DNA of 46,594 bases from Dactylosporangium siamense. Lineage in GTDB: Bacteria > Actinomycetota > Actinomycetes > Mycobacteriales > Micromonosporaceae. Below the pieces are notes generated by a model. The model saw only the letters and a list, made by a program, of their open reading frames with translations. It made no database searches and was not told where the DNA came from. The stretch spans positions 1 to 46,594 of the forward strand of contig NZ_BONQ01000059.1 in NCBI RefSeq assembly GCF_016862795.1, in the 5' to 3' direction. Shown here in pieces: positions 1 to 46,594 of the stretch; within the stretch, counting starts at the first letter, position 1; each line of letters begins with the position of its first letter. The translations under genes were made by a program, and so were the position numbers.

Positions 1-1074
1 TGACGGAATTGTCGCGTGCACGGCGAAGCCACCGGCACCGTCCGTCGTCAGCGAGCCGCCCAACGCCTCGACCCGCTCCCGCATCCCGGTCAGCCCGTGC
101 CCTTCCGGCGCGGTGGAGCCCTGGCCGTCGTCGGCGACCGTGACCTCGGTCGTCGGTCCGTAGTGGACGGTGACCGTGACGGTCCGCGCCGCGGCGTGCC
201 GCACGGTGTTGGTGAGCGCCTCACGGACGATGAGGCCGACCGCCGTGCGCACCGGCAGCGCCGCGCCGGCACCCTCGACGTGCAGGTGCGCGTCCAGCCC
301 CGCGGCACGGACCTGCGACACGAGCGCCTCCAGGTCGAGCGGTTCGGCGGTCGGCCGGCGGTCGTCGCGGAGCACCCCGACGAGCGAGGACAGGTCGCCC
401 ATCGCCTTGCGCCGCACGTCCTGCGCCACCCGCAGCGCCGCGCGGGCCTCGTCCGGCGCCGTGTCCAGGGCGTCCGCGGCCACGTTGAGGTGCACCCCGA
501 CGACCGCGAGGGTGTGCGCCACCGTGTCGTGCACCTCCCGGGCGACCCGCAGCCGCTCCTCGGCGCGCTGCTGCTCGATCTCGGCGTGCTGCTGCTGGAA
601 CTCGGCGTGCTGCTGCTGGATGGCCGTGTGCATCCAGCGCCGCCAGTTGCCGATCGCGATCGTCACCGCGAGCGCCGCGATCAGCCACAGCACGTCCGGG
701 CCGACGCCGGCGAGCGCCCGGCTCGCGCTGTGCTGCAGCACCGCCCACTCCAGGGTGAACGCCCACACGGCGTGCACGGCCGCGATCCCGACGACCAGCC
801 GCAGCCGTGGGCGCGGGCCGATGACCACCGACACGTACAGCAGCGTCACCGGCCACAACCAGCCGCCGGTGGTGAGCTCGGCGACCCGCATCGCCACGAC
901 GCTGCAGATCCCGGTGACCAGGCCGGTGAGCGGCCACTTGACCTGCGCCCACACCAGCGCCGCGAGCCAGGTCGCGAGGGGCAGTGCCCCGGCGGCGAGG
1001 TCGCCCCCGCTGCCGCTGAGCACGGCGATGAACGTGACCGCGGCGAACGCGGCGACCATCTGCGGTTTCGTCAT
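1..1074 (-). CDS. NarL/DesK-type sensor histidine kinase (3' end cut by window)
   Basis: Two-component sensor kinase that should phosphorylate a LuxR-type response regulator lying beyond the left edge. From ATG at 1074 the frame runs open to base 1 (358 codons) without a stop, so only the extreme C-terminus is missing. Residues 1-140 contain several hydrophobic membrane segments. Residues 152-175 are a Gln/Glu/His-rich coiled coil built of heptads. The HisKA_3 motif is REVHDTVAHTLAVVGVHLN with phospho-acceptor His182. The HATPase_c domain follows, with an N-box (REALTNTVRHA) and Gly-rich lids (ADDGQG, GHGLTGMRERV). All catalytic boxes are intact. The ligand is unknown; the short, mostly membrane-embedded sensor suggests a membrane or envelope signal (inference). 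Confidence 0.88.
   Translation of the reverse strand, partial: MTKPQMVAAFAAVTFIAVLSGSGGDLAAGALPLATWLAALVWAQVKWPLTGLVTGICSVVAMRVAELTTGGWLWPVTLLYVSVVIGPRPRLRLVVGIAAVHAVWAFTLEWAVLQHSASRALAGVGPDVLWLIAALAVTIAIGNWRRWMHTAIQQQHAEFQQQHAEIEQQRAEERLRVAREVHDTVAHTLAVVGVHLNVAADALDTAPDEARAALRVAQDVRRKAMGDLSSLVGVLRDDRRPTAEPLDLEALVSQVRAAGLDAHLHVEGAGAALPVRTAVGLIVREALTNTVRHAAARTVTVTVHYGPTTEVTVADDGQGSTAPEGHGLTGMRERVEALGGSLTTDGAGGFAVHATIPS
568..623. repeat. 21-bp tandem repeat encoding coiled-coil heptads
   Basis: Two full units and a partial third of a 21-bp repeat (568-588, 589-609, 610-623) lie in the kinase gene. On the coding strand each unit encodes one heptad of the type QQQHAE(F/I), in the linker between the last membrane segment and the HisKA domain. 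Confidence 0.7.
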
Positions 1075-1135
1075 GCCGTCGAACGCTAGGCGTGGCACCG
1101 GGCCAGGTCGTCGTCCGCGCGGAGGCACCGTCTCG

Positions 1136-1151
1136 TACACCATATGGAGTA
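1136..1151. promoter_or_regulatory. Near-perfect palindrome upstream of the sensor kinase
   Basis: TACACCATATGGAGTA has arms TACxCCAT/ATGGxGTA with one mismatched pair. It lies 62 bp upstream of the kinase ATG and 50 bp upstream of the small ORF at 1202, in a 127-bp intergenic gap. It could be an operator for either gene; there is no direct evidence of function. Confidence 0.3.
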
Positions 1152-1201
1152 TCAGGCAGCAGGCTGATGTATCCACGGTGCCGTCGTTAGCGTTGCCGCC
1201 C

Positions 1202-1393
1202 ATGGAGCACCGCTGCGGCAAGCATGCCGTCCTGGCCAACCCGGCGTCGCGCATCCCGGTCTGGATGGAGTGCGCCGTCCACCGGTACACCGGCTACCAG
1301 ATCGACCGCCGCTTCGCCGTCGTCGTCGCCCTGGAGTTCTCCTACGAGGAGACCGCGTCATACGAGTGGATCATCGAACACGGCATGCTCTAG
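1202..1393 (+). CDS. Small hypothetical protein (63 aa)
   Basis: Short ORF starting at ATG 1202 (MEHRCGKHAVLANP...) and ending in a TAG whose CTAG context also holds the stop of the convergent homocitrate-synthase-like gene. Two Cys and several His near the N-terminus (HRCGKH, ECAVHR) could bind metal, but the spacing matches no family I recognise. No signal peptide or membrane segment. The amino-acid mix looks protein-like, and the frame ends exactly at the neighbour's stop, which favours a real gene. No clear Shine-Dalgarno sequence. I do not assign a function. Confidence 0.42.
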   Translation: MEHRCGKHAVLANPASRIPVWMECAVHRYTGYQIDRRFAVVVALEFSYEETASYEWIIEHGML

Positions 1394-2637
1394 CTCGTGT
1401 ACCCCGGATAGAGCAGCGCCAGCTCGTCCGGATACGTGGCGATCAGCCGCAGCTCGTCGTCGGTCAGCGGCCGTCCCGTCGCCGCGTTGCACAGCTGGAC
1501 GAGCTTGAACGCCAGGTCCTCGTCCTTGACGTCGACACCGAGGTCGTCCATGACGTGCCGGAAGCCGGCGAGGCCGCCGTACTCGCCGGTGAGCACCAGC
1601 CGGCCGTTCCTGGCGTGCCGGTCGGCGGGGAACGGGCCGAGGGTGTCGTCGTCGTACAGCTCGTAGTTGCGATGGTCCTTGAGCGCCCCGTCGGCGTGGA
1701 TGCCCGACTCGTGCGCGAACGCGTTGACCCCGACGCCCGGCTGGTGCTGCGGCAGCGGCTGGCCGAACGCGTAGGACGCCCAGGCCGCGAACCGGCGCGC
1801 CCAGGTCAGGTCGATCGGGTCGCCGATGGCGTTTTCGGGCACGCCGAAGCCGTGCCGCAGCGCCAGGATGGTGGAGATCAGGTCCGCGTTGCCGGACCGC
1901 TCGCCGATCCCGTTGACGCACGTGTTGATCCACGCGTCCTGCCCCGCGGCCAGGTCGCCGAACGCGCCCGCGAGGGAGTTGGCGACGGCCATGCCGAGGT
2001 CGTTGTGGCAGTGCGTCTCCACCGGCATCCCGGTCGCCGTCGCGAGGGCGGCGAACCGTTCCCCGATCCGGCCGGGGGTGTCGCCGCCGATGGTGTCGCA
2101 GTACCGGACCCGGTCGGCACCCGCCGCACGGGCGGCGATCGCGAACTCGGTGAGGAACCCGTCGTCGGTCCGCGACCCGTCCTCGGCGTTGACCCCGACC
2201 GTCCGGACGCCGGCCTGCTTCGCCGCCCGCACCGCGGCAACCATCTCCCGGATGACGGCGGCGCGGTCGAGCCGGCCCCGGAACTTCCCCCGCAGCATCT
2301 GATCCGACGTCGAGATCGACAGGTTGTAGTGCTCCAGGCCCAGCGGCGCGGCCTTCTCGACGTCGCCCTGGACGGCCCGGCACCAGCCTGACAGCCGCAG
2401 GTCGTGGAACGCGCCGGCCTGCTGCAGGGCGAGCTGCGCCCGCACGTACGGCACCTCGTGGAACAGGAACGGGAAGCCGATCTCCGACTGGGCGACACCC
2501 AGCTTGGCCAGGTAGAAATTGACCATCGTCTTGCCGAACTTCGACAGCCCGGTCCGAGCGGTCTGGACCCCGTCACGGTTGGTGACGTCGAGGAAGTGAA
2601 TCTGTGGCATGCCTTCGAGGTTGACCGTACGCCGCAT
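1390..2637 (-). CDS. Homocitrate / 2-isopropylmalate synthase-like acyltransferase (DRE-TIM)
   Basis: DRE-TIM metallolyase enzyme expected to condense acetyl-CoA (or another acyl-CoA) with a 2-oxoacid. N-terminal signature DVTNRDGVQT holds the catalytic Arg-Asp pair; metal-ligand motif ETHCHNDLGMAVANS and the conserved GIGERSGNADL follow. At 415 aa it lacks the C-terminal LeuA regulatory domain, so it fits the homocitrate-synthase/NifV/Re-citrate-synthase branch better than canonical LeuA. Substrate cannot be decided by eye. Two starts are possible: ATG 2637 (used here, no obvious SD) or ATG 2610 (MPQIHFLDVT). It diverges from a citrate synthase gene with only 39 bp between them, so shared regulation and linked chemistry are likely. 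Confidence 0.85.
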   Translation of the reverse strand: MRRTVNLEGMPQIHFLDVTNRDGVQTARTGLSKFGKTMVNFYLAKLGVAQSEIGFPFLFHEVPYVRAQLALQQAGAFHDLRLSGWCRAVQGDVEKAAPLGLEHYNLSISTSDQMLRGKFRGRLDRAAVIREMVAAVRAAKQAGVRTVGVNAEDGSRTDDGFLTEFAIAARAAGADRVRYCDTIGGDTPGRIGERFAALATATGMPVETHCHNDLGMAVANSLAGAFGDLAAGQDAWINTCVNGIGERSGNADLISTILALRHGFGVPENAIGDPIDLTWARRFAAWASYAFGQPLPQHQPGVGVNAFAHESGIHADGALKDHRNYELYDDDTLGPFPADRHARNGRLVLTGEYGGLAGFRHVMDDLGVDVKDEDLAFKLVQLCNAATGRPLTDDELRLIATYPDELALLYPGYTS

Positions 2638-2642
2638 GATGT

Positions 2643-2654
2643 GTCAATGTTGAC
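2643..2654. promoter_or_regulatory. Perfect palindrome in a 39-bp divergent promoter
   Basis: GTCAATGTTGAC (GTCAA-TG-TTGAC) lies 5 bp upstream of the homocitrate-synthase-like start and 22 bp upstream of the citrate synthase start. Its placement fits an operator controlling both genes. The HTH domain on the citrate synthase is one candidate binder (inference). Confidence 0.45.
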
Positions 2655-2676
2655 GAAAATCAAGTAGGAGGCGCTG

Positions 2677-4173
2677 GTGGGCAGGTGGATCGGGGCGGAC
2701 GAGGCGTCCCGGCGGCTCGGTGTGAAACCCGCCACCCTCTATGCGTATGTCAGCCGCGGTGTCCTGGCCCGTCGTAAGGGCGATGACGGCCGGAGCGTGT
2801 TCGACTCGGAGGAGATCGAGCGCCTCGCCCTGCGCGGCCGCCCCCGCCACCGCCCCGGCGCCGCGTCGGAGCTGGTGATCGAGTCGGCGGTGACCCTGCT
2901 CGGCCCGGACCGCGCGTACTACCGCGGCCGCGACGCCATCGACCTCGCCGCGACGGCCACCTTCGAGGCGGCCGCCACCTGGCTGTGGACCGGCGACCCG
3001 GCGGCCGGTGCCGCCGGGTGGGTCGCGGATCCGGTCGCGGTGGCGGCGGCCCGCGCGGCACAGGACCGGCTCCCACCGGGAGTGCTGCCCCTGGAGCGGC
3101 TCCAGGTCATCACCACGACGCTCGCCGCCGCCGACCCGGTCCGCCTGACCCTGGACCCGGAGGCGGTCATCCGCACCGGCCGGTCCCTGATCGCCGGCCT
3201 CATCGACGCGCTGCCCAACCCGTCCGCCGTCGCCGTTCCCGGCACCGGTGCCGTTCCCGGCGCCGGATCCGCGGTCGGCACCGGATCCGCGGCCGACGGC
3301 GGGGGTGCGGCGGGCGGCGGGGGTGCGATCGCGTGGCGGCTGTGGGAGAAGCTTGCCGCGCCCGACGCCGATCCCGCGCTCGCCGACGTGCTGCGGTTCG
3401 CGATGGTGCTGCTCGCCGACCATGAGCTGGCCGCGTCGACCCTCGCCGCCAGGGTCGCCGCCTCGGTGCGCGCCGACCCCTATGCCGTCGTCGCGGCCGG
3501 CCTCGGCGTCACCAGCGGCGCCCTGCACGGCGGCGCCTCCCTCGGCGTCGAGGCGATGCTCGCCGAGGCCACCGACCCGTCCCTGGCCGGCGCCGTGATG
3601 GGCCAGCGGCTCCGCCGCGGCGAACGCATCCCGGGCTTCGGCCACGCCGTCTACAAGTCCGGCGACGCCCGCGCCACGGCGCTCCTCGACCGCATCCGCG
3701 CCGCGACCCGTCCCGATCCGTCCGCCTCCGCCCCGCCATCTGCGGACCCGGTCGTCGCGGCGGCCATCGACCCGGTCGCTGCGGCAGTCACCAGTCCGGT
3801 CGCCTCGGGGATCACCGGCCCGGTCGCCTCGGGGATCACCGGTCCGGTCGCCTCGGGGATCACCGGTCCGGTCACGTCGGTGGTCACCGGCACGGTCGCT
3901 GCCCCGGTCCGCGCCGGCCGGGTCGGCGTGCCGCATCCGGCGCTCGCCGTCGCCGACGCGATCCTCGCCGAGGCGGGCCGCCGCCACCTCCCGCACGTCA
4001 ACGTCGACTTCGCTCTCGGCCTGCTGACCACCCTCGCCGGCATGCCCCGCGGCGCCGGCGAGGCGATCTTCGCCGTCGCCCGCACCGCGGGCTGGCTCGC
4101 CCACGCCATGGAGGAGTACGCCCACCCGACCAGGCTCCGGCTACGCGCCTCGTACACCGGCCCGCTCGCCTGA
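2677..4173 (+). CDS. Citrate synthase with N-terminal MerR-like HTH
   Basis: Citrate/2-methylcitrate synthase family enzyme (498 aa) condensing an acyl-CoA with oxaloacetate. GTG start at 2677, with AGGAG at 2666-2670. Residues about 5-60 form a MerR-like DNA-binding domain (ADEASRRLGVKPATLYAYV). Citrate synthase catalytic motifs are intact: GALHGGAS (His), PGFGHAVYK (His) and NVDFALGLL (Asp). Two low-complexity insertions interrupt the enzyme: a Gly/Ala-rich stretch around residues 190-215, and six octapeptide repeats at residues 358-405, between the second catalytic His and the catalytic Asp. HTH-citrate synthases are a recognised actinobacterial type, but the repeats are unusual. Whether the protein binds DNA, perhaps the palindrome at 2643, is unknown. 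Confidence 0.9.
   Translation: MGRWIGADEASRRLGVKPATLYAYVSRGVLARRKGDDGRSVFDSEEIERLALRGRPRHRPGAASELVIESAVTLLGPDRAYYRGRDAIDLAATATFEAAATWLWTGDPAAGAAGWVADPVAVAAARAAQDRLPPGVLPLERLQVITTTLAAADPVRLTLDPEAVIRTGRSLIAGLIDALPNPSAVAVPGTGAVPGAGSAVGTGSAADGGGAAGGGGAIAWRLWEKLAAPDADPALADVLRFAMVLLADHELAASTLAARVAASVRADPYAVVAAGLGVTSGALHGGASLGVEAMLAEATDPSLAGAVMGQRLRRGERIPGFGHAVYKSGDARATALLDRIRAATRPDPSASAPPSADPVVAAAIDPVAAAVTSPVASGITGPVASGITGPVASGITGPVTSVVTGTVAAPVRAGRVGVPHPALAVADAILAEAGRRHLPHVNVDFALGLLTTLAGMPRGAGEAIFAVARTAGWLAHAMEEYAHPTRLRLRASYTGPLA
3748..3891 (+). repeat. Six 24-bp tandem repeats inside the citrate synthase gene
   Basis: In-frame repeats of 24 bp starting at 3748, 3772, 3796, 3820, 3844 and 3868. 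Each encodes an octapeptide of the PVASGITG type. The three central copies are nearly identical (one base differs); the outer ones are diverged. They form a Val/Ala/Gly/Thr loop inserted between catalytic motifs. Confidence 0.85.
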
Positions 4174-4188
4174 CGCGCTCCTATCGCT

Positions 4189-4242
4189 CATGATCCCGGA
4201 GACCTCGGGCAGTCACAGGTGCGCGAACTCGACCGGATCATG
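4189..4242. repeat. 54-bp palindromic element, copy C (diverged)
   Basis: Ends in the perfect 11-bp inverted arms GCTCATGATCC (4186-4196) and GGATCATGAGC (4235-4245). It aligns without gaps to the element at 6438-6491 (40 of 54 positions by hand count). Outer pair 2/53 and inner pair 18/37 changed on both sides, preserving pairing, while some inner pairs are lost. It lies between two convergent stop codons; its right half encodes the last residues of the YhhN protein. Likely a bidirectional terminator. Confidence 0.65.
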
Positions 4243-4872
4243 AGCAGTGCGCGGGGTGGCGCTGCCGGTGGTGATGAGCAGGAGCGCGGCGATGTACGTG
4301 GTCATGACGACCAGGTCGCGGCCGGGGAAGTCCAGGTCGGCGGCGCCCAGGCCGATCAGCAGATCCGAGAGCAGGAACAGCGCGGCGCCCAGGGCGACCA
4401 CCCGGGACACGCCCGCCGCGGCGGCGGCCATGGCGCTCAACGCCAGGCTGTACACCAGAATCGGGACACGCAACGCACCCAGTGACGGCCACAGCAGGAC
4501 GTTGAGCGCCGCCCACAACACGCCGTAGCCGATCGCCGCGGGCAGCAGCAGGGGAGCGCGGCGGCGGAAGGCGAGCAGGAAGCAGATCTGGGTGCCCAGG
4601 AAGCAGGCCATGCCCAGCAGGAAGGGCACGGAGCCCGGCACGAGCAGGGCGACGTCGCCCGCGAAGGCGAAGACCAGACCCCACCCGACGAGGACGCTCA
4701 GGCCGTGGTCTCGGTCGGGCCGTAGGGACATGCCGGCCTTGCGGTAGAGGTACCAGAGCAGCAACGGGGCAAGGAGCGGCTTGGCGATCCACTGCAACGG
4801 GTGCCAGGCCAGCGCGACACCCGTGAGCTCGACAGCGGCGGCGACGGCGAAGAGCCGCAGGGGCAGGCTCAT
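4213..4872 (-). CDS. YhhN/TMEM86-family lysoplasmalogenase
   Basis: Integral membrane protein (219 aa) with about eight hydrophobic segments and YhhN-family features (HPLQWIAKPLLAPLLLW near the N-terminus, then GDVALLV and FLLSDLLIGL motifs). Characterised family members hydrolyse the vinyl-ether bond of lysoplasmalogens, giving an aldehyde and a glycerophospho-headgroup. ATG at 4872 overlaps the upstream TGA by four bases (ATGA), so translation is probably coupled to the hydroxylase gene. The final residues (HDPVEFAHL) are encoded inside palindromic element C, hinting that the repeat replaced the original C-terminus. Third gene of a predicted ether-lipid operon. Confidence 0.8.
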   Translation of the reverse strand: MSLPLRLFAVAAAVELTGVALAWHPLQWIAKPLLAPLLLWYLYRKAGMSLRPDRDHGLSVLVGWGLVFAFAGDVALLVPGSVPFLLGMACFLGTQICFLLAFRRRAPLLLPAAIGYGVLWAALNVLLWPSLGALRVPILVYSLALSAMAAAAAGVSRVVALGAALFLLSDLLIGLGAADLDFPGRDLVVMTTYIAALLLITTGSATPRTAHDPVEFAHL

Positions 4873-5693
4873 GAGGGCTGCCAGCCGGGGCGGCCGAACA
4901 CGAAGCGCAGGCGGTCCCGCCAGGTGGACGCCGACCGCACGTCACGCCAGATGTCGCGGTACTCGTGGGTGGCGACGCGCAGGGGGTTGTAGGTGCCGAT
5001 GTTCTTCGTCAGGCCGTAGCGGACGCGGGCCTGCTCGGGTTCGAACGTGCGGAAGAGGCGGTCCCAGATGATGAGGATGCCGCCGTAGTTGCGGTCCAGG
5101 TATTCGGGGTTGGCGCCGTGGTGGACGCGGTGGTGTGACGGGGTGTTGAAGAACCACTCGAGCGGCGGCCACAGGCGGTTGACCCGCTCGCTGTGCAGGA
5201 AGAACTGGTAGGCGAGGCTGATCGACTGCTGCAGGAACACCATCCACGGCGGGATGCCCAGCAGGGGCAGGAACAGCCAGAACGGGGTGCTGGTCATCGG
5301 GGTCCAGCTCTGCCGCAGCGCCGTGGACAGGTTGAAGAAGACGCTGGAGTGGTGCACGACGTGACCGGCCCAGAAGAGCCGGATCTCGTGGTGCAGGCGG
5401 TGGAACCAGTAGTAGGCGAAGTCGTCGGCGAAGAACAGCAGCGCCCAGGTCCACGGGCTGTGCGGGTCGAGCTTCAGCGGGGTGAGGACGTACAGGCCGG
5501 CGAAGGCGAGCGCGACGAGGATCTTCCACGGCACGCCGATCACCTGGCTGCCGAGGCCCATGGAGAGGCTGGTGCTGGTGTCGCGGACCTCGTAGCCGCG
5601 CTCGTCGTCGTCGGGCAGGAAGCGGTAGGAGATCGCCTCCATGACGATGAGCAGCAGGAACGCGGGCACGGCGTAGAGCACGGCGGGGATCAT
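4869..5693 (-). CDS. Fatty-acid hydroxylase/sterol desaturase superfamily, alkylglycerol-monooxygenase-like
   Basis: Membrane di-iron oxygenase of 274 aa. ATG at 5693 is preceded by GGAAGG. The superfamily histidine clusters are complete: WFHRLHHE, GHVVHH and SHHRVHHG. Hydrophobic segments occupy roughly residues 1-20, 50-70 and 130-165. From the cluster WAGHVVHH through NLSTALRQS, FNTPSHHRVHHG, NYGGILIIWDR and RYGLTKNI, it resembles animal alkylglycerol monooxygenase (AGMO/TMEM195) more than sterol C5-desaturases (recalled motifs, not an alignment). AGMO cleaves O-alkyl glycerol ethers and in animals needs tetrahydrobiopterin. The neighbouring lysoplasmalogenase supports an ether-lipid role. 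Overlaps the preceding gntR stop and the following start by four bases each. Other hydroxylase substrates remain possible. Confidence 0.8.
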   Translation of the reverse strand: MIPAVLYAVPAFLLLIVMEAISYRFLPDDDERGYEVRDTSTSLSMGLGSQVIGVPWKILVALAFAGLYVLTPLKLDPHSPWTWALLFFADDFAYYWFHRLHHEIRLFWAGHVVHHSSVFFNLSTALRQSWTPMTSTPFWLFLPLLGIPPWMVFLQQSISLAYQFFLHSERVNRLWPPLEWFFNTPSHHRVHHGANPEYLDRNYGGILIIWDRLFRTFEPEQARVRYGLTKNIGTYNPLRVATHEYRDIWRDVRSASTWRDRLRFVFGRPGWQPS

Positions 5694-6391
5694 GCTCGGG
5701 TTTCCTTCCGGTCCGATATGGGGGCGGTGAGCAGGGTCTGGGCCTCGGCGAAGGCCTCGGCGGAGGCGCCGGCGGCGATGTGCGCGGCGAGCCGGCGGTG
5801 GCCGGCGACGTCGAGCAGCTCGGCGGTGCGCAGGGTGGGCGGGACGTGACCGACGGCGAGCGCGCCGCTGACGAGGCTGTTGAAGGCCAGGAGGTACGCG
5901 GTGTTGCCGCTGCCCGCCACGACGGCCCGCCACAGCGCGACGTTCGCCTCGCCCATGCGGTCCAGGTCGGGGGCGGCGGCGGCGAGCGCGTCGACCGAGG
6001 CGATGACGGTTTCCTTTGCGGCGGGGGTGCCGCGGAGCGCGCACAACCTGGCCGCGTCGGCTCCCAGGCAGGCACGCATCTCCATCATGTCGCGCACGAG
6101 GGTGCTGACCGGCAGGATGTCGCCGCTGGACATCGCAAGGTCGAGGCCGGCGTGCACCCGCCAGTCCAGGACCCTGGTCGCGCCGCCCTGGCTGACCTTG
6201 ACCAGGCCGAGCTGCTGCAGCCGGCGCAGCGCCTCGCGCACGGCGTGCCGGTTCACCTCGAACGTCGCGGCGAGCTCCCGCTCGCTCGGCAGCGGGGCGT
6301 CGGGCGCGTAGGCGCCGCTGAGGACGGCGTCGCGCAGCTGCGCGAAGACGTGGTCGGACACGGAGCTGCGGGGTGCCGGCGTCAATGTCAC
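5690..6391 (-). CDS. GntR/FadR-family transcriptional regulator
   Basis: Regulator of 233 aa. Residues 5-75 form the GntR winged helix (VFAQLRDAVLSGAYAPDAPLPSERELA, then VNRHAVREALRRLQQLGLV). The C-terminal part is an all-helical FCD-type effector domain (DMMEMRACLGADAARLCA...). It is the first gene of the operon and its stop overlaps the hydroxylase start (ATGA). A perfect FadR-type palindrome lies 22 bp upstream, so autoregulation and control of the operon are likely. A lipid-derived acid or acyl-CoA is a plausible effector, by analogy with the family and operon content (inference). Confidence 0.9.
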   Translation of the reverse strand: MTLTPAPRSSVSDHVFAQLRDAVLSGAYAPDAPLPSERELAATFEVNRHAVREALRRLQQLGLVKVSQGGATRVLDWRVHAGLDLAMSSGDILPVSTLVRDMMEMRACLGADAARLCALRGTPAAKETVIASVDALAAAAPDLDRMGEANVALWRAVVAGSGNTAYLLAFNSLVSGALAVGHVPPTLRTAELLDVAGHRRLAAHIAAGASAEAFAEAQTLLTAPISDRKETRA

Positions 6392-6413
6392 GCGGCGACT
6401 GTCTCACACATCA

Positions 6414-6428
6414 ACTGGTTGGACCAGT
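6414..6428. promoter_or_regulatory. FadR-type operator
   Basis: ACTGGTTGGACCAGT is a perfect inverted repeat (ACTGGT-TGG-ACCAGT). It contains the TGGT-N3-ACCA core known for FadR-subfamily GntR regulators. It lies 22 bp upstream of the regulator start, where binding would block its own promoter. Confidence 0.75.
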
Positions 6429-6437
6429 CCCGCGTTT

Positions 6438-6491
6438 CGTGATCCGGTAGACCTTGGGCACCCAGGGGTACGCAAGGTCTACCGGATCACG
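6438..6491. repeat. 54-bp palindromic element, copy A
   Basis: Perfect 19-bp arms (6438-6456 and 6473-6491) flank a 16-base centre that itself contains ACCC-AG-GGGT. It starts six bases after the stop of the transglycosylase-like gene and ends about 45 bases upstream of the gntR start. It probably terminates the 6498-7187 transcript and insulates the ether-lipid operon promoter. No T-tract is present. See copies at 4189 and 34130. Confidence 0.8.
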
Positions 6492-6497
6492 GGAAAG

Positions 6498-7187
6498 CTA
6501 GTCGGTAAGGCTGTCCACGATCTTCTGGGCCGTCGTGGCGTGTTTGGCGTACGCGCTGGCGAAGGCGCTGCGTTGCACGGCCTGGGCGGCGCCGGTGACG
6601 CTCATCGACTGCCAGCCGGAGACCTTCATCAGCTTCGCGTAGAACTTCGCCGACGCGAACGCCGGGTCCATCAGCTGCTCGACCGTGCCCCAGATGCTGA
6701 CCCGCTGCTGGAAGATGCCGAGCGAGTCGTAGTTGGTCCCGGTGCCCTCATGCGGCAGCTTCAGTGACGCCGGGACCTTCGGATTGGCCAGGTTCTTGAG
6801 GTACGTCTCCTGCAGCGCCGTCGCGATCGCCACGACGTACGCCCGCTCGGGCAGGCCCAGCTGCCGGCCGACCTCGATGACGATGTACGCGTTGTTGGTC
6901 GCCGCCTGGGTGAGCCCGGCGACCGGCTTCGGGACCAGCGACGCGCCGGGCGCCGAGGCCAGCTCGACCCCGCGGGCCGCGTTGGCCCGGGCGTGTGTCT
7001 CGTAGAACTTGGCCGCGTCGAAGGAGGTGTCGTCGGTGACCGCCGCCGGCTCGTTGGGGAAGATCGCCCACGAGACACCGACGCTGATCAATGAGGCGAC
7101 GAGGCTGACCGCGGCAAGCAACGCCATCCTGCTGAAATGCAGGCGACGTGCGGCAGCGCGCCTACGCCGGGGGGTGGCGCCACGCAC
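6498..7187 (-). CDS. Membrane-anchored lytic-transglycosylase-like protein
   Basis: 229-aa protein with a basic N-terminus and one hydrophobic segment (residues about 21-45), consistent with a signal anchor and an extracytoplasmic body. Residues about 90-225 match the actinobacterial lysozyme-like domain seen in cell-wall hydrolases: a helix with ATALQETYLKNL (candidate catalytic Glu), then SLGIFQQRVSIWGT, QLMDPAFASAKFY and AAQAVQRSAFASAYAKH. It likely binds or cleaves peptidoglycan; activity is unproven. GTG start at 7187 without a strong SD; the ATG at codon 21 would remove the basic tail. It lies 51 bp downstream of the M3 peptidase gene, on the same strand. Confidence 0.75.
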   Translation of the reverse strand: MRGATPRRRRAAARRLHFSRMALLAAVSLVASLISVGVSWAIFPNEPAAVTDDTSFDAAKFYETHARANAARGVELASAPGASLVPKPVAGLTQAATNNAYIVIEVGRQLGLPERAYVVAIATALQETYLKNLANPKVPASLKLPHEGTGTNYDSLGIFQQRVSIWGTVEQLMDPAFASAKFYAKLMKVSGWQSMSVTGAAQAVQRSAFASAYAKHATTAQKIVDSLTD

Positions 7188-7238
7188 CGCGACAGCTTAT
7201 GGACGCGGCGCCCCGACCGGAAGACGTCTTAACAAAAC

Positions 7239-9290
7239 CTAAGGAACGCTGATCAACCCACGTCGCTTGAGTAGTGGCTCGATCAACGGATCGCGACCGC
7301 GGAAGGCCCGATAGACCTCCATCGAGTCGGCGCTGCCGCCCTTGGCGAGCAGGCCGTCACGGAACGTGTCCCCGAGCTCCCGGCGCAGCCCGCCCTGTTC
7401 GGTGAGCCAGTCGACGGTGTCGGCGTCGAGCACCTCGCTCCAGATGTAGGAGTAGTAGCCGGCGCTGTACGCGGCGCCACTGAAGATGTGCGCGAAGTAC
7501 GCGGTCCGGTACCGCGGCGGCACGAACGGCACCGCGACGCCCGCGCGCTCCAGGGCCGCGGCCTCGAAGGCGAGGACGTCGGTGACCGCCGCCGCCTCCT
7601 CGACGGTCAGCGTGTGCCAGGCCAGGTCGAGCAGCGTCGCGGCCAGGTACTCCGTGGTCGCGAAGCCCTTGTTGAACTGCTCCGCCGCCTGGAGCCGGTC
7701 GACGATCTCCTGAGGGAGCGGCTCACCGGTCCGGTGGTGCGTGGCGTAGTTGGCCAGGACCTCCGGCCAGAGCATCCACACCTCGTTGACCTGCGACGGA
7801 TACTCGACGAAGTCGCGCGGGACCCGGGTGCCGGCGAACTTCGGGAAGTGCACCTGCGAGAAGAGGGTGTGCAGCGCGTGACCGAACTCGTGGAACAGGG
7901 TCCGGACCTCGTCGAGGGTGAGCAGCGTCGGCTCGCCGGCCGGGGCCCGGTTGACGTTGAGGTTGTTGACGACGACCGGGGCCGTGCCGAACAGCCGCGA
8001 CTGCGGGACGAGGGCGTTGGCCCAGGCACCGCCGCGCTTCGACGGGCGGGTGAAGAAGTCGCCGATGAACAGGCCGAGCGGGCCGCCGTCCCGGTCGAAG
8101 ACCTCGAAGACGCGGGCGTCGGGGTGATACGCGGGGAGGTCCGGCCGCTCCTCGAACCGGATGCCATACAGCCGGCCGGCGGCGAAGAAGACCCCGTCGC
8201 GCAGCACCCGCTCCAGTTCGAACCAGGGCCGCAGCTCCGTCTCGTCGATCGCATAGCGGTCCCGGCGGATCTGCTCGGTGTAGTACGCCCAGTCCCACGG
8301 CTCGAGGGGGAACGCCTCGCCGATCGCCTCCTGCAGGTCCTCGGCCTCGATCCGGGCGTTGGCGACCGCGGCCGGGGCCAGCTTCGCCAGCATCTCCTGG
8401 ACGGCCCCGACGCTGCGGGCGGTGTTGTCGGCGATGTTGTAGGCCGCGTGGTGCTCGAAGCCGAGCAGCCGCGCCCGCTCCGCCCGCAGGCGCACGATGC
8501 GCAGCACGGAGGCGGTGGTGTCGTGCTCGCCGCCGCTGGAGCCGCGCCCGACGGAGGCGGTGTGCAGCCGCTCCCGGACCGTCCGGTTGTGCAGCGCGGC
8601 CAGGGCCGGCTGGGCGGTCGGCAGGATCAGGTTCAGCGCATAGCCGTCGGCGAGGCCCCGGTCGCGGGCGGCGACCTCGGCCGCGGCGACCGCGTCGGCG
8701 GACAGCCCGGCCAGGTCCTCGGCGTCCTGCACGACGACGGCGCTGGCCTTCATCTCGTCGCGGACGTTGTTGCCGAACTCCGTGGCCAGGGCCGCGAGCT
8801 CGGCGTTGAGCTCCCGCAGCCGGACGTGCTCCGCCTCGGACAGCCGCGCCCCGGCGCGGACGAACTCGGTGTGATACCGCTCGAGCAGCCAGGCCGCCTC
8901 GCCGTCCAGGGCGAGGGTGTCACGCTCGGCGTACAGCTGCTCGATGCGGGCGAAGAGCCGCCGGTCGAGCATGATGGCGTCGCCGTGCGCGGACAGCAGC
9001 GGCACCACCTGCGACTCGATCTGCTGCAGGTCGGGGCTGGTGTCGGAGCTGGTGACGTTGAAGAACGCGGCCGACACGCGCTGCAGCACGCGGCCCGAGC
9101 GCTCCAGCGCCACCAGGGTGTTCTCGAAGGTCGGCGGCTCGGGCAGGGTGGCGATGGCCTCGACCTCGGCGCGTTGCTCGGCCATGCCCCGCTCGAACGC
9201 GGGCAGATAGTGCCCCGTCTCGATGCGGTCGAAGGGCGGCAACTGGTAGGGCAGGTCACTCGCGGCGAAGAACGGGTTGTCCGTAGTCAC
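7239..9290 (-). CDS. M3-family oligopeptidase (Dcp/OpdA-like)
   Basis: Cytosolic zinc oligopeptidase of 683 aa, a full-length size for the family, which degrades short peptides. The zinc site is HEFGH at residues 467-471, and Glu496 (DFVEYPSQ) is the third ligand; the spacing from first His to this Glu (29) is as in thimet oligopeptidase. The C-terminal substrate-binding motif FSGAAYSAGYYSYIWSEVLD is present. The N-terminus (DNPFFAASDLPYQLPPFDRI) is typical of peptidyl-dipeptidase Dcp/oligopeptidase A. No signal peptide. ATG start at 9290, with a 39-bp gap to the upstream small membrane protein gene. No anomalies. Confidence 0.95.
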   Translation of the reverse strand: MTTDNPFFAASDLPYQLPPFDRIETGHYLPAFERGMAEQRAEVEAIATLPEPPTFENTLVALERSGRVLQRVSAAFFNVTSSDTSPDLQQIESQVVPLLSAHGDAIMLDRRLFARIEQLYAERDTLALDGEAAWLLERYHTEFVRAGARLSEAEHVRLRELNAELAALATEFGNNVRDEMKASAVVVQDAEDLAGLSADAVAAAEVAARDRGLADGYALNLILPTAQPALAALHNRTVRERLHTASVGRGSSGGEHDTTASVLRIVRLRAERARLLGFEHHAAYNIADNTARSVGAVQEMLAKLAPAAVANARIEAEDLQEAIGEAFPLEPWDWAYYTEQIRRDRYAIDETELRPWFELERVLRDGVFFAAGRLYGIRFEERPDLPAYHPDARVFEVFDRDGGPLGLFIGDFFTRPSKRGGAWANALVPQSRLFGTAPVVVNNLNVNRAPAGEPTLLTLDEVRTLFHEFGHALHTLFSQVHFPKFAGTRVPRDFVEYPSQVNEVWMLWPEVLANYATHHRTGEPLPQEIVDRLQAAEQFNKGFATTEYLAATLLDLAWHTLTVEEAAAVTDVLAFEAAALERAGVAVPFVPPRYRTAYFAHIFSGAAYSAGYYSYIWSEVLDADTVDWLTEQGGLRRELGDTFRDGLLAKGGSADSMEVYRAFRGRDPLIEPLLKRRGLISVP

Positions 9291-9329
9291 CTACCGACTG
9301 TATCGGGACGTCCGCGCACTGGCCGCCCG

Positions 9330-9773
9330 TCAGGCCGTGACGGGTTTCCGTCGTCGCGACCGCACGAGGTGGACCAGCGGCACGGTCCAGAACACGGCCT
9401 CGACGACCAGCGCCACCCGGACGGTCCACACCATCCAGGGGGTCACGGTCGCCAGGCCCGGCACCGCCAGGGCCGGCACGACCCGCACGGTGTCGTCGTC
9501 GGGGACCGCCACCTCGCCCCACTCGCCGGCCCCCGCATACGGCGGGATCGCCGGCCAGAACGGGACGACCTCGACACCGAGGATCTCGCCGGTGAAGGTG
9601 GCGCCGAACCGCGACCAGTGGCCGGTGCATTTCGTGGACCGGGTCTCCGGGTGGCCACTGTCCATGACGTAGCAGTGCTCGATCGTCGCCCGCGACGAGT
9701 CACCCGGGGCCACGCCGGTGATGGCGAGCCCGCCCACGATCGCCAACCCGCCGATCACCAACCTGTACCACAT
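9330..9773 (-). CDS. Small two-TM membrane protein, DUF3592-like
   Basis: 147-aa protein. Start chosen at ATG 9773 (MWYRLVIGGLAIVGG), because the open frame upstream is Arg/Ser-rich and not protein-like. A hydrophobic segment sits at residues about 4-22 and another near 110-132, followed by a basic tail (RSRRRKP). The loop between contains two Cys (IEHCYVM, TKCTGH), possibly disulfide-bonded outside the cell, as in small actinobacterial membrane proteins of the DUF3592 type. Function unknown. It lies upstream of, and on the same strand as, the M3 peptidase gene. Confidence 0.6.
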   Translation of the reverse strand: MWYRLVIGGLAIVGGLAITGVAPGDSSRATIEHCYVMDSGHPETRSTKCTGHWSRFGATFTGEILGVEVVPFWPAIPPYAGAGEWGEVAVPDDDTVRVVPALAVPGLATVTPWMVWTVRVALVVEAVFWTVPLVHLVRSRRRKPVTA

Positions 9774-9849
9774 GGGCTGAAGATAACGGAGCCGGGAAAC
9801 TCTCGAGGTCCCGCGCGACCGAACCGGGGGCCGGCACCGTGAGCACCGC

Positions 9850-10068
9850 ATGACGGATCGGGACACGGCGTTCGCCGAGTACCTCGCCGCGCGGTCGGGC
9901 ACGATACGCGGCACGGCGTTCCTGCTGTGCACCGTGGTGTTCCTCGCCCAGGCGAAGGCGGACGAACGCCCGGACGGCGGGGCCAGGTCCCTGGCGGCGC
10001 TACCCCTGCCCGAGGACCGGCTCGCCGCCCTCGCGACCGACGAGCGGTTCCACATCAAGGCCTCGTGA
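9850..10068 (+). pseudogene. Possible remnant of an ECF sigma factor gene
   Basis: 72-codon ORF. Its first ~26 residues (FAEYLAARSGTIRGTAFLLC) resemble the N-terminal region 2 helix of SigE-type actinobacterial ECF sigma factors. After that the resemblance stops: the expected GD-x-x-x-AEDL segment is missing and the rest has no recognisable fold. The 3' end overlaps the VanZ-like gene on the other strand by 69 bp. I read it as a decayed or rearranged fragment; a genuine small protein cannot be excluded. Confidence 0.35.
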
Positions 10069-10530
10069 CGGCGCGAGTCGCCCGGCCCCGTAGGCCAGCC
10101 CCGCGCCCAGCGTGTTGATCAGGATGTCGTCGGTGGCGCTGACCCGGCCGAGGTCCAGCACGTACTGCAGCACCTCCACGGTGGCCGAGCCGAGCGCCGC
10201 GAGGAGCAGCACCTGCCACAGCCGCAGCCGCCAGCGCAGCGGGGCGAACGCGCCGAACGCGGCGAACACCAGCAGGTTGCCCACGATCTGGACGGTGGCG
10301 GTACCGAATCCGCCGGACAGCACACCGCCCAGGCCGGCGACGGGGTCGAGCTGGATCCGCCGGTCCGCGGACGACGGGGTCAGGATCATCCAGATCCACG
10401 GCAGCGTGCCGGACACCGAAGCCACCAGGCCGAAGGTGCGCCGGCGGTCGGGGGAGCGGCGCGCGGCGATGAGATACCAGAGGACACCCAGCGCGGAGAA
10501 CGCGGCCAGGACCATGAACCAGCGAACCAT
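10000..10530 (-). CDS. VanZ-like membrane protein
   Basis: 176-aa integral membrane protein with four to five hydrophobic helices. The arrangement is VanZ-like: a conserved helix NLLVFAAFGAFAPLRWR, then SATVEVLQYVLDLGRVSATDDILINTLGAGLAYG. The last motif (Glu/Gln followed by R-x-x-x-x-D-D-I-x-x-N) is the family hallmark. VanZ-like proteins are linked to envelope and glycopeptide stress, but the biochemical role is unclear. ATG at 10530 shares one base with the methyltransferase stop (TGATG), so the two are translationally coupled. There is no van cluster nearby, so a resistance role is not implied. Confidence 0.75.
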   Translation of the reverse strand: MVRWFMVLAAFSALGVLWYLIAARRSPDRRRTFGLVASVSGTLPWIWMILTPSSADRRIQLDPVAGLGGVLSGGFGTATVQIVGNLLVFAAFGAFAPLRWRLRLWQVLLLAALGSATVEVLQYVLDLGRVSATDDILINTLGAGLAYGAGRLAPSRGLDVEPLVGREGGEPVLGQG

Positions 10531-11420
10531 CAACGGGTTGCCCTGGCCGGCGTCCCCGCGGTCAGGCTGTCGGCGAGGACGGTGATCTCGTCGCCGGGGC
10601 AGTAGTCGAACCGGATCCGCACCTCGTCGCCGGTGAGCACCTCGACCGGCTCGCGCAGCGGCACCACCAGGTAGTTCATGGTCCAGTCGATGCTGCCGGG
10701 CGGCTCGTACAGCAGGGACAGCAGGTTCTTCGTCACCACCCGCACGGCGTTGACCAGGGCCGGGCGCTCCGCGACGAACCGCAGGTCGCCGGTGCAGTGG
10801 TGCGGCAGCGGGTCGGCGTAGAAGAACTGCTGGAACACCTGCGGCGGGGCGGCCTCGACGGTGCGCGGCTGGAGGCTCTCCGGCAGCTGGAACACCGGCG
10901 CCGGCACCGTATAGCCGAAGTAGGTGAAGTCCTGCTCGACCGGCTGGATCGCCTGCACGCACGCCTCGGGGACGAACCGTGGCAGCGGGCCGCCGATGTG
11001 GCGCAGATAGCGGCGTTTGAAGCTGTTGATGACCTCGATCTGCCGCTCGCGGAGCAGCCCCACGTGCAGCATCTCGCAGAGCACCACGTCGACCGGCTCC
11101 TCCGGCAGGTAGTCGCGGGCGTCGGCGTGCAGGACGGTGACGGCGTCGCCGACCGTGGCCCGCAACGCCGCCTGGGCGGTGGCGAAGACCCGCGGCTCCC
11201 GCTCGATCGCGGTGACGGTCCCGCCGGCCCGGGCGGCGAAGTAGGACAGGACGCCGGTCCCGCAGCCGAGGTCCAGGACCCGGGTCCCGGGCCGCACGGC
11301 GTGCGCGACCGCGTCGGCGAACGCCGACATCCGGCGGTCGTCGGACAGCAGGAGCGCCTGATACTGCAGCGGGATCACATCCGCCGGGAACCCGAGATGT
11401 TCCAGATCGAGGTGTTCCAT
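10530..11420 (-). CDS. PRMT-like SAM-dependent methyltransferase
   Basis: 296-aa class I methyltransferase. SAM motif I is VLDLGCGTGVLSYFAARAGG (about residues 48-67), with an acidic ribose ligand in TAIERE. Glu116 and Glu125 (CEMLHVGLLRE) sit nine residues apart, exactly the spacing of the double-E loop of protein arginine methyltransferases. A beta-rich C-terminal half follows (from about residue 145), as in the PRMT barrel, although the classical THW motif is not clear. Substrate may be an arginine-like guanidinium or something else. Start ATG 11420 (MEHLDLEHLGF); the frame further upstream is not protein-like. Middle gene of a PAP2-methyltransferase-VanZ unit. Confidence 0.72.
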   Translation of the reverse strand: MEHLDLEHLGFPADVIPLQYQALLLSDDRRMSAFADAVAHAVRPGTRVLDLGCGTGVLSYFAARAGGTVTAIEREPRVFATAQAALRATVGDAVTVLHADARDYLPEEPVDVVLCEMLHVGLLRERQIEVINSFKRRYLRHIGGPLPRFVPEACVQAIQPVEQDFTYFGYTVPAPVFQLPESLQPRTVEAAPPQVFQQFFYADPLPHHCTGDLRFVAERPALVNAVRVVTKNLLSLLYEPPGSIDWTMNYLVVPLREPVEVLTGDEVRIRFDYCPGDEITVLADSLTAGTPARATR

Positions 11421-11436
11421 GTGCAAAGCGTAGGCC

Positions 11437-12195
11437 CTAACGCAGGCGCAGGCCGTCCCATCCGGCATAGCCGTCGAGCCGTTGCGTCTCCCGGGCCCGC
11501 AGGACGAACCAGCAGGTCGCGGTGAGGGTCGCACCCACGATCGCGTCGATGATGTAGTGGTTCGCGGTCAGCACCACGGCCGCCACCATCAGCACGGGCA
11601 TCGCCGCGCCGAACGCCCGCAGCAGCGGACCCCGGGCCCCCTGGGCCGCCGCCAGGATCGCCAGGCCGATGAGCAGGTCCCAGCCGACGTGCAGGCTCGG
11701 CATCGCGGCGTACTGGTTGGTGAACATCGTCGGCTGCAGCACCCGGTACGCGTCGGAGGACTGCGTCACGGTGTCGGTCAGGCCGAGCCCGGCCAGCCGT
11801 GGCGGGGCCAGCGGGAACAGCGTGAAGATGACCAGCCCGATCCCGCCGGAGACCAGCATCGCGTTGCGGGTGCGGAAGTAGATCCTCGGGTTGGTGCGGG
11901 CCAGCCAGACCAGGGTGGCGACGATGACCGGCCAGTGCCCCCAGATGTAGATCCAGTTGAAGAACGTCGCGACGGCGGGGGTACCGGCGAAGGTCGACTG
12001 CAGCCACGCCTCGTGGAACAGCCCGACGGACCGTTCGAAGTCCACGACGGTCCCGGCGTTGGCCAGGGCGCGGTCCGTCGCGGCCTCCGTGGCGCCGCGG
12101 ACCCCGAAGTACGCGGCGACCGCCGCCGCGACGATGCCGACCTGCCGGCCGATGCCGACCCGCTGCAGCGCGGGTTTCTCCCAGGTGATGGTCAT
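11437..12195 (-). CDS. PAP2/Aur1-type membrane phosphatase or phosphotransferase
   Basis: Integral membrane protein with about six hydrophobic helices, and motifs of the PAP2_3 (inositolphosphotransferase Aur1/Ipt1-like) branch: AMPSLHVGWDLLIG, with the catalytic His, and TANHYIIDAIVG, with the His-Asp pair. Family members dephosphorylate lipid phosphates or transfer inositol phosphate to lipids, with the active site facing out of the cell. Start chosen at ATG 12195 (MTITWEKP), preceded by GAGG at suitable distance; ATG 12213 is an alternative. The methyltransferase gene follows after 16 bp, so the three genes down to 10000 are likely one transcript. Confidence 0.82.
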   Translation of the reverse strand: MTITWEKPALQRVGIGRQVGIVAAAVAAYFGVRGATEAATDRALANAGTVVDFERSVGLFHEAWLQSTFAGTPAVATFFNWIYIWGHWPVIVATLVWLARTNPRIYFRTRNAMLVSGGIGLVIFTLFPLAPPRLAGLGLTDTVTQSSDAYRVLQPTMFTNQYAAMPSLHVGWDLLIGLAILAAAQGARGPLLRAFGAAMPVLMVAAVVLTANHYIIDAIVGATLTATCWFVLRARETQRLDGYAGWDGLRLR

Positions 12196-12281
12196 GACGT
12201 TCAGCCTCGTCATTGCGAGGCCGCACGCCATCCAGGCGAAACACGGACCGGACCCTGAACTGTGGGGCGGGCCCGGGCCGG

Positions 12282-12301
12282 GCGATCCCCTACGGGATCG
12301 C
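12282..12301. terminator. Hairpin after the pilus locus
   Basis: GCGATCCC-CTAC-GGGATCGC: an 8-bp perfect stem with a 4-base loop, immediately after the stop of the last pilus gene. Likely transcription end or RNA 3' stabiliser for the pil operon. No T-run. Confidence 0.55.
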
Positions 12302-13857
12302 TATTTCTCCCCGATGTCCTTCAGGGGTATCGGTTTCGCGATGTTCGGCGGCGCGTTCCACTTCTGCAGCTTGCTGCCGTCGCACAGGGCGGTGGTGAGC
12401 TTGCTGACCACCGTGCTGCCCTTGAAGATGTCGTCGGGGGGCAGCTTCTTGTCGTCGAGGTTCGTCGGGCTCAGGCACCGGCCGTTGGTGTCGACGATGA
12501 TGTAGCTCGTGTCGTAGGAGTTGGGGATCTTGTAGGAGATGTCCCACTGGGTGGCCTTCACCTCCGCCGCCGTGGACAGCAGTGTCGGGCACGCCTGCAT
12601 CGTCACGAAGTGCGAGGTGCCGCCCGGCGTGAACGTCGTCAGGCAGTAGGTCTTCTTGTTCGTGCTGTCATACGTGGTGATCTGGCCGGTGATCTTCCCC
12701 TCCTCCTTCGGCGTGACCGGCACCACGAAGCGCTGGTTCCAGCCGACGCCGGTGATGACCGGTGCCTGCTTGCACGGCCACACGATGAGGAACCCGAGCG
12801 TCACGTTGAAGTTGGTCACGTCGACGCACCGGCCGAACTGCTGGAAGTTGACCAGCTGGTTGGGCGCGTCGGCGGCGCCGGCGCCCACGGTCGCGTCCGG
12901 CGCGAACGTGCGGGTGTTGTCCGCCGCTCCGCCGCACGAGGTGAGCTCCATGAACGCGCCCTTGGTGGCGCCGGCCTTCGCGTGCATGCAGAAGGCGCCG
13001 AGATCGATGCCGTTGTTCGCAGTGCTGCGGAAGTTGGAGCTGTCGTTGAGGCTCCAGCGCTGGTAGTACGGGATGAGCGGGCTGACGCCGCAGATCTGGA
13101 ACTGCAGCAGCCCGCCGGAGACCGGGTCCGCGCCCGAGTCGATGCACATGCCCTGCGGGTTCTTCGCGGTGATCGAGGAGACCAGCCGCAGCGTCAGGTC
13201 CTTCGTGTAGGCGAACGACTGCCGCGAGCTGCCGGTGTTGCACGGCTGGGTGGCGACGATCGTGCCGACCGCGGGCGAGCCGGAGCCGGCGTCCAGGCAG
13301 TACGCCCCGCCGTACAGGCGCAGCAGGCCGCCGTTGACGTTCTCGTTGGTGAACCGGAAGACGTAGGTGGCGCTCAGCGTGCGGGTCTGCCGGTCCTTGG
13401 GGTCGATCTTGTCGGTGGACTTGCCCGCCTTGTCGGTGCCCCGCGCGGTGATGACGGCGAAGGCCGGCACCGTCAGCAGCTTCGACAGCTTCGTCGCGCA
13501 CGGGATCGGCGTGCGCGTGGCGTCCTGGTATTCGACCGAGACCTCGTAGCGGCCGGGCAGGACGGAGCTCACCCCGGACACCGCGGCGCTGACCGTGCCG
13601 CGCAGCGGATCGAGGGCGGGGATGCAGACCAGGTTGGCGATGCTGCCGAGCGACCCGCGGATCCCGCCCATCACGATGTCGATGCCCGCCTGGGCGGCGT
13701 GCAGCGCCTTCGCCCGGTCGACCGTCTCCGCGGTGTCCCGCAGCTGGGTGATCACGACCGGCAGCATCAGCGTGGACAGCGACGTCCCGACCAGGGTCAG
13801 CATCATGGCGAGGGGCAGCGAGCCCCGCTCGTCCCGCAACCGCCTGAACCAGCTCAT
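12301..13857 (-). CDS. PilX/GspK-like minor pilin with ricin-type lectin region
   Basis: 518-aa protein. The N-terminus (RDERGSLPLAMMLTLVGTSLSTLMLP) is a type IV prepilin-like leader and hydrophobic helix; the Glu usual at mature position 5 is replaced by Ala, as in PilX/GspK-type tip pseudopilins. Beyond residue ~165 there are repeated Cys-containing beta-trefoil units (AYCLDAGSGSP-GT-C-Q-F; MCIDSGAD; RCVDVTNFN; RCLSPTN), with Q-x-W/F-like ends, as in ricin B-type carbohydrate-binding domains. Eighteen or so Cys suggest disulfides. It overlaps the PilW-like gene by ATGA. Likely the outermost pilin, perhaps binding polysaccharide (inference). Confidence 0.75.
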   Translation of the reverse strand: MSWFRRLRDERGSLPLAMMLTLVGTSLSTLMLPVVITQLRDTAETVDRAKALHAAQAGIDIVMGGIRGSLGSIANLVCIPALDPLRGTVSAAVSGVSSVLPGRYEVSVEYQDATRTPIPCATKLSKLLTVPAFAVITARGTDKAGKSTDKIDPKDRQTRTLSATYVFRFTNENVNGGLLRLYGGAYCLDAGSGSPAVGTIVATQPCNTGSSRQSFAYTKDLTLRLVSSITAKNPQGMCIDSGADPVSGGLLQFQICGVSPLIPYYQRWSLNDSSNFRSTANNGIDLGAFCMHAKAGATKGAFMELTSCGGAADNTRTFAPDATVGAGAADAPNQLVNFQQFGRCVDVTNFNVTLGFLIVWPCKQAPVITGVGWNQRFVVPVTPKEEGKITGQITTYDSTNKKTYCLTTFTPGGTSHFVTMQACPTLLSTAAEVKATQWDISYKIPNSYDTSYIIVDTNGRCLSPTNLDDKKLPPDDIFKGSTVVSKLTTALCDGSKLQKWNAPPNIAKPIPLKDIGEK

Positions 13858-14468
13858 GCTCGCGCCTCCGGGCAGACGTCGTCGGCCTTGGTGAGCCGGT
13901 CGGTGTTCAGCGCGGTGAACGTGATCTCGGTCTTCGCCTCGGTCTGCCCGCGACCCGGGTTGCTGGCCACCACCAGGGTGAGCTTCAGCCGCTGGAAGCC
14001 GGTGTTCGACCCCGGCTCCGGCACCAGCAGCTTGAACGAGCTCTTCTCGATGTTGAGCTCGCTGGCCAGGACGACCCAGTTGCCGGGCAGTTTCGTCGTC
14101 TGCGGCCACACCTGGCGGCGCAGCACCCTGGTGGCACGGTTCAGCTCCAGCTGCGCGCACTCCGGCTTCTCGCCCGCCGACACCTCGGTGTTGAGGTACT
14201 CCACGAACATGTTGCCGGCCGCGTCGCTGTGTTGCTCGCTGATCCCCGCCGCGTAGCGCAGGTTGCGGTCCAGCCGGATGAACGCCGTGTTGAGCTGCGA
14301 CTGGGTCATCGCGACCAGCTCGTTGTTGTTGCCGGCCTGGAACAGCTGCACCACGCCGGTGGTGAAGATGGCCATCACCGCCGACATGATGCTGGTCGTC
14401 ACGGCCATCTCGGCGAGGGTGACGCCGTCGTCGCGGCGCAGCCGCGTCATCATCATCCGCAGGTTCAT
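13854..14468 (-). CDS. PilW/GspJ-like minor pilin
   Basis: 204-aa prepilin. The short basic leader MNLRMMMTRLRRDDG ends at G|VTLAE, the prepilin peptidase site with Glu at mature position 5. A hydrophobic helix (MAVTTSIMSAVMAIFTTGVVQLF) follows. The soluble part (QSQLNTAFIRLDRNLRYAAGIS...) resembles PilW/GspJ pseudopilins, which have an R-L-x-R-x-L-R-x-A segment. Overlaps both neighbours by four bases (ATGA), so the three minor pilins are translated as a coupled block. Expected to join the PilV-like and PilX-like proteins in a tip complex. Confidence 0.8.
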   Translation of the reverse strand: MNLRMMMTRLRRDDGVTLAEMAVTTSIMSAVMAIFTTGVVQLFQAGNNNELVAMTQSQLNTAFIRLDRNLRYAAGISEQHSDAAGNMFVEYLNTEVSAGEKPECAQLELNRATRVLRRQVWPQTTKLPGNWVVLASELNIEKSSFKLLVPEPGSNTGFQRLKLTLVVASNPGRGQTEAKTEITFTALNTDRLTKADDVCPEARA

Positions 14469-16195
14469 GTGGTCACCGTCCAGACGAACATGAAGACCGA
14501 TTTGGCGCCGCCGCCGTCGGTCGCGGTCAGGGTGACCGGGTAGGTGCCGGCAGTCGTCGGCGTGCCGGAGATCTTGGTGCCGCTGAGCGTCACACCGCCC
14601 GGCAGCCCGGTCTGGGCCCAGGTGACGGTGCCGGTCCCGCCGGTCGCGGCCAGGGTCGGGTAGCTGATCGCCGTGCCCTTGACGCTCGTCAGGTCCGGTT
14701 TCCAGATCGCCGTCTCGACGAACGACGGTGAGGTCACCCGCAGCCCGGTGGTGGTGCTGACGTTGACCGGCACCAGGGTCGAGTTGGTCACGCCGTTCTT
14801 GTCGGTGATCTTCAGGGTCACCAGGTACCGGGTCGTGCCGTTCATGGTGCCGCTGACCGTCCCCGCGCTGTCGATCGCCAGCCCGGTCGGCATGTTGTCC
14901 GCCGCCCACGTGTAGGGAGCGGCGCCGCCGTACCCCATGACCTGCCCGGAGTAGTACGTGCCCTTCGTCAGGGCGATCGGCGTCGACGGGTTCGGGAACT
15001 GCACCGCCACCTTCCAGTTCCACTGGAACGTCGCGTTGGTGGTCTTCTTGTTGGCGTCGACCACCGTCACCTTCACCGACGAGTTGGCCGCCGCCGCCAT
15101 CGGCGTCTTCGTGCTGGAGATGACGCCGGTGGTCGGGTTGATCACCAGCCCGGCGGGCAGGCCGGTCGCCGTCCACGTGTTCGGGGCGATCCCGCCGGTC
15201 ATCGGCACCTGATAGGCGACTGCCGTGCCGGGATCCCAGGTCTGTGCGGTCGGTGCGAGCGCCGGCAGCGCGGCCACCGTCCAGGTGAACGACGCGTCGT
15301 TGGTCGACATGGCGTCCGTGGCGACGATGCGCACGATGTAGGAGCCCGCGGTCGTCGGGGTTCCGGTGATCACACCCGCGGTGGTGTACGACAGGCCCGG
15401 CGGCAGCCCCTCCACGGTCCAGGCCAGCGGCGGATACGCGGTCGTCGCGGTCAGCGTGAGCGGCTTCACCATCGGCACCGTCACCTCGTCCGTCTGGTTG
15501 CCGGGGTTGTCCGGCAGCGGCGGCGTGACCGTGATGCTCGGGTTGAAGATCGGGTCCTCTCCCATCGCGCTGACCATGGTCTGCGTCACGTAGGAGCAGA
15601 CCCCGCCGGTGTTCGCGCAGCCCCGGTCGTTGTTCCACGTGACGGCGACGATCACCCGGTAGAACGGCACCAGGATGCCCGGCAGCGACAGCAGGCTGCA
15701 GACGCCGAGCTTGTCCGCCGCCACCGCGGTCAGGTCGTTGCCGAGCGGCATGTTGCAGGAGCCGACGAACCAGTACCGCTTGAACCCCGCGTTGTTGACC
15801 GTCACCAGCTCCGGCACGACCGGCAGCGCCGGCGCCACGCTGGCGGCGAGAACGCCCAGGTTGGAGTCGAACGCCGGCTTCATCGTGGCCAGCAGGTTCG
15901 CCAGGCTGGGCAGCTTGAGGCCGGGGATGGTGCCGGCCTTGAGCTCGTCGAGCTGCCTCGCCGCGTCCAGCCCGCCGCGACCGGCGACGATGCTCGCGCC
16001 GGGCAGCGACTTGACCAGGTCCACGCCGTCGTGGGCGAGCCGGACCGCGGTCTGCAGGCCGCGCTGCGTGTTGAGCGTCGTGGTGGTGGACACGAAGAAC
16101 GTGGTCAGCGCGGTCATCACCACGCCGATGATCGCGATCGACGTGAGCGTCTCGACCAGGCTGAACCCGGCGTCGGAAGGGGGGATCCGTCGCAT
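14465..16195 (-). CDS. PilV/GspI-like minor pilin with four Ig-like repeats
   Basis: 576-aa protein. The leader ends at DAG|FSLVE, followed by the hydrophobic helix TLTSIAIIGVVMTALTTFFV. Residues ~30-215 are the pilin body, with several Cys (GSCNMPLG, GVCSLL, GCANTGGVC). Residues ~230-576 hold four tandem putative-Ig (He_PIG/cadherin-like) domains, each with a signature such as LPPGLSYTTAGVITGTPTTAG, LPAGLVINPTTG, MPTGLAIDSAG or LPGGVTLSG, ending in V-x-V/L-T-x-x-D. Such domains usually act as stalks or adhesin modules. Much larger than a typical minor pilin (~150-200 aa). It starts 7 bp after the PilO stop. Confidence 0.8.
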   Translation of the reverse strand: MRRIPPSDAGFSLVETLTSIAIIGVVMTALTTFFVSTTTTLNTQRGLQTAVRLAHDGVDLVKSLPGASIVAGRGGLDAARQLDELKAGTIPGLKLPSLANLLATMKPAFDSNLGVLAASVAPALPVVPELVTVNNAGFKRYWFVGSCNMPLGNDLTAVAADKLGVCSLLSLPGILVPFYRVIVAVTWNNDRGCANTGGVCSYVTQTMVSAMGEDPIFNPSITVTPPLPDNPGNQTDEVTVPMVKPLTLTATTAYPPLAWTVEGLPPGLSYTTAGVITGTPTTAGSYIVRIVATDAMSTNDASFTWTVAALPALAPTAQTWDPGTAVAYQVPMTGGIAPNTWTATGLPAGLVINPTTGVISSTKTPMAAAANSSVKVTVVDANKKTTNATFQWNWKVAVQFPNPSTPIALTKGTYYSGQVMGYGGAAPYTWAADNMPTGLAIDSAGTVSGTMNGTTRYLVTLKITDKNGVTNSTLVPVNVSTTTGLRVTSPSFVETAIWKPDLTSVKGTAISYPTLAATGGTGTVTWAQTGLPGGVTLSGTKISGTPTTAGTYPVTLTATDGGGAKSVFMFVWTVTT

Positions 16196-16202
16196 GGCGC
16201 CG

Positions 16203-16748
16203 CTACTTCCCGGTGGCGTAGAACGCCTGGATGGTCAGGGACAGGGAGGTCTTGCCGTCGGTGGTCGCGGCGTTCACGGCTCCGACGAGCAGCGCCCGGG
16301 GCTGCACCTTCTGCAGCTGGTCGAGGAACGGGTTGATCTTCGCGGCGGGCCCGGAGGCGGTGAGGCTGATCGGCAGCGTGTGCACCGTCAGCGGCCCGGC
16401 GACGGTGAGGTCGGTCGCGCCGCCGACGCTGACCCCGCTGACGGTGACCCCGGTCAGGTCGCCGGCGACCTGCACCTCGCGCAGCAGCGCCGCCACCGAG
16501 TCCGTCTCCGGCAGCGCGGCGAGGTCCTCCTTCACCTGCGCGGTGTACTCGTTGAGGCGCTTGTTCTCCTTGTCCAGGTCCGCGATCTGGCTGCGCAGCT
16601 TCGCCACGTCGACGGTGGTGTCGTTGGCCAGGGTCCGCAGGTCGTCGGCCTCCTGATACCGCGGCTGGATGGCGAGGTAGTAGCCGGCCACCAGCAGGAT
16701 GACGGCGGTGAACGCGCCGCCCAGGATCCAGAGCCGTTCGGGTCGCAT
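16203..16748 (-). CDS. pilO: Type IV pilus alignment protein PilO
   Basis: 181-aa inner-membrane protein: a short cytoplasmic N-terminus, one hydrophobic helix (WILGGAFTAVILLVAGYYLAI, residues 7-27), a coiled coil (about residues 30-75, QIADLDKENKRLNEYTAQ), then a ferredoxin-like domain ending FYATGK. With PilM and PilN it forms the platform linking the cytoplasmic motor to the growing pilus. ATG 16748 shares a base with the PilN stop (TGATG). There is no PilP lipoprotein or PilQ secretin gene after it, as expected in a monoderm. Confidence 0.85.
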   Translation of the reverse strand: MRPERLWILGGAFTAVILLVAGYYLAIQPRYQEADDLRTLANDTTVDVAKLRSQIADLDKENKRLNEYTAQVKEDLAALPETDSVAALLREVQVAGDLTGVTVSGVSVGGATDLTVAGPLTVHTLPISLTASGPAAKINPFLDQLQKVQPRALLVGAVNAATTDGKTSLSLTIQAFYATGK

Positions 16749-19099
16749 CACTTGCCTCCTGACGCGCTCGGGACCGCGCTGGGCGACGCGAACCGCCCGC
16801 CGAGCGCCGCCTTGGTGACGTCGACCCGGATGGTGAAGTTCAGGACCTTGTCGCTCTGGGTCGTGTCCGACGGGAACGGGTTGTCCAGGCCCTTGACGGT
16901 GCCGAGGGTGTCGACGTAGGCCGCGACCTCGTCCTTCGACGGTGCCGTGCCGGCGAGGGTGATGGTGCCGATCACGTCGCCGGTGGCGACCTTCGTGTCC
17001 TGCACGCTCAGCGCGCCCGTCACGCTCGTCACGGCGACGCCCTTCGGCGCCGCCTTCTGCAGCGAGGTGAGCAGCGCCGACCAGGACAGGTCCCGCTCCA
17101 TCACGATCCCGAGCTGGGTCGTGATGTCCTTGATCTGCTGGCGGGTCGCCTCCAGCTCGGTGTACGTCGCCTTCTTGCGGTTCAGGTCCCGCCGGCTGTC
17201 CTGCGCGGCGGTGAGCTCCGACTGCGCCTGGTCGGTGTTGCCGTCGGCGACCATGTACCAGCCGAACAGCAGCGCCAGGCACACCGCCACGCCGGTGATT
17301 ACGAGCCGCCGCACCATCCGCAGCCGCCGCAGGTCCGTGATCTCCAACGGCAGCAGGTCGGCCGCGATCGGCAGGATGCGCATCGTGCGCGCGGTCGCCT
17401 CCGGGAACGCGGGATGCGGCGTTGCCTCCTTGGTCCGTTTCGCCGGTACGGGCACCGCCTGCCGATCCGCTCCGGTCCCTTGCGCCGGGGCACTCGGCAC
17501 ACTCTGGTGCGTCGCGTGCACGACGGCGGGCACGGCGGGCTGCATCGCGGTCACCGCGCCGGCGGCCCCTCCGGCGGACGGCGGCCCGGCCTGACCAGGC
17601 CCGGCCGGGCCCGTCCCGGCCGCGGGCGGCATCGTGGCGGGCGGCATGGTCGCGGGCTGCATCGTGTGGCCGGTGGGCGGGATGGACGGCGGTGCCGGTC
17701 GAGGCGGCGGCGGGACGCTGGCCTCGGGCACCCCGGGCGGCAGCGGCACCGGGTACGGCGGCGCCGGATGCGCCGCGCCCGGATGCGCCGCGCCCGTGTG
17801 TTCTGCGCCCGTGTGTGGTGCGGCCGGGTGTGGTGCGGCGGTTGCCTGGCCCGCGGCGGCCGGTGTGGGTCCCGGCGGCATCGCGGCCGGTGGCATCCGG
17901 GTCGAGGGCATCGTGGCCGGTGGCATGGTCCGGGTCGCGGGTTCCGGTGGGATGGTGGCCGGTGGCATGGTCCGGGTCTCGGCGGGAGCGGGCTCGGCCT
18001 GCGGGGCCGGCCTGGGTGGCCGGGGCGGCGCGGTGAACTGGACGCCCGGCAGCGACACGGGTGCCGGCGGCTCGTCCGGCGGTGCGGCGGGCGGCAGCGG
18101 GGCCGGCCGGGGGGTGGCGTGCCGGTCGGCGGCCGGCGCGGGCATGGTCGGCTGCGGCGCCCACGTCACGGCCGCCTGGGTCTGCGGCAGTGCCGGGTCG
18201 GCTGTCCAGGACTGCGGTGGTGTGGCTGCGTCGGGCGTCCAGCTCTGCGGTGGTGCGGCCGGGTCGGGCGTCCAGCTCTGCGGTGGTGTGGCCGGGTCGG
18301 GCGTCCAGCTCTGCGGTGGTGTGGCCGGGTCGGGTGTCCAGGACCGCGATGGCGTGGCCGCGTCGGGCGTCCAGGACCGCGGTGGTGCGGCTGCGTCGGG
18401 CGTCCAGGACTGCGGTGCCGGCGTCCAGGACTGCGGGGCCGGCGTCCTGAGCTCGGCGGTGGCGTTCTGCGGCTGGACGGCGGTGGGGGAAGGTTCGGCG
18501 CCGGGCAGGACGAGTTCGCCGGCGATGTAGCGGGGGAACTCCCGCCGGGGCGCGGCCGTCTCCGCCTTCGCCGACTGCGAGACGAGGGCGTTCTGCGCAC
18601 CGGGGTCGGGCTCCGGCAGCGGCGGCAGGTCGACCCGCGCGTGCGGCTGGTCCACGGGCGCCAGGTCGGCGGGCGGCCACATCGGCGGCGGCCCCGACGG
18701 CACGACGGGCACGAGCCGCTGCTGCGGCTCGGCGGCGAGGGGGGCCTCCCGCCGCCAGCCACCGTCGAGCGGGCCGGTCAGCGGGTCGTCGAGAGGACCG
18801 GTCAGTGGGTCGTTGAGCGGGTCGACGGACCGGCCGGCCCACTGCTCGTCCGCCGGCCGTTCCCAAGCCTGGTCGACCGGCCGGTCCCAGGTCTGCTCCG
18901 GCGACCGGTTCCAGGCATCGTCCGCCGGTCGGTCGCCGCGGTTGTCACGGTCGCCGCGGTCGCCGCGGTCGCCGCGGTCGCCGCGGTTGTCACGGTCGTC
19001 GGAGTCGTCGGAGTCGTCGCCCCAGGAGGGCAGGACGATGCCGGTCAGCTTGCGTTCCGGCTCGTCCTCCCACCAGGTGCCGGGGGTCTGGCCGGTCAC
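16748..19099 (-). CDS. pilN: PilN with very long proline-rich repeat extension
   Basis: 783-aa protein, roughly four times the usual PilN length (~180-200 aa). Residues ~570-783 are an ordinary PilN: a short cytoplasmic part (LPIAADLLPLEI), a membrane helix (RLVITGVAVCLALLFGWYMVA, about 597-617), a coiled coil and a fimbrial-assembly domain. Residues 1-565 are low complexity: an acidic D-S-D/R-G-D repeat tract, DPLTGPLD repeats, eight SWTP units, then long Pro/Ala/Met stretches (MPPATMPP). By topology this tail is cytoplasmic, beside PilM. GTG start at 19099 overlaps the PilM stop (GTGA). Conserved-looking N-terminal residues WWEDEPERKLTG may be a docking peptide (inference). Confidence 0.82.
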   Translation of the reverse strand: MTGQTPGTWWEDEPERKLTGIVLPSWGDDSDDSDDRDNRGDRGDRGDRGDRDNRGDRPADDAWNRSPEQTWDRPVDQAWERPADEQWAGRSVDPLNDPLTGPLDDPLTGPLDGGWRREAPLAAEPQQRLVPVVPSGPPPMWPPADLAPVDQPHARVDLPPLPEPDPGAQNALVSQSAKAETAAPRREFPRYIAGELVLPGAEPSPTAVQPQNATAELRTPAPQSWTPAPQSWTPDAAAPPRSWTPDAATPSRSWTPDPATPPQSWTPDPATPPQSWTPDPAAPPQSWTPDAATPPQSWTADPALPQTQAAVTWAPQPTMPAPAADRHATPRPAPLPPAAPPDEPPAPVSLPGVQFTAPPRPPRPAPQAEPAPAETRTMPPATIPPEPATRTMPPATMPSTRMPPAAMPPGPTPAAAGQATAAPHPAAPHTGAEHTGAAHPGAAHPAPPYPVPLPPGVPEASVPPPPRPAPPSIPPTGHTMQPATMPPATMPPAAGTGPAGPGQAGPPSAGGAAGAVTAMQPAVPAVVHATHQSVPSAPAQGTGADRQAVPVPAKRTKEATPHPAFPEATARTMRILPIAADLLPLEITDLRRLRMVRRLVITGVAVCLALLFGWYMVADGNTDQAQSELTAAQDSRRDLNRKKATYTELEATRQQIKDITTQLGIVMERDLSWSALLTSLQKAAPKGVAVTSVTGALSVQDTKVATGDVIGTITLAGTAPSKDEVAAYVDTLGTVKGLDNPFPSDTTQSDKVLNFTIRVDVTKAALGGRFASPSAVPSASGGK
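18180..18447. repeat. 33-bp repeats encoding SWTPDxATPPQ units
   Basis: Tandem 33-bp units (the end units are shorter) encode eight Ser-Trp-Thr-containing peptides of the form SWTPDPATPPQ in the PilN extension. The central copies differ by only a few bases, suggesting recent expansion or homogenisation. Confidence 0.8.
18931..19020. repeat. 9-bp tandem repeats (Asp/Arg/Gly tract of PilN)
   Basis: Runs of GTCGCCGCG-type and GTCGGA-type units encode an alternating DRGDRGDRGD and DDSDD tract near the PilN N-terminus (about residues 27-56). The tract is strongly charged and length-variable repeats of this kind are slippage-prone. Confidence 0.65.
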
Positions 19100-20118
19100 G
19101 ACGCCGCTCCCAGGGTCAGTCCGACCGACACCGCCGCCGAGGCGCGGATCTGTTCGAGGCTGCCGTGCCGGACCCGCCGCAGGCCGCGGACCCGCATGAT
19201 GGGGTCGACCGCGATCACCTCCACGTGCAGCTGGGCGTGCAACGCCTCGAGGAGGCCGGGGAGCATCGAACCGCCCCCGGACAGCGCGAGCCGGCTGACC
19301 CGGGCCTGCCGCCCGGCGGCGGTGAGGTACGCGAACGAGCTGCCGATCTCGTTGATGAGCGGCCGGACCGCGTCCTTGAGCGCCGACGCGGTCTGCCCGT
19401 CGGTGTCGGTGCGCAGGCCGATGCGGCACTTGAGCTCCTCGGCCTGCTCGACCGGCACGTCGAGCCGGTCGGCGATGGTCTTGGTGATCTCGTTGCCGCC
19501 GCGGGGGATGGTCCGCACGATGAGCGGTTCGCCGTCGTGGTGGACGATGACGCTGGTCGCGTGGGCGCCGATGTCGACCAGGGCCTCGACCTGCTCGTCG
19601 AGCCGGGACGCGGCGCGCAGCAGCGCGAAGGAGGCCAGGTCCACCCGGACCACGTGCAGCTTCGCCGCCTCGACGGCCCTGATCGCGGCGAGGACCGGCT
19701 CCTTGGGCGCGGCGATGAGCAGCCCGCGCACGGTGTCGCCGCTGGGCTCCTCCAGGGGGTAGAAGTCGATGAGGGACTTCTCCGGCGCCAGGGGCAGCGC
19801 GTCGCGGACCTGGAAGGGCAGCGCCTTGCGCATCTCCTTGGCCGGCAGGTTGGCCACCGTGGTCTCGCGCACGACGATCTGCTGGTGGGTGACGCCGAGC
19901 GCGACCTTGCGGCTGCGGAACTTGAACGTCGACCACAGTTGCTTCAGCGCGCCGGTGACGGCCGCCTCGTCCTGCACGGCGCCGTTGAGCACGACCCCGG
20001 GCGGCAGCAGGATGTGGCCGAAGTTGCTGATGACCGGCCCGTCCTTGCTGTTGCTGGTCTCCGCCGCGCGGATGGACACCGTGCCGATGTCCAGTCCGAT
20101 CAGGTTGACGGCAGCCAT
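19096..20118 (-). CDS. pilM: Type IV pilus assembly ATPase-fold protein PilM
   Basis: 340-aa actin-like (FtsA/PilM) cytoplasmic protein. The phosphate-1 loop is GLDIGTVSIRAAE near the N-terminus; connecting and phosphate-2 region is LVDIGAHATSVIV; the adenosine motif is LSGGGSMLPGL. PilM binds nucleotide and the N-terminal peptide of PilN, forming a cytoplasmic ring. Here it faces the enormous PilN tail. It lies 21 bp after the prepilin peptidase gene and overlaps pilN by four bases. Confidence 0.92.
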   Translation of the reverse strand: MAAVNLIGLDIGTVSIRAAETSNSKDGPVISNFGHILLPPGVVLNGAVQDEAAVTGALKQLWSTFKFRSRKVALGVTHQQIVVRETTVANLPAKEMRKALPFQVRDALPLAPEKSLIDFYPLEEPSGDTVRGLLIAAPKEPVLAAIRAVEAAKLHVVRVDLASFALLRAASRLDEQVEALVDIGAHATSVIVHHDGEPLIVRTIPRGGNEITKTIADRLDVPVEQAEELKCRIGLRTDTDGQTASALKDAVRPLINEIGSSFAYLTAAGRQARVSRLALSGGGSMLPGLLEALHAQLHVEVIAVDPIMRVRGLRRVRHGSLEQIRASAAVSVGLTLGAAS

Positions 20119-20139
20119 CGTGCTCCTTAGATAAGACCG

Positions 20140-20916
20140 TCAGGCGGGCAGGAGGATGGAGGTGTACCAGTCGGTGATCGGCGCCGCCGCGAACAGCGCG
20201 ATCAGCGCCCCGGCGAGCATCGACGGGCCGAACGGCAGCGCGGTCTTGCGGCCGGCCCGGCCACCGGCCATCAGCGCGACCCCGGCGATCCCGCCGAGCA
20301 GGAACGCGGCGAGGGTGCCGACGGCCAGGGGCGCCCAGCCGAGCCAGCCGAGGTAGAGCCCGAGCACGCCCGCGAGCTTGACGTCGCCGAAGCCCATGCC
20401 GCCCGGGTACACCAGCGACAGCACCAGATAGAAGCTGAACAGGACGGCCATCCCGACCAGTCCACGCAGCCCCGCGGACCAGTCCCGCTCCAGCACCACG
20501 GCGGGGAGGAACAGCGCCGGGACCACGAGATACGACGGCAGCACGATCGCGTTGGGCAGGCGCAGCACGTCGAGGTCGATGAGCGCGAGGGCGACCGCGA
20601 TCGCCGCGAAGTACAGCCATGCGGGCAGCGACGCCGACCAGCCGAACCGGGCGGCGACGGCGACGAACAGCGCCGCCGTGCCGAGCTCCACCAGGGGGTA
20701 GCGGACGCTGATCGGGGCGGCGCAGTCGGCGCAGCGGCCCCGCAGCAGCAGCCAGCCGGCGACGGGGACGTTGTGCCACGGCCGGACCGGCGCCGTGCAC
20801 TGTGGACAGTGCGAGGCCGGTCGCAGGAGCGACTCGCCGCGGGGGACGCGGTGGATGACGACGTTGAGGAACGACCCGATCGCCAGGCCGAGCACGCCGA
20901 CGAGCGCGAACAGCAT
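20140..20916 (-). CDS. pilD: Prepilin peptidase PilD (bifunctional type)
   Basis: 258-aa polytopic aspartyl protease that cleaves the leader of prepilins. The N-terminal GSFLNVVIHRVPRGES motif and two CxxC pairs (CPQC, CADC) form the zinc-binding, methylase-type cytoplasmic domain. Catalytic Asp residues are in ALIDLDVLRLPN and GMGFGDVKL (GxGD). About seven to eight membrane helices. Substrates in this locus are PilA and the three minor pilins. It lies downstream of pilA behind a strong hairpin, so it is probably expressed at a lower level than the pilin. Confidence 0.93.
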   Translation of the reverse strand: MLFALVGVLGLAIGSFLNVVIHRVPRGESLLRPASHCPQCTAPVRPWHNVPVAGWLLLRGRCADCAAPISVRYPLVELGTAALFVAVAARFGWSASLPAWLYFAAIAVALALIDLDVLRLPNAIVLPSYLVVPALFLPAVVLERDWSAGLRGLVGMAVLFSFYLVLSLVYPGGMGFGDVKLAGVLGLYLGWLGWAPLAVGTLAAFLLGGIAGVALMAGGRAGRKTALPFGPSMLAGALIALFAAAPITDWYTSILLPA

Positions 20917-20957
20917 CTGCGTGCTCCTTCCTGCGATGCGATACGGGGGTTGAGCCG

Positions 20958-20993
20958 GGTGTGGCGGCCCGCGTCAGCGCGGGCCGCCACACC
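20958..20993. terminator. Strong intercistronic hairpin between pilA and pilD
   Basis: Perfect 16-bp GC-rich stem (20958-20973 with 20978-20993) and a TCAG loop, 16 bases after the pilA stop. No T-run. Likely a partial terminator or 3' RNA stabiliser that lets the major pilin mRNA exceed the downstream assembly genes. Confidence 0.7.
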
Positions 20994-21008
20994 GTCGATC
21001 AGGTGGGA

Positions 21009-21500
21009 TCAGGTGTCCGAGTCCGCGCAGTCCTGCGCGGTCTTCGTCTCGTCGGTGCCCCACTTCTTCACCGAGCCGCCGGTGGCGCTGGTGTAGACGT
21101 AGTTCACCTTGCCCTCCTCGTTGCGGCCGCAGATCCGGTAGGTGCTCGCGTTGATGAGCCGGTACGCGAGGATGTTCCCGGGTGACACGGTCCCGGTCTG
21201 CTTCACGGCGCCGGTCGGGTTGCTGTCGAACACGATGTTCTCGCCGGCCTTGGGGGACTTGGTGTTCGCCGGGTAGGTGTTGCCGTTCTCGGTGTAGAAC
21301 TGCTCGATGGCGCTGACCGCGGCGCGCACATCGGACTCGGCGGACTTGTTCGACGCGCCCTTACGGTAGTTCAGGTACATGGGGACTGCGATCGCGACAA
21401 GTACGCCGATGATCACGACGACGACGAGGAGCTCGACGAGCGTGAAGCCGCTTTCTCCGGCGGCACGCTTCTTCTGCATCCTGCGCAGCGTTTCTGTCAT
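21009..21500 (-). CDS. pilA: Major type IV pilin
   Basis: 163-aa prepilin. An 18-residue basic leader ends at GESG|FTLVE, the peptidase site with Glu at mature position 5, followed by the hydrophobic helix LLVVVVIIGVLVAIAVPMYLNY. The C-terminal domain (about 115 aa) has two Cys (RICGRNE and QDCADSD), a possible disulfide-closed D-region. ATG at 21500 has a strong AGGAGG (with a second AGGAG just before). The 89-bp gap after pilC is the largest in the locus, leaving room for a separate promoter. It is the only pilin here of normal major-pilin size and type. Confidence 0.92.
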   Translation of the reverse strand: MTETLRRMQKKRAAGESGFTLVELLVVVVIIGVLVAIAVPMYLNYRKGASNKSAESDVRAAVSAIEQFYTENGNTYPANTKSPKAGENIVFDSNPTGAVKQTGTVSPGNILAYRLINASTYRICGRNEEGKVNYVYTSATGGSVKKWGTDETKTAQDCADSDT

Positions 21501-21589
21501 GGGTGAGCCTCCTGCTCCTGCATGGGTTGGGGTTGTGGCGAGGCTCCGCTGCCTTGCGCCAGTCACGTTCACCGACGTTCTTCCTTCAT

Positions 21590-22822
21590 TCAGTTGCTCT
21601 GGATGTTCTGGTAGATCGAGAACATCGGCAGATAGAGGCAGATGATCATTCCGCCGACCACGCCACCCATGACGAGCACCATGATCGGTTCGATGGACGC
21701 GGTCAGTGCGTCGGCCGCGCTGTCCACCTCTCGGTCGTAGAAATCGGCAACCTTTTCCAGCATCTGACTGATTTGGCCGCTTTCTTCGCCGACCTCGACC
21801 ATCTGCACGACCATCGATGGGAAGATCTTGTGCGAGCCGAGCTGCGAGGACATGGGCTGGCCCTCGCGGACCGCGTTCTGCAGGTCGGCCATGGCGTTGC
21901 TGATGACGGCGTTGCCCGTGGTGGCGCCGACGACGTCCAGGGCCTGCAGGACCGGCACGCCGACGCCGAGCAGGGTGCCGAGGTTGCGGGAGAAGCGGCT
22001 CAGCGCGATCTTCGTGAACAGCGGCCCGAAGACCGGCAGTCTCAGCTTCAGCTTGTCCAGCGCCAGCCGCACCGCGGGGTTCGCCGCCGCGGCCTTGCGC
22101 AGCGTCACCGTGACCACCACGATCAACCCGATGACGAGGGGCCCCAGCCAGTACAGGGTGTGGCTGGCGTTGACGATGATGCGGGTCGGCAGGGGGAGCT
22201 CCCCGCCGAGTTGTTTGAACATCTTCTCGAAGATCGGCACGATGAAGATGAGCACCGCGCTGATCATCACGACGGTGAAGACGAGCACGATCACCGGGTA
22301 CGTGAGGGCGCTCTTGATCTTCCCGCGCAGGTGCGCGTCCTTCTCGAAGTTCGTCGCGATGCGGTCCAGGGCGCTGTCGAGGAAGCCGCCGGTCTCGCCG
22401 GCCCGGATCATCGCCACCATCAGGGTCGGGAACACCTTGGGGTGCTTGCCGAGCGCACCGGACAGCGACGTGCCGCCCTCGATGTCGAGCCGGACCTCAC
22501 CGACCGCCTTCTTCAGCGACGGCTTCTGCGCCTGCTCCTCCAGCACCGCCAGGGAGCGCAGCAGCGACATGCCGGACTGGGTCATCGTCGCGAACTGCCG
22601 GGAGAACACCGACAGGTCCTTGAGCGTGGTCCGGTCACCGAGCCCGGGGATGGCGATGTCGCGCTTCATCAGCGAGTCGGCGCTGGTGATCGCGAGGGGG
22701 GTCAGCCCCTGCTGGCGCAGCAGCTGCGCGGCGACGAGCTCGTTGGAGGCCTCGATCTTGCCCTTGCCGCGCTTCCCGGCCTGGTCGATCGACTGGTAGT
22801 CGTACGTCTTGGTAGCAACCAT
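21590..22822 (-). CDS. pilC: Type IV pilus platform protein PilC
   Basis: 410-aa inner-membrane protein with two GspF domains (about residues 70-190 and 275-395), each an antiparallel helical bundle before membrane helices (YPVIVLVFTVVMISAVLIFIVP; PIMVLVMGGVVGGMIICLYLPMF). The motif RAGETGGFLDSAL and its second-domain counterpart VGEESGQISQML are typical. PilC couples PilB/PilT to pilin insertion. Start uncertain: ATG 22822 (MVATKTYDY) matches the usual family N-terminus, while GTG 22831 would overlap the PilT stop as GTGA. Confidence 0.93.
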   Translation of the reverse strand: MVATKTYDYQSIDQAGKRGKGKIEASNELVAAQLLRQQGLTPLAITSADSLMKRDIAIPGLGDRTTLKDLSVFSRQFATMTQSGMSLLRSLAVLEEQAQKPSLKKAVGEVRLDIEGGTSLSGALGKHPKVFPTLMVAMIRAGETGGFLDSALDRIATNFEKDAHLRGKIKSALTYPVIVLVFTVVMISAVLIFIVPIFEKMFKQLGGELPLPTRIIVNASHTLYWLGPLVIGLIVVVTVTLRKAAAANPAVRLALDKLKLRLPVFGPLFTKIALSRFSRNLGTLLGVGVPVLQALDVVGATTGNAVISNAMADLQNAVREGQPMSSQLGSHKIFPSMVVQMVEVGEESGQISQMLEKVADFYDREVDSAADALTASIEPIMVLVMGGVVGGMIICLYLPMFSIYQNIQSN

Positions 22823-22827
22823 CTGCT

Positions 22828-23913
22828 TCACATCCGACCGGCGAGACGGCGGAACTCCTCCGCCGAGTGACACAGCTCCAGCGCCGTCTCGTACGTGACG
22901 AGCTGCTGGCGGACCCGTTCGGCCAGGTGCTGGTCGAACGAGAGCATGCCGTCGTTGCCGCTGGACTGCATGAACGACGGGATCTGGTGGTTCTTGCCCT
23001 CACGGATCAGGTTCCGGATGGCCGGGGTGGCGAACATGATCTCGGTGATGATCGTGCGGCCCTGCCCGTCGGCGCGCGGCGCGAGGGACTGCGTCACGAC
23101 GCCCTGCAGCGCGTTGGACATCTGCGCGCGGACCTGCTGCTGCTGGTGCGGCGGGAAGATGTCGATGACCCGGTCGACGGTCTGCGCCGCGCTCTGCGTG
23201 TGCAGGGTCGCGAGGACCAGGTGGCCGGTCTCCGCCGCGGTCAGCGCCGTCGACGTGGTCTCCAGGTCGCGCAGCTCACCGACGAGGATGATGTCGGGGT
23301 CCTGGCGCAGCGCGTGTTTCAACGCCATCGAGAACGAGGTGGTGTCCGCGCCCACCTCGCGCTGGTTCACCAGGCACCGCTTGTGCTCGTGGAGGAACTC
23401 GATCGGGTCCTCGATCGTCACGATGTGCGAGGAGCGGGTGCGGTTGGCCAGGTCGAGGATCGCCGCGAGGGTGGTCGTCTTGCCCGAGCCGGTCGGCCCG
23501 GTGACGAGGACCAGGCCGCGGTGCAGGTGCGCGAAGCGGGCCACCTGCTCCGGCACCCCGAGCTGGTCGAGGGGCTTGATGTTGTGCGGGATCGCCCGGA
23601 ACGCCGCGCCGAACGAGCCGCGCTGGGCATACAGGTTGACCCGGAAGCGCGACACGCCCTCGATCGCGTACGCGAAGTCGAGCTCCTGGATCTGCTCGAA
23701 GTGCTTCCACTGGCTCTCGTTGAGCACGGCGGCGCGGACCAGCATCTCCGTGTCGTCGGGGGTGAGGTCGTCGTAGCCGGGCAGGTACCGCAGGCCGCCG
23801 TTGATCCGCACCGTCGGCGGCGCCCCGACGGTGAGGTGCAGGTCGGAGCCGCCGACGCGGACGAGCGACACCAGCATCGCGTCGAGCGAGGCACGCTCGT
23901 CGCTGGTCACCAT
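22828..23913 (-). CDS. pilT: Pilus retraction ATPase PilT
   Basis: 361-aa hexameric ATPase. The N-terminal PAS-like domain (GGSDLHLTVGAPPTVRINGGL) is followed by Walker A GPTGSGKTT (about residue 137), Asp box TIEDPIEFLHEH, Walker B ILVGELRD and His box TGHLVLATLHTQSA. The AIRNLIREGK retraction motif seen in PilT (AIRNLIRE) is present and argues for PilT rather than PilB. ATG 23913 follows GGAG. It suggests the pilus retracts, permitting twitching or DNA uptake. The gene lies 46 bp after pilB. Confidence 0.94.
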   Translation of the reverse strand: MVTSDERASLDAMLVSLVRVGGSDLHLTVGAPPTVRINGGLRYLPGYDDLTPDDTEMLVRAAVLNESQWKHFEQIQELDFAYAIEGVSRFRVNLYAQRGSFGAAFRAIPHNIKPLDQLGVPEQVARFAHLHRGLVLVTGPTGSGKTTTLAAILDLANRTRSSHIVTIEDPIEFLHEHKRCLVNQREVGADTTSFSMALKHALRQDPDIILVGELRDLETTSTALTAAETGHLVLATLHTQSAAQTVDRVIDIFPPHQQQQVRAQMSNALQGVVTQSLAPRADGQGRTIITEIMFATPAIRNLIREGKNHQIPSFMQSSGNDGMLSFDQHLAERVRQQLVTYETALELCHSAEEFRRLAGRM

Positions 23914-23959
23914 GGTCTCCACACGCGGCCCATCGGCAGCCGCTGCGGTGTGTTGAGGG

Positions 23960-25630
23960 TTACACCGCCACGCGGACCACTTCGGGGATCGAGGTCTGCC
24001 CCTCGGCGGCCTTCGCCAGGCCGTCCAGGCGCAGGTCGACCAGGCCCTCGGTGCGGGCGACGGCCTGGATCTCGTGCGCGGAGGCCCGGTCGATCGCCAG
24101 TTTCTCGATCTCGGCGGAGACCGGCATGACCTCGTGCAGCGCGATCCGGCCCCGGTAGCCGGTGTTGGCGCAGGACCGGCAGCCGACCGGGCGCCACAGG
24201 TGGGCGGGCGGGCCGAGCAGGTCGAACGGCCAGCGCGCCCCGACCAGTTCCGCTTCGCTCGGCGTGTACTCGGTGCGGCACCAGTCGCACAGCCGGCGGG
24301 CGAGGCGCTGGGCGAGGACGCAGTCCACCGACGAGCCGACCAGGAACGGCTCGATGCCCATCTCGACGAGCCGGGTGACGGCGCTCGGCGCGTCGTTGGT
24401 GTGCAGGGTCGACAGCACCAGGTGGCCGGTGAGCGCCGCCTCGACCGCCAGCTGCGCGGTCGTGCGGTCCCGGACCTCACCGATGAGCACCACGTCCGGG
24501 TCGGAGCGCAGGATCGCCGGCAGCACCGCCGCGAACGTCAGGCCCGCCTTGTGGTCCACCTGCACCTGGTTGACGCCGGGCAGCCGGTACTCCACCGGGT
24601 CCTCGACGGTGATGATGTTGACCGTGGGCTTGCTGATCTCGGCGAGCGTCGCGTACAGCGTCGTCGACTTGCCCGAGCCGGTCGGTCCGGTCACCAGCAG
24701 CATGCCGTGCGGTTTGTTGTAGGAGTGTGCGAACCGCTCCGCGTTGGCCTTGCTGAAGCCGAGCTTGGCCAGCTTCAGATCCATCCCGCTGGTGTCCAGG
24801 ACCCGCAGCACGATCTTCTCGCCCCACACCGTCGGCAGGGTCGCCGTGCGCAGGTCCACCGCCCGCTGGTTGATCTCGACGGTGATCCGGCCGTTCTGCG
24901 GGACGCGCCGCTCGGTGATGTCGACGTTCGACATGATCTTGAGCCGGGAGATGAGCGCCGACTGCACGTGCCTGGGCACGGTGTCCACCTCGTGCAGGAC
25001 GCCGTCGATGCGGTACCGCACCCGCATGTTGTGCTCGCCCGGCTCCAGGTGCAGGTCGGACGCGCGGTTCACGATCGCCTGTTCGATGAGCGAGTTGACG
25101 TACCGGACGATCGGCGCGTCCTCGTTGATCGTCGTCAGGGCCGAGGTGGTCGGCGTCGCCTCCGCCCGCAGGCTCTCCGCGACCTCGCCGAGGTCGTTCT
25201 CCTCGCGCTTCAACCGGTCGATGATCTTGCGCAGTTCGGAGCGGGCCACCACCACCGGCCGCACCGTGAGACCGGTCGCCGCCCGGACGTCATCCAGCGC
25301 CAGGACATCACCCGGGTCGGTGATGCCGACGGTGATCTCACTCTCGTTGAGGGCGATACCGAGCACCCGGTGCTTCAGGACGAGCGCCATCGGGATCTTG
25401 GTGATCGCGGCCGGGTCGATCGGGTAGCCGACCAGGTCCAGCGTCTGGATCCCGTACGCGTCGGCGGACGCCTCGGTCAGCTGGTCCTCGGTGACGATGT
25501 GGTCGTTGATGAGCACGGCCCGGATCGACCTGCCGGTGGCCTCCGCCTCCGCGGCCGCCCGGTCGACCGCTTCCGGATCCGCCCCACGTTCCTTCAGCGC
25601 GTCCAGCAACGGACTGAACGTCTGGTACAT
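23960..25630 (-). CDS. pilB: Pilus extension ATPase PilB
   Basis: 556-aa ATPase powering pilus extension. The N-terminal GspE/MshEN-like domain (residues ~1-150), a c-di-GMP-binding module in some homologues, is followed by the motor domain: ASDLHLEP, Walker A GPTGSGKST (about 313-321), Asp box TVEDPVEYRLPG, Walker B VVLIGEVRD and His box TGHLVLSTLHTND. A zinc-binding tetracysteine (CDWC ... CRSC) is near the C-terminus, as in PilB/GspE. First gene of the locus; ATG 25630 is preceded by GGGGGTGAG. The 120-bp upstream gap to the divergent gene should hold the operon promoter. Confidence 0.95.
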   Translation of the reverse strand: MYQTFSPLLDALKERGADPEAVDRAAAEAEATGRSIRAVLINDHIVTEDQLTEASADAYGIQTLDLVGYPIDPAAITKIPMALVLKHRVLGIALNESEITVGITDPGDVLALDDVRAATGLTVRPVVVARSELRKIIDRLKREENDLGEVAESLRAEATPTTSALTTINEDAPIVRYVNSLIEQAIVNRASDLHLEPGEHNMRVRYRIDGVLHEVDTVPRHVQSALISRLKIMSNVDITERRVPQNGRITVEINQRAVDLRTATLPTVWGEKIVLRVLDTSGMDLKLAKLGFSKANAERFAHSYNKPHGMLLVTGPTGSGKSTTLYATLAEISKPTVNIITVEDPVEYRLPGVNQVQVDHKAGLTFAAVLPAILRSDPDVVLIGEVRDRTTAQLAVEAALTGHLVLSTLHTNDAPSAVTRLVEMGIEPFLVGSSVDCVLAQRLARRLCDWCRTEYTPSEAELVGARWPFDLLGPPAHLWRPVGCRSCANTGYRGRIALHEVMPVSAEIEKLAIDRASAHEIQAVARTEGLVDLRLDGLAKAAEGQTSIPEVVRVAV

Positions 25631-25750
25631 CTCACCCCCGAGTCCTCAACCGCATCATCGGCACCGATCCGGGTGACTTTCGGGATTCACCCCGGCCGGA
25701 TGGACGGCGCTCGTTGACGTGCCCCGCCGCAGTCATGAGGATCGTTCGCT

Positions 25751-26986
25751 GTGTCGGTTGCCGTCGTCGAAGATCCGTTGCCCGGCAAGATCAGTGTGTG
25801 GCGCGCCAGATGGGTCCTGATGCGCTACGGACGTCCCCCAGAACCCCCACCGCAGGGAGTCGTCGTCACCGGACATCTGCTCGCCCTGGTCACCGAGGTC
25901 GCCGCGAGGGTCGGCGTGGCCGCCCCGGACGCGGTCGTGCTGACCGGCCACGGCGTCGTCCGCTCCTGGGCCAGCCGGCGCCGGCGGCTGCTGATCGTCG
26001 GGCTGCCGCTGCTGTACTGCCTGACCGTCGACGAGATCCGTGCCCTGGTCGCGCACGAGCTCGCCGTCGTCGACCACCGCCGGGCACACCTCGTGGCGCG
26101 GCTGCGTGACCTGTACGAGGAGGCCGCCGACCCGTCCCGGGTCGAGCTGCCGCCACGCGCGGCGGCCGTGCTGCGCGCCACCCGCGAGTTCGCCACCGCC
26201 CTGGAACGCAAGGCCGACCAGGCCGCCAGCAGCGCGTCCGGGCTGCACACCGCCGCCCGTGCGGTGGTCAAGGCCGACCTGGCCGAGTTCGAGTTCGCCG
26301 ATCTCGCCTTCGACCTGGAGGAGCAGGTCTGGCAGCACGCCTCCGCCGCCATCCAGGACGTCCACGACGGCTGGCGGGCCGCGATCCGGGCCGGCGCCGT
26401 CAGGGCCTCCCTCGACGAGGACACGCGGACCACGCTGATGAGCCGGCACCCCAACCTCGCCGGCGCCATCGCCCCCCTGGCGGCCGGGCACTTCGCGCTG
26501 CGGGCCGCGGACCTGGTGCCCGTCGACCCACTCACGGCGGCCGACGAGCGCACCCTGGCCCGGCACGTCCTGCGCCGCTCGCCGGCGGAGTGGACCACGT
26601 TCGCCGCGGTGCCGGCCACCGCCTGGCCCGGCTGGGTCGTCCGGCAGGCCCGCGCCGTGCACGACCAGGTCGCCACGCTCCTGGGCCGCGAGCCGGTCGG
26701 GCCCGGCGAGGTCGTGGAGGTGCTGCTGACCCGCCTGGACGAGCTGGTCGCGGCGAACTGGCCGGCCCACCCCGAGCCGCCGACGGAACCCGAGGATCTC
26801 GACGCGACCCCGTCCGTGGTCGTGGTGATGGAGGCGGCGCTGACCTCACGCGGCTGGCGCCGGGTCCACCCGGCCACCCCCGGCGTCCTGGTGTCGGAAT
26901 CCGGGGTCGGGTGCGACCTGCACGGCGTCGCGACGTCCCCGACCGCCCTCGCCGATCTCCGGGCCCTCCTGGAGAGCCCGGTGTAA
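25751..26986 (+). CDS. M48-like protein with a degenerate zinc site
   Basis: 411-aa protein. Residues ~35-115 resemble the M48 peptidase core (a hydrophobic strand, LTVDEIRALVAHELAVVDHRR), but the HExxH motif reads H102-E103-L-A-V106: the second zinc His is replaced by Val, so normal catalysis is unlikely. Unlike M48 enzymes it lacks obvious multiple membrane helices. The rest (a helical region, residues 120-340, and a short C-terminal domain) is unrecognised. GTG start at 25751, no strong SD. It diverges from pilB and is convergent with the epimerase (3-bp gap). Possibly a binding or scaffolding pseudo-peptidase. Confidence 0.65.
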   Translation: MSVAVVEDPLPGKISVWRARWVLMRYGRPPEPPPQGVVVTGHLLALVTEVAARVGVAAPDAVVLTGHGVVRSWASRRRRLLIVGLPLLYCLTVDEIRALVAHELAVVDHRRAHLVARLRDLYEEAADPSRVELPPRAAAVLRATREFATALERKADQAASSASGLHTAARAVVKADLAEFEFADLAFDLEEQVWQHASAAIQDVHDGWRAAIRAGAVRASLDEDTRTTLMSRHPNLAGAIAPLAAGHFALRAADLVPVDPLTAADERTLARHVLRRSPAEWTTFAAVPATAWPGWVVRQARAVHDQVATLLGREPVGPGEVVEVLLTRLDELVAANWPAHPEPPTEPEDLDATPSVVVVMEAALTSRGWRRVHPATPGVLVSESGVGCDLHGVATSPTALADLRALLESPV

Positions 26987-26989
26987 CCG

Positions 26990-27838
26990 TCAGCGCCGCA
27001 GTTCGGTGCGCCACGAGTGCTGTGGGGCGTACCCGAGGACCTCGCGGGCCCGGTCGATGCCGAGCAACGTCTCGAACTCGCCGAGCTCGCGGGTCAGCGG
27101 CACGTCCGGGAAGACCTCCCGCATCAGCTCCGCCGACGGCCGGTCCATGATCGTGTCCGCGGCGGCGATCACGTACGAGCTCGCCCCGCTCACCGGGGCG
27201 TCGAGGGCCAGGCGGCACGCGGCGGCCACGTCCCGCACGTCGACGTATCCCCACAGGTTCCACTTGCGCAGGTGCGGGTCGCCCCAGTACCCGGGGACCG
27301 CGGCGTACTCCTCGGGCGTGTGCACGTTGGACAGCCGCAGGCCGACGAACGGGATCCCGCTCCACGCGGAGATCTCCCGGGCCAGGGTCTCCCCGACGAC
27401 CTTGGACAGCGCGTAGGTCGTCGTCGGGAACGGGAAGTGCTCCTCGTCCACCGGCGCGTACCGCGGGGGAGTGTCGAACGGCAGGCCGAGGGTCGTCTCG
27501 CTGGAGGACCACACGACCCGCCCGACCCCGGCCTGCTGCGCGGCGTGGAACACGTTGAAGTTCATCGTCGAGTTCCGGTTGAACGTGACCGCCGGCGGAT
27601 ACATGCCGGGCGCCGGGATGTTGGCCAGGTGCACCACCGCGTCGGCGTCCTGCAGGACCTCGACCGCCTGGCCGTGGTCGGTCAGGTCGGCGACCAGCAT
27701 GGGCGTGCCGAGCTCGCTGAGGTGCCCGGCCCGGCCCACCGCGTCGGTCGCGACGACGTGGTGGCCGTGGGCGAGCAGGTCGGTGACGACCGCCCGCCCG
27801 GTCTTGCCGTGCGCCCCGGTGACGACGATGCGGGCCAT
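26990..27838 (-). CDS. NAD-dependent epimerase/dehydratase (extended SDR)
   Basis: 282-aa Rossmann enzyme. The N-terminal cofactor motif is VVTGAHGKTG (GxxGxxG), and the Y-x-x-x-K active site is TTYALSKVVGE, with Ser in VVWSSSETT. The ADAVVHLANIPAPG segment is typical of sugar-nucleotide epimerase-like SDRs in actinobacteria. Substrate unknown; homologues act on UDP-sugars or other hydroxy/keto compounds. It lies 7 bp downstream of the LCP gene on the same strand, so cotranscription and a role in cell-wall glycan precursor supply are possible (inference). Confidence 0.85.
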   Translation of the reverse strand: MARIVVTGAHGKTGRAVVTDLLAHGHHVVATDAVGRAGHLSELGTPMLVADLTDHGQAVEVLQDADAVVHLANIPAPGMYPPAVTFNRNSTMNFNVFHAAQQAGVGRVVWSSSETTLGLPFDTPPRYAPVDEEHFPFPTTTYALSKVVGETLAREISAWSGIPFVGLRLSNVHTPEEYAAVPGYWGDPHLRKWNLWGYVDVRDVAAACRLALDAPVSGASSYVIAAADTIMDRPSAELMREVFPDVPLTRELGEFETLLGIDRAREVLGYAPQHSWRTELRR

Positions 27839-27845
27839 GCGGGTC

Positions 27846-29156
27846 CTAACTCGAGATCAGGCTGGTGTGCTGAGCCATGAAGTCTTCCACGGCGTTGGCC
27901 TTGACCGACGCCAGAAGCTCCAGGGTTGTCGGGTCGAGCGCCTCCGCTCCCGGATTCTCGTGGGAGGAGTAGAAGGTCCCGTTGTTGGTCTTGACGGTGA
28001 GCAGGTTGTCGCCGTTGATGCCCTTCATCGCGAAGATCCAGTCGTCGAGGCCGATGCCACCGGAGTCGATCGTCATGGACTGGCCGATGACGTCGAGGAC
28101 CTTCTTGAGCTTGCCGGGGTCGGTGAGGACGTCCTTGCTCAGGATCTGCTTGAACAGCGCCTTGATGAACTGCTGCTGGTGCCGCTGCCGGTCGTAGTCG
28201 CTGTTGGGCAGGGTCTCGCGCTGGCGGACGTAGTCCAGGGCCTGCCACGGCTCGAGGTGCTGGAAGCCGACGTGGTAGGTCTGCGGGGTGACGCCGGAGA
28301 TCGGGATGAGGGTGGTGCCGCCGCTGCCGTTGTCGCGCTGGAGGTAGGGGGTCTTGACCTCGCCCTTGGCGTTGAAGCCGACGTGGACCGACTTGACCTC
28401 CTGGTCGACGTACATGTCCACGCCGCCGAGCACGTTGACCACGTTCTGGAAGCCGGTGAAGTCGATGATCGCCGCGGCGTCGAAGGTGATGCCCCAGTTC
28501 TCCTCGATGGTGTCGGCGAGCAGCGTGACGCCGAACTTGCGCTGGTCCTTGCCCGTGGTCCCGAGGCCGCCGATCGCGAACGCGCCGTTGATCTTGTCGT
28601 GGCCGCCCGCGTAGCGGTTCTTGCCGTTGTCGAACCTGGGGATCTTCACCCAGGTGTCGCGGGGGATCGAGATCAGGTACGCCGAGTCGTGGCCCGCCGG
28701 GATGTGCAGGATGATGATCGAGTCGGAGCGGATCGCCTCGGACGGGTCCTGGCCGGGTCGCGGGTCGATGCCCATGAGCAGGATGTTCTTCGCGCCGCTG
28801 ATCGTGACGTGCTTGCCCTGCTGCTCGGCCGCGGGGACGATCAGGTCCTCCTGCTTGACGTTGCGCGTGGCGTAGCCCATGACCGCGTCCTTCACCACGA
28901 ACACGCTGCCCGCCGCCACCATCATGAGCGCGCCGAGCACCACCAGCGCGCGCGCCCATCGCGGGTCCTTGCGGCTACGCCGCAGCGTCTTGGCCTTCTT
29001 GGGGGTCGTGGACCCGGTGCCCGGTGGAGACGACTGCGGCCGGCGCGACGATGGGTCGTCGGCCGGCCGGTCGTCGAGGCTCAGGTCCTCGGCGAGATGC
29101 TCGTGGCGTTGGAACACGTCCCGCAGCTCCTGTTCGAGCGAGGCGTCGGAGGTCAT
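27846..29156 (-). CDS. LytR-CpsA-Psr (LCP) family cell-wall glycopolymer ligase
   Basis: 436-aa protein: a cytoplasmic, charged, Pro/Ser-rich N-terminus (1-65), one membrane helix (about 68-88) and an extracellular LCP domain. Conserved elements include ILLMGIDPRPG, RSDSIIILHI, SIPRDTWVKIP, GHDKINGAFAIGG and DYVRQRETLPNSDYDRQRHQQQFIKAL, containing the Arg and Asp residues that bind polyprenyl pyrophosphate. LCP enzymes move glycopolymers from lipid carriers onto peptidoglycan. Start ATG 29156. A 12-bp motif is directly repeated at two-turn spacing upstream. Confidence 0.93.
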   Translation of the reverse strand: MTSDASLEQELRDVFQRHEHLAEDLSLDDRPADDPSSRRPQSSPPGTGSTTPKKAKTLRRSRKDPRWARALVVLGALMMVAAGSVFVVKDAVMGYATRNVKQEDLIVPAAEQQGKHVTISGAKNILLMGIDPRPGQDPSEAIRSDSIIILHIPAGHDSAYLISIPRDTWVKIPRFDNGKNRYAGGHDKINGAFAIGGLGTTGKDQRKFGVTLLADTIEENWGITFDAAAIIDFTGFQNVVNVLGGVDMYVDQEVKSVHVGFNAKGEVKTPYLQRDNGSGGTTLIPISGVTPQTYHVGFQHLEPWQALDYVRQRETLPNSDYDRQRHQQQFIKALFKQILSKDVLTDPGKLKKVLDVIGQSMTIDSGGIGLDDWIFAMKGINGDNLLTVKTNNGTFYSSHENPGAEALDPTTLELLASVKANAVEDFMAQHTSLISS

Positions 29157-29190
29157 ACCCCCATGACGGTATGAGGGGGGCCCGTGATTG

Positions 29191-29224
29191 CACTTGGGAG
29201 TTTCCTCGCAGTCACCTGGGAGTT
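29191..29224 (-). promoter_or_regulatory. Direct repeats upstream of the LCP gene
   Basis: On the coding strand, AACTCCCAGGTG and AACTCCCAAGTG (11 of 12 identical) begin 22 bp apart, about two helical turns, 35-68 bp upstream of the LCP start. This fits a site for a dimeric activator or repressor. The cognate protein is unknown. Confidence 0.4.
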
Positions 29225-29235
29225 CGGTTGCCGGC

Positions 29236-29361
29236 TCAGCCGCCGACCAGGATCACGCCGATGACGCTGAGCAGCACGATAACAGCGAGGAGGACGAGCA
29301 TGCCCTGCTCGCTGTCGAGGTTGGTGAGCTTGCGGGTCGTGGTCTGCGTCTGGGTGGTCAT
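29236..29361 (-). CDS. Small single-TM protein (41 aa)
   Basis: Short gene with a strong Shine-Dalgarno (AGGAGG) before ATG 29361. It encodes a Thr/Gln-rich polar N-terminus (MTTQTQTTTRKLTNLDSEQ), one hydrophobic helix (MLVLLAVIVLLSVIGVIL) and the end VGG. Likely an inner-membrane miniprotein with a cytoplasmic N-terminus. It is upstream of the LCP gene on the same strand (about 80 bp), with the direct repeats lying between. No family recognised. Confidence 0.65.
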   Translation of the reverse strand: MTTQTQTTTRKLTNLDSEQGMLVLLAVIVLLSVIGVILVGG

Positions 29362-29456
29362 CGGGGGCCTCCTGGTGCGGTGGTGGTGGTGAGAACAACG
29401 GTAAGTTCACCGCCCGCGGGTTTGCTCCCGTCATCGTGCCAGCACCCTGACCTGGT

Positions 29457-30434
29457 CTAACCGAGGTTCGGTGCCTCTTGGTGACGGGTCTCGGCAATGA
29501 GCTCAGGAAACACCTTGCCCACCTTTCCGACCAGATACTCGCCGTACGTGCCGGTGAACGCCCGCAGATCCTGTCCGTCCCAGCGCTGCCCGCCGGCGTG
29601 ACCGGTCGCGGGCAGCGGCGGGACCTCCTGGTTGAAGTCGGGGTCGAAGAAGAACGGGAACGACAGCCGCTCGTTGCCGCTGAGGTTGCGGACCCGGTGC
29701 GGGGTCGAGCGGTACCAGCCGCCGGTCATCCGGTCGAGCATGTCGCCGATGTTGCACACGAAGGTGCCGGGGATCGGCGGCGCGTCGAGCCAGCCGTCCG
29801 GGGTGCGCACCTGCAGCCCGCCGTTGCCGTCCTGCAGCAGCAGCGTCAGCAGGCCGTAGTCGGTGTGCTCGCCGACGCCCCACTCGCCGCCCTTGCCCGG
29901 GTCGTCGGGCGGGTAGTGGAAGATCCGGAACAGGATCGTCGGGTCGGCGGTGTAGGAGGTCGCGAAGTAGTCTCCGGGCAGCCCCAGGCTCAGCGCGACG
30001 CCCCGCAGCACGGCCTGCGCCACGCCGGTGAGCCGGTCCAGGTACTCCAGGACGGCGGGCCGCAGGTCGGGCACCTGCCGGGGGAAGAGGTTGGCGCCGT
30101 GCAGCGGCAGCCCGGCGCGCACCTGCGGGGCGTCGGGACCCAGCTCGGTGCCGAAGTAGACGCCCTCCTTGCGGTCCGGGACGCCGGAGGTCAGCTCGGC
30201 GCCGACCGGGAAGAACCCGCGCCAGGCCCGCCCGCCGCGGGCCATCGCGATCTCGAGCTTGTCCGGCTCGGGCAGCGCGAAGAAGGCGCGGGCGGCGGCG
30301 TCGAGCCGGCCGGTCAGCTCGGCCGGCACGCCGTGGCCGGTCACGTAGAAGAAGCCGCTGCGGCGGCAGGCCGCCTCGATCTGGGGTGCGGCAACGGCGG
30401 GGTCGGAGATGTCGATGACCGGCAGCGCGTCCAT
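29457..30434 (-). CDS. Isopenicillin-N-synthase-like Fe(II)/2-oxoglutarate dioxygenase
   Basis: 325-aa oxygenase. The N-terminal DIOX_N region (LPVIDISDP ... [11 protein letters not shown]) is followed by the jelly-roll core with iron ligands HTD ([15 protein letters not shown]) and His of STPHRVRN; the cosubstrate Arg is in [12 protein letters not shown]. These match plant/bacterial 2OG oxygenases of the IPNS/GA-oxidase group. No beta-lactam genes are nearby, so antibiotic synthesis should not be inferred. Start ATG 30434 (MDALPVID); the earlier TTG at 30455 lies within the palindrome. It diverges from the HTH/Clp-N pair across the twin operators and is probably coregulated. Confidence 0.88.
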
Positions 30435-30449
30435 GCGACGGAGACTAAC

Positions 30450-30495
30450 TGTCAACCAACGTTGACACCCGCCAGGCTGTCAACTACGGTTGACA
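30450..30495. promoter_or_regulatory. Twin perfect palindromes TGTCAAC-N4-GTTGACA
   Basis: Two perfect 7-4-7 inverted repeats at 30450-30467 and 30478-30495, starts 28 bp apart, fill the divergent promoter. The right half of the first supplies TTGACA (30462-30467) as a -35; TACGGT (30485-30490) at 17-bp spacing in the second would be the -10. Transcription would then start at about the ATG at 30497, giving a leaderless mRNA. Repressor binding would cover both elements. Confidence 0.75.
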
Positions 30496-30496
30496 C

Positions 30497-30736
30497 ATGA
30501 CGGAAGCAGGCGATCTCGCGGACGCCGCGGCCAGCCCCGATCCCCGGATCGGCCTGCGGGCGGCGGTCGCGCTGCGCCGCCTCGCCGACGCACTCGAGAA
30601 CCTCCAGGTCGACAACGCGCGCCGGCACGGCTGGTCGTGGCAGGAGATCGCGGACGCCCTCGACGTGACGCGCCAGGCGGTGCACAAGAAGCACGCCGGC
30701 CGGACCCCCGTGATACCAGAGATGGGAGAGCAGTGA
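30497..30736 (+). CDS. Small HTH protein (79 aa)
   Basis: Helical DNA-binding protein with a sigma-70 region 4-like/HTH motif: GWSWQEIADALDVTRQAVHKKHAG near the C-terminus, preceded by the helix ALRRLADALENLQVDNAR. ATG 30497 lies one base after the second palindrome with no room for a Shine-Dalgarno, fitting leaderless translation. It shares TGATG with the Clp-N gene. Pairing of such an HTH protein with a stand-alone Clp-N protein is recurrent in actinomycetes (general knowledge). It is the best candidate to bind the twin palindromes; unproven. Confidence 0.82.
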   Translation: MTEAGDLADAAASPDPRIGLRAAVALRRLADALENLQVDNARRHGWSWQEIADALDVTRQAVHKKHAGRTPVIPEMGEQ

Positions 30737-31284
30737 TGTTCGAACGGTTCACCACTCGGGCCCGCACCGTGGTCCACACGGCGCACGAGGAGGCCGACGC
30801 CCTCGGCCACCGCACGGTCGGCACCGAGCACCTCGTGCTGGCGATGTTCAGTGCCGGCGGGATCGCCGCCGACGTGCTGCGTGCCTGCGGCATCGAGGCC
30901 GGGGAGCTCCGCGCGACGCTCGCCGCCGGCGACGACGCGGCCGCGCTGCGCTCCATCGGCATCGACCTGGACGCGGTGCGCGAGAGCGTCGAGCAGACGT
31001 TCGGGCCGGGCGCCCTGGAGCGGGCCGAGCCACCCCGCCGCGGCGGGTTCCTGTTCCGCCGCACCAAGCTGTCCAACCGGTTCGGCAACGACGCGAAGAA
31101 GGCCCTGGAGCTGTCGCTGCGGGTGGCGCTGTCGATGAAGCACAACTACATCGGCACCGAGCACCTCCTGCTGGGCGTCCTGCGTGACGAGCGCGGCACC
31201 GGCGGGCGGCTGCTGCGCGAGCGGGGCATGACCCACGACCGCACCATGGAGCTGGTCAAGGCCGCGCTGCGCAACGTCGCCTGA
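30736..31284 (+). CDS. Stand-alone double Clp-N domain protein
   Basis: 182-aa protein with two Clp N-terminal repeats: FTTRARTVVHTAHEEADALGHRTVGTEHLVLAMF (residues 5-38) and ALELSLRVALSMKHNYIGTEHLLLGVLRDE (about 125-155). They are separated by a linker containing PPRRGGFLFRRTK. No AAA+ domain follows, so it cannot unfold substrates alone. It may bind adaptor or substrate proteins in place of ClpC/ClpA, acting as decoy or modulator (inference). Coupled to the HTH gene by TGATG. Confidence 0.88.
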   Translation: MFERFTTRARTVVHTAHEEADALGHRTVGTEHLVLAMFSAGGIAADVLRACGIEAGELRATLAAGDDAAALRSIGIDLDAVRESVEQTFGPGALERAEPPRRGGFLFRRTKLSNRFGNDAKKALELSLRVALSMKHNYIGTEHLLLGVLRDERGTGGRLLRERGMTHDRTMELVKAALRNVA

Positions 31285-31316
31285 TTCGTGTCGTACCCCT
31301 GTGCTTGAGTGTCGGC

Positions 31317-32357
31317 ATGGAGCGGACACTGACCTGGCGGGACCTCAATCGCGCGCTGCTGGCCCGGCAGGCCCTCATCGCCCGGGTGCCGGATGATCCC
31401 GCGACGGTGCTGGAGCGGATGGCGGGACTGCAGGCGCAGTATGCGCCCTCCATGTACATCGGGCTGTGGACCCGGATCGAGGGCTTCGAGCGGGAGTCGC
31501 TGACCCGGCTCCTGGAGGCCCGCGAGGTCGTCCAGGCCACCATCCTGCGGGCCACCATCCACCTCGTGTCCCGGGCGGACTTCTGGCCGTTCCTGATCGG
31601 GATCCGGGACGCCCGGCGCGACTGGTATCACCGCGTCGACCGCGGCAACATCGGCCCCGCCGAGCTGAGCGCGGCCGCCGCCGGCCTGCGCGAGCTCCTG
31701 CTGCAGCGGCCGGTCCGGCGGGCCGAGATCGACCAGCTCTACGGTGCGGGCGTCCGCGGCGGCATCGGCATGTATCTCGACATGGTCCGCGTGCCGCCGT
31801 CCGGCACGTGGGCCCGCCGCCGCGCCGACCTCTTCGGCCTGGCGGAGGACTGGGTCGGCGCGCCGGACGTCACCGTCGAGGCCGGCCGCGAGCTGCTCGT
31901 GCGCCGTTACCTCGGCGGGTTCGGGCCGGCCCACCGCGCCGAGATCGCCGACTGGGCCGGCCTGAGCGTCACCGACATCGCCGAGGTCCTGTCCACGATG
32001 GAGCTGCGCCGCTTCCGCGACGAACGCGGACGGGAGCTCGTCGACCTGCCGGACCAGCCGCTGCCCGACCCGCAGACCCCGGCACCGGTGCGGTTCCTGC
32101 CGACCTACGACGCGACCCTCCTGGTGCACGCCCGGCGGACCCTGATCCTGCCCGAGGAGCACCGCACGAAGGTGTTCCACACGCGGATGCCGCAGTCGAT
32201 CGGCACGTTCCTCGTCGACGGCCAGGTCGCCGGCACCTGGACGGTGAGCAAGGCCGGCGTGGTGTCCTGGGAGCCGTTCGAGACGCTGCCGGCGTCGGTG
32301 CGCCGTCAGGTCGACGCGGAGGCCGGCGCGCTGACCGAGTTCCATTCGACGTCGTAG
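31317..32357 (+). CDS. AlkZ-like HTH_42 DNA glycosylase
   Basis: 346-aa winged-helix protein of the HTH_42/AlkZ-YcaQ superfamily, whose studied members excise bulky or crosslinked alkylpurines. The motif LQAQ (Gln39-Ala-Gln41) fits the catalytic QxQ of AlkZ enzymes; YcaQ-type members use QxD. Other family features: ATILRATIHLVSRADFWPF, RYLGGFGPAHRAEIADWAGL and VRFLPTYDATLLVHARR. Start chosen at ATG 31317 over an upstream TTG. Its last 52 bp overlap the convergent monooxygenase gene. Actinomycetes often carry several paralogues, some in genotoxin clusters; no such cluster is evident here. Confidence 0.82.
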   Translation: MERTLTWRDLNRALLARQALIARVPDDPATVLERMAGLQAQYAPSMYIGLWTRIEGFERESLTRLLEAREVVQATILRATIHLVSRADFWPFLIGIRDARRDWYHRVDRGNIGPAELSAAAAGLRELLLQRPVRRAEIDQLYGAGVRGGIGMYLDMVRVPPSGTWARRRADLFGLAEDWVGAPDVTVEAGRELLVRRYLGGFGPAHRAEIADWAGLSVTDIAEVLSTMELRRFRDERGRELVDLPDQPLPDPQTPAPVRFLPTYDATLLVHARRTLILPEEHRTKVFHTRMPQSIGTFLVDGQVAGTWTVSKAGVVSWEPFETLPASVRRQVDAEAGALTEFHSTS

Positions 32358-33430
32358 TCGTGCATCCAGGCGCCGCCCTTCTCGGCGAACCGCTTGAAGA
32401 AGAACGGCATCATGACGTCGCGCACCCGGGCCGCGACGGGTCCTGAGACCTTCGCGTCCCGGTTCGCGCCGGCGACCTTCAGCATCTGGTCGGTGCGGGG
32501 GCGGCGCAGCTCCTCGTAGCGCTCCAGCGCTGTTTCCGGGTTGTCCCGCAGGCATCTGGCGAGGACCACGGCGTCCTCGACGGCGAGGTTGGCGCCCTGG
32601 CCGGCGCCCATCGGGTGGGCGGCGTCGCCGAGCAGGACCATGCCGTCGCGGTGCCAGCGCGGCACGCCACCCGGCATCGCCTGCATCACGGTGCGCGGAT
32701 GCCACTGCCCGGTCCGCCGGATCAGCTCCGCCGCCGGCCCGCGGTCCCCGGCGAACAGCGCCGCGAGCTCGTCCCGCTCCGGCGTCCGCGCGGGCGGCTT
32801 CGGTGCCGGCACCTGGGCGGCCCACAGGGTGCCGCCGGGGGTCGGGGCGTAGACCATCGTGGCCTTCGCGCCGAACATGATGTGGAACGTGCCGGGTGCC
32901 ACCTGGTGCGCCGAGCGCCCGCCGACGGTCCACAGGCCCGCGTATCCCGCGACCGGCGCCGCCGGGTCGATGACGCCGCGCAGCCGCGAGTGGATGCCGT
33001 CGGCGCCGATGACCAGGTCGGCGCTCGCGCTGCCCCCGTCGGCGAACGTGGCCGTGCGGCCGGCGCCGACGTCGACGAGGCGGCGCCCGGTGACGATGGT
33101 CGCGCCCGCCTCCTGCGCCAGGTCGCGCAGCGTCTCGACCAGGTGCCCGCGCATGAGGGTGACCCGCCCCCGGCGTGCCTCGCCGAGCTGCCTGCCCCGG
33201 CCGCTCCAGAGCCGCAACAGCGGCAGCTCGGTGCCGCGGGCGGCGACGGCGTCGCGGCACCCGATCGCCTCCAGGGCCCGCAGCCCGTTGTCGCCGAGGC
33301 TCACGAACGACCCGACGTCCCCGGCCGGGTCCGGGCATGCCTCGTGCACCGTCACGTCCCAGCCGATCCGCCGCAGCGCGATCGCCGCGACCGGCCCCGC
33401 GACCCCACCACCGATGACCATGGCTTCCAT
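32306..33430 (-). CDS. FAD-dependent monooxygenase
   Basis: 374-aa group A flavoprotein monooxygenase. FAD-binding GxGxxG-type motif VIGGGVAGPVAAIALRRIGW at the N-terminus, the DG motif DLVIGADGIHSRLRGVI (about residue 150) and GD motif GMVLLGDAAHPMGAGQGANLAVEDA (about 270-295). Family members hydroxylate aromatics or antibiotics with NAD(P)H. ATG 33430 is preceded by GAGG. The tail (EWNSVSAPASAST) is encoded in the overlap with the AlkZ-like gene. Divergent from a tetR gene with a shared operator, so substrate-inducible expression is likely. Confidence 0.88.
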   Translation of the reverse strand: MEAMVIGGGVAGPVAAIALRRIGWDVTVHEACPDPAGDVGSFVSLGDNGLRALEAIGCRDAVAARGTELPLLRLWSGRGRQLGEARRGRVTLMRGHLVETLRDLAQEAGATIVTGRRLVDVGAGRTATFADGGSASADLVIGADGIHSRLRGVIDPAAPVAGYAGLWTVGGRSAHQVAPGTFHIMFGAKATMVYAPTPGGTLWAAQVPAPKPPARTPERDELAALFAGDRGPAAELIRRTGQWHPRTVMQAMPGGVPRWHRDGMVLLGDAAHPMGAGQGANLAVEDAVVLARCLRDNPETALERYEELRRPRTDQMLKVAGANRDAKVSGPVAARVRDVMMPFFFKRFAEKGGAWMHDYDVEWNSVSAPASAST

Positions 33431-33444
33431 GCCCACACCTCTTT

Positions 33445-33477
33445 ACTGAATCTGCATTCGGTGAATTGTGATTCAGT
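33445..33477. promoter_or_regulatory. Nested inverted repeat in tetR/monooxygenase divergent promoter
   Basis: Outer arms ACTGAATC (33445-33452) and GATTCAGT (33470-33477) and inner arms ATTC/GAAT share one centre (GGT). The site lies 15 bp upstream of the monooxygenase start and 46 bp upstream of tetR, typical of a TetR operator covering both promoters. Confidence 0.7.
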
Positions 33478-33523
33478 TTTACGGGCGCTACCGTCGGACG
33501 TCAAGAGGGGGGTCGCGATTTCG

Positions 33524-34117
33524 ATGGCAACGCGCAAGGAGAAGGCGGCCCAGACGTCCGCCGCCCTCAAGGACGCGGCCCGTCATCTGTTCGCCACCCG
33601 CGGCTACCTCAACACCAAGATCAGTGACATCACGGCGGAGGCCGGTCGCGCGGTCGGCTCGTTCTACGACCACTTCGCGAGCAAGGAGGAGCTGCTGCAG
33701 GCCCTCTTCGCGGACATGCAGGACACCGCCGACGAGGCGCTGCCCGACCACGACCCGGACCACGACCTGTCCGACGAGGCGCAGCTGCGCTTCCACGTCG
33801 CCGCCGCCTGGCACACGTTTCGGACCCACCTGCCGGTGATGGTCGCGCTCTTCCAGTCCTCGATGCTGGAGGCGCCGTTCAGCGGCCAGGCCCGCGCGCG
33901 CCTCGCCGAGGACACGGGCATCCTCCGCGAGCACCTGGAGCTCCTGGAGGCCCGCGGGCACCGGCTGCCGGGCCGCCCGGCGGTCGTGGCCGACGCGATG
34001 GGGGCGATGCTGGCGATGTTCGCCTACGCGCACCTGACCGCGCCGGAGCCGCGCCTCCCCGACGACGAGGCCATCGACACCCTGACCGCCCTGCTCCTGC
34101 GCGGCCTCCGGGGCTGA
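33524..34117 (+). CDS. TetR-family transcriptional regulator
   Basis: 197-aa repressor. The N-terminal HTH (residues ~10-56) reads ALKDAARHLFATRGYLNTKISDITAEAGRAVGSFYDHFASKEELLQALF, a classical TetR fold. The helical C-terminal ligand domain is Ala/Leu-rich with no recognisable ligand motif. Start chosen at ATG 33524 (MATRKEKAAQT), preceded by a purine-rich AGAGGGGGG at somewhat long spacing. It is divergent from the FAD monooxygenase and likely controls it through the nested palindrome. Ends at palindromic element B. Confidence 0.92.
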   Translation: MATRKEKAAQTSAALKDAARHLFATRGYLNTKISDITAEAGRAVGSFYDHFASKEELLQALFADMQDTADEALPDHDPDHDLSDEAQLRFHVAAAWHTFRTHLPVMVALFQSSMLEAPFSGQARARLAEDTGILREHLELLEARGHRLPGRPAVVADAMGAMLAMFAYAHLTAPEPRLPDDEAIDTLTALLLRGLRG

Positions 34118-34129
34118 CCGTCGCTGTCC

Positions 34130-34183
34130 CGTGATCCGGAAGACCCTGTGTACCCAGGGGTGCCCGAGGTCTTCCGGATCACG
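34130..34183. repeat. 54-bp palindromic element, copy B
   Basis: 18-bp perfect arms (34128-34145 and 34168-34185) around a centre containing the same ACCCAGGGGT as copy A; 46 of 54 positions match copy A by hand count. Positions 11 and 44 are both changed (T-A to A-T), preserving pairing. It lies 12 bp after the tetR stop and just before the stop of the convergent 34193-34834 gene. Probable bidirectional terminator. Confidence 0.8.
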
Positions 34184-34192
34184 GGGAGGTGG

Positions 34193-34834
34193 CTACTCCG
34201 CGCGGTCCTGCATCTCCCACAGGTGGTCCAGGACGTGCCACGCGTAGCGGCGGGCGGCGTAGCGGGACGTCCAGCCGTTGTCGACCAGGGGGCCGCCGTC
34301 GTGCGGCCGGCCGAGGACGGCGAGGACCTCGTCGTGCACGGCGGTGATCGCCGCGGTGTCGTCGATCGCCGGCGCGGGGAGCTTGAACCCGATCTTGCGG
34401 CCGTAGCCGGCCTCGGCGCCGTAGACGTGGTCGATCATCTTGTCGCGGTCCCGGCCGCCGCCGCGCGGACCCTTGCGCAGCGACGCGGGCGCGGTCGCGG
34501 CGAACCCGGCGAACGCCTCCCACGCGGCGGTGAGCAGCTTCTTCTGCCGGTCGGCGACGGCCTTCGTCACGGCGCGGTGGTCGGCGTCGGGGTGGGCGTC
34601 GGGGACGCCGAACTGGGTGGAGGCGGTCCCCGGGAGGCGTTCGACGACCTTGAACGTCGGGGCGGCGGGGAAGCTGTAGCCGGCGGCGGCGGCGATCGGC
34701 GCGAACCGTGTGCCGTAGTCGGCGAGGGCGGCGAGCGCGTCGTCCTCGGACTTCGCGAAGCGGCCCCAGCCCGGCCAGTCCAGGCTGGCCGCGAACACCT
34801 TCTTGTCCGTCACCTCGAGATACACGTCGGCCAT
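34193..34834 (-). CDS. Conserved actinobacterial protein, function unknown
   Basis: 213-aa soluble protein. The N-terminal segment (VYLEVTDKKVFAASLDWPGWGRFAKSEDDALAALADY) resembles the HicB-like/antitoxin-type fold seen in a common actinobacterial hypothetical family. The C-terminal half has DKMIDHVYGAEAGYGRKIG and RRYAWHVLDHLWEMQDR, reminiscent of a DinB-like helical bundle with His residues that may bind metal. I cannot assign an activity. ATG 34834, divergent by about 50 bp from the phosphatase-like gene. Confidence 0.72.
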   Translation of the reverse strand: MADVYLEVTDKKVFAASLDWPGWGRFAKSEDDALAALADYGTRFAPIAAAAGYSFPAAPTFKVVERLPGTASTQFGVPDAHPDADHRAVTKAVADRQKKLLTAAWEAFAGFAATAPASLRKGPRGGGRDRDKMIDHVYGAEAGYGRKIGFKLPAPAIDDTAAITAVHDEVLAVLGRPHDGGPLVDNGWTSRYAARRYAWHVLDHLWEMQDRAE

Positions 34835-34885
34835 GACTGTGACCTTAGGCCGCTTTCCTCGGCGCCGCAGAGGTGCTTGCATACC

Positions 34886-35683
34886 ATGGGTCACATGCCT
34901 GAGCTTGTGAGTTATCTTCGTGAAGCACTCCTCGCCGGCGATGTCGAGACCACGCGGGACTCCAACCATGGCAACGCCGCGGCGTTCGCCGCGGGCGACG
35001 AGGGTTACCTGTTCGGCCTGGCACCGCTGAAGACGTGGACACTGGCGCAGGTGCTGGGTGTGATGGCGGAGCGGGTCGGCATCGACCCCGACCCGCAGCG
35101 GTCGACGGGCACCGATGTGATCGACCCGTACAAGACCGTGGCGGCCCTCGATCGGATGCGGGACCGGCTGCGGGTCGCGGCGCGGCGGCGGGAGCGGGTC
35201 CTGGTGGCGTCCGGTCATCCGGCCGGGATCGTCGAGGTGCACCTGGCGGTCGTCGCGGCGTTGCGGGCGGCCGGGTGCGAGATCCTGACGCCGGCGGCCG
35301 GGGTGCCGTTCGCGCATCCGGGCCGCTACGACGGCCGGGAGTTCCCCCTCGCGCTGCGCTACGTCGGCGGCGTCGCCATGGCCGCCGAGCGGGGCATCGC
35401 GCTGTGGCACACGCACACACCGGACGGCACGCGGGCGATCCTCGACGAGCTCGAGGCGCACGACGCGGCCATGCCGGACCTGGTCTTCGCCGACCACGGG
35501 TTCGCGGGTGCGGCGGCCGCGGCGGGTCTGGACGTGGTGTCGTTCGCGGACAGCAACGACCCGGCGCTGTTCGTCGGCGAGGCCGAGGGCCGGGTCGCGG
35601 TCACGGTGCCGATCGACGACAACGTCCAGCCGCACCTGTACCGGCCGATCAGCGCATACCTCCTAGAAGGGATAGCCGCTTAG
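34886..35683 (+). CDS. Putative phosphatase (conserved actinobacterial family)
   Basis: 265-aa soluble protein resembling a Streptomyces family annotated as phosphatase. Conserved pieces: RVLVASGHPAGIVEVHLAVVAALRAAGCEILTP, IALWHTHTPDGTRAILDEL, PDLVFADHGFAGAAAAAGLDVVSFADSNDPALFV and VTVPIDDNVQPHLYRPISAYL. The clustered His/Asp residues (GHP, HTHTP, ADHG, ADSNDP) suggest a metallo-hydrolase site, but the substrate is unknown. The repeated dipeptide motifs with Asp-Asn-Asp near the C-terminus are typical of the family. Start may be ATG 34886 or 34895. No signal peptide. Confidence 0.68.
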   Translation: MGHMPELVSYLREALLAGDVETTRDSNHGNAAAFAAGDEGYLFGLAPLKTWTLAQVLGVMAERVGIDPDPQRSTGTDVIDPYKTVAALDRMRDRLRVAARRRERVLVASGHPAGIVEVHLAVVAALRAAGCEILTPAAGVPFAHPGRYDGREFPLALRYVGGVAMAAERGIALWHTHTPDGTRAILDELEAHDAAMPDLVFADHGFAGAAAAAGLDVVSFADSNDPALFVGEAEGRVAVTVPIDDNVQPHLYRPISAYLLEGIAA

Positions 35684-35727
35684 TGATATGACACGGGTGC
35701 TATGGGGCAATTTGGACCCGGCGCCTT

Positions 35728-35814
35728 GTGAGCCTCCCCCGTCCGATGACAGCATCGGTCGCGGCCGATATTTATCGGCTCCGATATAGGGGAGGCTCAC
35801 GTGAGACTCACAAG
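35728..35814 (+). promoter_or_regulatory. RBS-sequestering leader of the S1 protease gene
   Basis: Arms GTGAGCCTCCCC (35728-35739) and GGGGAGGCTCAC (35789-35800) pair perfectly and hide the Shine-Dalgarno GGGGAGG; the GTG start is the next base. Between them lies a second hairpin, GCCGATA-TT-TATCGGC (35764-35779). TTGTGAG (35727-35733) could instead pair with CTCACAA in the first codons (35807-35813), an alternative fold. Suggests translational control. Confidence 0.65.
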
Positions 35815-36835
35815 GTCCATACTCCGTCGTGCCGTGGTCATCGCCGCCGGCACCACGCTCGTCGCCGGTTCGGTCCTCACGCCGTCGCCGGCTCAGGCCG
35901 CACCGATCGGCAGCACCGACGCGCTCGTCGAGCAGCTCGGACTCGCCACCGCCGGCTCCTACTGGGACGCCCAGCTCGGCCGGATGGTCGTCACCGTCAC
36001 CGACGCGAACACCGCCAAGAGCGTCGAGTCGACCGGTGCCGTCGCCCGCAAGGTCAAGCACAGCGGCGCCGAGCTGGCCCGCGTCACCTCGGCGCTGAGC
36101 GCGAAGGTCTCCGTCCCGGGCACCGCCTGGGCCGTCGACCCGGTGCTCAACCAGGTGGTCGTCTCCATCGACCCGACGGTCGCGCCCGAGCACGTCAAGA
36201 CCATCGAGGCGACCGTCGCGGCCTTCGGCAGCGCCGCGCGCCTGGAGCGGCTCCCCGGCGCGCTCCAGCCGACCATCTCCGGCGGGCAGGCCATCTACTC
36301 CGGCGGCTCCCGGTGCTCGCTCGGCTTCAACGTGGTCAGCGGCAGCACGTACTACTTCCTGACCGCCGGGCACTGTACCAACATCGGCTCGACGTGGACG
36401 ACCAGCAGCGGCTCGGTCCTCGGCACCCGGGCCGGCACGAGCTTCCCCGGCAACGACTACGGCATCGTGCGCTACGCCGCCGGCGTCGCGCACCCCGGCA
36501 ACGTGTCGCTGTACAACGGCTCGTTCCAGGACATCACCGGCGCGGCCAACGCGACCGTCGGGCAGTCGGTGCGCCGCAGCGGCTCCACCACCGGCGTGCG
36601 CAGCGGCTCGGTCACCCAGACCGGCGCGACCGTCACCTACTCGCAGGGGCAGGTCACCGGCCTGATCCGCACCACGGTCTGCGCCGAGCCCGGTGACAGC
36701 GGCGGCTCGCTCTTCGCCGGCTCCACGGCGCTGGGCCTGACCTCCGGCGGCAGCGGCAACTGCAGCAGCGGCGGCGTCACGTACTTCCAGCCGGTCACCG
36801 AGGCGCTCAGCGTCTACGGCGTCAGCGTGTACTAA
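35801..36835 (+). CDS. Secreted S1 (streptogrisin/alpha-lytic-type) serine protease
   Basis: 344-aa preproprotein. A Sec/Tat-like signal peptide (basic RLTRSILRR, hydrophobic core, cleavage after PAQA, residue 33) is followed by a pro-region to about residue 158 that includes an alpha-lytic-type folding segment. The mature chymotrypsin-fold protease begins near [15 protein letters not shown]. The catalytic triad is visible: His191 (LTAGHC), Asp219 (GNDYGIV) and Ser300 (EPGDSGGS). Cys pairs around the His and Ser are as in streptogrisins. GTG start, with its SD in a hairpin. The last five codons and the stop are duplicated downstream. Confidence 0.93.
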
Positions 36836-36851
36836 GGCGTCAGCGTGTACT
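36818..36851 (+). repeat. 18-bp tandem duplication over the protease stop codon
   Basis: GGCGTCAGCGTGTACT occurs at 36818-36833 and again at 36836-36851 with an 18-bp period. Read in frame it is Gly-Val-Ser-Val-Tyr-stop twice (TAA then TGA), so the duplication left a second stop codon outside the coding sequence. Confidence 0.85.
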
Positions 36852-36865
36852 GACAAGTGCCCCAC

Positions 36866-36897
36866 CTGTGCCACCCGTCGCGAGACGGGTGGCACAG
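36866..36897. terminator. Strong hairpin with GCGA loop after the protease gene
   Basis: A 14-bp perfect stem (36866-36879 with 36884-36897) closed by GCGA, a GNRA-type tetraloop. It lies 31 bases after the protease stop and ends nine bases before the afsR-like start. No T-run; it can act as a terminator for the protease mRNA and may reduce read-through into the regulator. Confidence 0.65.
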
Positions 36898-36905
36898 TGG
36901 TGCGC

Positions 36906-39900
36906 ATGCGGGTGGGGATCCTGGGGCCGTTGACGGTCGTCGTCGACGGCCGGCCCGTCGAGGTCGCCGGTGCCCGGCTGCGCACCCTGCTGGTCCGGCT
37001 CGCCTGCGAACCCGGCCGGCTGGTCCCCGTGGAGCGGCTCGCCGAGGCCCTGTGGCCGGACGCCACCCCCACCGACCCGGCGAACGCCGTGCAGTCCCTC
37101 GTCTCGCGGCTGCGCAAGACCCTCGACGGGCACCCGGCGCTGGAGTCCGGCGCCGGCGGGTACCGCCTCGGTGTCGCCCCCGACGACGTCGACGCGCACC
37201 GGTTCGAGCGGCTCGCCGGCGAGGGCCGGCGGGCACTGCGCGACGGCGACCCGGCCCGCGCCGCGACCCTCCTCACCGCGGCCCTGGACCTGTGGCGGGG
37301 GACCCCCGACGTCGACGACGCCCTCGCGGCCCGCTGGGAGGAGCTGCGGCTCGGCGCCGTCGAGGACCACGTCGAGGCCGTCGGCCCGCGCGCTCCCGGC
37401 CTGGTGGCCCGGCTGCGGGAGCTCACCGCCGCGCACCCGCTGCGCGAACGGCTCACCGCCCACCTGGTCATGGCGCTGCACGCGGAGGGCCGGCGGGCCG
37501 AGGCCCTCGCCGCGTTCGAGGAGTGCCGGCACCGGCTCGCCGAGGAGCTCGGCGTCGACCCGTCGCCACAGCTGCGCCAGGCGCACCTGCTGGCACTCAC
37601 CGACCTGGCGACCACCGGCCGGCCCTGGGGGAACCTGCGCACTGCGCTGACGAGCTTCGTCGGCCGCGACGAGGACGTCGAACGGCTCGCCACGCAGGTC
37701 CTGGACGGCCGCCTGGTCACCCTCGTCGGGCCCGGCGGCGCCGGCAAGACCCGGCTCGCCACGACCGTCGCCGCCCGCGACCCGCACGCGGCCTGGCTGG
37801 TCGAGCTCGCCCCGGTCACCGAGGCCGCCGACGTGCCCGCCGCCGTCCTGCGCGCCCTGGACGCCGGCGGGCAGCTCGAGACGCCGCCCGGGATCCGCCG
37901 CCTCGACGTCACCGGCCGCCTCGCCGAGATCCTCGCCCCCACCGACGTGCTGCTGCTGCTCGACAACTGCGAGCACGTCGTCGAGGCCGCCGCGAAGCTC
38001 AGCGAGGACCTGCTGGGCCGCTGCCCGAAGCTGCGCATCCTGGCGACCAGCCGGGAGCCGCTCGGCATCCTCGGCGAACGCCTGTTCCCGGTCGGGCCCC
38101 TGGCCCCGGAGCCGGCGGTCCAGCTGCTGCGGGACCGGGCCGAGGCGGTGCGGCCCGGGTTCCGGGTCACCCCGGCCGCCGCGGAGATCTGCCGCCGCCT
38201 CGACGGGCTGCCCCTGGCCATCGAACTGGCCGCGGCCAGGCTGCGCTCGTTCACCGCGGAGCAGCTCGTGGACCGCCTCGACGACCGGTTCCGCCTGCTC
38301 ACCGGCGGCAGCCGCACCGCCCTGCCCCGGCACCGGACCCTGCACGCGGTCGTGGCCTGGAGCTGGGACCTGCTCGAGCCGCCGGAGCGGGACTTCGGCG
38401 CGGCCATCGCGGTGTTCCCGGGCACCTTCGACGCCGATGCGGCCGCGGCGGTGGCAGGTGTACGGGACGTCGAACCGCTCCTGGACCTGCTGGTCGACCG
38501 TTCGCTGCTGCAGGTGGTCGCCGGGGACACCGTCCGGTACCGGATGCTGGAGACGATCCGCGAGTTCGCGCTGGAGGAGCTCGTCCGCGCCGGCCGGGTC
38601 GAGCTGGTCAGGTCCGGGCACGCGGCGCACTTCCTGGCCCTCGTCGAGCGGGCCGAGCCGCACCTGCGCACCGGCGCGCAGGTCGAGTGGCTGGCCCGCC
38701 TGCGCCCGGAGCGGGCGAACCTGCACGCCGCGGTCGCGCACGCCTGCGACACCGGCGACACCGTGACCGCGTTCCGGCTCGGGGCCGCGTCCGCGTGGTT
38801 CTGGACGTTCGAGGACAACCACGCGGAGGCCGCCGGCCTGCTCGGGCGGATCCTGGCGGTCCCCGGTGACGTGCCGCTGGACGTGCGCACGGTCGTCATG
38901 GCCGTCTACGTCATCAACAGCGGCTTCGCCGGCGACTTCCAGTTCGCCGAGGGGATGCTCGAGGACGTCCTCGCCCTCGCCGCGCAGGTGCCGCCGGGCA
39001 CCGGCCACCCGTTCGTCGAGCTGGTCGAACCGGCCGTGATGATGTTCCGCGACGACAGCGCCAGCGGCGCCGCCGCGATCGAGCGCCGGCTCGCCGAGCC
39101 GGTCGAGCCGTGGTCGCGGGGGATGCTGCTGGCGATCCTCGGCTACCTGCGGGAGAACGACGGCGACCTCGACGGCATGATGCGCGCCCAGGAGGCGGCC
39201 GCGGCCGCGTTCCGGGAGGTCGGCGAGCGGTGGGGGCTGTCGATGACGCTCGCCTCGATCGCCGACGCGCGGGCCCGCCGCGGCGACTTCACCACCGCCA
39301 CCGCGCTGTTCGCCGAGTCGATCGACCTGTATCAGCAGCTGGGGGTCCGCACCAACGACGCGTACCAGCGGATCCGCCTCGCGGCCCTGCGCCGCCACAC
39401 CGACGGCCCCGAGGCCGCCCGGGCCGAGCTGCGCCGCTTCGCCGACGACCCGGCCTCGCTGCCGCGGGACGTGTCCCACGCGATGCTGGAGCTCGGCCAG
39501 CTGGCCCGGCACGCCGGTGACCTCGACGAGGCGGAGCGCTGCTACCTGGAGGCGTGGCGGCGGCAGGCCGAGACGCCGCTCGTCGCGCCGCAGTACCGGG
39601 CGATCGTCCAGGTCGGCATGGCGCAGCTGGACCTGCGGCGCGGCGACGCCGAGGCGGCCCGGGGGCGGCTGGTCCAGGCCCTCGACCTGGCCCTGCCGGT
39701 GCGGGACATGCCGGTCGTGGCGCAGGTCGCGATCGGCTCGGCGGCGCTCGCGGCGGCCGCCGGCGCGCCGGTGACCGCCGCGGAGATCCTCGGCGTGGCC
39801 CGGCAGTTCGCCGGGGGAGACGACCGGTCCAACTCGGACCTGCTCGCGCAGTCCGCGGCGCTGCGGGACACCCTCGGCGCCGCCGCCTTCACCGACGCCG

Positions 39901-39956
39901 TGCGCCGCGGCGCGGCCCTGGACCGCGCCGCGGCGATGTCGCTCATCCAGCCTTAG
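36906..39956 (+). CDS. AfsR/SARP-family transcriptional regulator
   Basis: 1016-aa regulator. Residues 1-95 are an OmpR-type winged helix (MRVGILGPLTVVVDGRPVEVAGARLRTLL, VSRLRKTLDGHPAL); about 96-245 is the bacterial transcriptional activation domain (BTAD), ending in ELGVDPSPQLRQAHLL. Walker A is GPGGAGKTR (about 275-283) and Walker B LLLLDNCEHV, within an NB-ARC/STAND ATPase. The C-terminal third is TPR-like helical repeats. AfsR-type SARPs activate secondary metabolism or stress genes and may be kinase targets. ATG 36906 chosen (MRVGILGPL); upstream GTGs lie at the end of a hairpin. Its stop is four bases from that of the convergent ABC permease, a possible target. Confidence 0.93.
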   Translation: MRVGILGPLTVVVDGRPVEVAGARLRTLLVRLACEPGRLVPVERLAEALWPDATPTDPANAVQSLVSRLRKTLDGHPALESGAGGYRLGVAPDDVDAHRFERLAGEGRRALRDGDPARAATLLTAALDLWRGTPDVDDALAARWEELRLGAVEDHVEAVGPRAPGLVARLRELTAAHPLRERLTAHLVMALHAEGRRAEALAAFEECRHRLAEELGVDPSPQLRQAHLLALTDLATTGRPWGNLRTALTSFVGRDEDVERLATQVLDGRLVTLVGPGGAGKTRLATTVAARDPHAAWLVELAPVTEAADVPAAVLRALDAGGQLETPPGIRRLDVTGRLAEILAPTDVLLLLDNCEHVVEAAAKLSEDLLGRCPKLRILATSREPLGILGERLFPVGPLAPEPAVQLLRDRAEAVRPGFRVTPAAAEICRRLDGLPLAIELAAARLRSFTAEQLVDRLDDRFRLLTGGSRTALPRHRTLHAVVAWSWDLLEPPERDFGAAIAVFPGTFDADAAAAVAGVRDVEPLLDLLVDRSLLQVVAGDTVRYRMLETIREFALEELVRAGRVELVRSGHAAHFLALVERAEPHLRTGAQVEWLARLRPERANLHAAVAHACDTGDTVTAFRLGAASAWFWTFEDNHAEAAGLLGRILAVPGDVPLDVRTVVMAVYVINSGFAGDFQFAEGMLEDVLALAAQVPPGTGHPFVELVEPAVMMFRDDSASGAAAIERRLAEPVEPWSRGMLLAILGYLRENDGDLDGMMRAQEAAAAAFREVGERWGLSMTLASIADARARRGDFTTATALFAESIDLYQQLGVRTNDAYQRIRLAALRRHTDGPEAARAELRRFADDPASLPRDVSHAMLELGQLARHAGDLDEAERCYLEAWRRQAETPLVAPQYRAIVQVGMAQLDLRRGDAEAARGRLVQALDLALPVRDMPVVAQVAIGSAALAAAAGAPVTAAEILGVARQFAGGDDRSNSDLLAQSAALRDTLGAAAFTDAVRRGAALDRAAAMSLIQP

Positions 39957-39960
39957 GAGC

Positions 39961-40770
39961 TCAGGTCTTGCGGCGGTACGCCCGGACGGCGAGCGGCGCG
40001 AAGACCGCCAGGATGCCCACGGACCACAGCAGGGTCTTGACCACCGCGTCGAGCACCGGCCCGCCGACCATCAGCCCGCGCGCGGCCTGCATCGCGTCGG
40101 CGACCGGGTTGACCTTCACCCACGCCTGCAGCCAGCCCGGCAGCGTGTTCGTCGGGACGAGCACGTTGGTGCCGAACGTCAACGGGAACATGATCACGAA
40201 GCCGAGGCCCTGCACCGCGCCGGGCTCCCGGACCAGCATGCCGAGCAGCACGAACATCCAGCTGAAGCTGAACGCCAGGAACATCACCAGCAGGCACGCC
40301 GCGACGACGGCCAGGGGGTTCGTGCCGAAGCGGAACCCCAGGGCGTACCCGAAGCCGAGCATCACCACGATCGCCACCACGAAGCGGATCATGTCGCCGA
40401 GCACGCCGCCGATGAGCGGCGCGGACCGGCCGATCGGCAGGCTGCGGAACCGGTCGAAGACCCCCGTCTTGATGTCGGTGTTGAGGCTGACCCCGGTCGG
40501 CGCCGACGCGAACAGCACGTTCTGCACGAGCAGCGCCGGCAGCAGGAACTGCAGGTAGTCGTGCCGGGAGCCGGCGATGGCGCCGCCCAGCAGATACACG
40601 AACAGCACGATGAAGATGATCGGCTGCAGTGTCACGTCCAGCAGCTGCTCGGGGGTGCGCATGGTCTTGATGAGGCTGCGCCTGGCCATCACCAGGCTGT
40701 GCCTGACCAGGCCGAACGGCCGGCCCGGCACCACCGCGATGATCGGCGTCTCCGTGGTGATCGTGGTCAC
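39961..40770 (-). CDS. ABC-2 type export permease (DrrB-like)
   Basis: 269-aa membrane protein with six hydrophobic segments. The conserved ABC2 family segment VMFLAFSFSWMFVLLGMLVREPGAVQGLGFVIMFPLTFGTNVLVP precedes NPVADAMQAARGLM, both typical of DrrB/daunorubicin-type exporters. The N-terminus RHSLVMARRSLIKTMRTPEQLLDVTLQPIIFIVLF is also characteristic. GTG at 40770 overlaps the ATPase stop by four bases (GTGA). Together they should form a drug or lipid exporter. Specificity cannot be read from sequence. Confidence 0.92.
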   Translation of the reverse strand: MTTITTETPIIAVVPGRPFGLVRHSLVMARRSLIKTMRTPEQLLDVTLQPIIFIVLFVYLLGGAIAGSRHDYLQFLLPALLVQNVLFASAPTGVSLNTDIKTGVFDRFRSLPIGRSAPLIGGVLGDMIRFVVAIVVMLGFGYALGFRFGTNPLAVVAACLLVMFLAFSFSWMFVLLGMLVREPGAVQGLGFVIMFPLTFGTNVLVPTNTLPGWLQAWVKVNPVADAMQAARGLMVGGPVLDAVVKTLLWSVGILAVFAPLAVRAYRRKT

Positions 40771-41720
40771 GCCGCCACCTCCTGCTTCTTCTCGGTGCCG
40801 CGGGTCAGGGTGAAGAACACCTCGTCGAGGCTCGGCAGGTGCAGCGACAGCTCGATGACGTCGATGCCGGCCTGCTCCAGCTGGCGGATCACGGTCCCGA
40901 GCACCTTCGCGTCGTCGACCGGCACCGAGAGCACCCCGCGTCCGCGGGACTCGACCTGGCCCTTGGTGGTGCCGGCCAGGATCACCGAGACGGCGTCCAG
41001 GTGCGCCGGGTCGGCCGGCCGCACGCTGATCGTCTGGCCACCGACGATGTGCTTGAGCTGCGCCGGCGTGCCGTGCGCGATCACCTTGCCGTGGTCGATC
41101 ACGGAGATCTTGTCGGCGAGGGCGTCGGCCTCCTCCAGGTACTGCGTGGTCAGCAGGACCGTGGTGCCCTCCCGCACCTGGGCCCGGACCATGTTCCAGA
41201 CGTCCTCGCGTTTCGCGGGGTCCAGGCCGGTGGTGGGCTCGTCGAGGTAGACGATCGCGGGCCGCCCGACGAGGCTCGCGGCCAGGTCGAGGCGCCGCCG
41301 CATGCCGCCGGAGTAGGTCTTGACCGGCCGGTCGGCGGCCTCGGTGAGGTCGAAGTCGGCGAGCAGCCCCGCCGCCCGGGACTTCGCCTCGCCGCGGCGC
41401 AGGTCGAGCAGCTGGCCGATGAGGACCAGGTTCTCGGTGCCGGTCAGGTCCTCGTCCACGGAGGCGAACTGCCCGGTCAGCCCGCTGATGCGGCGGACCG
41501 CGGCGGGATGCTTGACGACGTCGTACCCGCCGACGACCGCGGTGCCCGCGTCGGGGCGCAGCAGGGTGGCGAGGATGCGCACGGCGGTCGTCTTGCCGGC
41601 GCCGTTGGGTCCGAGAACCCCGAGCACGGTGCCGGGCTCGGCGGCGAGATCCACGCCCGCCAGGGCGGTGGTCCTGCCGAACCGCTTGACCAGGCCGGTG
41701 GCCTGGAAAGCGAAGCTCAT
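40767..41720 (-). CDS. ABC exporter ATPase (DrrA-like)
   Basis: 317-aa nucleotide-binding subunit. Walker A GPNGAGKTT (residues 37-45), Q-loop TGQFASVDEDLTG, signature YSGGMRRRLDLAASLV, Walker B IVYLDEPTTGLD and switch His replaced in the LLTTQYLEEADALAD segment by Gln, as is normal in the DrrA branch. The C-terminal DUF4162-like domain ends SLDEVFFTLTRG. It energises the permease at 39961. The 144-bp divergent gap to the cysteine dioxygenase gene carries the promoter. No adjacent resistance cluster is seen. Confidence 0.93.
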   Translation of the reverse strand: MSFAFQATGLVKRFGRTTALAGVDLAAEPGTVLGVLGPNGAGKTTAVRILATLLRPDAGTAVVGGYDVVKHPAAVRRISGLTGQFASVDEDLTGTENLVLIGQLLDLRRGEAKSRAAGLLADFDLTEAADRPVKTYSGGMRRRLDLAASLVGRPAIVYLDEPTTGLDPAKREDVWNMVRAQVREGTTVLLTTQYLEEADALADKISVIDHGKVIAHGTPAQLKHIVGGQTISVRPADPAHLDAVSVILAGTTKGQVESRGRGVLSVPVDDAKVLGTVIRQLEQAGIDVIELSLHLPSLDEVFFTLTRGTEKKQEVAA

Positions 41721-41801
41721 GGTGCGTTCCCCCTTTGATCTGTCGTCAGCCAGGGTGGCGCACGCCGCTGTCATTTCACGCACATCCGCCTGTCCTCGTC
41801 G

Positions 41802-41818
41802 CACCCGGCGGCCGGGTG
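41802..41818. promoter_or_regulatory. Perfect palindrome upstream of the ABC exporter/cysteine dioxygenase
   Basis: CACCCGGCGGCCGGGTG: 8-bp arms around a single G, in the divergent intergenic region, 82 bp from the ABC ATPase start and 47 bp from the dioxygenase start. It could be an operator; the regulator is unknown. Confidence 0.4.
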
Positions 41819-41830
41819 TGATAGTAATTC

Positions 41831-41841
41831 CTACTAAGTAG
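41831..41841. promoter_or_regulatory. CTACTAAGTAG palindrome before cysteine dioxygenase
   Basis: CTACT-A-AGTAG in an AT-rich stretch unusual for this DNA, with flanking ATTC (41827-41830) and GAAT (41846-41849). It lies about 24 bp upstream of ATG 41865, suggesting the operator or core promoter of the sulfur operon. No TetR/Rrf2-like regulator gene is adjacent. Confidence 0.5.
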
Positions 41842-41864
41842 ATGCGAATACTGGAGAATCTGCG

Positions 41865-42320
41865 ATGACTGTTGCAACCCGGACGGACCTGCTCTCCGTC
41901 GCCCGCTGGCACGCCTCGGACCCCGCGGCCTGGCCGTTCGAGCCCCGCTTCAACCCGCGGACCCGCTGGTACGGCAAGCTGCACACCGCCGACGACCACG
42001 AGGTGTGGCTGCTCACCTGGCTCCCGGGCCAGGCCACCGACCTGCACGACCACGGCGGCTCGGCCGGCGCGTTCACCGTCGTGTCCGGCGAGATCATCGA
42101 GCAGACCGTGCACGACGGCTCGCTGCGCAACACCACGATGGCGGAGGGTAGCGCCCGTCGCTTCGGTGCCCACCACGTGCACCGCGTCGTCAACGCCGGC
42201 ACCCGCCCCGCCATCACCGTGCACGTGTACGGTCCCGCACTGACCGTCATGACCCGCTACCGTCTGCACGAGGGACGCCTCAGCGTCGAGTCCATTCAGC
42301 AGGCGGGAGCCGACTGGTGA
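41865..42320 (+). CDS. Cysteine dioxygenase (type I, bacterial)
   Basis: 151-aa cupin oxygenase converting cysteine to cysteine sulfinate with iron and O2. Iron ligands are His61 and His63 (LHDHGGSAGAFTVVSGE), with a third His in GAHHVHRVVN (104 or 106). The residue matching mammalian Cys93 of the Cys-Tyr crosslink is Gly68, as usual in bacterial enzymes; Tyr122 (VYGP) would be the Tyr partner. First gene of a coupled operon with rhodanese and Smr genes. ATG 41865. No anomalies. Confidence 0.92.
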   Translation: MTVATRTDLLSVARWHASDPAAWPFEPRFNPRTRWYGKLHTADDHEVWLLTWLPGQATDLHDHGGSAGAFTVVSGEIIEQTVHDGSLRNTTMAEGSARRFGAHHVHRVVNAGTRPAITVHVYGPALTVMTRYRLHEGRLSVESIQQAGADW

Positions 42321-42706
42321 CAGGTCGCTCGATCGACGACATCCTCGCGGCCGCCCGGGCCCGCCTGGTCCGGCTGACGCCCGACGAGGTGCCCGGTGAC
42401 GCCGTGCTCGTCGACATCCGGCCGGCCGCGCAACGCGCGGCGGAGGGCGAGATCCCGGGCGCGCTGATCGTGGAGCGCAACGTCCTGGAGTGGCGGTTCG
42501 ACCCGCGCAGCGACGCCCGGCTGCCCATCGCCGACCGCTACGACCTGCCCGTCGTCGTCTTCTGTTCCGAGGGCTACACGTCCTCCCTCGCCGCCGCCGC
42601 ACTGCAGGACCTCGGCCTGCACCGGGCCACCGACCTGGCCGGCGGCTTCCAGGCCTGGAAGCGGGCCGGGCTGCCGGTCGCCGGAAGTGTCAAACTGGAC
42701 GCGTGA
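42317..42706 (+). CDS. Rhodanese-like sulfurtransferase
   Basis: 129-aa single rhodanese domain. Active-site loop VVVFCSEGYTSS, with the catalytic Cys83 that carries a persulfide. The CH2A-like segment VLVDIRPAAQRAAEGEIPGAL and the C-terminal GGFQAWKRAGLPV are typical. GTG 42317 overlaps the dioxygenase stop (GTGA), so production is coupled. It likely handles sulfane sulfur or sulfite during cysteine catabolism, complementing cysteine dioxygenase; the exact donor is unknown. Confidence 0.92.
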   Translation: MTGRSIDDILAAARARLVRLTPDEVPGDAVLVDIRPAAQRAAEGEIPGALIVERNVLEWRFDPRSDARLPIADRYDLPVVVFCSEGYTSSLAAAALQDLGLHRATDLAGGFQAWKRAGLPVAGSVKLDA

Positions 42707-42981
42707 AGCTGAAGCTCGACCTCCACGACATCTTCAACCGCAACGGCGACATCGACCGCGCGCTGAAGGGGATCATCAACGAGGCCGTGGCGAAACGCGC
42801 CACCCTCGTGGAGATCATCCCGGGGAAGGGGTCGGGAGCGCTCAAGAAGCGGGTCCTGCGGTTCCTGGACCAGCGTGAGATCAAGGCGCTCTACCACCGG
42901 GTCGAGAAGGACTCCGACAACTTCGGCCGCCTGTTCGTGCACTTCCGCTGGAACGAGTCCGCGGGCCGCGGCCGCCGCTAG
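42703..42981 (+). CDS. Stand-alone Smr-domain protein (92 aa)
   Basis: Small protein with the Smr fold: LDLHDIFNRNGDIDRALKGIINEAVAKRATLVEIIPGKGSGALKKRVLRFLDQ. The LDLH and GKGSGxLK motifs are those of the MutS2 C-terminal Smr endonuclease domain, although the usual H-G-K of the second motif reads P-G-K. It may act on branched or damaged nucleic acid, or, by context, on sulfur metabolism. GTG 42703 overlaps the rhodanese stop (GTGA). Its TAG shares CTAG with the stop of the convergent lipoprotein gene. Confidence 0.85.
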   Translation: MKLKLDLHDIFNRNGDIDRALKGIINEAVAKRATLVEIIPGKGSGALKKRVLRFLDQREIKALYHRVEKDSDNFGRLFVHFRWNESAGRGRR

Positions 42982-43565
42982 ACCCTGATGTCCAGTGCGA
43001 CCACGTTCGTCCCGTCCGCGCGGGTGCTCTCACCGGTGCGGACCTGCACCGTGGCGCCGTCCGGGCCGTTCAGGCCGATGCCGTAGCTGACGTAGCCCTC
43101 ATAGTCGCCGGCCTGCTCGTAGCCCCGCACCCGGCGGTAGCCGACAGCGCGCGGGCCCGTGCCGGCCTGACTCCGGGCGGGCGTGAACACGATGCTCAGA
43201 AACGTCGTGCCGGGCAGCGTGACGGGGTCTCCGGAGCCGTCCCGCGTCACCTGCGGCACGATTTGGAAGGTGTACGACGGCAGCGGCCCCTGGAACGCGA
43301 ACGTGACCCGCTCGTAGCCCTCATCGGCGTGGTCGCCGGCGCGGACCTCGACCAGGACCGGCACCGGGGGGACGGCGGGGTCGTGCGAGACGCTGACCTT
43401 CCGCGTGGGGACGGTCCAGCCCGGGGTTGTCGCCGTACCGGATGCGCTTGTGCTCGTGTTTGTGCTTTTGCTCGTGTTTGTCGCCGTTTGTGGCTCGCTC
43501 CCTGAGGAGACCGGGGCGCAGCCGGCGAGCAGGACGACCGGGACGAGCAGCGACAGACGGGTCAT
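42978..43565 (-). CDS. Lipoprotein with AMIN-like domain
   Basis: 195-aa lipoprotein. The lipobox LVPVVLLAGC places the lipid-modified Cys at residue 16. A Thr/Ser-rich linker (SKSTNTSTSASGTATT) precedes a beta-rich domain with YERVTFAFQGPLPSYTFQIVPQV, resembling the AMIN-like domain of actinobacterial lipoproteins that may bind cell-wall glycan. Exported and anchored outside the cytoplasmic membrane. Its TAG overlaps that of the Smr gene (42978-42981). About 36 bp separate it from the gene upstream. Confidence 0.8.
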   Translation of the reverse strand: MTRLSLLVPVVLLAGCAPVSSGSEPQTATNTSKSTNTSTSASGTATTPGWTVPTRKVSVSHDPAVPPVPVLVEVRAGDHADEGYERVTFAFQGPLPSYTFQIVPQVTRDGSGDPVTLPGTTFLSIVFTPARSQAGTGPRAVGYRRVRGYEQAGDYEGYVSYGIGLNGPDGATVQVRTGESTRADGTNVVALDIRV

Positions 43566-43601
43566 GGGATATCGACGCGCGTGCCGCCCATCCGGTTGTC
43601 C

Positions 43602-43988
43602 TCAGAACGCGTCGGCCGCGTCGGCGAGGGAGCAGACCGACACCAGGCGCAGGACCGTCCAGTCCGCGTCCGTCCAGTCGATGCTGTCCGGGGTCGGCAG
43701 CGGCCGGCCGTGACGCTGGTGGACGGCGATGACGCTGCGGGCGTATCCGGCGAGGGAGATCGAGTCGATCGCCTTCCCGGCCGCGGTGATGCTCTGCCGG
43801 ACCGCGGCGGCGTGCTGGTCGACCTTCGCCAGCAGGAACGGCTGCGCGAGGGCCTCGACCAGGCCGTCGACGCCGACCATGGCCATGACCTGGTCCAGGT
43901 AGAACCGGGCGTCGAGCTCGGCGGTGGCGAGGTAGCTCGCGTCGAAGGCGTTGACGGACTGGGCGGCGGGGGTGCGTTCGTTGCTCAT
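43602..43988 (-). CDS. Conserved small protein, DUF6401-like
   Basis: 128-aa soluble, mostly helical protein. Segments FDASYLATAELDARFYLDQVMAMVGVDGLVEAL and KVDQHAAAVRQSITAAGKAI recall short Micromonosporaceae proteins (DUF6401, labelled natural-product-related), but I am not certain. The tail is TDADWTVLRLVSVCSLADAADAF. No motif for catalysis or membrane insertion. ATG 43988. It diverges from the M28 peptidase, with 165 bp between. Function unknown. Confidence 0.62.
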   Translation of the reverse strand: MSNERTPAAQSVNAFDASYLATAELDARFYLDQVMAMVGVDGLVEALAQPFLLAKVDQHAAAVRQSITAAGKAIDSISLAGYARSVIAVHQRHGRPLPTPDSIDWTDADWTVLRLVSVCSLADAADAF

Positions 43989-44014
43989 GTCCGATGACGC
44001 TAGGCAGTCCGGGG

Positions 44015-44036
44015 GGTTGTGGGACCCCCAACAACC
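44015..44036. promoter_or_regulatory. Inverted repeat in divergent promoter
   Basis: GGTTGT (44015-44020) and ACAACC (44031-44036) are perfect arms around a 10-base centre, 26 bp upstream of the small protein's start. A possible operator; alternative G/C pairings exist. Confidence 0.3.
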
Positions 44037-44153
44037 ATCCGGCACCCGTTCATGACCCACTGCACTCCGTCCGGGGGACATTTCCTGTTCCGGCCCCGAA
44101 CTTTTCTGTCGGTGGGTCCGTGCAGAATGTGGGCACCCCACAGGAGGCACACC

Positions 44154-46490
44154 TTGTCCGACCCTCAGTCCGGCCGAAGCTTCGCCGCACCGCCGCGGCG
44201 ACCCCTCGCGGCCCTTGCGGCACTCGCGGCCCTCGCCGTGCTCGCGTTCCTCGGCGTCTTCGACGTGCAGCCGCCGGCGCCGCGCCCCGCCTCGGCGCCC
44301 GCCGGCGACTTCTCCGCCGCCCGCGCGTTCACCCACGTGGAGCGGATCGGCCAGGAGGTCCACGTCACCGGCAGCCCCGCCGCCGACCGGGTCCGCGAGC
44401 ACATCACGGCCACCCTCACCGGCTACGGGCTGCGGCCCGAGGTCCAGGACACCGTCGGGGTCAACGCGGGCAAGTTCGGCGACGGCGGCATGGCCCACGT
44501 CCGCAACGTCGTCGCCGTCCTGCCCGGTTCCGCCTCCACCGGCCAGGTCGTCCTGATGGCGCACTACGACTCCGTCCAGGTCAGCTACGGCGCCAACGAC
44601 GACGGCGCCGGCACCAGCACCCTGCTCGAGGTCGCCCGCGCCCTGACCACCGGCGCGCAACCCCGCAACGACATCGTGTTCCTGTTCACCGACGCCGAGG
44701 AGGCCTGCCTCTGCGGCGCCGAGGCGTTCGTCAGCCGGCACCCCCTCGGCCAGAAACCGTCCGTCGTGCTCAACTTCGAGGCCCGCGGCAGCAGCGGCCC
44801 CGCCGTCATGTTCCAGACGTCCGTCGGCAACGCCGACCTCATCGACGTCTATGCCCGCACCCCGCACCCCGTCGGCACCAGCCTCGCCGTCGAGGTCTAC
44901 CGGCTGCTGTCCAACGACACCGACTTCACCCCGTTCCTCGCGCAGCCCCGCTTCACCGGCCTCAACACCGCCTACATCGACGGGTCCAGCGTCTACCACA
45001 GCCCGTTCGACCGGCCCTCGACGATGGACCGGGCCAGCCTGCAGCACCACGGCGACAACGCCCTCGCCCTCGCCCGCGAGTTCGGCGGCGCCGACCTCCC
45101 GCCGCTGCTGCGCCCCGCCTCCGGCGACGCCGTCTACTTCCCGTTCGCCGGTTTCCTGCTGCGCTACCCGTCCGCGCTCACCTGGCCGATCGCCGCCCTC
45201 GCCCTGCTCGCCGTCGCCGCCCTGGTGTTCCTGGCCCGCCGCCGCGGCCTGACCTCCGTCCCGCGCACCCTCGCCGGCCTCGGCCTGGCCCTCGTGCCGC
45301 TCATCGCCGTCGCCGTCGCCGCCCAGCTGCTGTGGGCGCTGCTGGTCGCGCTGCGCCCCGGCTATGGGGAGCTGCTCGACCCGGCCCGGCCCACCTGGTT
45401 CCGCTTCGGCGTCGTCGCCCTCACCGCCGCCGTCCTGCTCACCTGGTATGCCCTGACCCGCCGCCGGCTCGGCCCGGTCCCGCTCGCCACCGGCGCCCTG
45501 GGCCTCCTCGCGGTCCTCGGCCTGGTCTTCGCCGCCGCCATCCCCGGCGGTTCCTACCTCGTCGCGCTGCCCGCCCTGGCCGGCGCCCTGGCCGGCATCG
45601 CCGCGCTCTCCGTGCCGCGCCCCTGGCTCGCGACCGCCCTCCTCACCGCCGGCGCCGGTGTCGCCGTGCTGATCCTCGCCCCGACCGTCGCCCTGTTCTT
45701 CCCGGCCCTGGGCCTCGCCACCGGCGCCGCCCCCGCCCTGTTCGCCGCGCTGCTCGGCCTCGCCGCCCTGCCCGCGCTCGAGCCCCTGTTCCGCCCCGCC
45801 TCCGCCACCCGGCACCGGCCGCTCGGCGCCGCCCCCGCAGCCGCGGCCCTCGCGGTCGCGCTGGTCTGCACCACCACCGGCATGGTCGTCGACCGCTGGG
45901 ACGCCGGGCACCCCGAGCCGACCCACCTCATGTATGCCCTGGACCGCGACACCAACACCGCCGAATGGGTCAGCCTCGAACAATCGCCGGGCGCCTGGAC
46001 CTCGCAGTACGTCCGCAACCACCAGTCCCTCGACCGCCTCTTCCCGGTCCTGCCCGCCGGCAAGCTGTCCGTCGGCCCCGCGGCGGCGGCTTCGCTGCCC
46101 GCTCCGACGGTGACCGTCCTGTCCGACACCACCGCCGGCGACCGCCGCACCGTCCGCTTCCGCCTCGCCTCGCAGCGCCCGGTCCGCTTCGTCTCCTTCT
46201 ACGGCGAGGTCGGCTCGCACCGCGTCCAGCAGGCCACCGTAGAAGGCCGCGACGCCGTGCCGTTCCTCACCGGCCAGGACCGCTTCGGCGTCGTCTTCCA
46301 CGGCCCACCCACCGACGGCATCGAGGTCACCCTGGTCCTGTCGGGCAGCGGGCCGATGCAGCTGCGGCTGGTGGACGGCAGCGACGGGCTGGACGGGTTG
46401 CCGGGCTTTGTTCCGCGTCCTTCCACGGTGGGGGTGTTCGGCAGTCACTCCAGTGAGCTGGCGGCTGTGGCGGTCACCGCGACGGTCTGA
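44154..46490 (+). CDS. Membrane-anchored M28-family aminopeptidase
   Basis: 778-aa protein. TTG start at 44154 is chosen because AGGAGG (44142-44147) sits six bases upstream; earlier in-frame starts have no SD. An N-terminal membrane helix (ALAALAALAVLAFLGVF, about 22-38) is followed by an M28 zinc-peptidase domain with its ligands: HYDSV (His), NDDGAGTS (Asp), DAEEA (Glu), NDTDFTPF (Asp) and VYHSPFD (His). A multi-helix membrane domain (about eight to nine helices, residues 330-600) comes next, then a beta-rich C-terminal domain. The active site would face outside the cell. It probably trims peptides at the surface. The final residues lie close to the window's right end. Confidence 0.9.
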   Translation: MSDPQSGRSFAAPPRRPLAALAALAALAVLAFLGVFDVQPPAPRPASAPAGDFSAARAFTHVERIGQEVHVTGSPAADRVREHITATLTGYGLRPEVQDTVGVNAGKFGDGGMAHVRNVVAVLPGSASTGQVVLMAHYDSVQVSYGANDDGAGTSTLLEVARALTTGAQPRNDIVFLFTDAEEACLCGAEAFVSRHPLGQKPSVVLNFEARGSSGPAVMFQTSVGNADLIDVYARTPHPVGTSLAVEVYRLLSNDTDFTPFLAQPRFTGLNTAYIDGSSVYHSPFDRPSTMDRASLQHHGDNALALAREFGGADLPPLLRPASGDAVYFPFAGFLLRYPSALTWPIAALALLAVAALVFLARRRGLTSVPRTLAGLGLALVPLIAVAVAAQLLWALLVALRPGYGELLDPARPTWFRFGVVALTAAVLLTWYALTRRRLGPVPLATGALGLLAVLGLVFAAAIPGGSYLVALPALAGALAGIAALSVPRPWLATALLTAGAGVAVLILAPTVALFFPALGLATGAAPALFAALLGLAALPALEPLFRPASATRHRPLGAAPAAAALAVALVCTTTGMVVDRWDAGHPEPTHLMYALDRDTNTAEWVSLEQSPGAWTSQYVRNHQSLDRLFPVLPAGKLSVGPAAAASLPAPTVTVLSDTTAGDRRTVRFRLASQRPVRFVSFYGEVGSHRVQQATVEGRDAVPFLTGQDRFGVVFHGPPTDGIEVTLVLSGSGPMQLRLVDGSDGLDGLPGFVPRPSTVGVFGSHSSELAAVAVTATV

Positions 46491-46594
46491 ACTTTTCGTC
46501 ATTTGGCGTCGGCCGGCTGTTGGGCTTGTTCGGGTCGGTCGGCGCTGGGTTCGCGGTTCTGGTCGTCATGCCCTTCAAATATTCAGCTAACGGC
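46491..46594. other. Right-edge region with no clear gene
   Basis: 104 bp after the M28 stop. A 31-codon minus-strand ORF from ATG 46569 (weak AAGG upstream, Pro/Asn/Thr-rich product, stop at 46474) is possible but unsupported. The last 20 bases are unusually AT-rich and may be a promoter for a gene beyond the window. Confidence 0.3.

What the first reader, a model, noticed from the sequence alone, without database searches (positions are those of the whole stretch)
4213..6428. Predicted ether-lipid catabolic operon (FadR-type regulator, AGMO-like oxygenase, lysoplasmalogenase)
Three coupled genes (both joins are ATGA) put two enzymes that each break glyceryl ether bonds side by side: an alkylglycerol-monooxygenase-like di-iron hydroxylase and a YhhN lysoplasmalogenase. 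A perfect FadR-type palindrome (ACTGGT-TGG-ACCAGT) lies upstream of the GntR/FadR gene. Seen: histidine clusters, overlaps, palindrome. Known: AGMO and YhhN/TMEM86 chemistry. Inferred: a bacterial pathway for scavenging or remodelling alkyl and vinyl ether lipids. I know of no described actinobacterial operon of this composition.
Basis: partly seen in the sequence, partly recalled or inferred. Interest (0 to 1): 0.76.

Follow-up and report, generated by a model that had tools for sequence, protein, structure and literature searches.

The report
Actinobacterial ether-lipid cleavage operon (predicted)
Three tightly joined genes in a large-genome actinobacterium look like a self-regulated unit for breaking ether-linked fats, pairing a bacterial version of the animal enzyme that cuts alkyl ethers with a relative of the enzyme that cuts vinyl ethers; the gene order and control site recur in related bacteria, but the chemistry is untested.

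Summary
GntR/FCD regulator (5690-6391), FA_hydroxylase (4869-5693) and YhhN (4213-4872) lie on the minus strand, joined by two ATGA overlaps, with a perfect dyad ACTGGT-N3-ACCAGT before the regulator. The hydroxylase keeps all 15 residues reported as essential in human AGMO, including a Gln that is His in the five paralogues compared. YhhN follows AGMO on the same strand in 38 of 78 assessable named loci, in two deep AGMO clades; the genes also co-occur when unlinked. The dyad (consensus CTGGTCCAACCAGTT) lies before the regulator or AGMO in 20 of 21 regulator-linked loci; its core equals the E. coli FadR fadBA site. One relative has AGMO, an SDR and an alkyl-DHAP-synthase homologue in a row; the window's genome has such a homologue elsewhere. 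Caveats: YhhN has Gln for one of eight catalytic residues; the AGMO-like protein (274 aa) lacks the C-terminal membrane region of animal AGMO; its cofactor is unresolved; no eukaryotic AGMO was in the tree; no activity is shown. Known parts in a combination I found in no paper of the library searched: a new variant of a known kind.

The parts
5690..6391 (-). GntR/FCD regulator of the FadR subfamily (P0003, 233 aa); predicted local repressor of the operon
   Evidence: Pfam GntR and FCD over cut-off; best solved relative by sequence is 9wfi, named Rv0494 / fatty acid metabolism regulator, E 5e-18, and E. coli FadR 1hw1 aligns over residues 20-212, E 9e-10; NCBIfam: NanR 81.4, PdhR 63.6, FadR 49.5 bits, all under cut-off; a homologue neighbours the AGMO-like gene in 21 of the 129 AGMO loci labelled
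4869..5693 (-). AGMO-like di-iron membrane oxygenase (P0002, 274 aa); predicted to hydroxylate the alkyl ether alpha carbon, giving a hemiacetal that falls apart to aldehyde and glycerol lipid
   Evidence: FA_hydroxylase 96.3 bits; 9 of 9 His and 6 of 6 other AGMO-essential residues of the PMC7911779 Fig. 2 legend; AF2 mean pLDDT 81.6, mostly helical
4213..4872 (-). YhhN/TMEM86-family membrane protein (P0001, 219 aa); predicted lysoplasmalogenase-like vinyl-ether hydrolase, Gln-95 variant
   Evidence: YhhN 106.6 bits; 7 of 8 residues tested in TMEM86A/B kept: K31 G72 D73 G162 S169 D170 Y193; His replaced by Gln at position 95
6413..6428 (.). Operator-like site: dyad ACTGGT-N3-ACCAGT (read on the minus strand ACTGGTCCAACCAGTT), predicted autoregulatory site of the regulator
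   Evidence: same CTGGTNNNACCAG core as the E. coli FadR fadBA probe in PMC4259882 (passage)
4869..4872 (-). ATGA stop/start overlap AGMO/YhhN (translational coupling inferred)
5690..5693 (-). ATGA stop/start overlap regulator/AGMO (translational coupling inferred)

Best explanation
The three genes form one autoregulated operon for cleaving glycerol ether lipids. The FadR-type protein binds the dyad just upstream of its own gene and represses the operon, and is probably released by a fatty-acid-derived ligand (inferred from its kinship to FadR/Rv0494). The AGMO-like membrane di-iron enzyme hydroxylates the carbon next to the ether oxygen of 1-O-alkyl glycerol or lyso-ether lipids. The YhhN protein adds water to the vinyl ether of lysoplasmalogens. 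By known chemistry both reactions pass through the same kind of hemiacetal and yield a fatty aldehyde plus the freed glycerol lipid, so one operon would deal with both ether types and feed beta-oxidation and glycerol-lipid salvage. Shown here: gene anatomy, catalytic residues, conserved linkage and conserved site. Inferred: repression, ligand, substrates, products.
For: All 15 AGMO-essential residues in P0002; the five non-AGMO paralogues aligned have His where AGMO has Q162. YhhN directly 3' of AGMO on the same strand in 8 of the 17 relatives (of 61) that have both genes, in 7 of the 29 actinobacterial genomes (of 396) that have both, and in 38 of 78 assessable named loci. In the window's own genus 5 of 7 genomes have the adjacent pair and 2 of 7 have neither gene. 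Co-occurrence: 29 of 38 AGMO genomes have YhhN against 33 of 358 others, p 3e-19; by genus 14 of 21 AGMO genera, p 4e-8; by family 10 of 13, p 1.5e-5, taking 88 families, the highest number seen. Operator-like site in 20 of 21 regulator-linked loci: before the regulator in 15, before AGMO where AGMO comes first (L013, L065), in the regulator-AGMO gap in L030, L066, L067. Flanking genes differ between several genomes while the triad stays. In Patulibacter (L066) the gene row is regulator, AGMO, SDR, alkyl-DHAP-synthase homologue (E 4e-67 to 2uuu). The window's genome has such a homologue, E 2e-71, keeping the HHH motif. Lysoplasmalogenase activity is published for an actinobacterial YhhN (PMC9052158, abstract and sections 15 and 25 seen).
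Against: The YhhN has Gln at the His position; in TMEM86A/B alanine there lowered activity but was one of the exceptions that kept over 10% (PMC11994398 passages). P0002 ends 3 residues after its PGW motif and lacks the C-terminal region with TM6-9 of animal AGMO. Of the residues beyond the histidines only Q162 sets AGMO apart from all five paralogues: three of the five share D233, N235, W243 and D244, and eight further paralogue loci were not matched by the profile and so not compared. The regulator's best NCBIfam models are NanR and PdhR, not FadR, all far under cut-off. BH4-pathway marker PTPS does not track AGMO (12 of 21 AGMO genomes against 22 of 40 others, hand count) and two same-genus genomes with the operon had no PTPS match. 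No aromatic amino acid hydroxylase match in the window's genome. No plasmalogen desaturase (PF10520) in 61 genomes, but no control rang. 9 of 38 AGMO genomes have no YhhN over cut-off, and 40 of 78 named loci lack an adjacent one. Foldseek found no PDB match at E <= 0.001. Co-occurrence tests are not corrected for phylogeny beyond the genus and family counts.
Confidence: 0.6

Rival explanations
1. The operon remodels or degrades the bacterium's own ether lipids, made with its alkyl-DHAP-synthase-like enzyme, instead of scavenging ether lipids from outside.
For: The window's genome encodes a synthase homologue (57% identity to the L066 one; E 2e-71 to a solved alkyl-DHAP synthase). Homologues of at least 50% identity are enriched in AGMO genomes, 13 of 38 against 18 of 358, and any homologue at E <= 1e-40, 28 of 38 against 99 of 358. 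In L066 the genes are near neighbours.
Against: The homologue is unlinked to the operon in the window's genome. 25 of 38 AGMO genomes lack a close homologue. No paper on ether lipids in this genus was read, and I saw no assay of an actinobacterial member of this FAD family.
Confidence: 0.3
2. The AGMO-like oxygenase has a different substrate (a secondary metabolite, hopanoid or other membrane lipid), and its pairing with YhhN reflects general membrane-lipid housekeeping.
For: A bacterial AGMO-like enzyme, PRUB680, cyclises prodigiosin (PMC6667630 and PMC7484904 passages). PTPS does not track the gene. The shorter protein lacks TM6-9. Many AGMO-like genes stand without an adjacent YhhN.
Against: 15 of 15 AGMO-essential residues, YhhN linkage in two clades and co-occurrence when unlinked, and the nearby alkyl-DHAP-synthase homologue in L066.
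Confidence: 0.22
3. The Gln-type YhhN is no longer a lysoplasmalogenase but handles the product of its operon partner, for example speeding collapse of the hemiacetal or a related ether.
For: Hand tally: with AGMO of the window's 13-row clade or its near neighbour L013, 14 of 14 YhhN copies have Gln (11 linked, 3 unlinked); with AGMO of the Streptomyces-type rows (the 58 rows outside the 71-row clade), 42 of 43 resolved copies have His. The other catalytic residues stay nearly invariant.
Against: The rest of the window's AGMO group is mixed (L087, L160, L161, L171 His; L172 Gln), and Gln also occurs without a strong AGMO (L164, L165) and with a Streptomyces-type one (L170). Alanine at this place does not abolish TMEM86 activity.
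Confidence: 0.12

Closest known systems
Animal alkylglycerol monooxygenase (AGMO/TMEM195)
   Same: All nine di-iron histidines and Q162, D233, N235, Y236, W243, D244 at the same spacing except for one extra residue between H201 and H221 (residue list from the PMC7911779 legend)
   Different: 274 aa, so no room for the C-terminal TM6-9 (human positions 334-433); BH4 dependence unknown and PTPS not co-occurring; bacterial and in an operon
YhhN/TMEM86 lysoplasmalogenases (M. tuberculosis Rv1401, Legionella YhhN, TMEM86A/B)
   Same: Pfam YhhN over cut-off; seven of eight tested catalytic residues
   Different: Gln replaces His-104/108; the gene is coupled to an AGMO-like gene, whereas in the genomes of family f8 that have both (f8 rows group with Mycobacteriaceae in the tree) they lie apart
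FadR (E. coli) and Rv0494-type GntR regulators
   Same: Best solved relatives by sequence over most of the length; operator core CTGGTNNNACCAG as in the fadBA FadR probe (PMC4259882 passage)
   Different: C-terminal domain hits FCD; FadR models at 49.5 of 189 bits, lower than NanR (81.4 of 260) and PdhR (63.6 of 330); one perfect site in the genome, so probably a local and not a global regulator
PRUB680, AGMO-like prodigiosin cyclase
   Same: Described as an AGMO-like bacterial oxygenase
   Different: Its sequence was not compared here; it stands away from its pigment cluster and acts on prodigiosin

Membership tests
AGMO | Eight (nine) conserved di-iron histidines | tested here: met
   H98 H102 H111 H114 H115 H167 H188 H191 H192 match human 132 136 145 148 149 201 221 224 225
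AGMO | Six further residues essential for activity (Q162 D233 N235 Y236 W243 D244) | tested here: met
   Q128 D200 N202 Y203 W210 D211; the five non-AGMO paralogues aligned have His at the Q162 place, while three of them share D233, N235, W243 and D244
AGMO | Nine transmembrane segments incl. C-terminal TM6-9 | tested here: not met
   P0002 is 274 aa and ends 3 residues after the PGW motif. Hence called AGMO-like, not AGMO
AGMO | Tetrahydrobiopterin dependence | tested here: inconclusive
   PTPS in 12 of 21 AGMO genomes and 22 of 40 others; two matches in the window's genome; no BH4 amino acid hydroxylase match there. Other tetrahydropterins not tested
AGMO | Cleavage of 1-O-alkylglycerols | not testable with these tools
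   needs enzyme assay
AGMO | Clusters with eukaryotic AGMO in a tree | not tested
   no eukaryotic sequence was fetched; only bacterial relatives and five paralogues in the tree
YhhN lysoplasmalogenase | YhhN domain | tested here: met
   106.6 bits, cut-off 25.6
YhhN lysoplasmalogenase | Eight residues tested in TMEM86A/B (K G D H G S D Y) | tested here: not met
   seven of eight; His is Gln-95. Filed as a YhhN-family protein; the enzyme activity is inferred
YhhN lysoplasmalogenase | Hydrolysis of lysoplasmenyl lipids | not testable with these tools
   needs enzyme assay
FadR-type regulators | GntR winged helix and operator core CTGGTNNNACCAG | tested here: met
   (binding itself not tested)
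FadR-type regulators | Orthology to E. coli FadR | tested here: not met
   FCD domain; FadR models at 49.5 of 189 and 45.2 of 249.2 bits, below NanR and PdhR models
FadR-type regulators | Release by acyl-CoA | not testable with these tools
   needs binding assay

The most novel reading that the evidence does not exclude
Aerobic actinobacteria make alkyl ether lipids with an alkyl-DHAP-synthase and turn them over with a FadR-like-controlled AGMO-YhhN operon, a bacterial ether-lipid cycle built from the parts known from animals, with an AGMO that runs without the C-terminal domain and perhaps without BH4.
Probability: 0.25. Interest if true: 0.82.

Novelty: new variant of a known kind. Interest (0 to 1): 0.62.

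Why it matters
[quoted passage not shown] abstract in the listing and passages). A 274-residue bacterial form would give a small protein for structure and cofactor work, and a regulated operon that pairs both ether-cleaving chemistries would make bacterial ether-lipid turnover directly testable. The conserved operator-like site gives a simple handle for finding the inducing lipid.

Tried and rejected
Carotenoid, ornithine-lipid or sterol hydroxylase identity: NCBIfam gives only a weak OlsE hit, 45 of 475 bits, and the residue set is AGMO's; no named carotenoid or sterol enzyme was put in the tree, so this is not fully excluded. PDB by sequence: nothing useful for P0002 or its profile. Foldseek with the AF2 model: no match at E <= 0.001. 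Plasmalogen desaturase CarF in relatives: none in 61 genomes, uninformative since no control rang. PTPS co-occurrence as a BH4 test: no association. Operator as a global regulon: the reversed control pattern had more near-matches (669) than the pattern (207), so no genome-wide enrichment. Of 13 non-AGMO paralogue loci given to the profile only five (L002, L025, L026, L151, L154) were matched and compared; L147-L150, L152, L153, L155 and L156 were not. First neighbourhood scripts were wrong, because the gene picker missed genes and a fused open frame let AGMO match the YhhN query; redone with profiles. Gene clustering around the loci was dominated by antisense frames and shared Streptomyces synteny and was not used. 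Literature: searches (30 of 69 papers listed) listed no paper that by title or abstract start describes a bacterial AGMO-YhhN operon; full texts were not read beyond the passages and sections named; 'lysoplasmalogenase' with 'sterol desaturase' gave 0 papers. Subscription papers are mostly not held, so this is not proof of absence.
Full report
Anatomy. The window lies in a 12.7-Mb genome whose family (f1) groups with Micromonosporaceae in the tree; the genus is not named by any search. On the minus strand three genes run from 6391 to 4213: a GntR/FCD regulator, an FA_hydroxylase protein and a YhhN protein. Both joins are ATGA. A perfect dyad, read ACTGGTCCAACCAGTT on the minus strand, ends 22 nt before the regulator's GTG. 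The next gene upstream (6498-7187) is on the same strand and is separated from the operon by an inverted repeat with 26-nt arms at 6438-6491, likely its terminator. Downstream is a convergent citrate-synthase-like gene. So the unit is three genes plus the site.

The oxygenase. The review of AGMO lists nine histidines and six other residues as essential (PMC7911779, Fig. 2 legend). P0002 has all 15 with identical spacing but for one extra residue between H201 and H221. In one search, 126 of the 131 rows taken from loci L004-L134 keep all of them apart from Y236, which is Y, F or H; the other five are two paralogues (L025, L026) and three rows that differ at Q162 or W243. The five non-AGMO paralogues that the profile could align (L002, L025, L026, L151, L154, of 13 such loci) have His where AGMO has Q162; three of them share D233, N235, W243 and D244 with AGMO but have Gln at H201. 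A tree of 134 rows sets the AGMO-like proteins apart from these five, though their branches are long and support is moderate (SH-aLRT 91). It separates a 71-row clade that holds the window from 58 Streptomyces-type rows. No eukaryotic AGMO was available, so kinship to animal AGMO rests on the residue set. The protein is 274 aa and lacks the C-terminal membrane region of animal AGMO. The AF2 model (mean pLDDT 81.6) is mostly helical, but Foldseek found no PDB match at E <= 0.001.

The YhhN protein. It scores four times the YhhN cut-off. Of eight residues that were changed to alanine in TMEM86A/B (PMC11994398 passages) it keeps K31, G72, D73, G162, S169, D170 and Y193; the His is Gln-95. In that paper His-to-Ala was among the exceptions that kept more than 10% of activity. 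Tallied by hand: where AGMO belongs to the window's 13-row clade or is its near neighbour L013, 14 of 14 YhhN copies have Gln (including three unlinked copies in G010, G019 and G048); with Streptomyces-type AGMO, 42 of 43 resolved copies have His. In the rest of the window's AGMO group it is mixed (L087, L160, L161, L171 His; L172 Gln), and Gln is also found in L164 and L165, from genomes without a strong AGMO match.

Linkage. Among 61 relatives 21 have the AGMO-like gene, 23 have YhhN over cut-off, 17 have both, and in 8 of these 17 they are adjacent in the order AGMO-YhhN. In the window's genus, 5 of 7 genomes have the pair and 2 have neither gene. Among 396 genomes of the phylum, 38 have a strong AGMO-like match, 62 have YhhN over cut-off, 29 have both, and 7 of the 29 are adjacent. 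Co-occurrence is strong (p 3e-19) and stays so by genus (14 of 21 AGMO genera, p 4e-8) and by family (10 of 13, p 1.5e-5, number of families approximate). These 80 are mostly Streptomyces, so they are not an even sample. The triad is seen in ten loci: five genomes of the window's genus, three Micromonospora and two Streptomyces, with flanks that differ between several of them. YhhN linkage needs at least 10 changes on the AGMO tree and regulator linkage 4, so the pair has formed or broken repeatedly.

The operator-like site. In 21 of 129 AGMO loci a homologue of the regulator neighbours the AGMO-like gene. In 20 of the 21 CTGGTNNNACCAGTT occurs with at most one mismatch: before the regulator in 15, before AGMO where AGMO comes first (L013, L065), or in the gap between regulator and AGMO (L030, L066 with a second, weaker copy, L067). 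The exception, L061, has a fragmentary regulator match. No locus without the regulator shows such a site within 700 nt before AGMO, though a few are cut short there. The core equals the E. coli FadR fadBA probe (PMC4259882 passage). The regulator's best solved relatives by sequence are Rv0494 and, further down, FadR, but NCBIfam scores NanR (81.4 bits) and PdhR (63.6) above FadR (49.5), all far under cut-off. So 'FadR-type' is right for the subfamily and the site, not proven for the ligand. The genome has a single perfect site and no excess of near matches, which fits a local autoregulator. The positions of the FCD metal site (recalled from general knowledge, not tested) seem not to be kept, with an invariant W154 in that area, which would fit a lipid ligand.

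Link to ether lipids. In Patulibacter (L066) the regulator and AGMO are followed by an SDR, an FAD protein whose best solved relatives are alkyl-DHAP synthases (E 4e-67), and a P450. The window's genome has a homologue (57% identity) on another contig, E 2e-71 to a solved synthase and keeping its HHH motif. Homologues of at least 50% identity occur in 13 of 38 AGMO genomes against 18 of 358 others. This is indirect support that the oxygenase acts on ether lipids, and it leaves open that the ether lipids are the cell's own.

Weak points. The electron donor is unknown: PTPS does not track AGMO (12 of 21 against 22 of 40), two same-genus genomes with the operon have no PTPS match, and the window's genome has no match to BH4 amino acid hydroxylases. 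A bacterial AGMO-like enzyme with another substrate exists (PRUB680). Half of the AGMO-like genes in the named set are without an adjacent YhhN. The empty CarF search is uninformative.

Verdict. It is a regulated combination of known enzyme kinds; I found no description of it in the searches named.

Noticed in passing
window 6438-6491: Inverted repeat with 26-nt arms, 92% complementary, 2-nt loop, between the upstream gene and the operon; probably the terminator of 6498-7187.
   Followed up: no
window 3788-3899: 24-bp tandem repeat (4.7 copies) inside the citrate-synthase-like gene 2677-4173; Pfam matches the gene in two stretches, so the repeats may be an insert inside the enzyme domain. The gene also starts with a MerR-type helix-turn-helix.
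   Followed up: partly
window 18192-18447: 33/66-bp tandem array within a predicted minus-strand gene 16748-19099.
   Followed up: no
window 1390-2637: HMGL-like gene (closest model homocitrate synthase nifV, 247 of 463 bits) divergent from the citrate-synthase-like gene; the pairing may be a small-molecule pathway.
   Followed up: no
L066 6001-10664: Patulibacter: AGMO-like, SDR, alkyl-DHAP-synthase homologue and P450 in a row on one strand.
   Followed up: partly
L061 around 5652-5999: Mycolicibacterium MAG locus with only a fragmentary regulator match and no operator-like site, the one exception among 21 loci.
   Followed up: no
L157-L159, L164, L165, L170, L172: Unlinked YhhN proteins with Gln in place of the catalytic His; a Gln type wider than the operon.
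   Followed up: partly
G000:C18:45078-45482 (L002): Second FA_hydroxylase in the same genome, without the AGMO residue set.
   Followed up: partly
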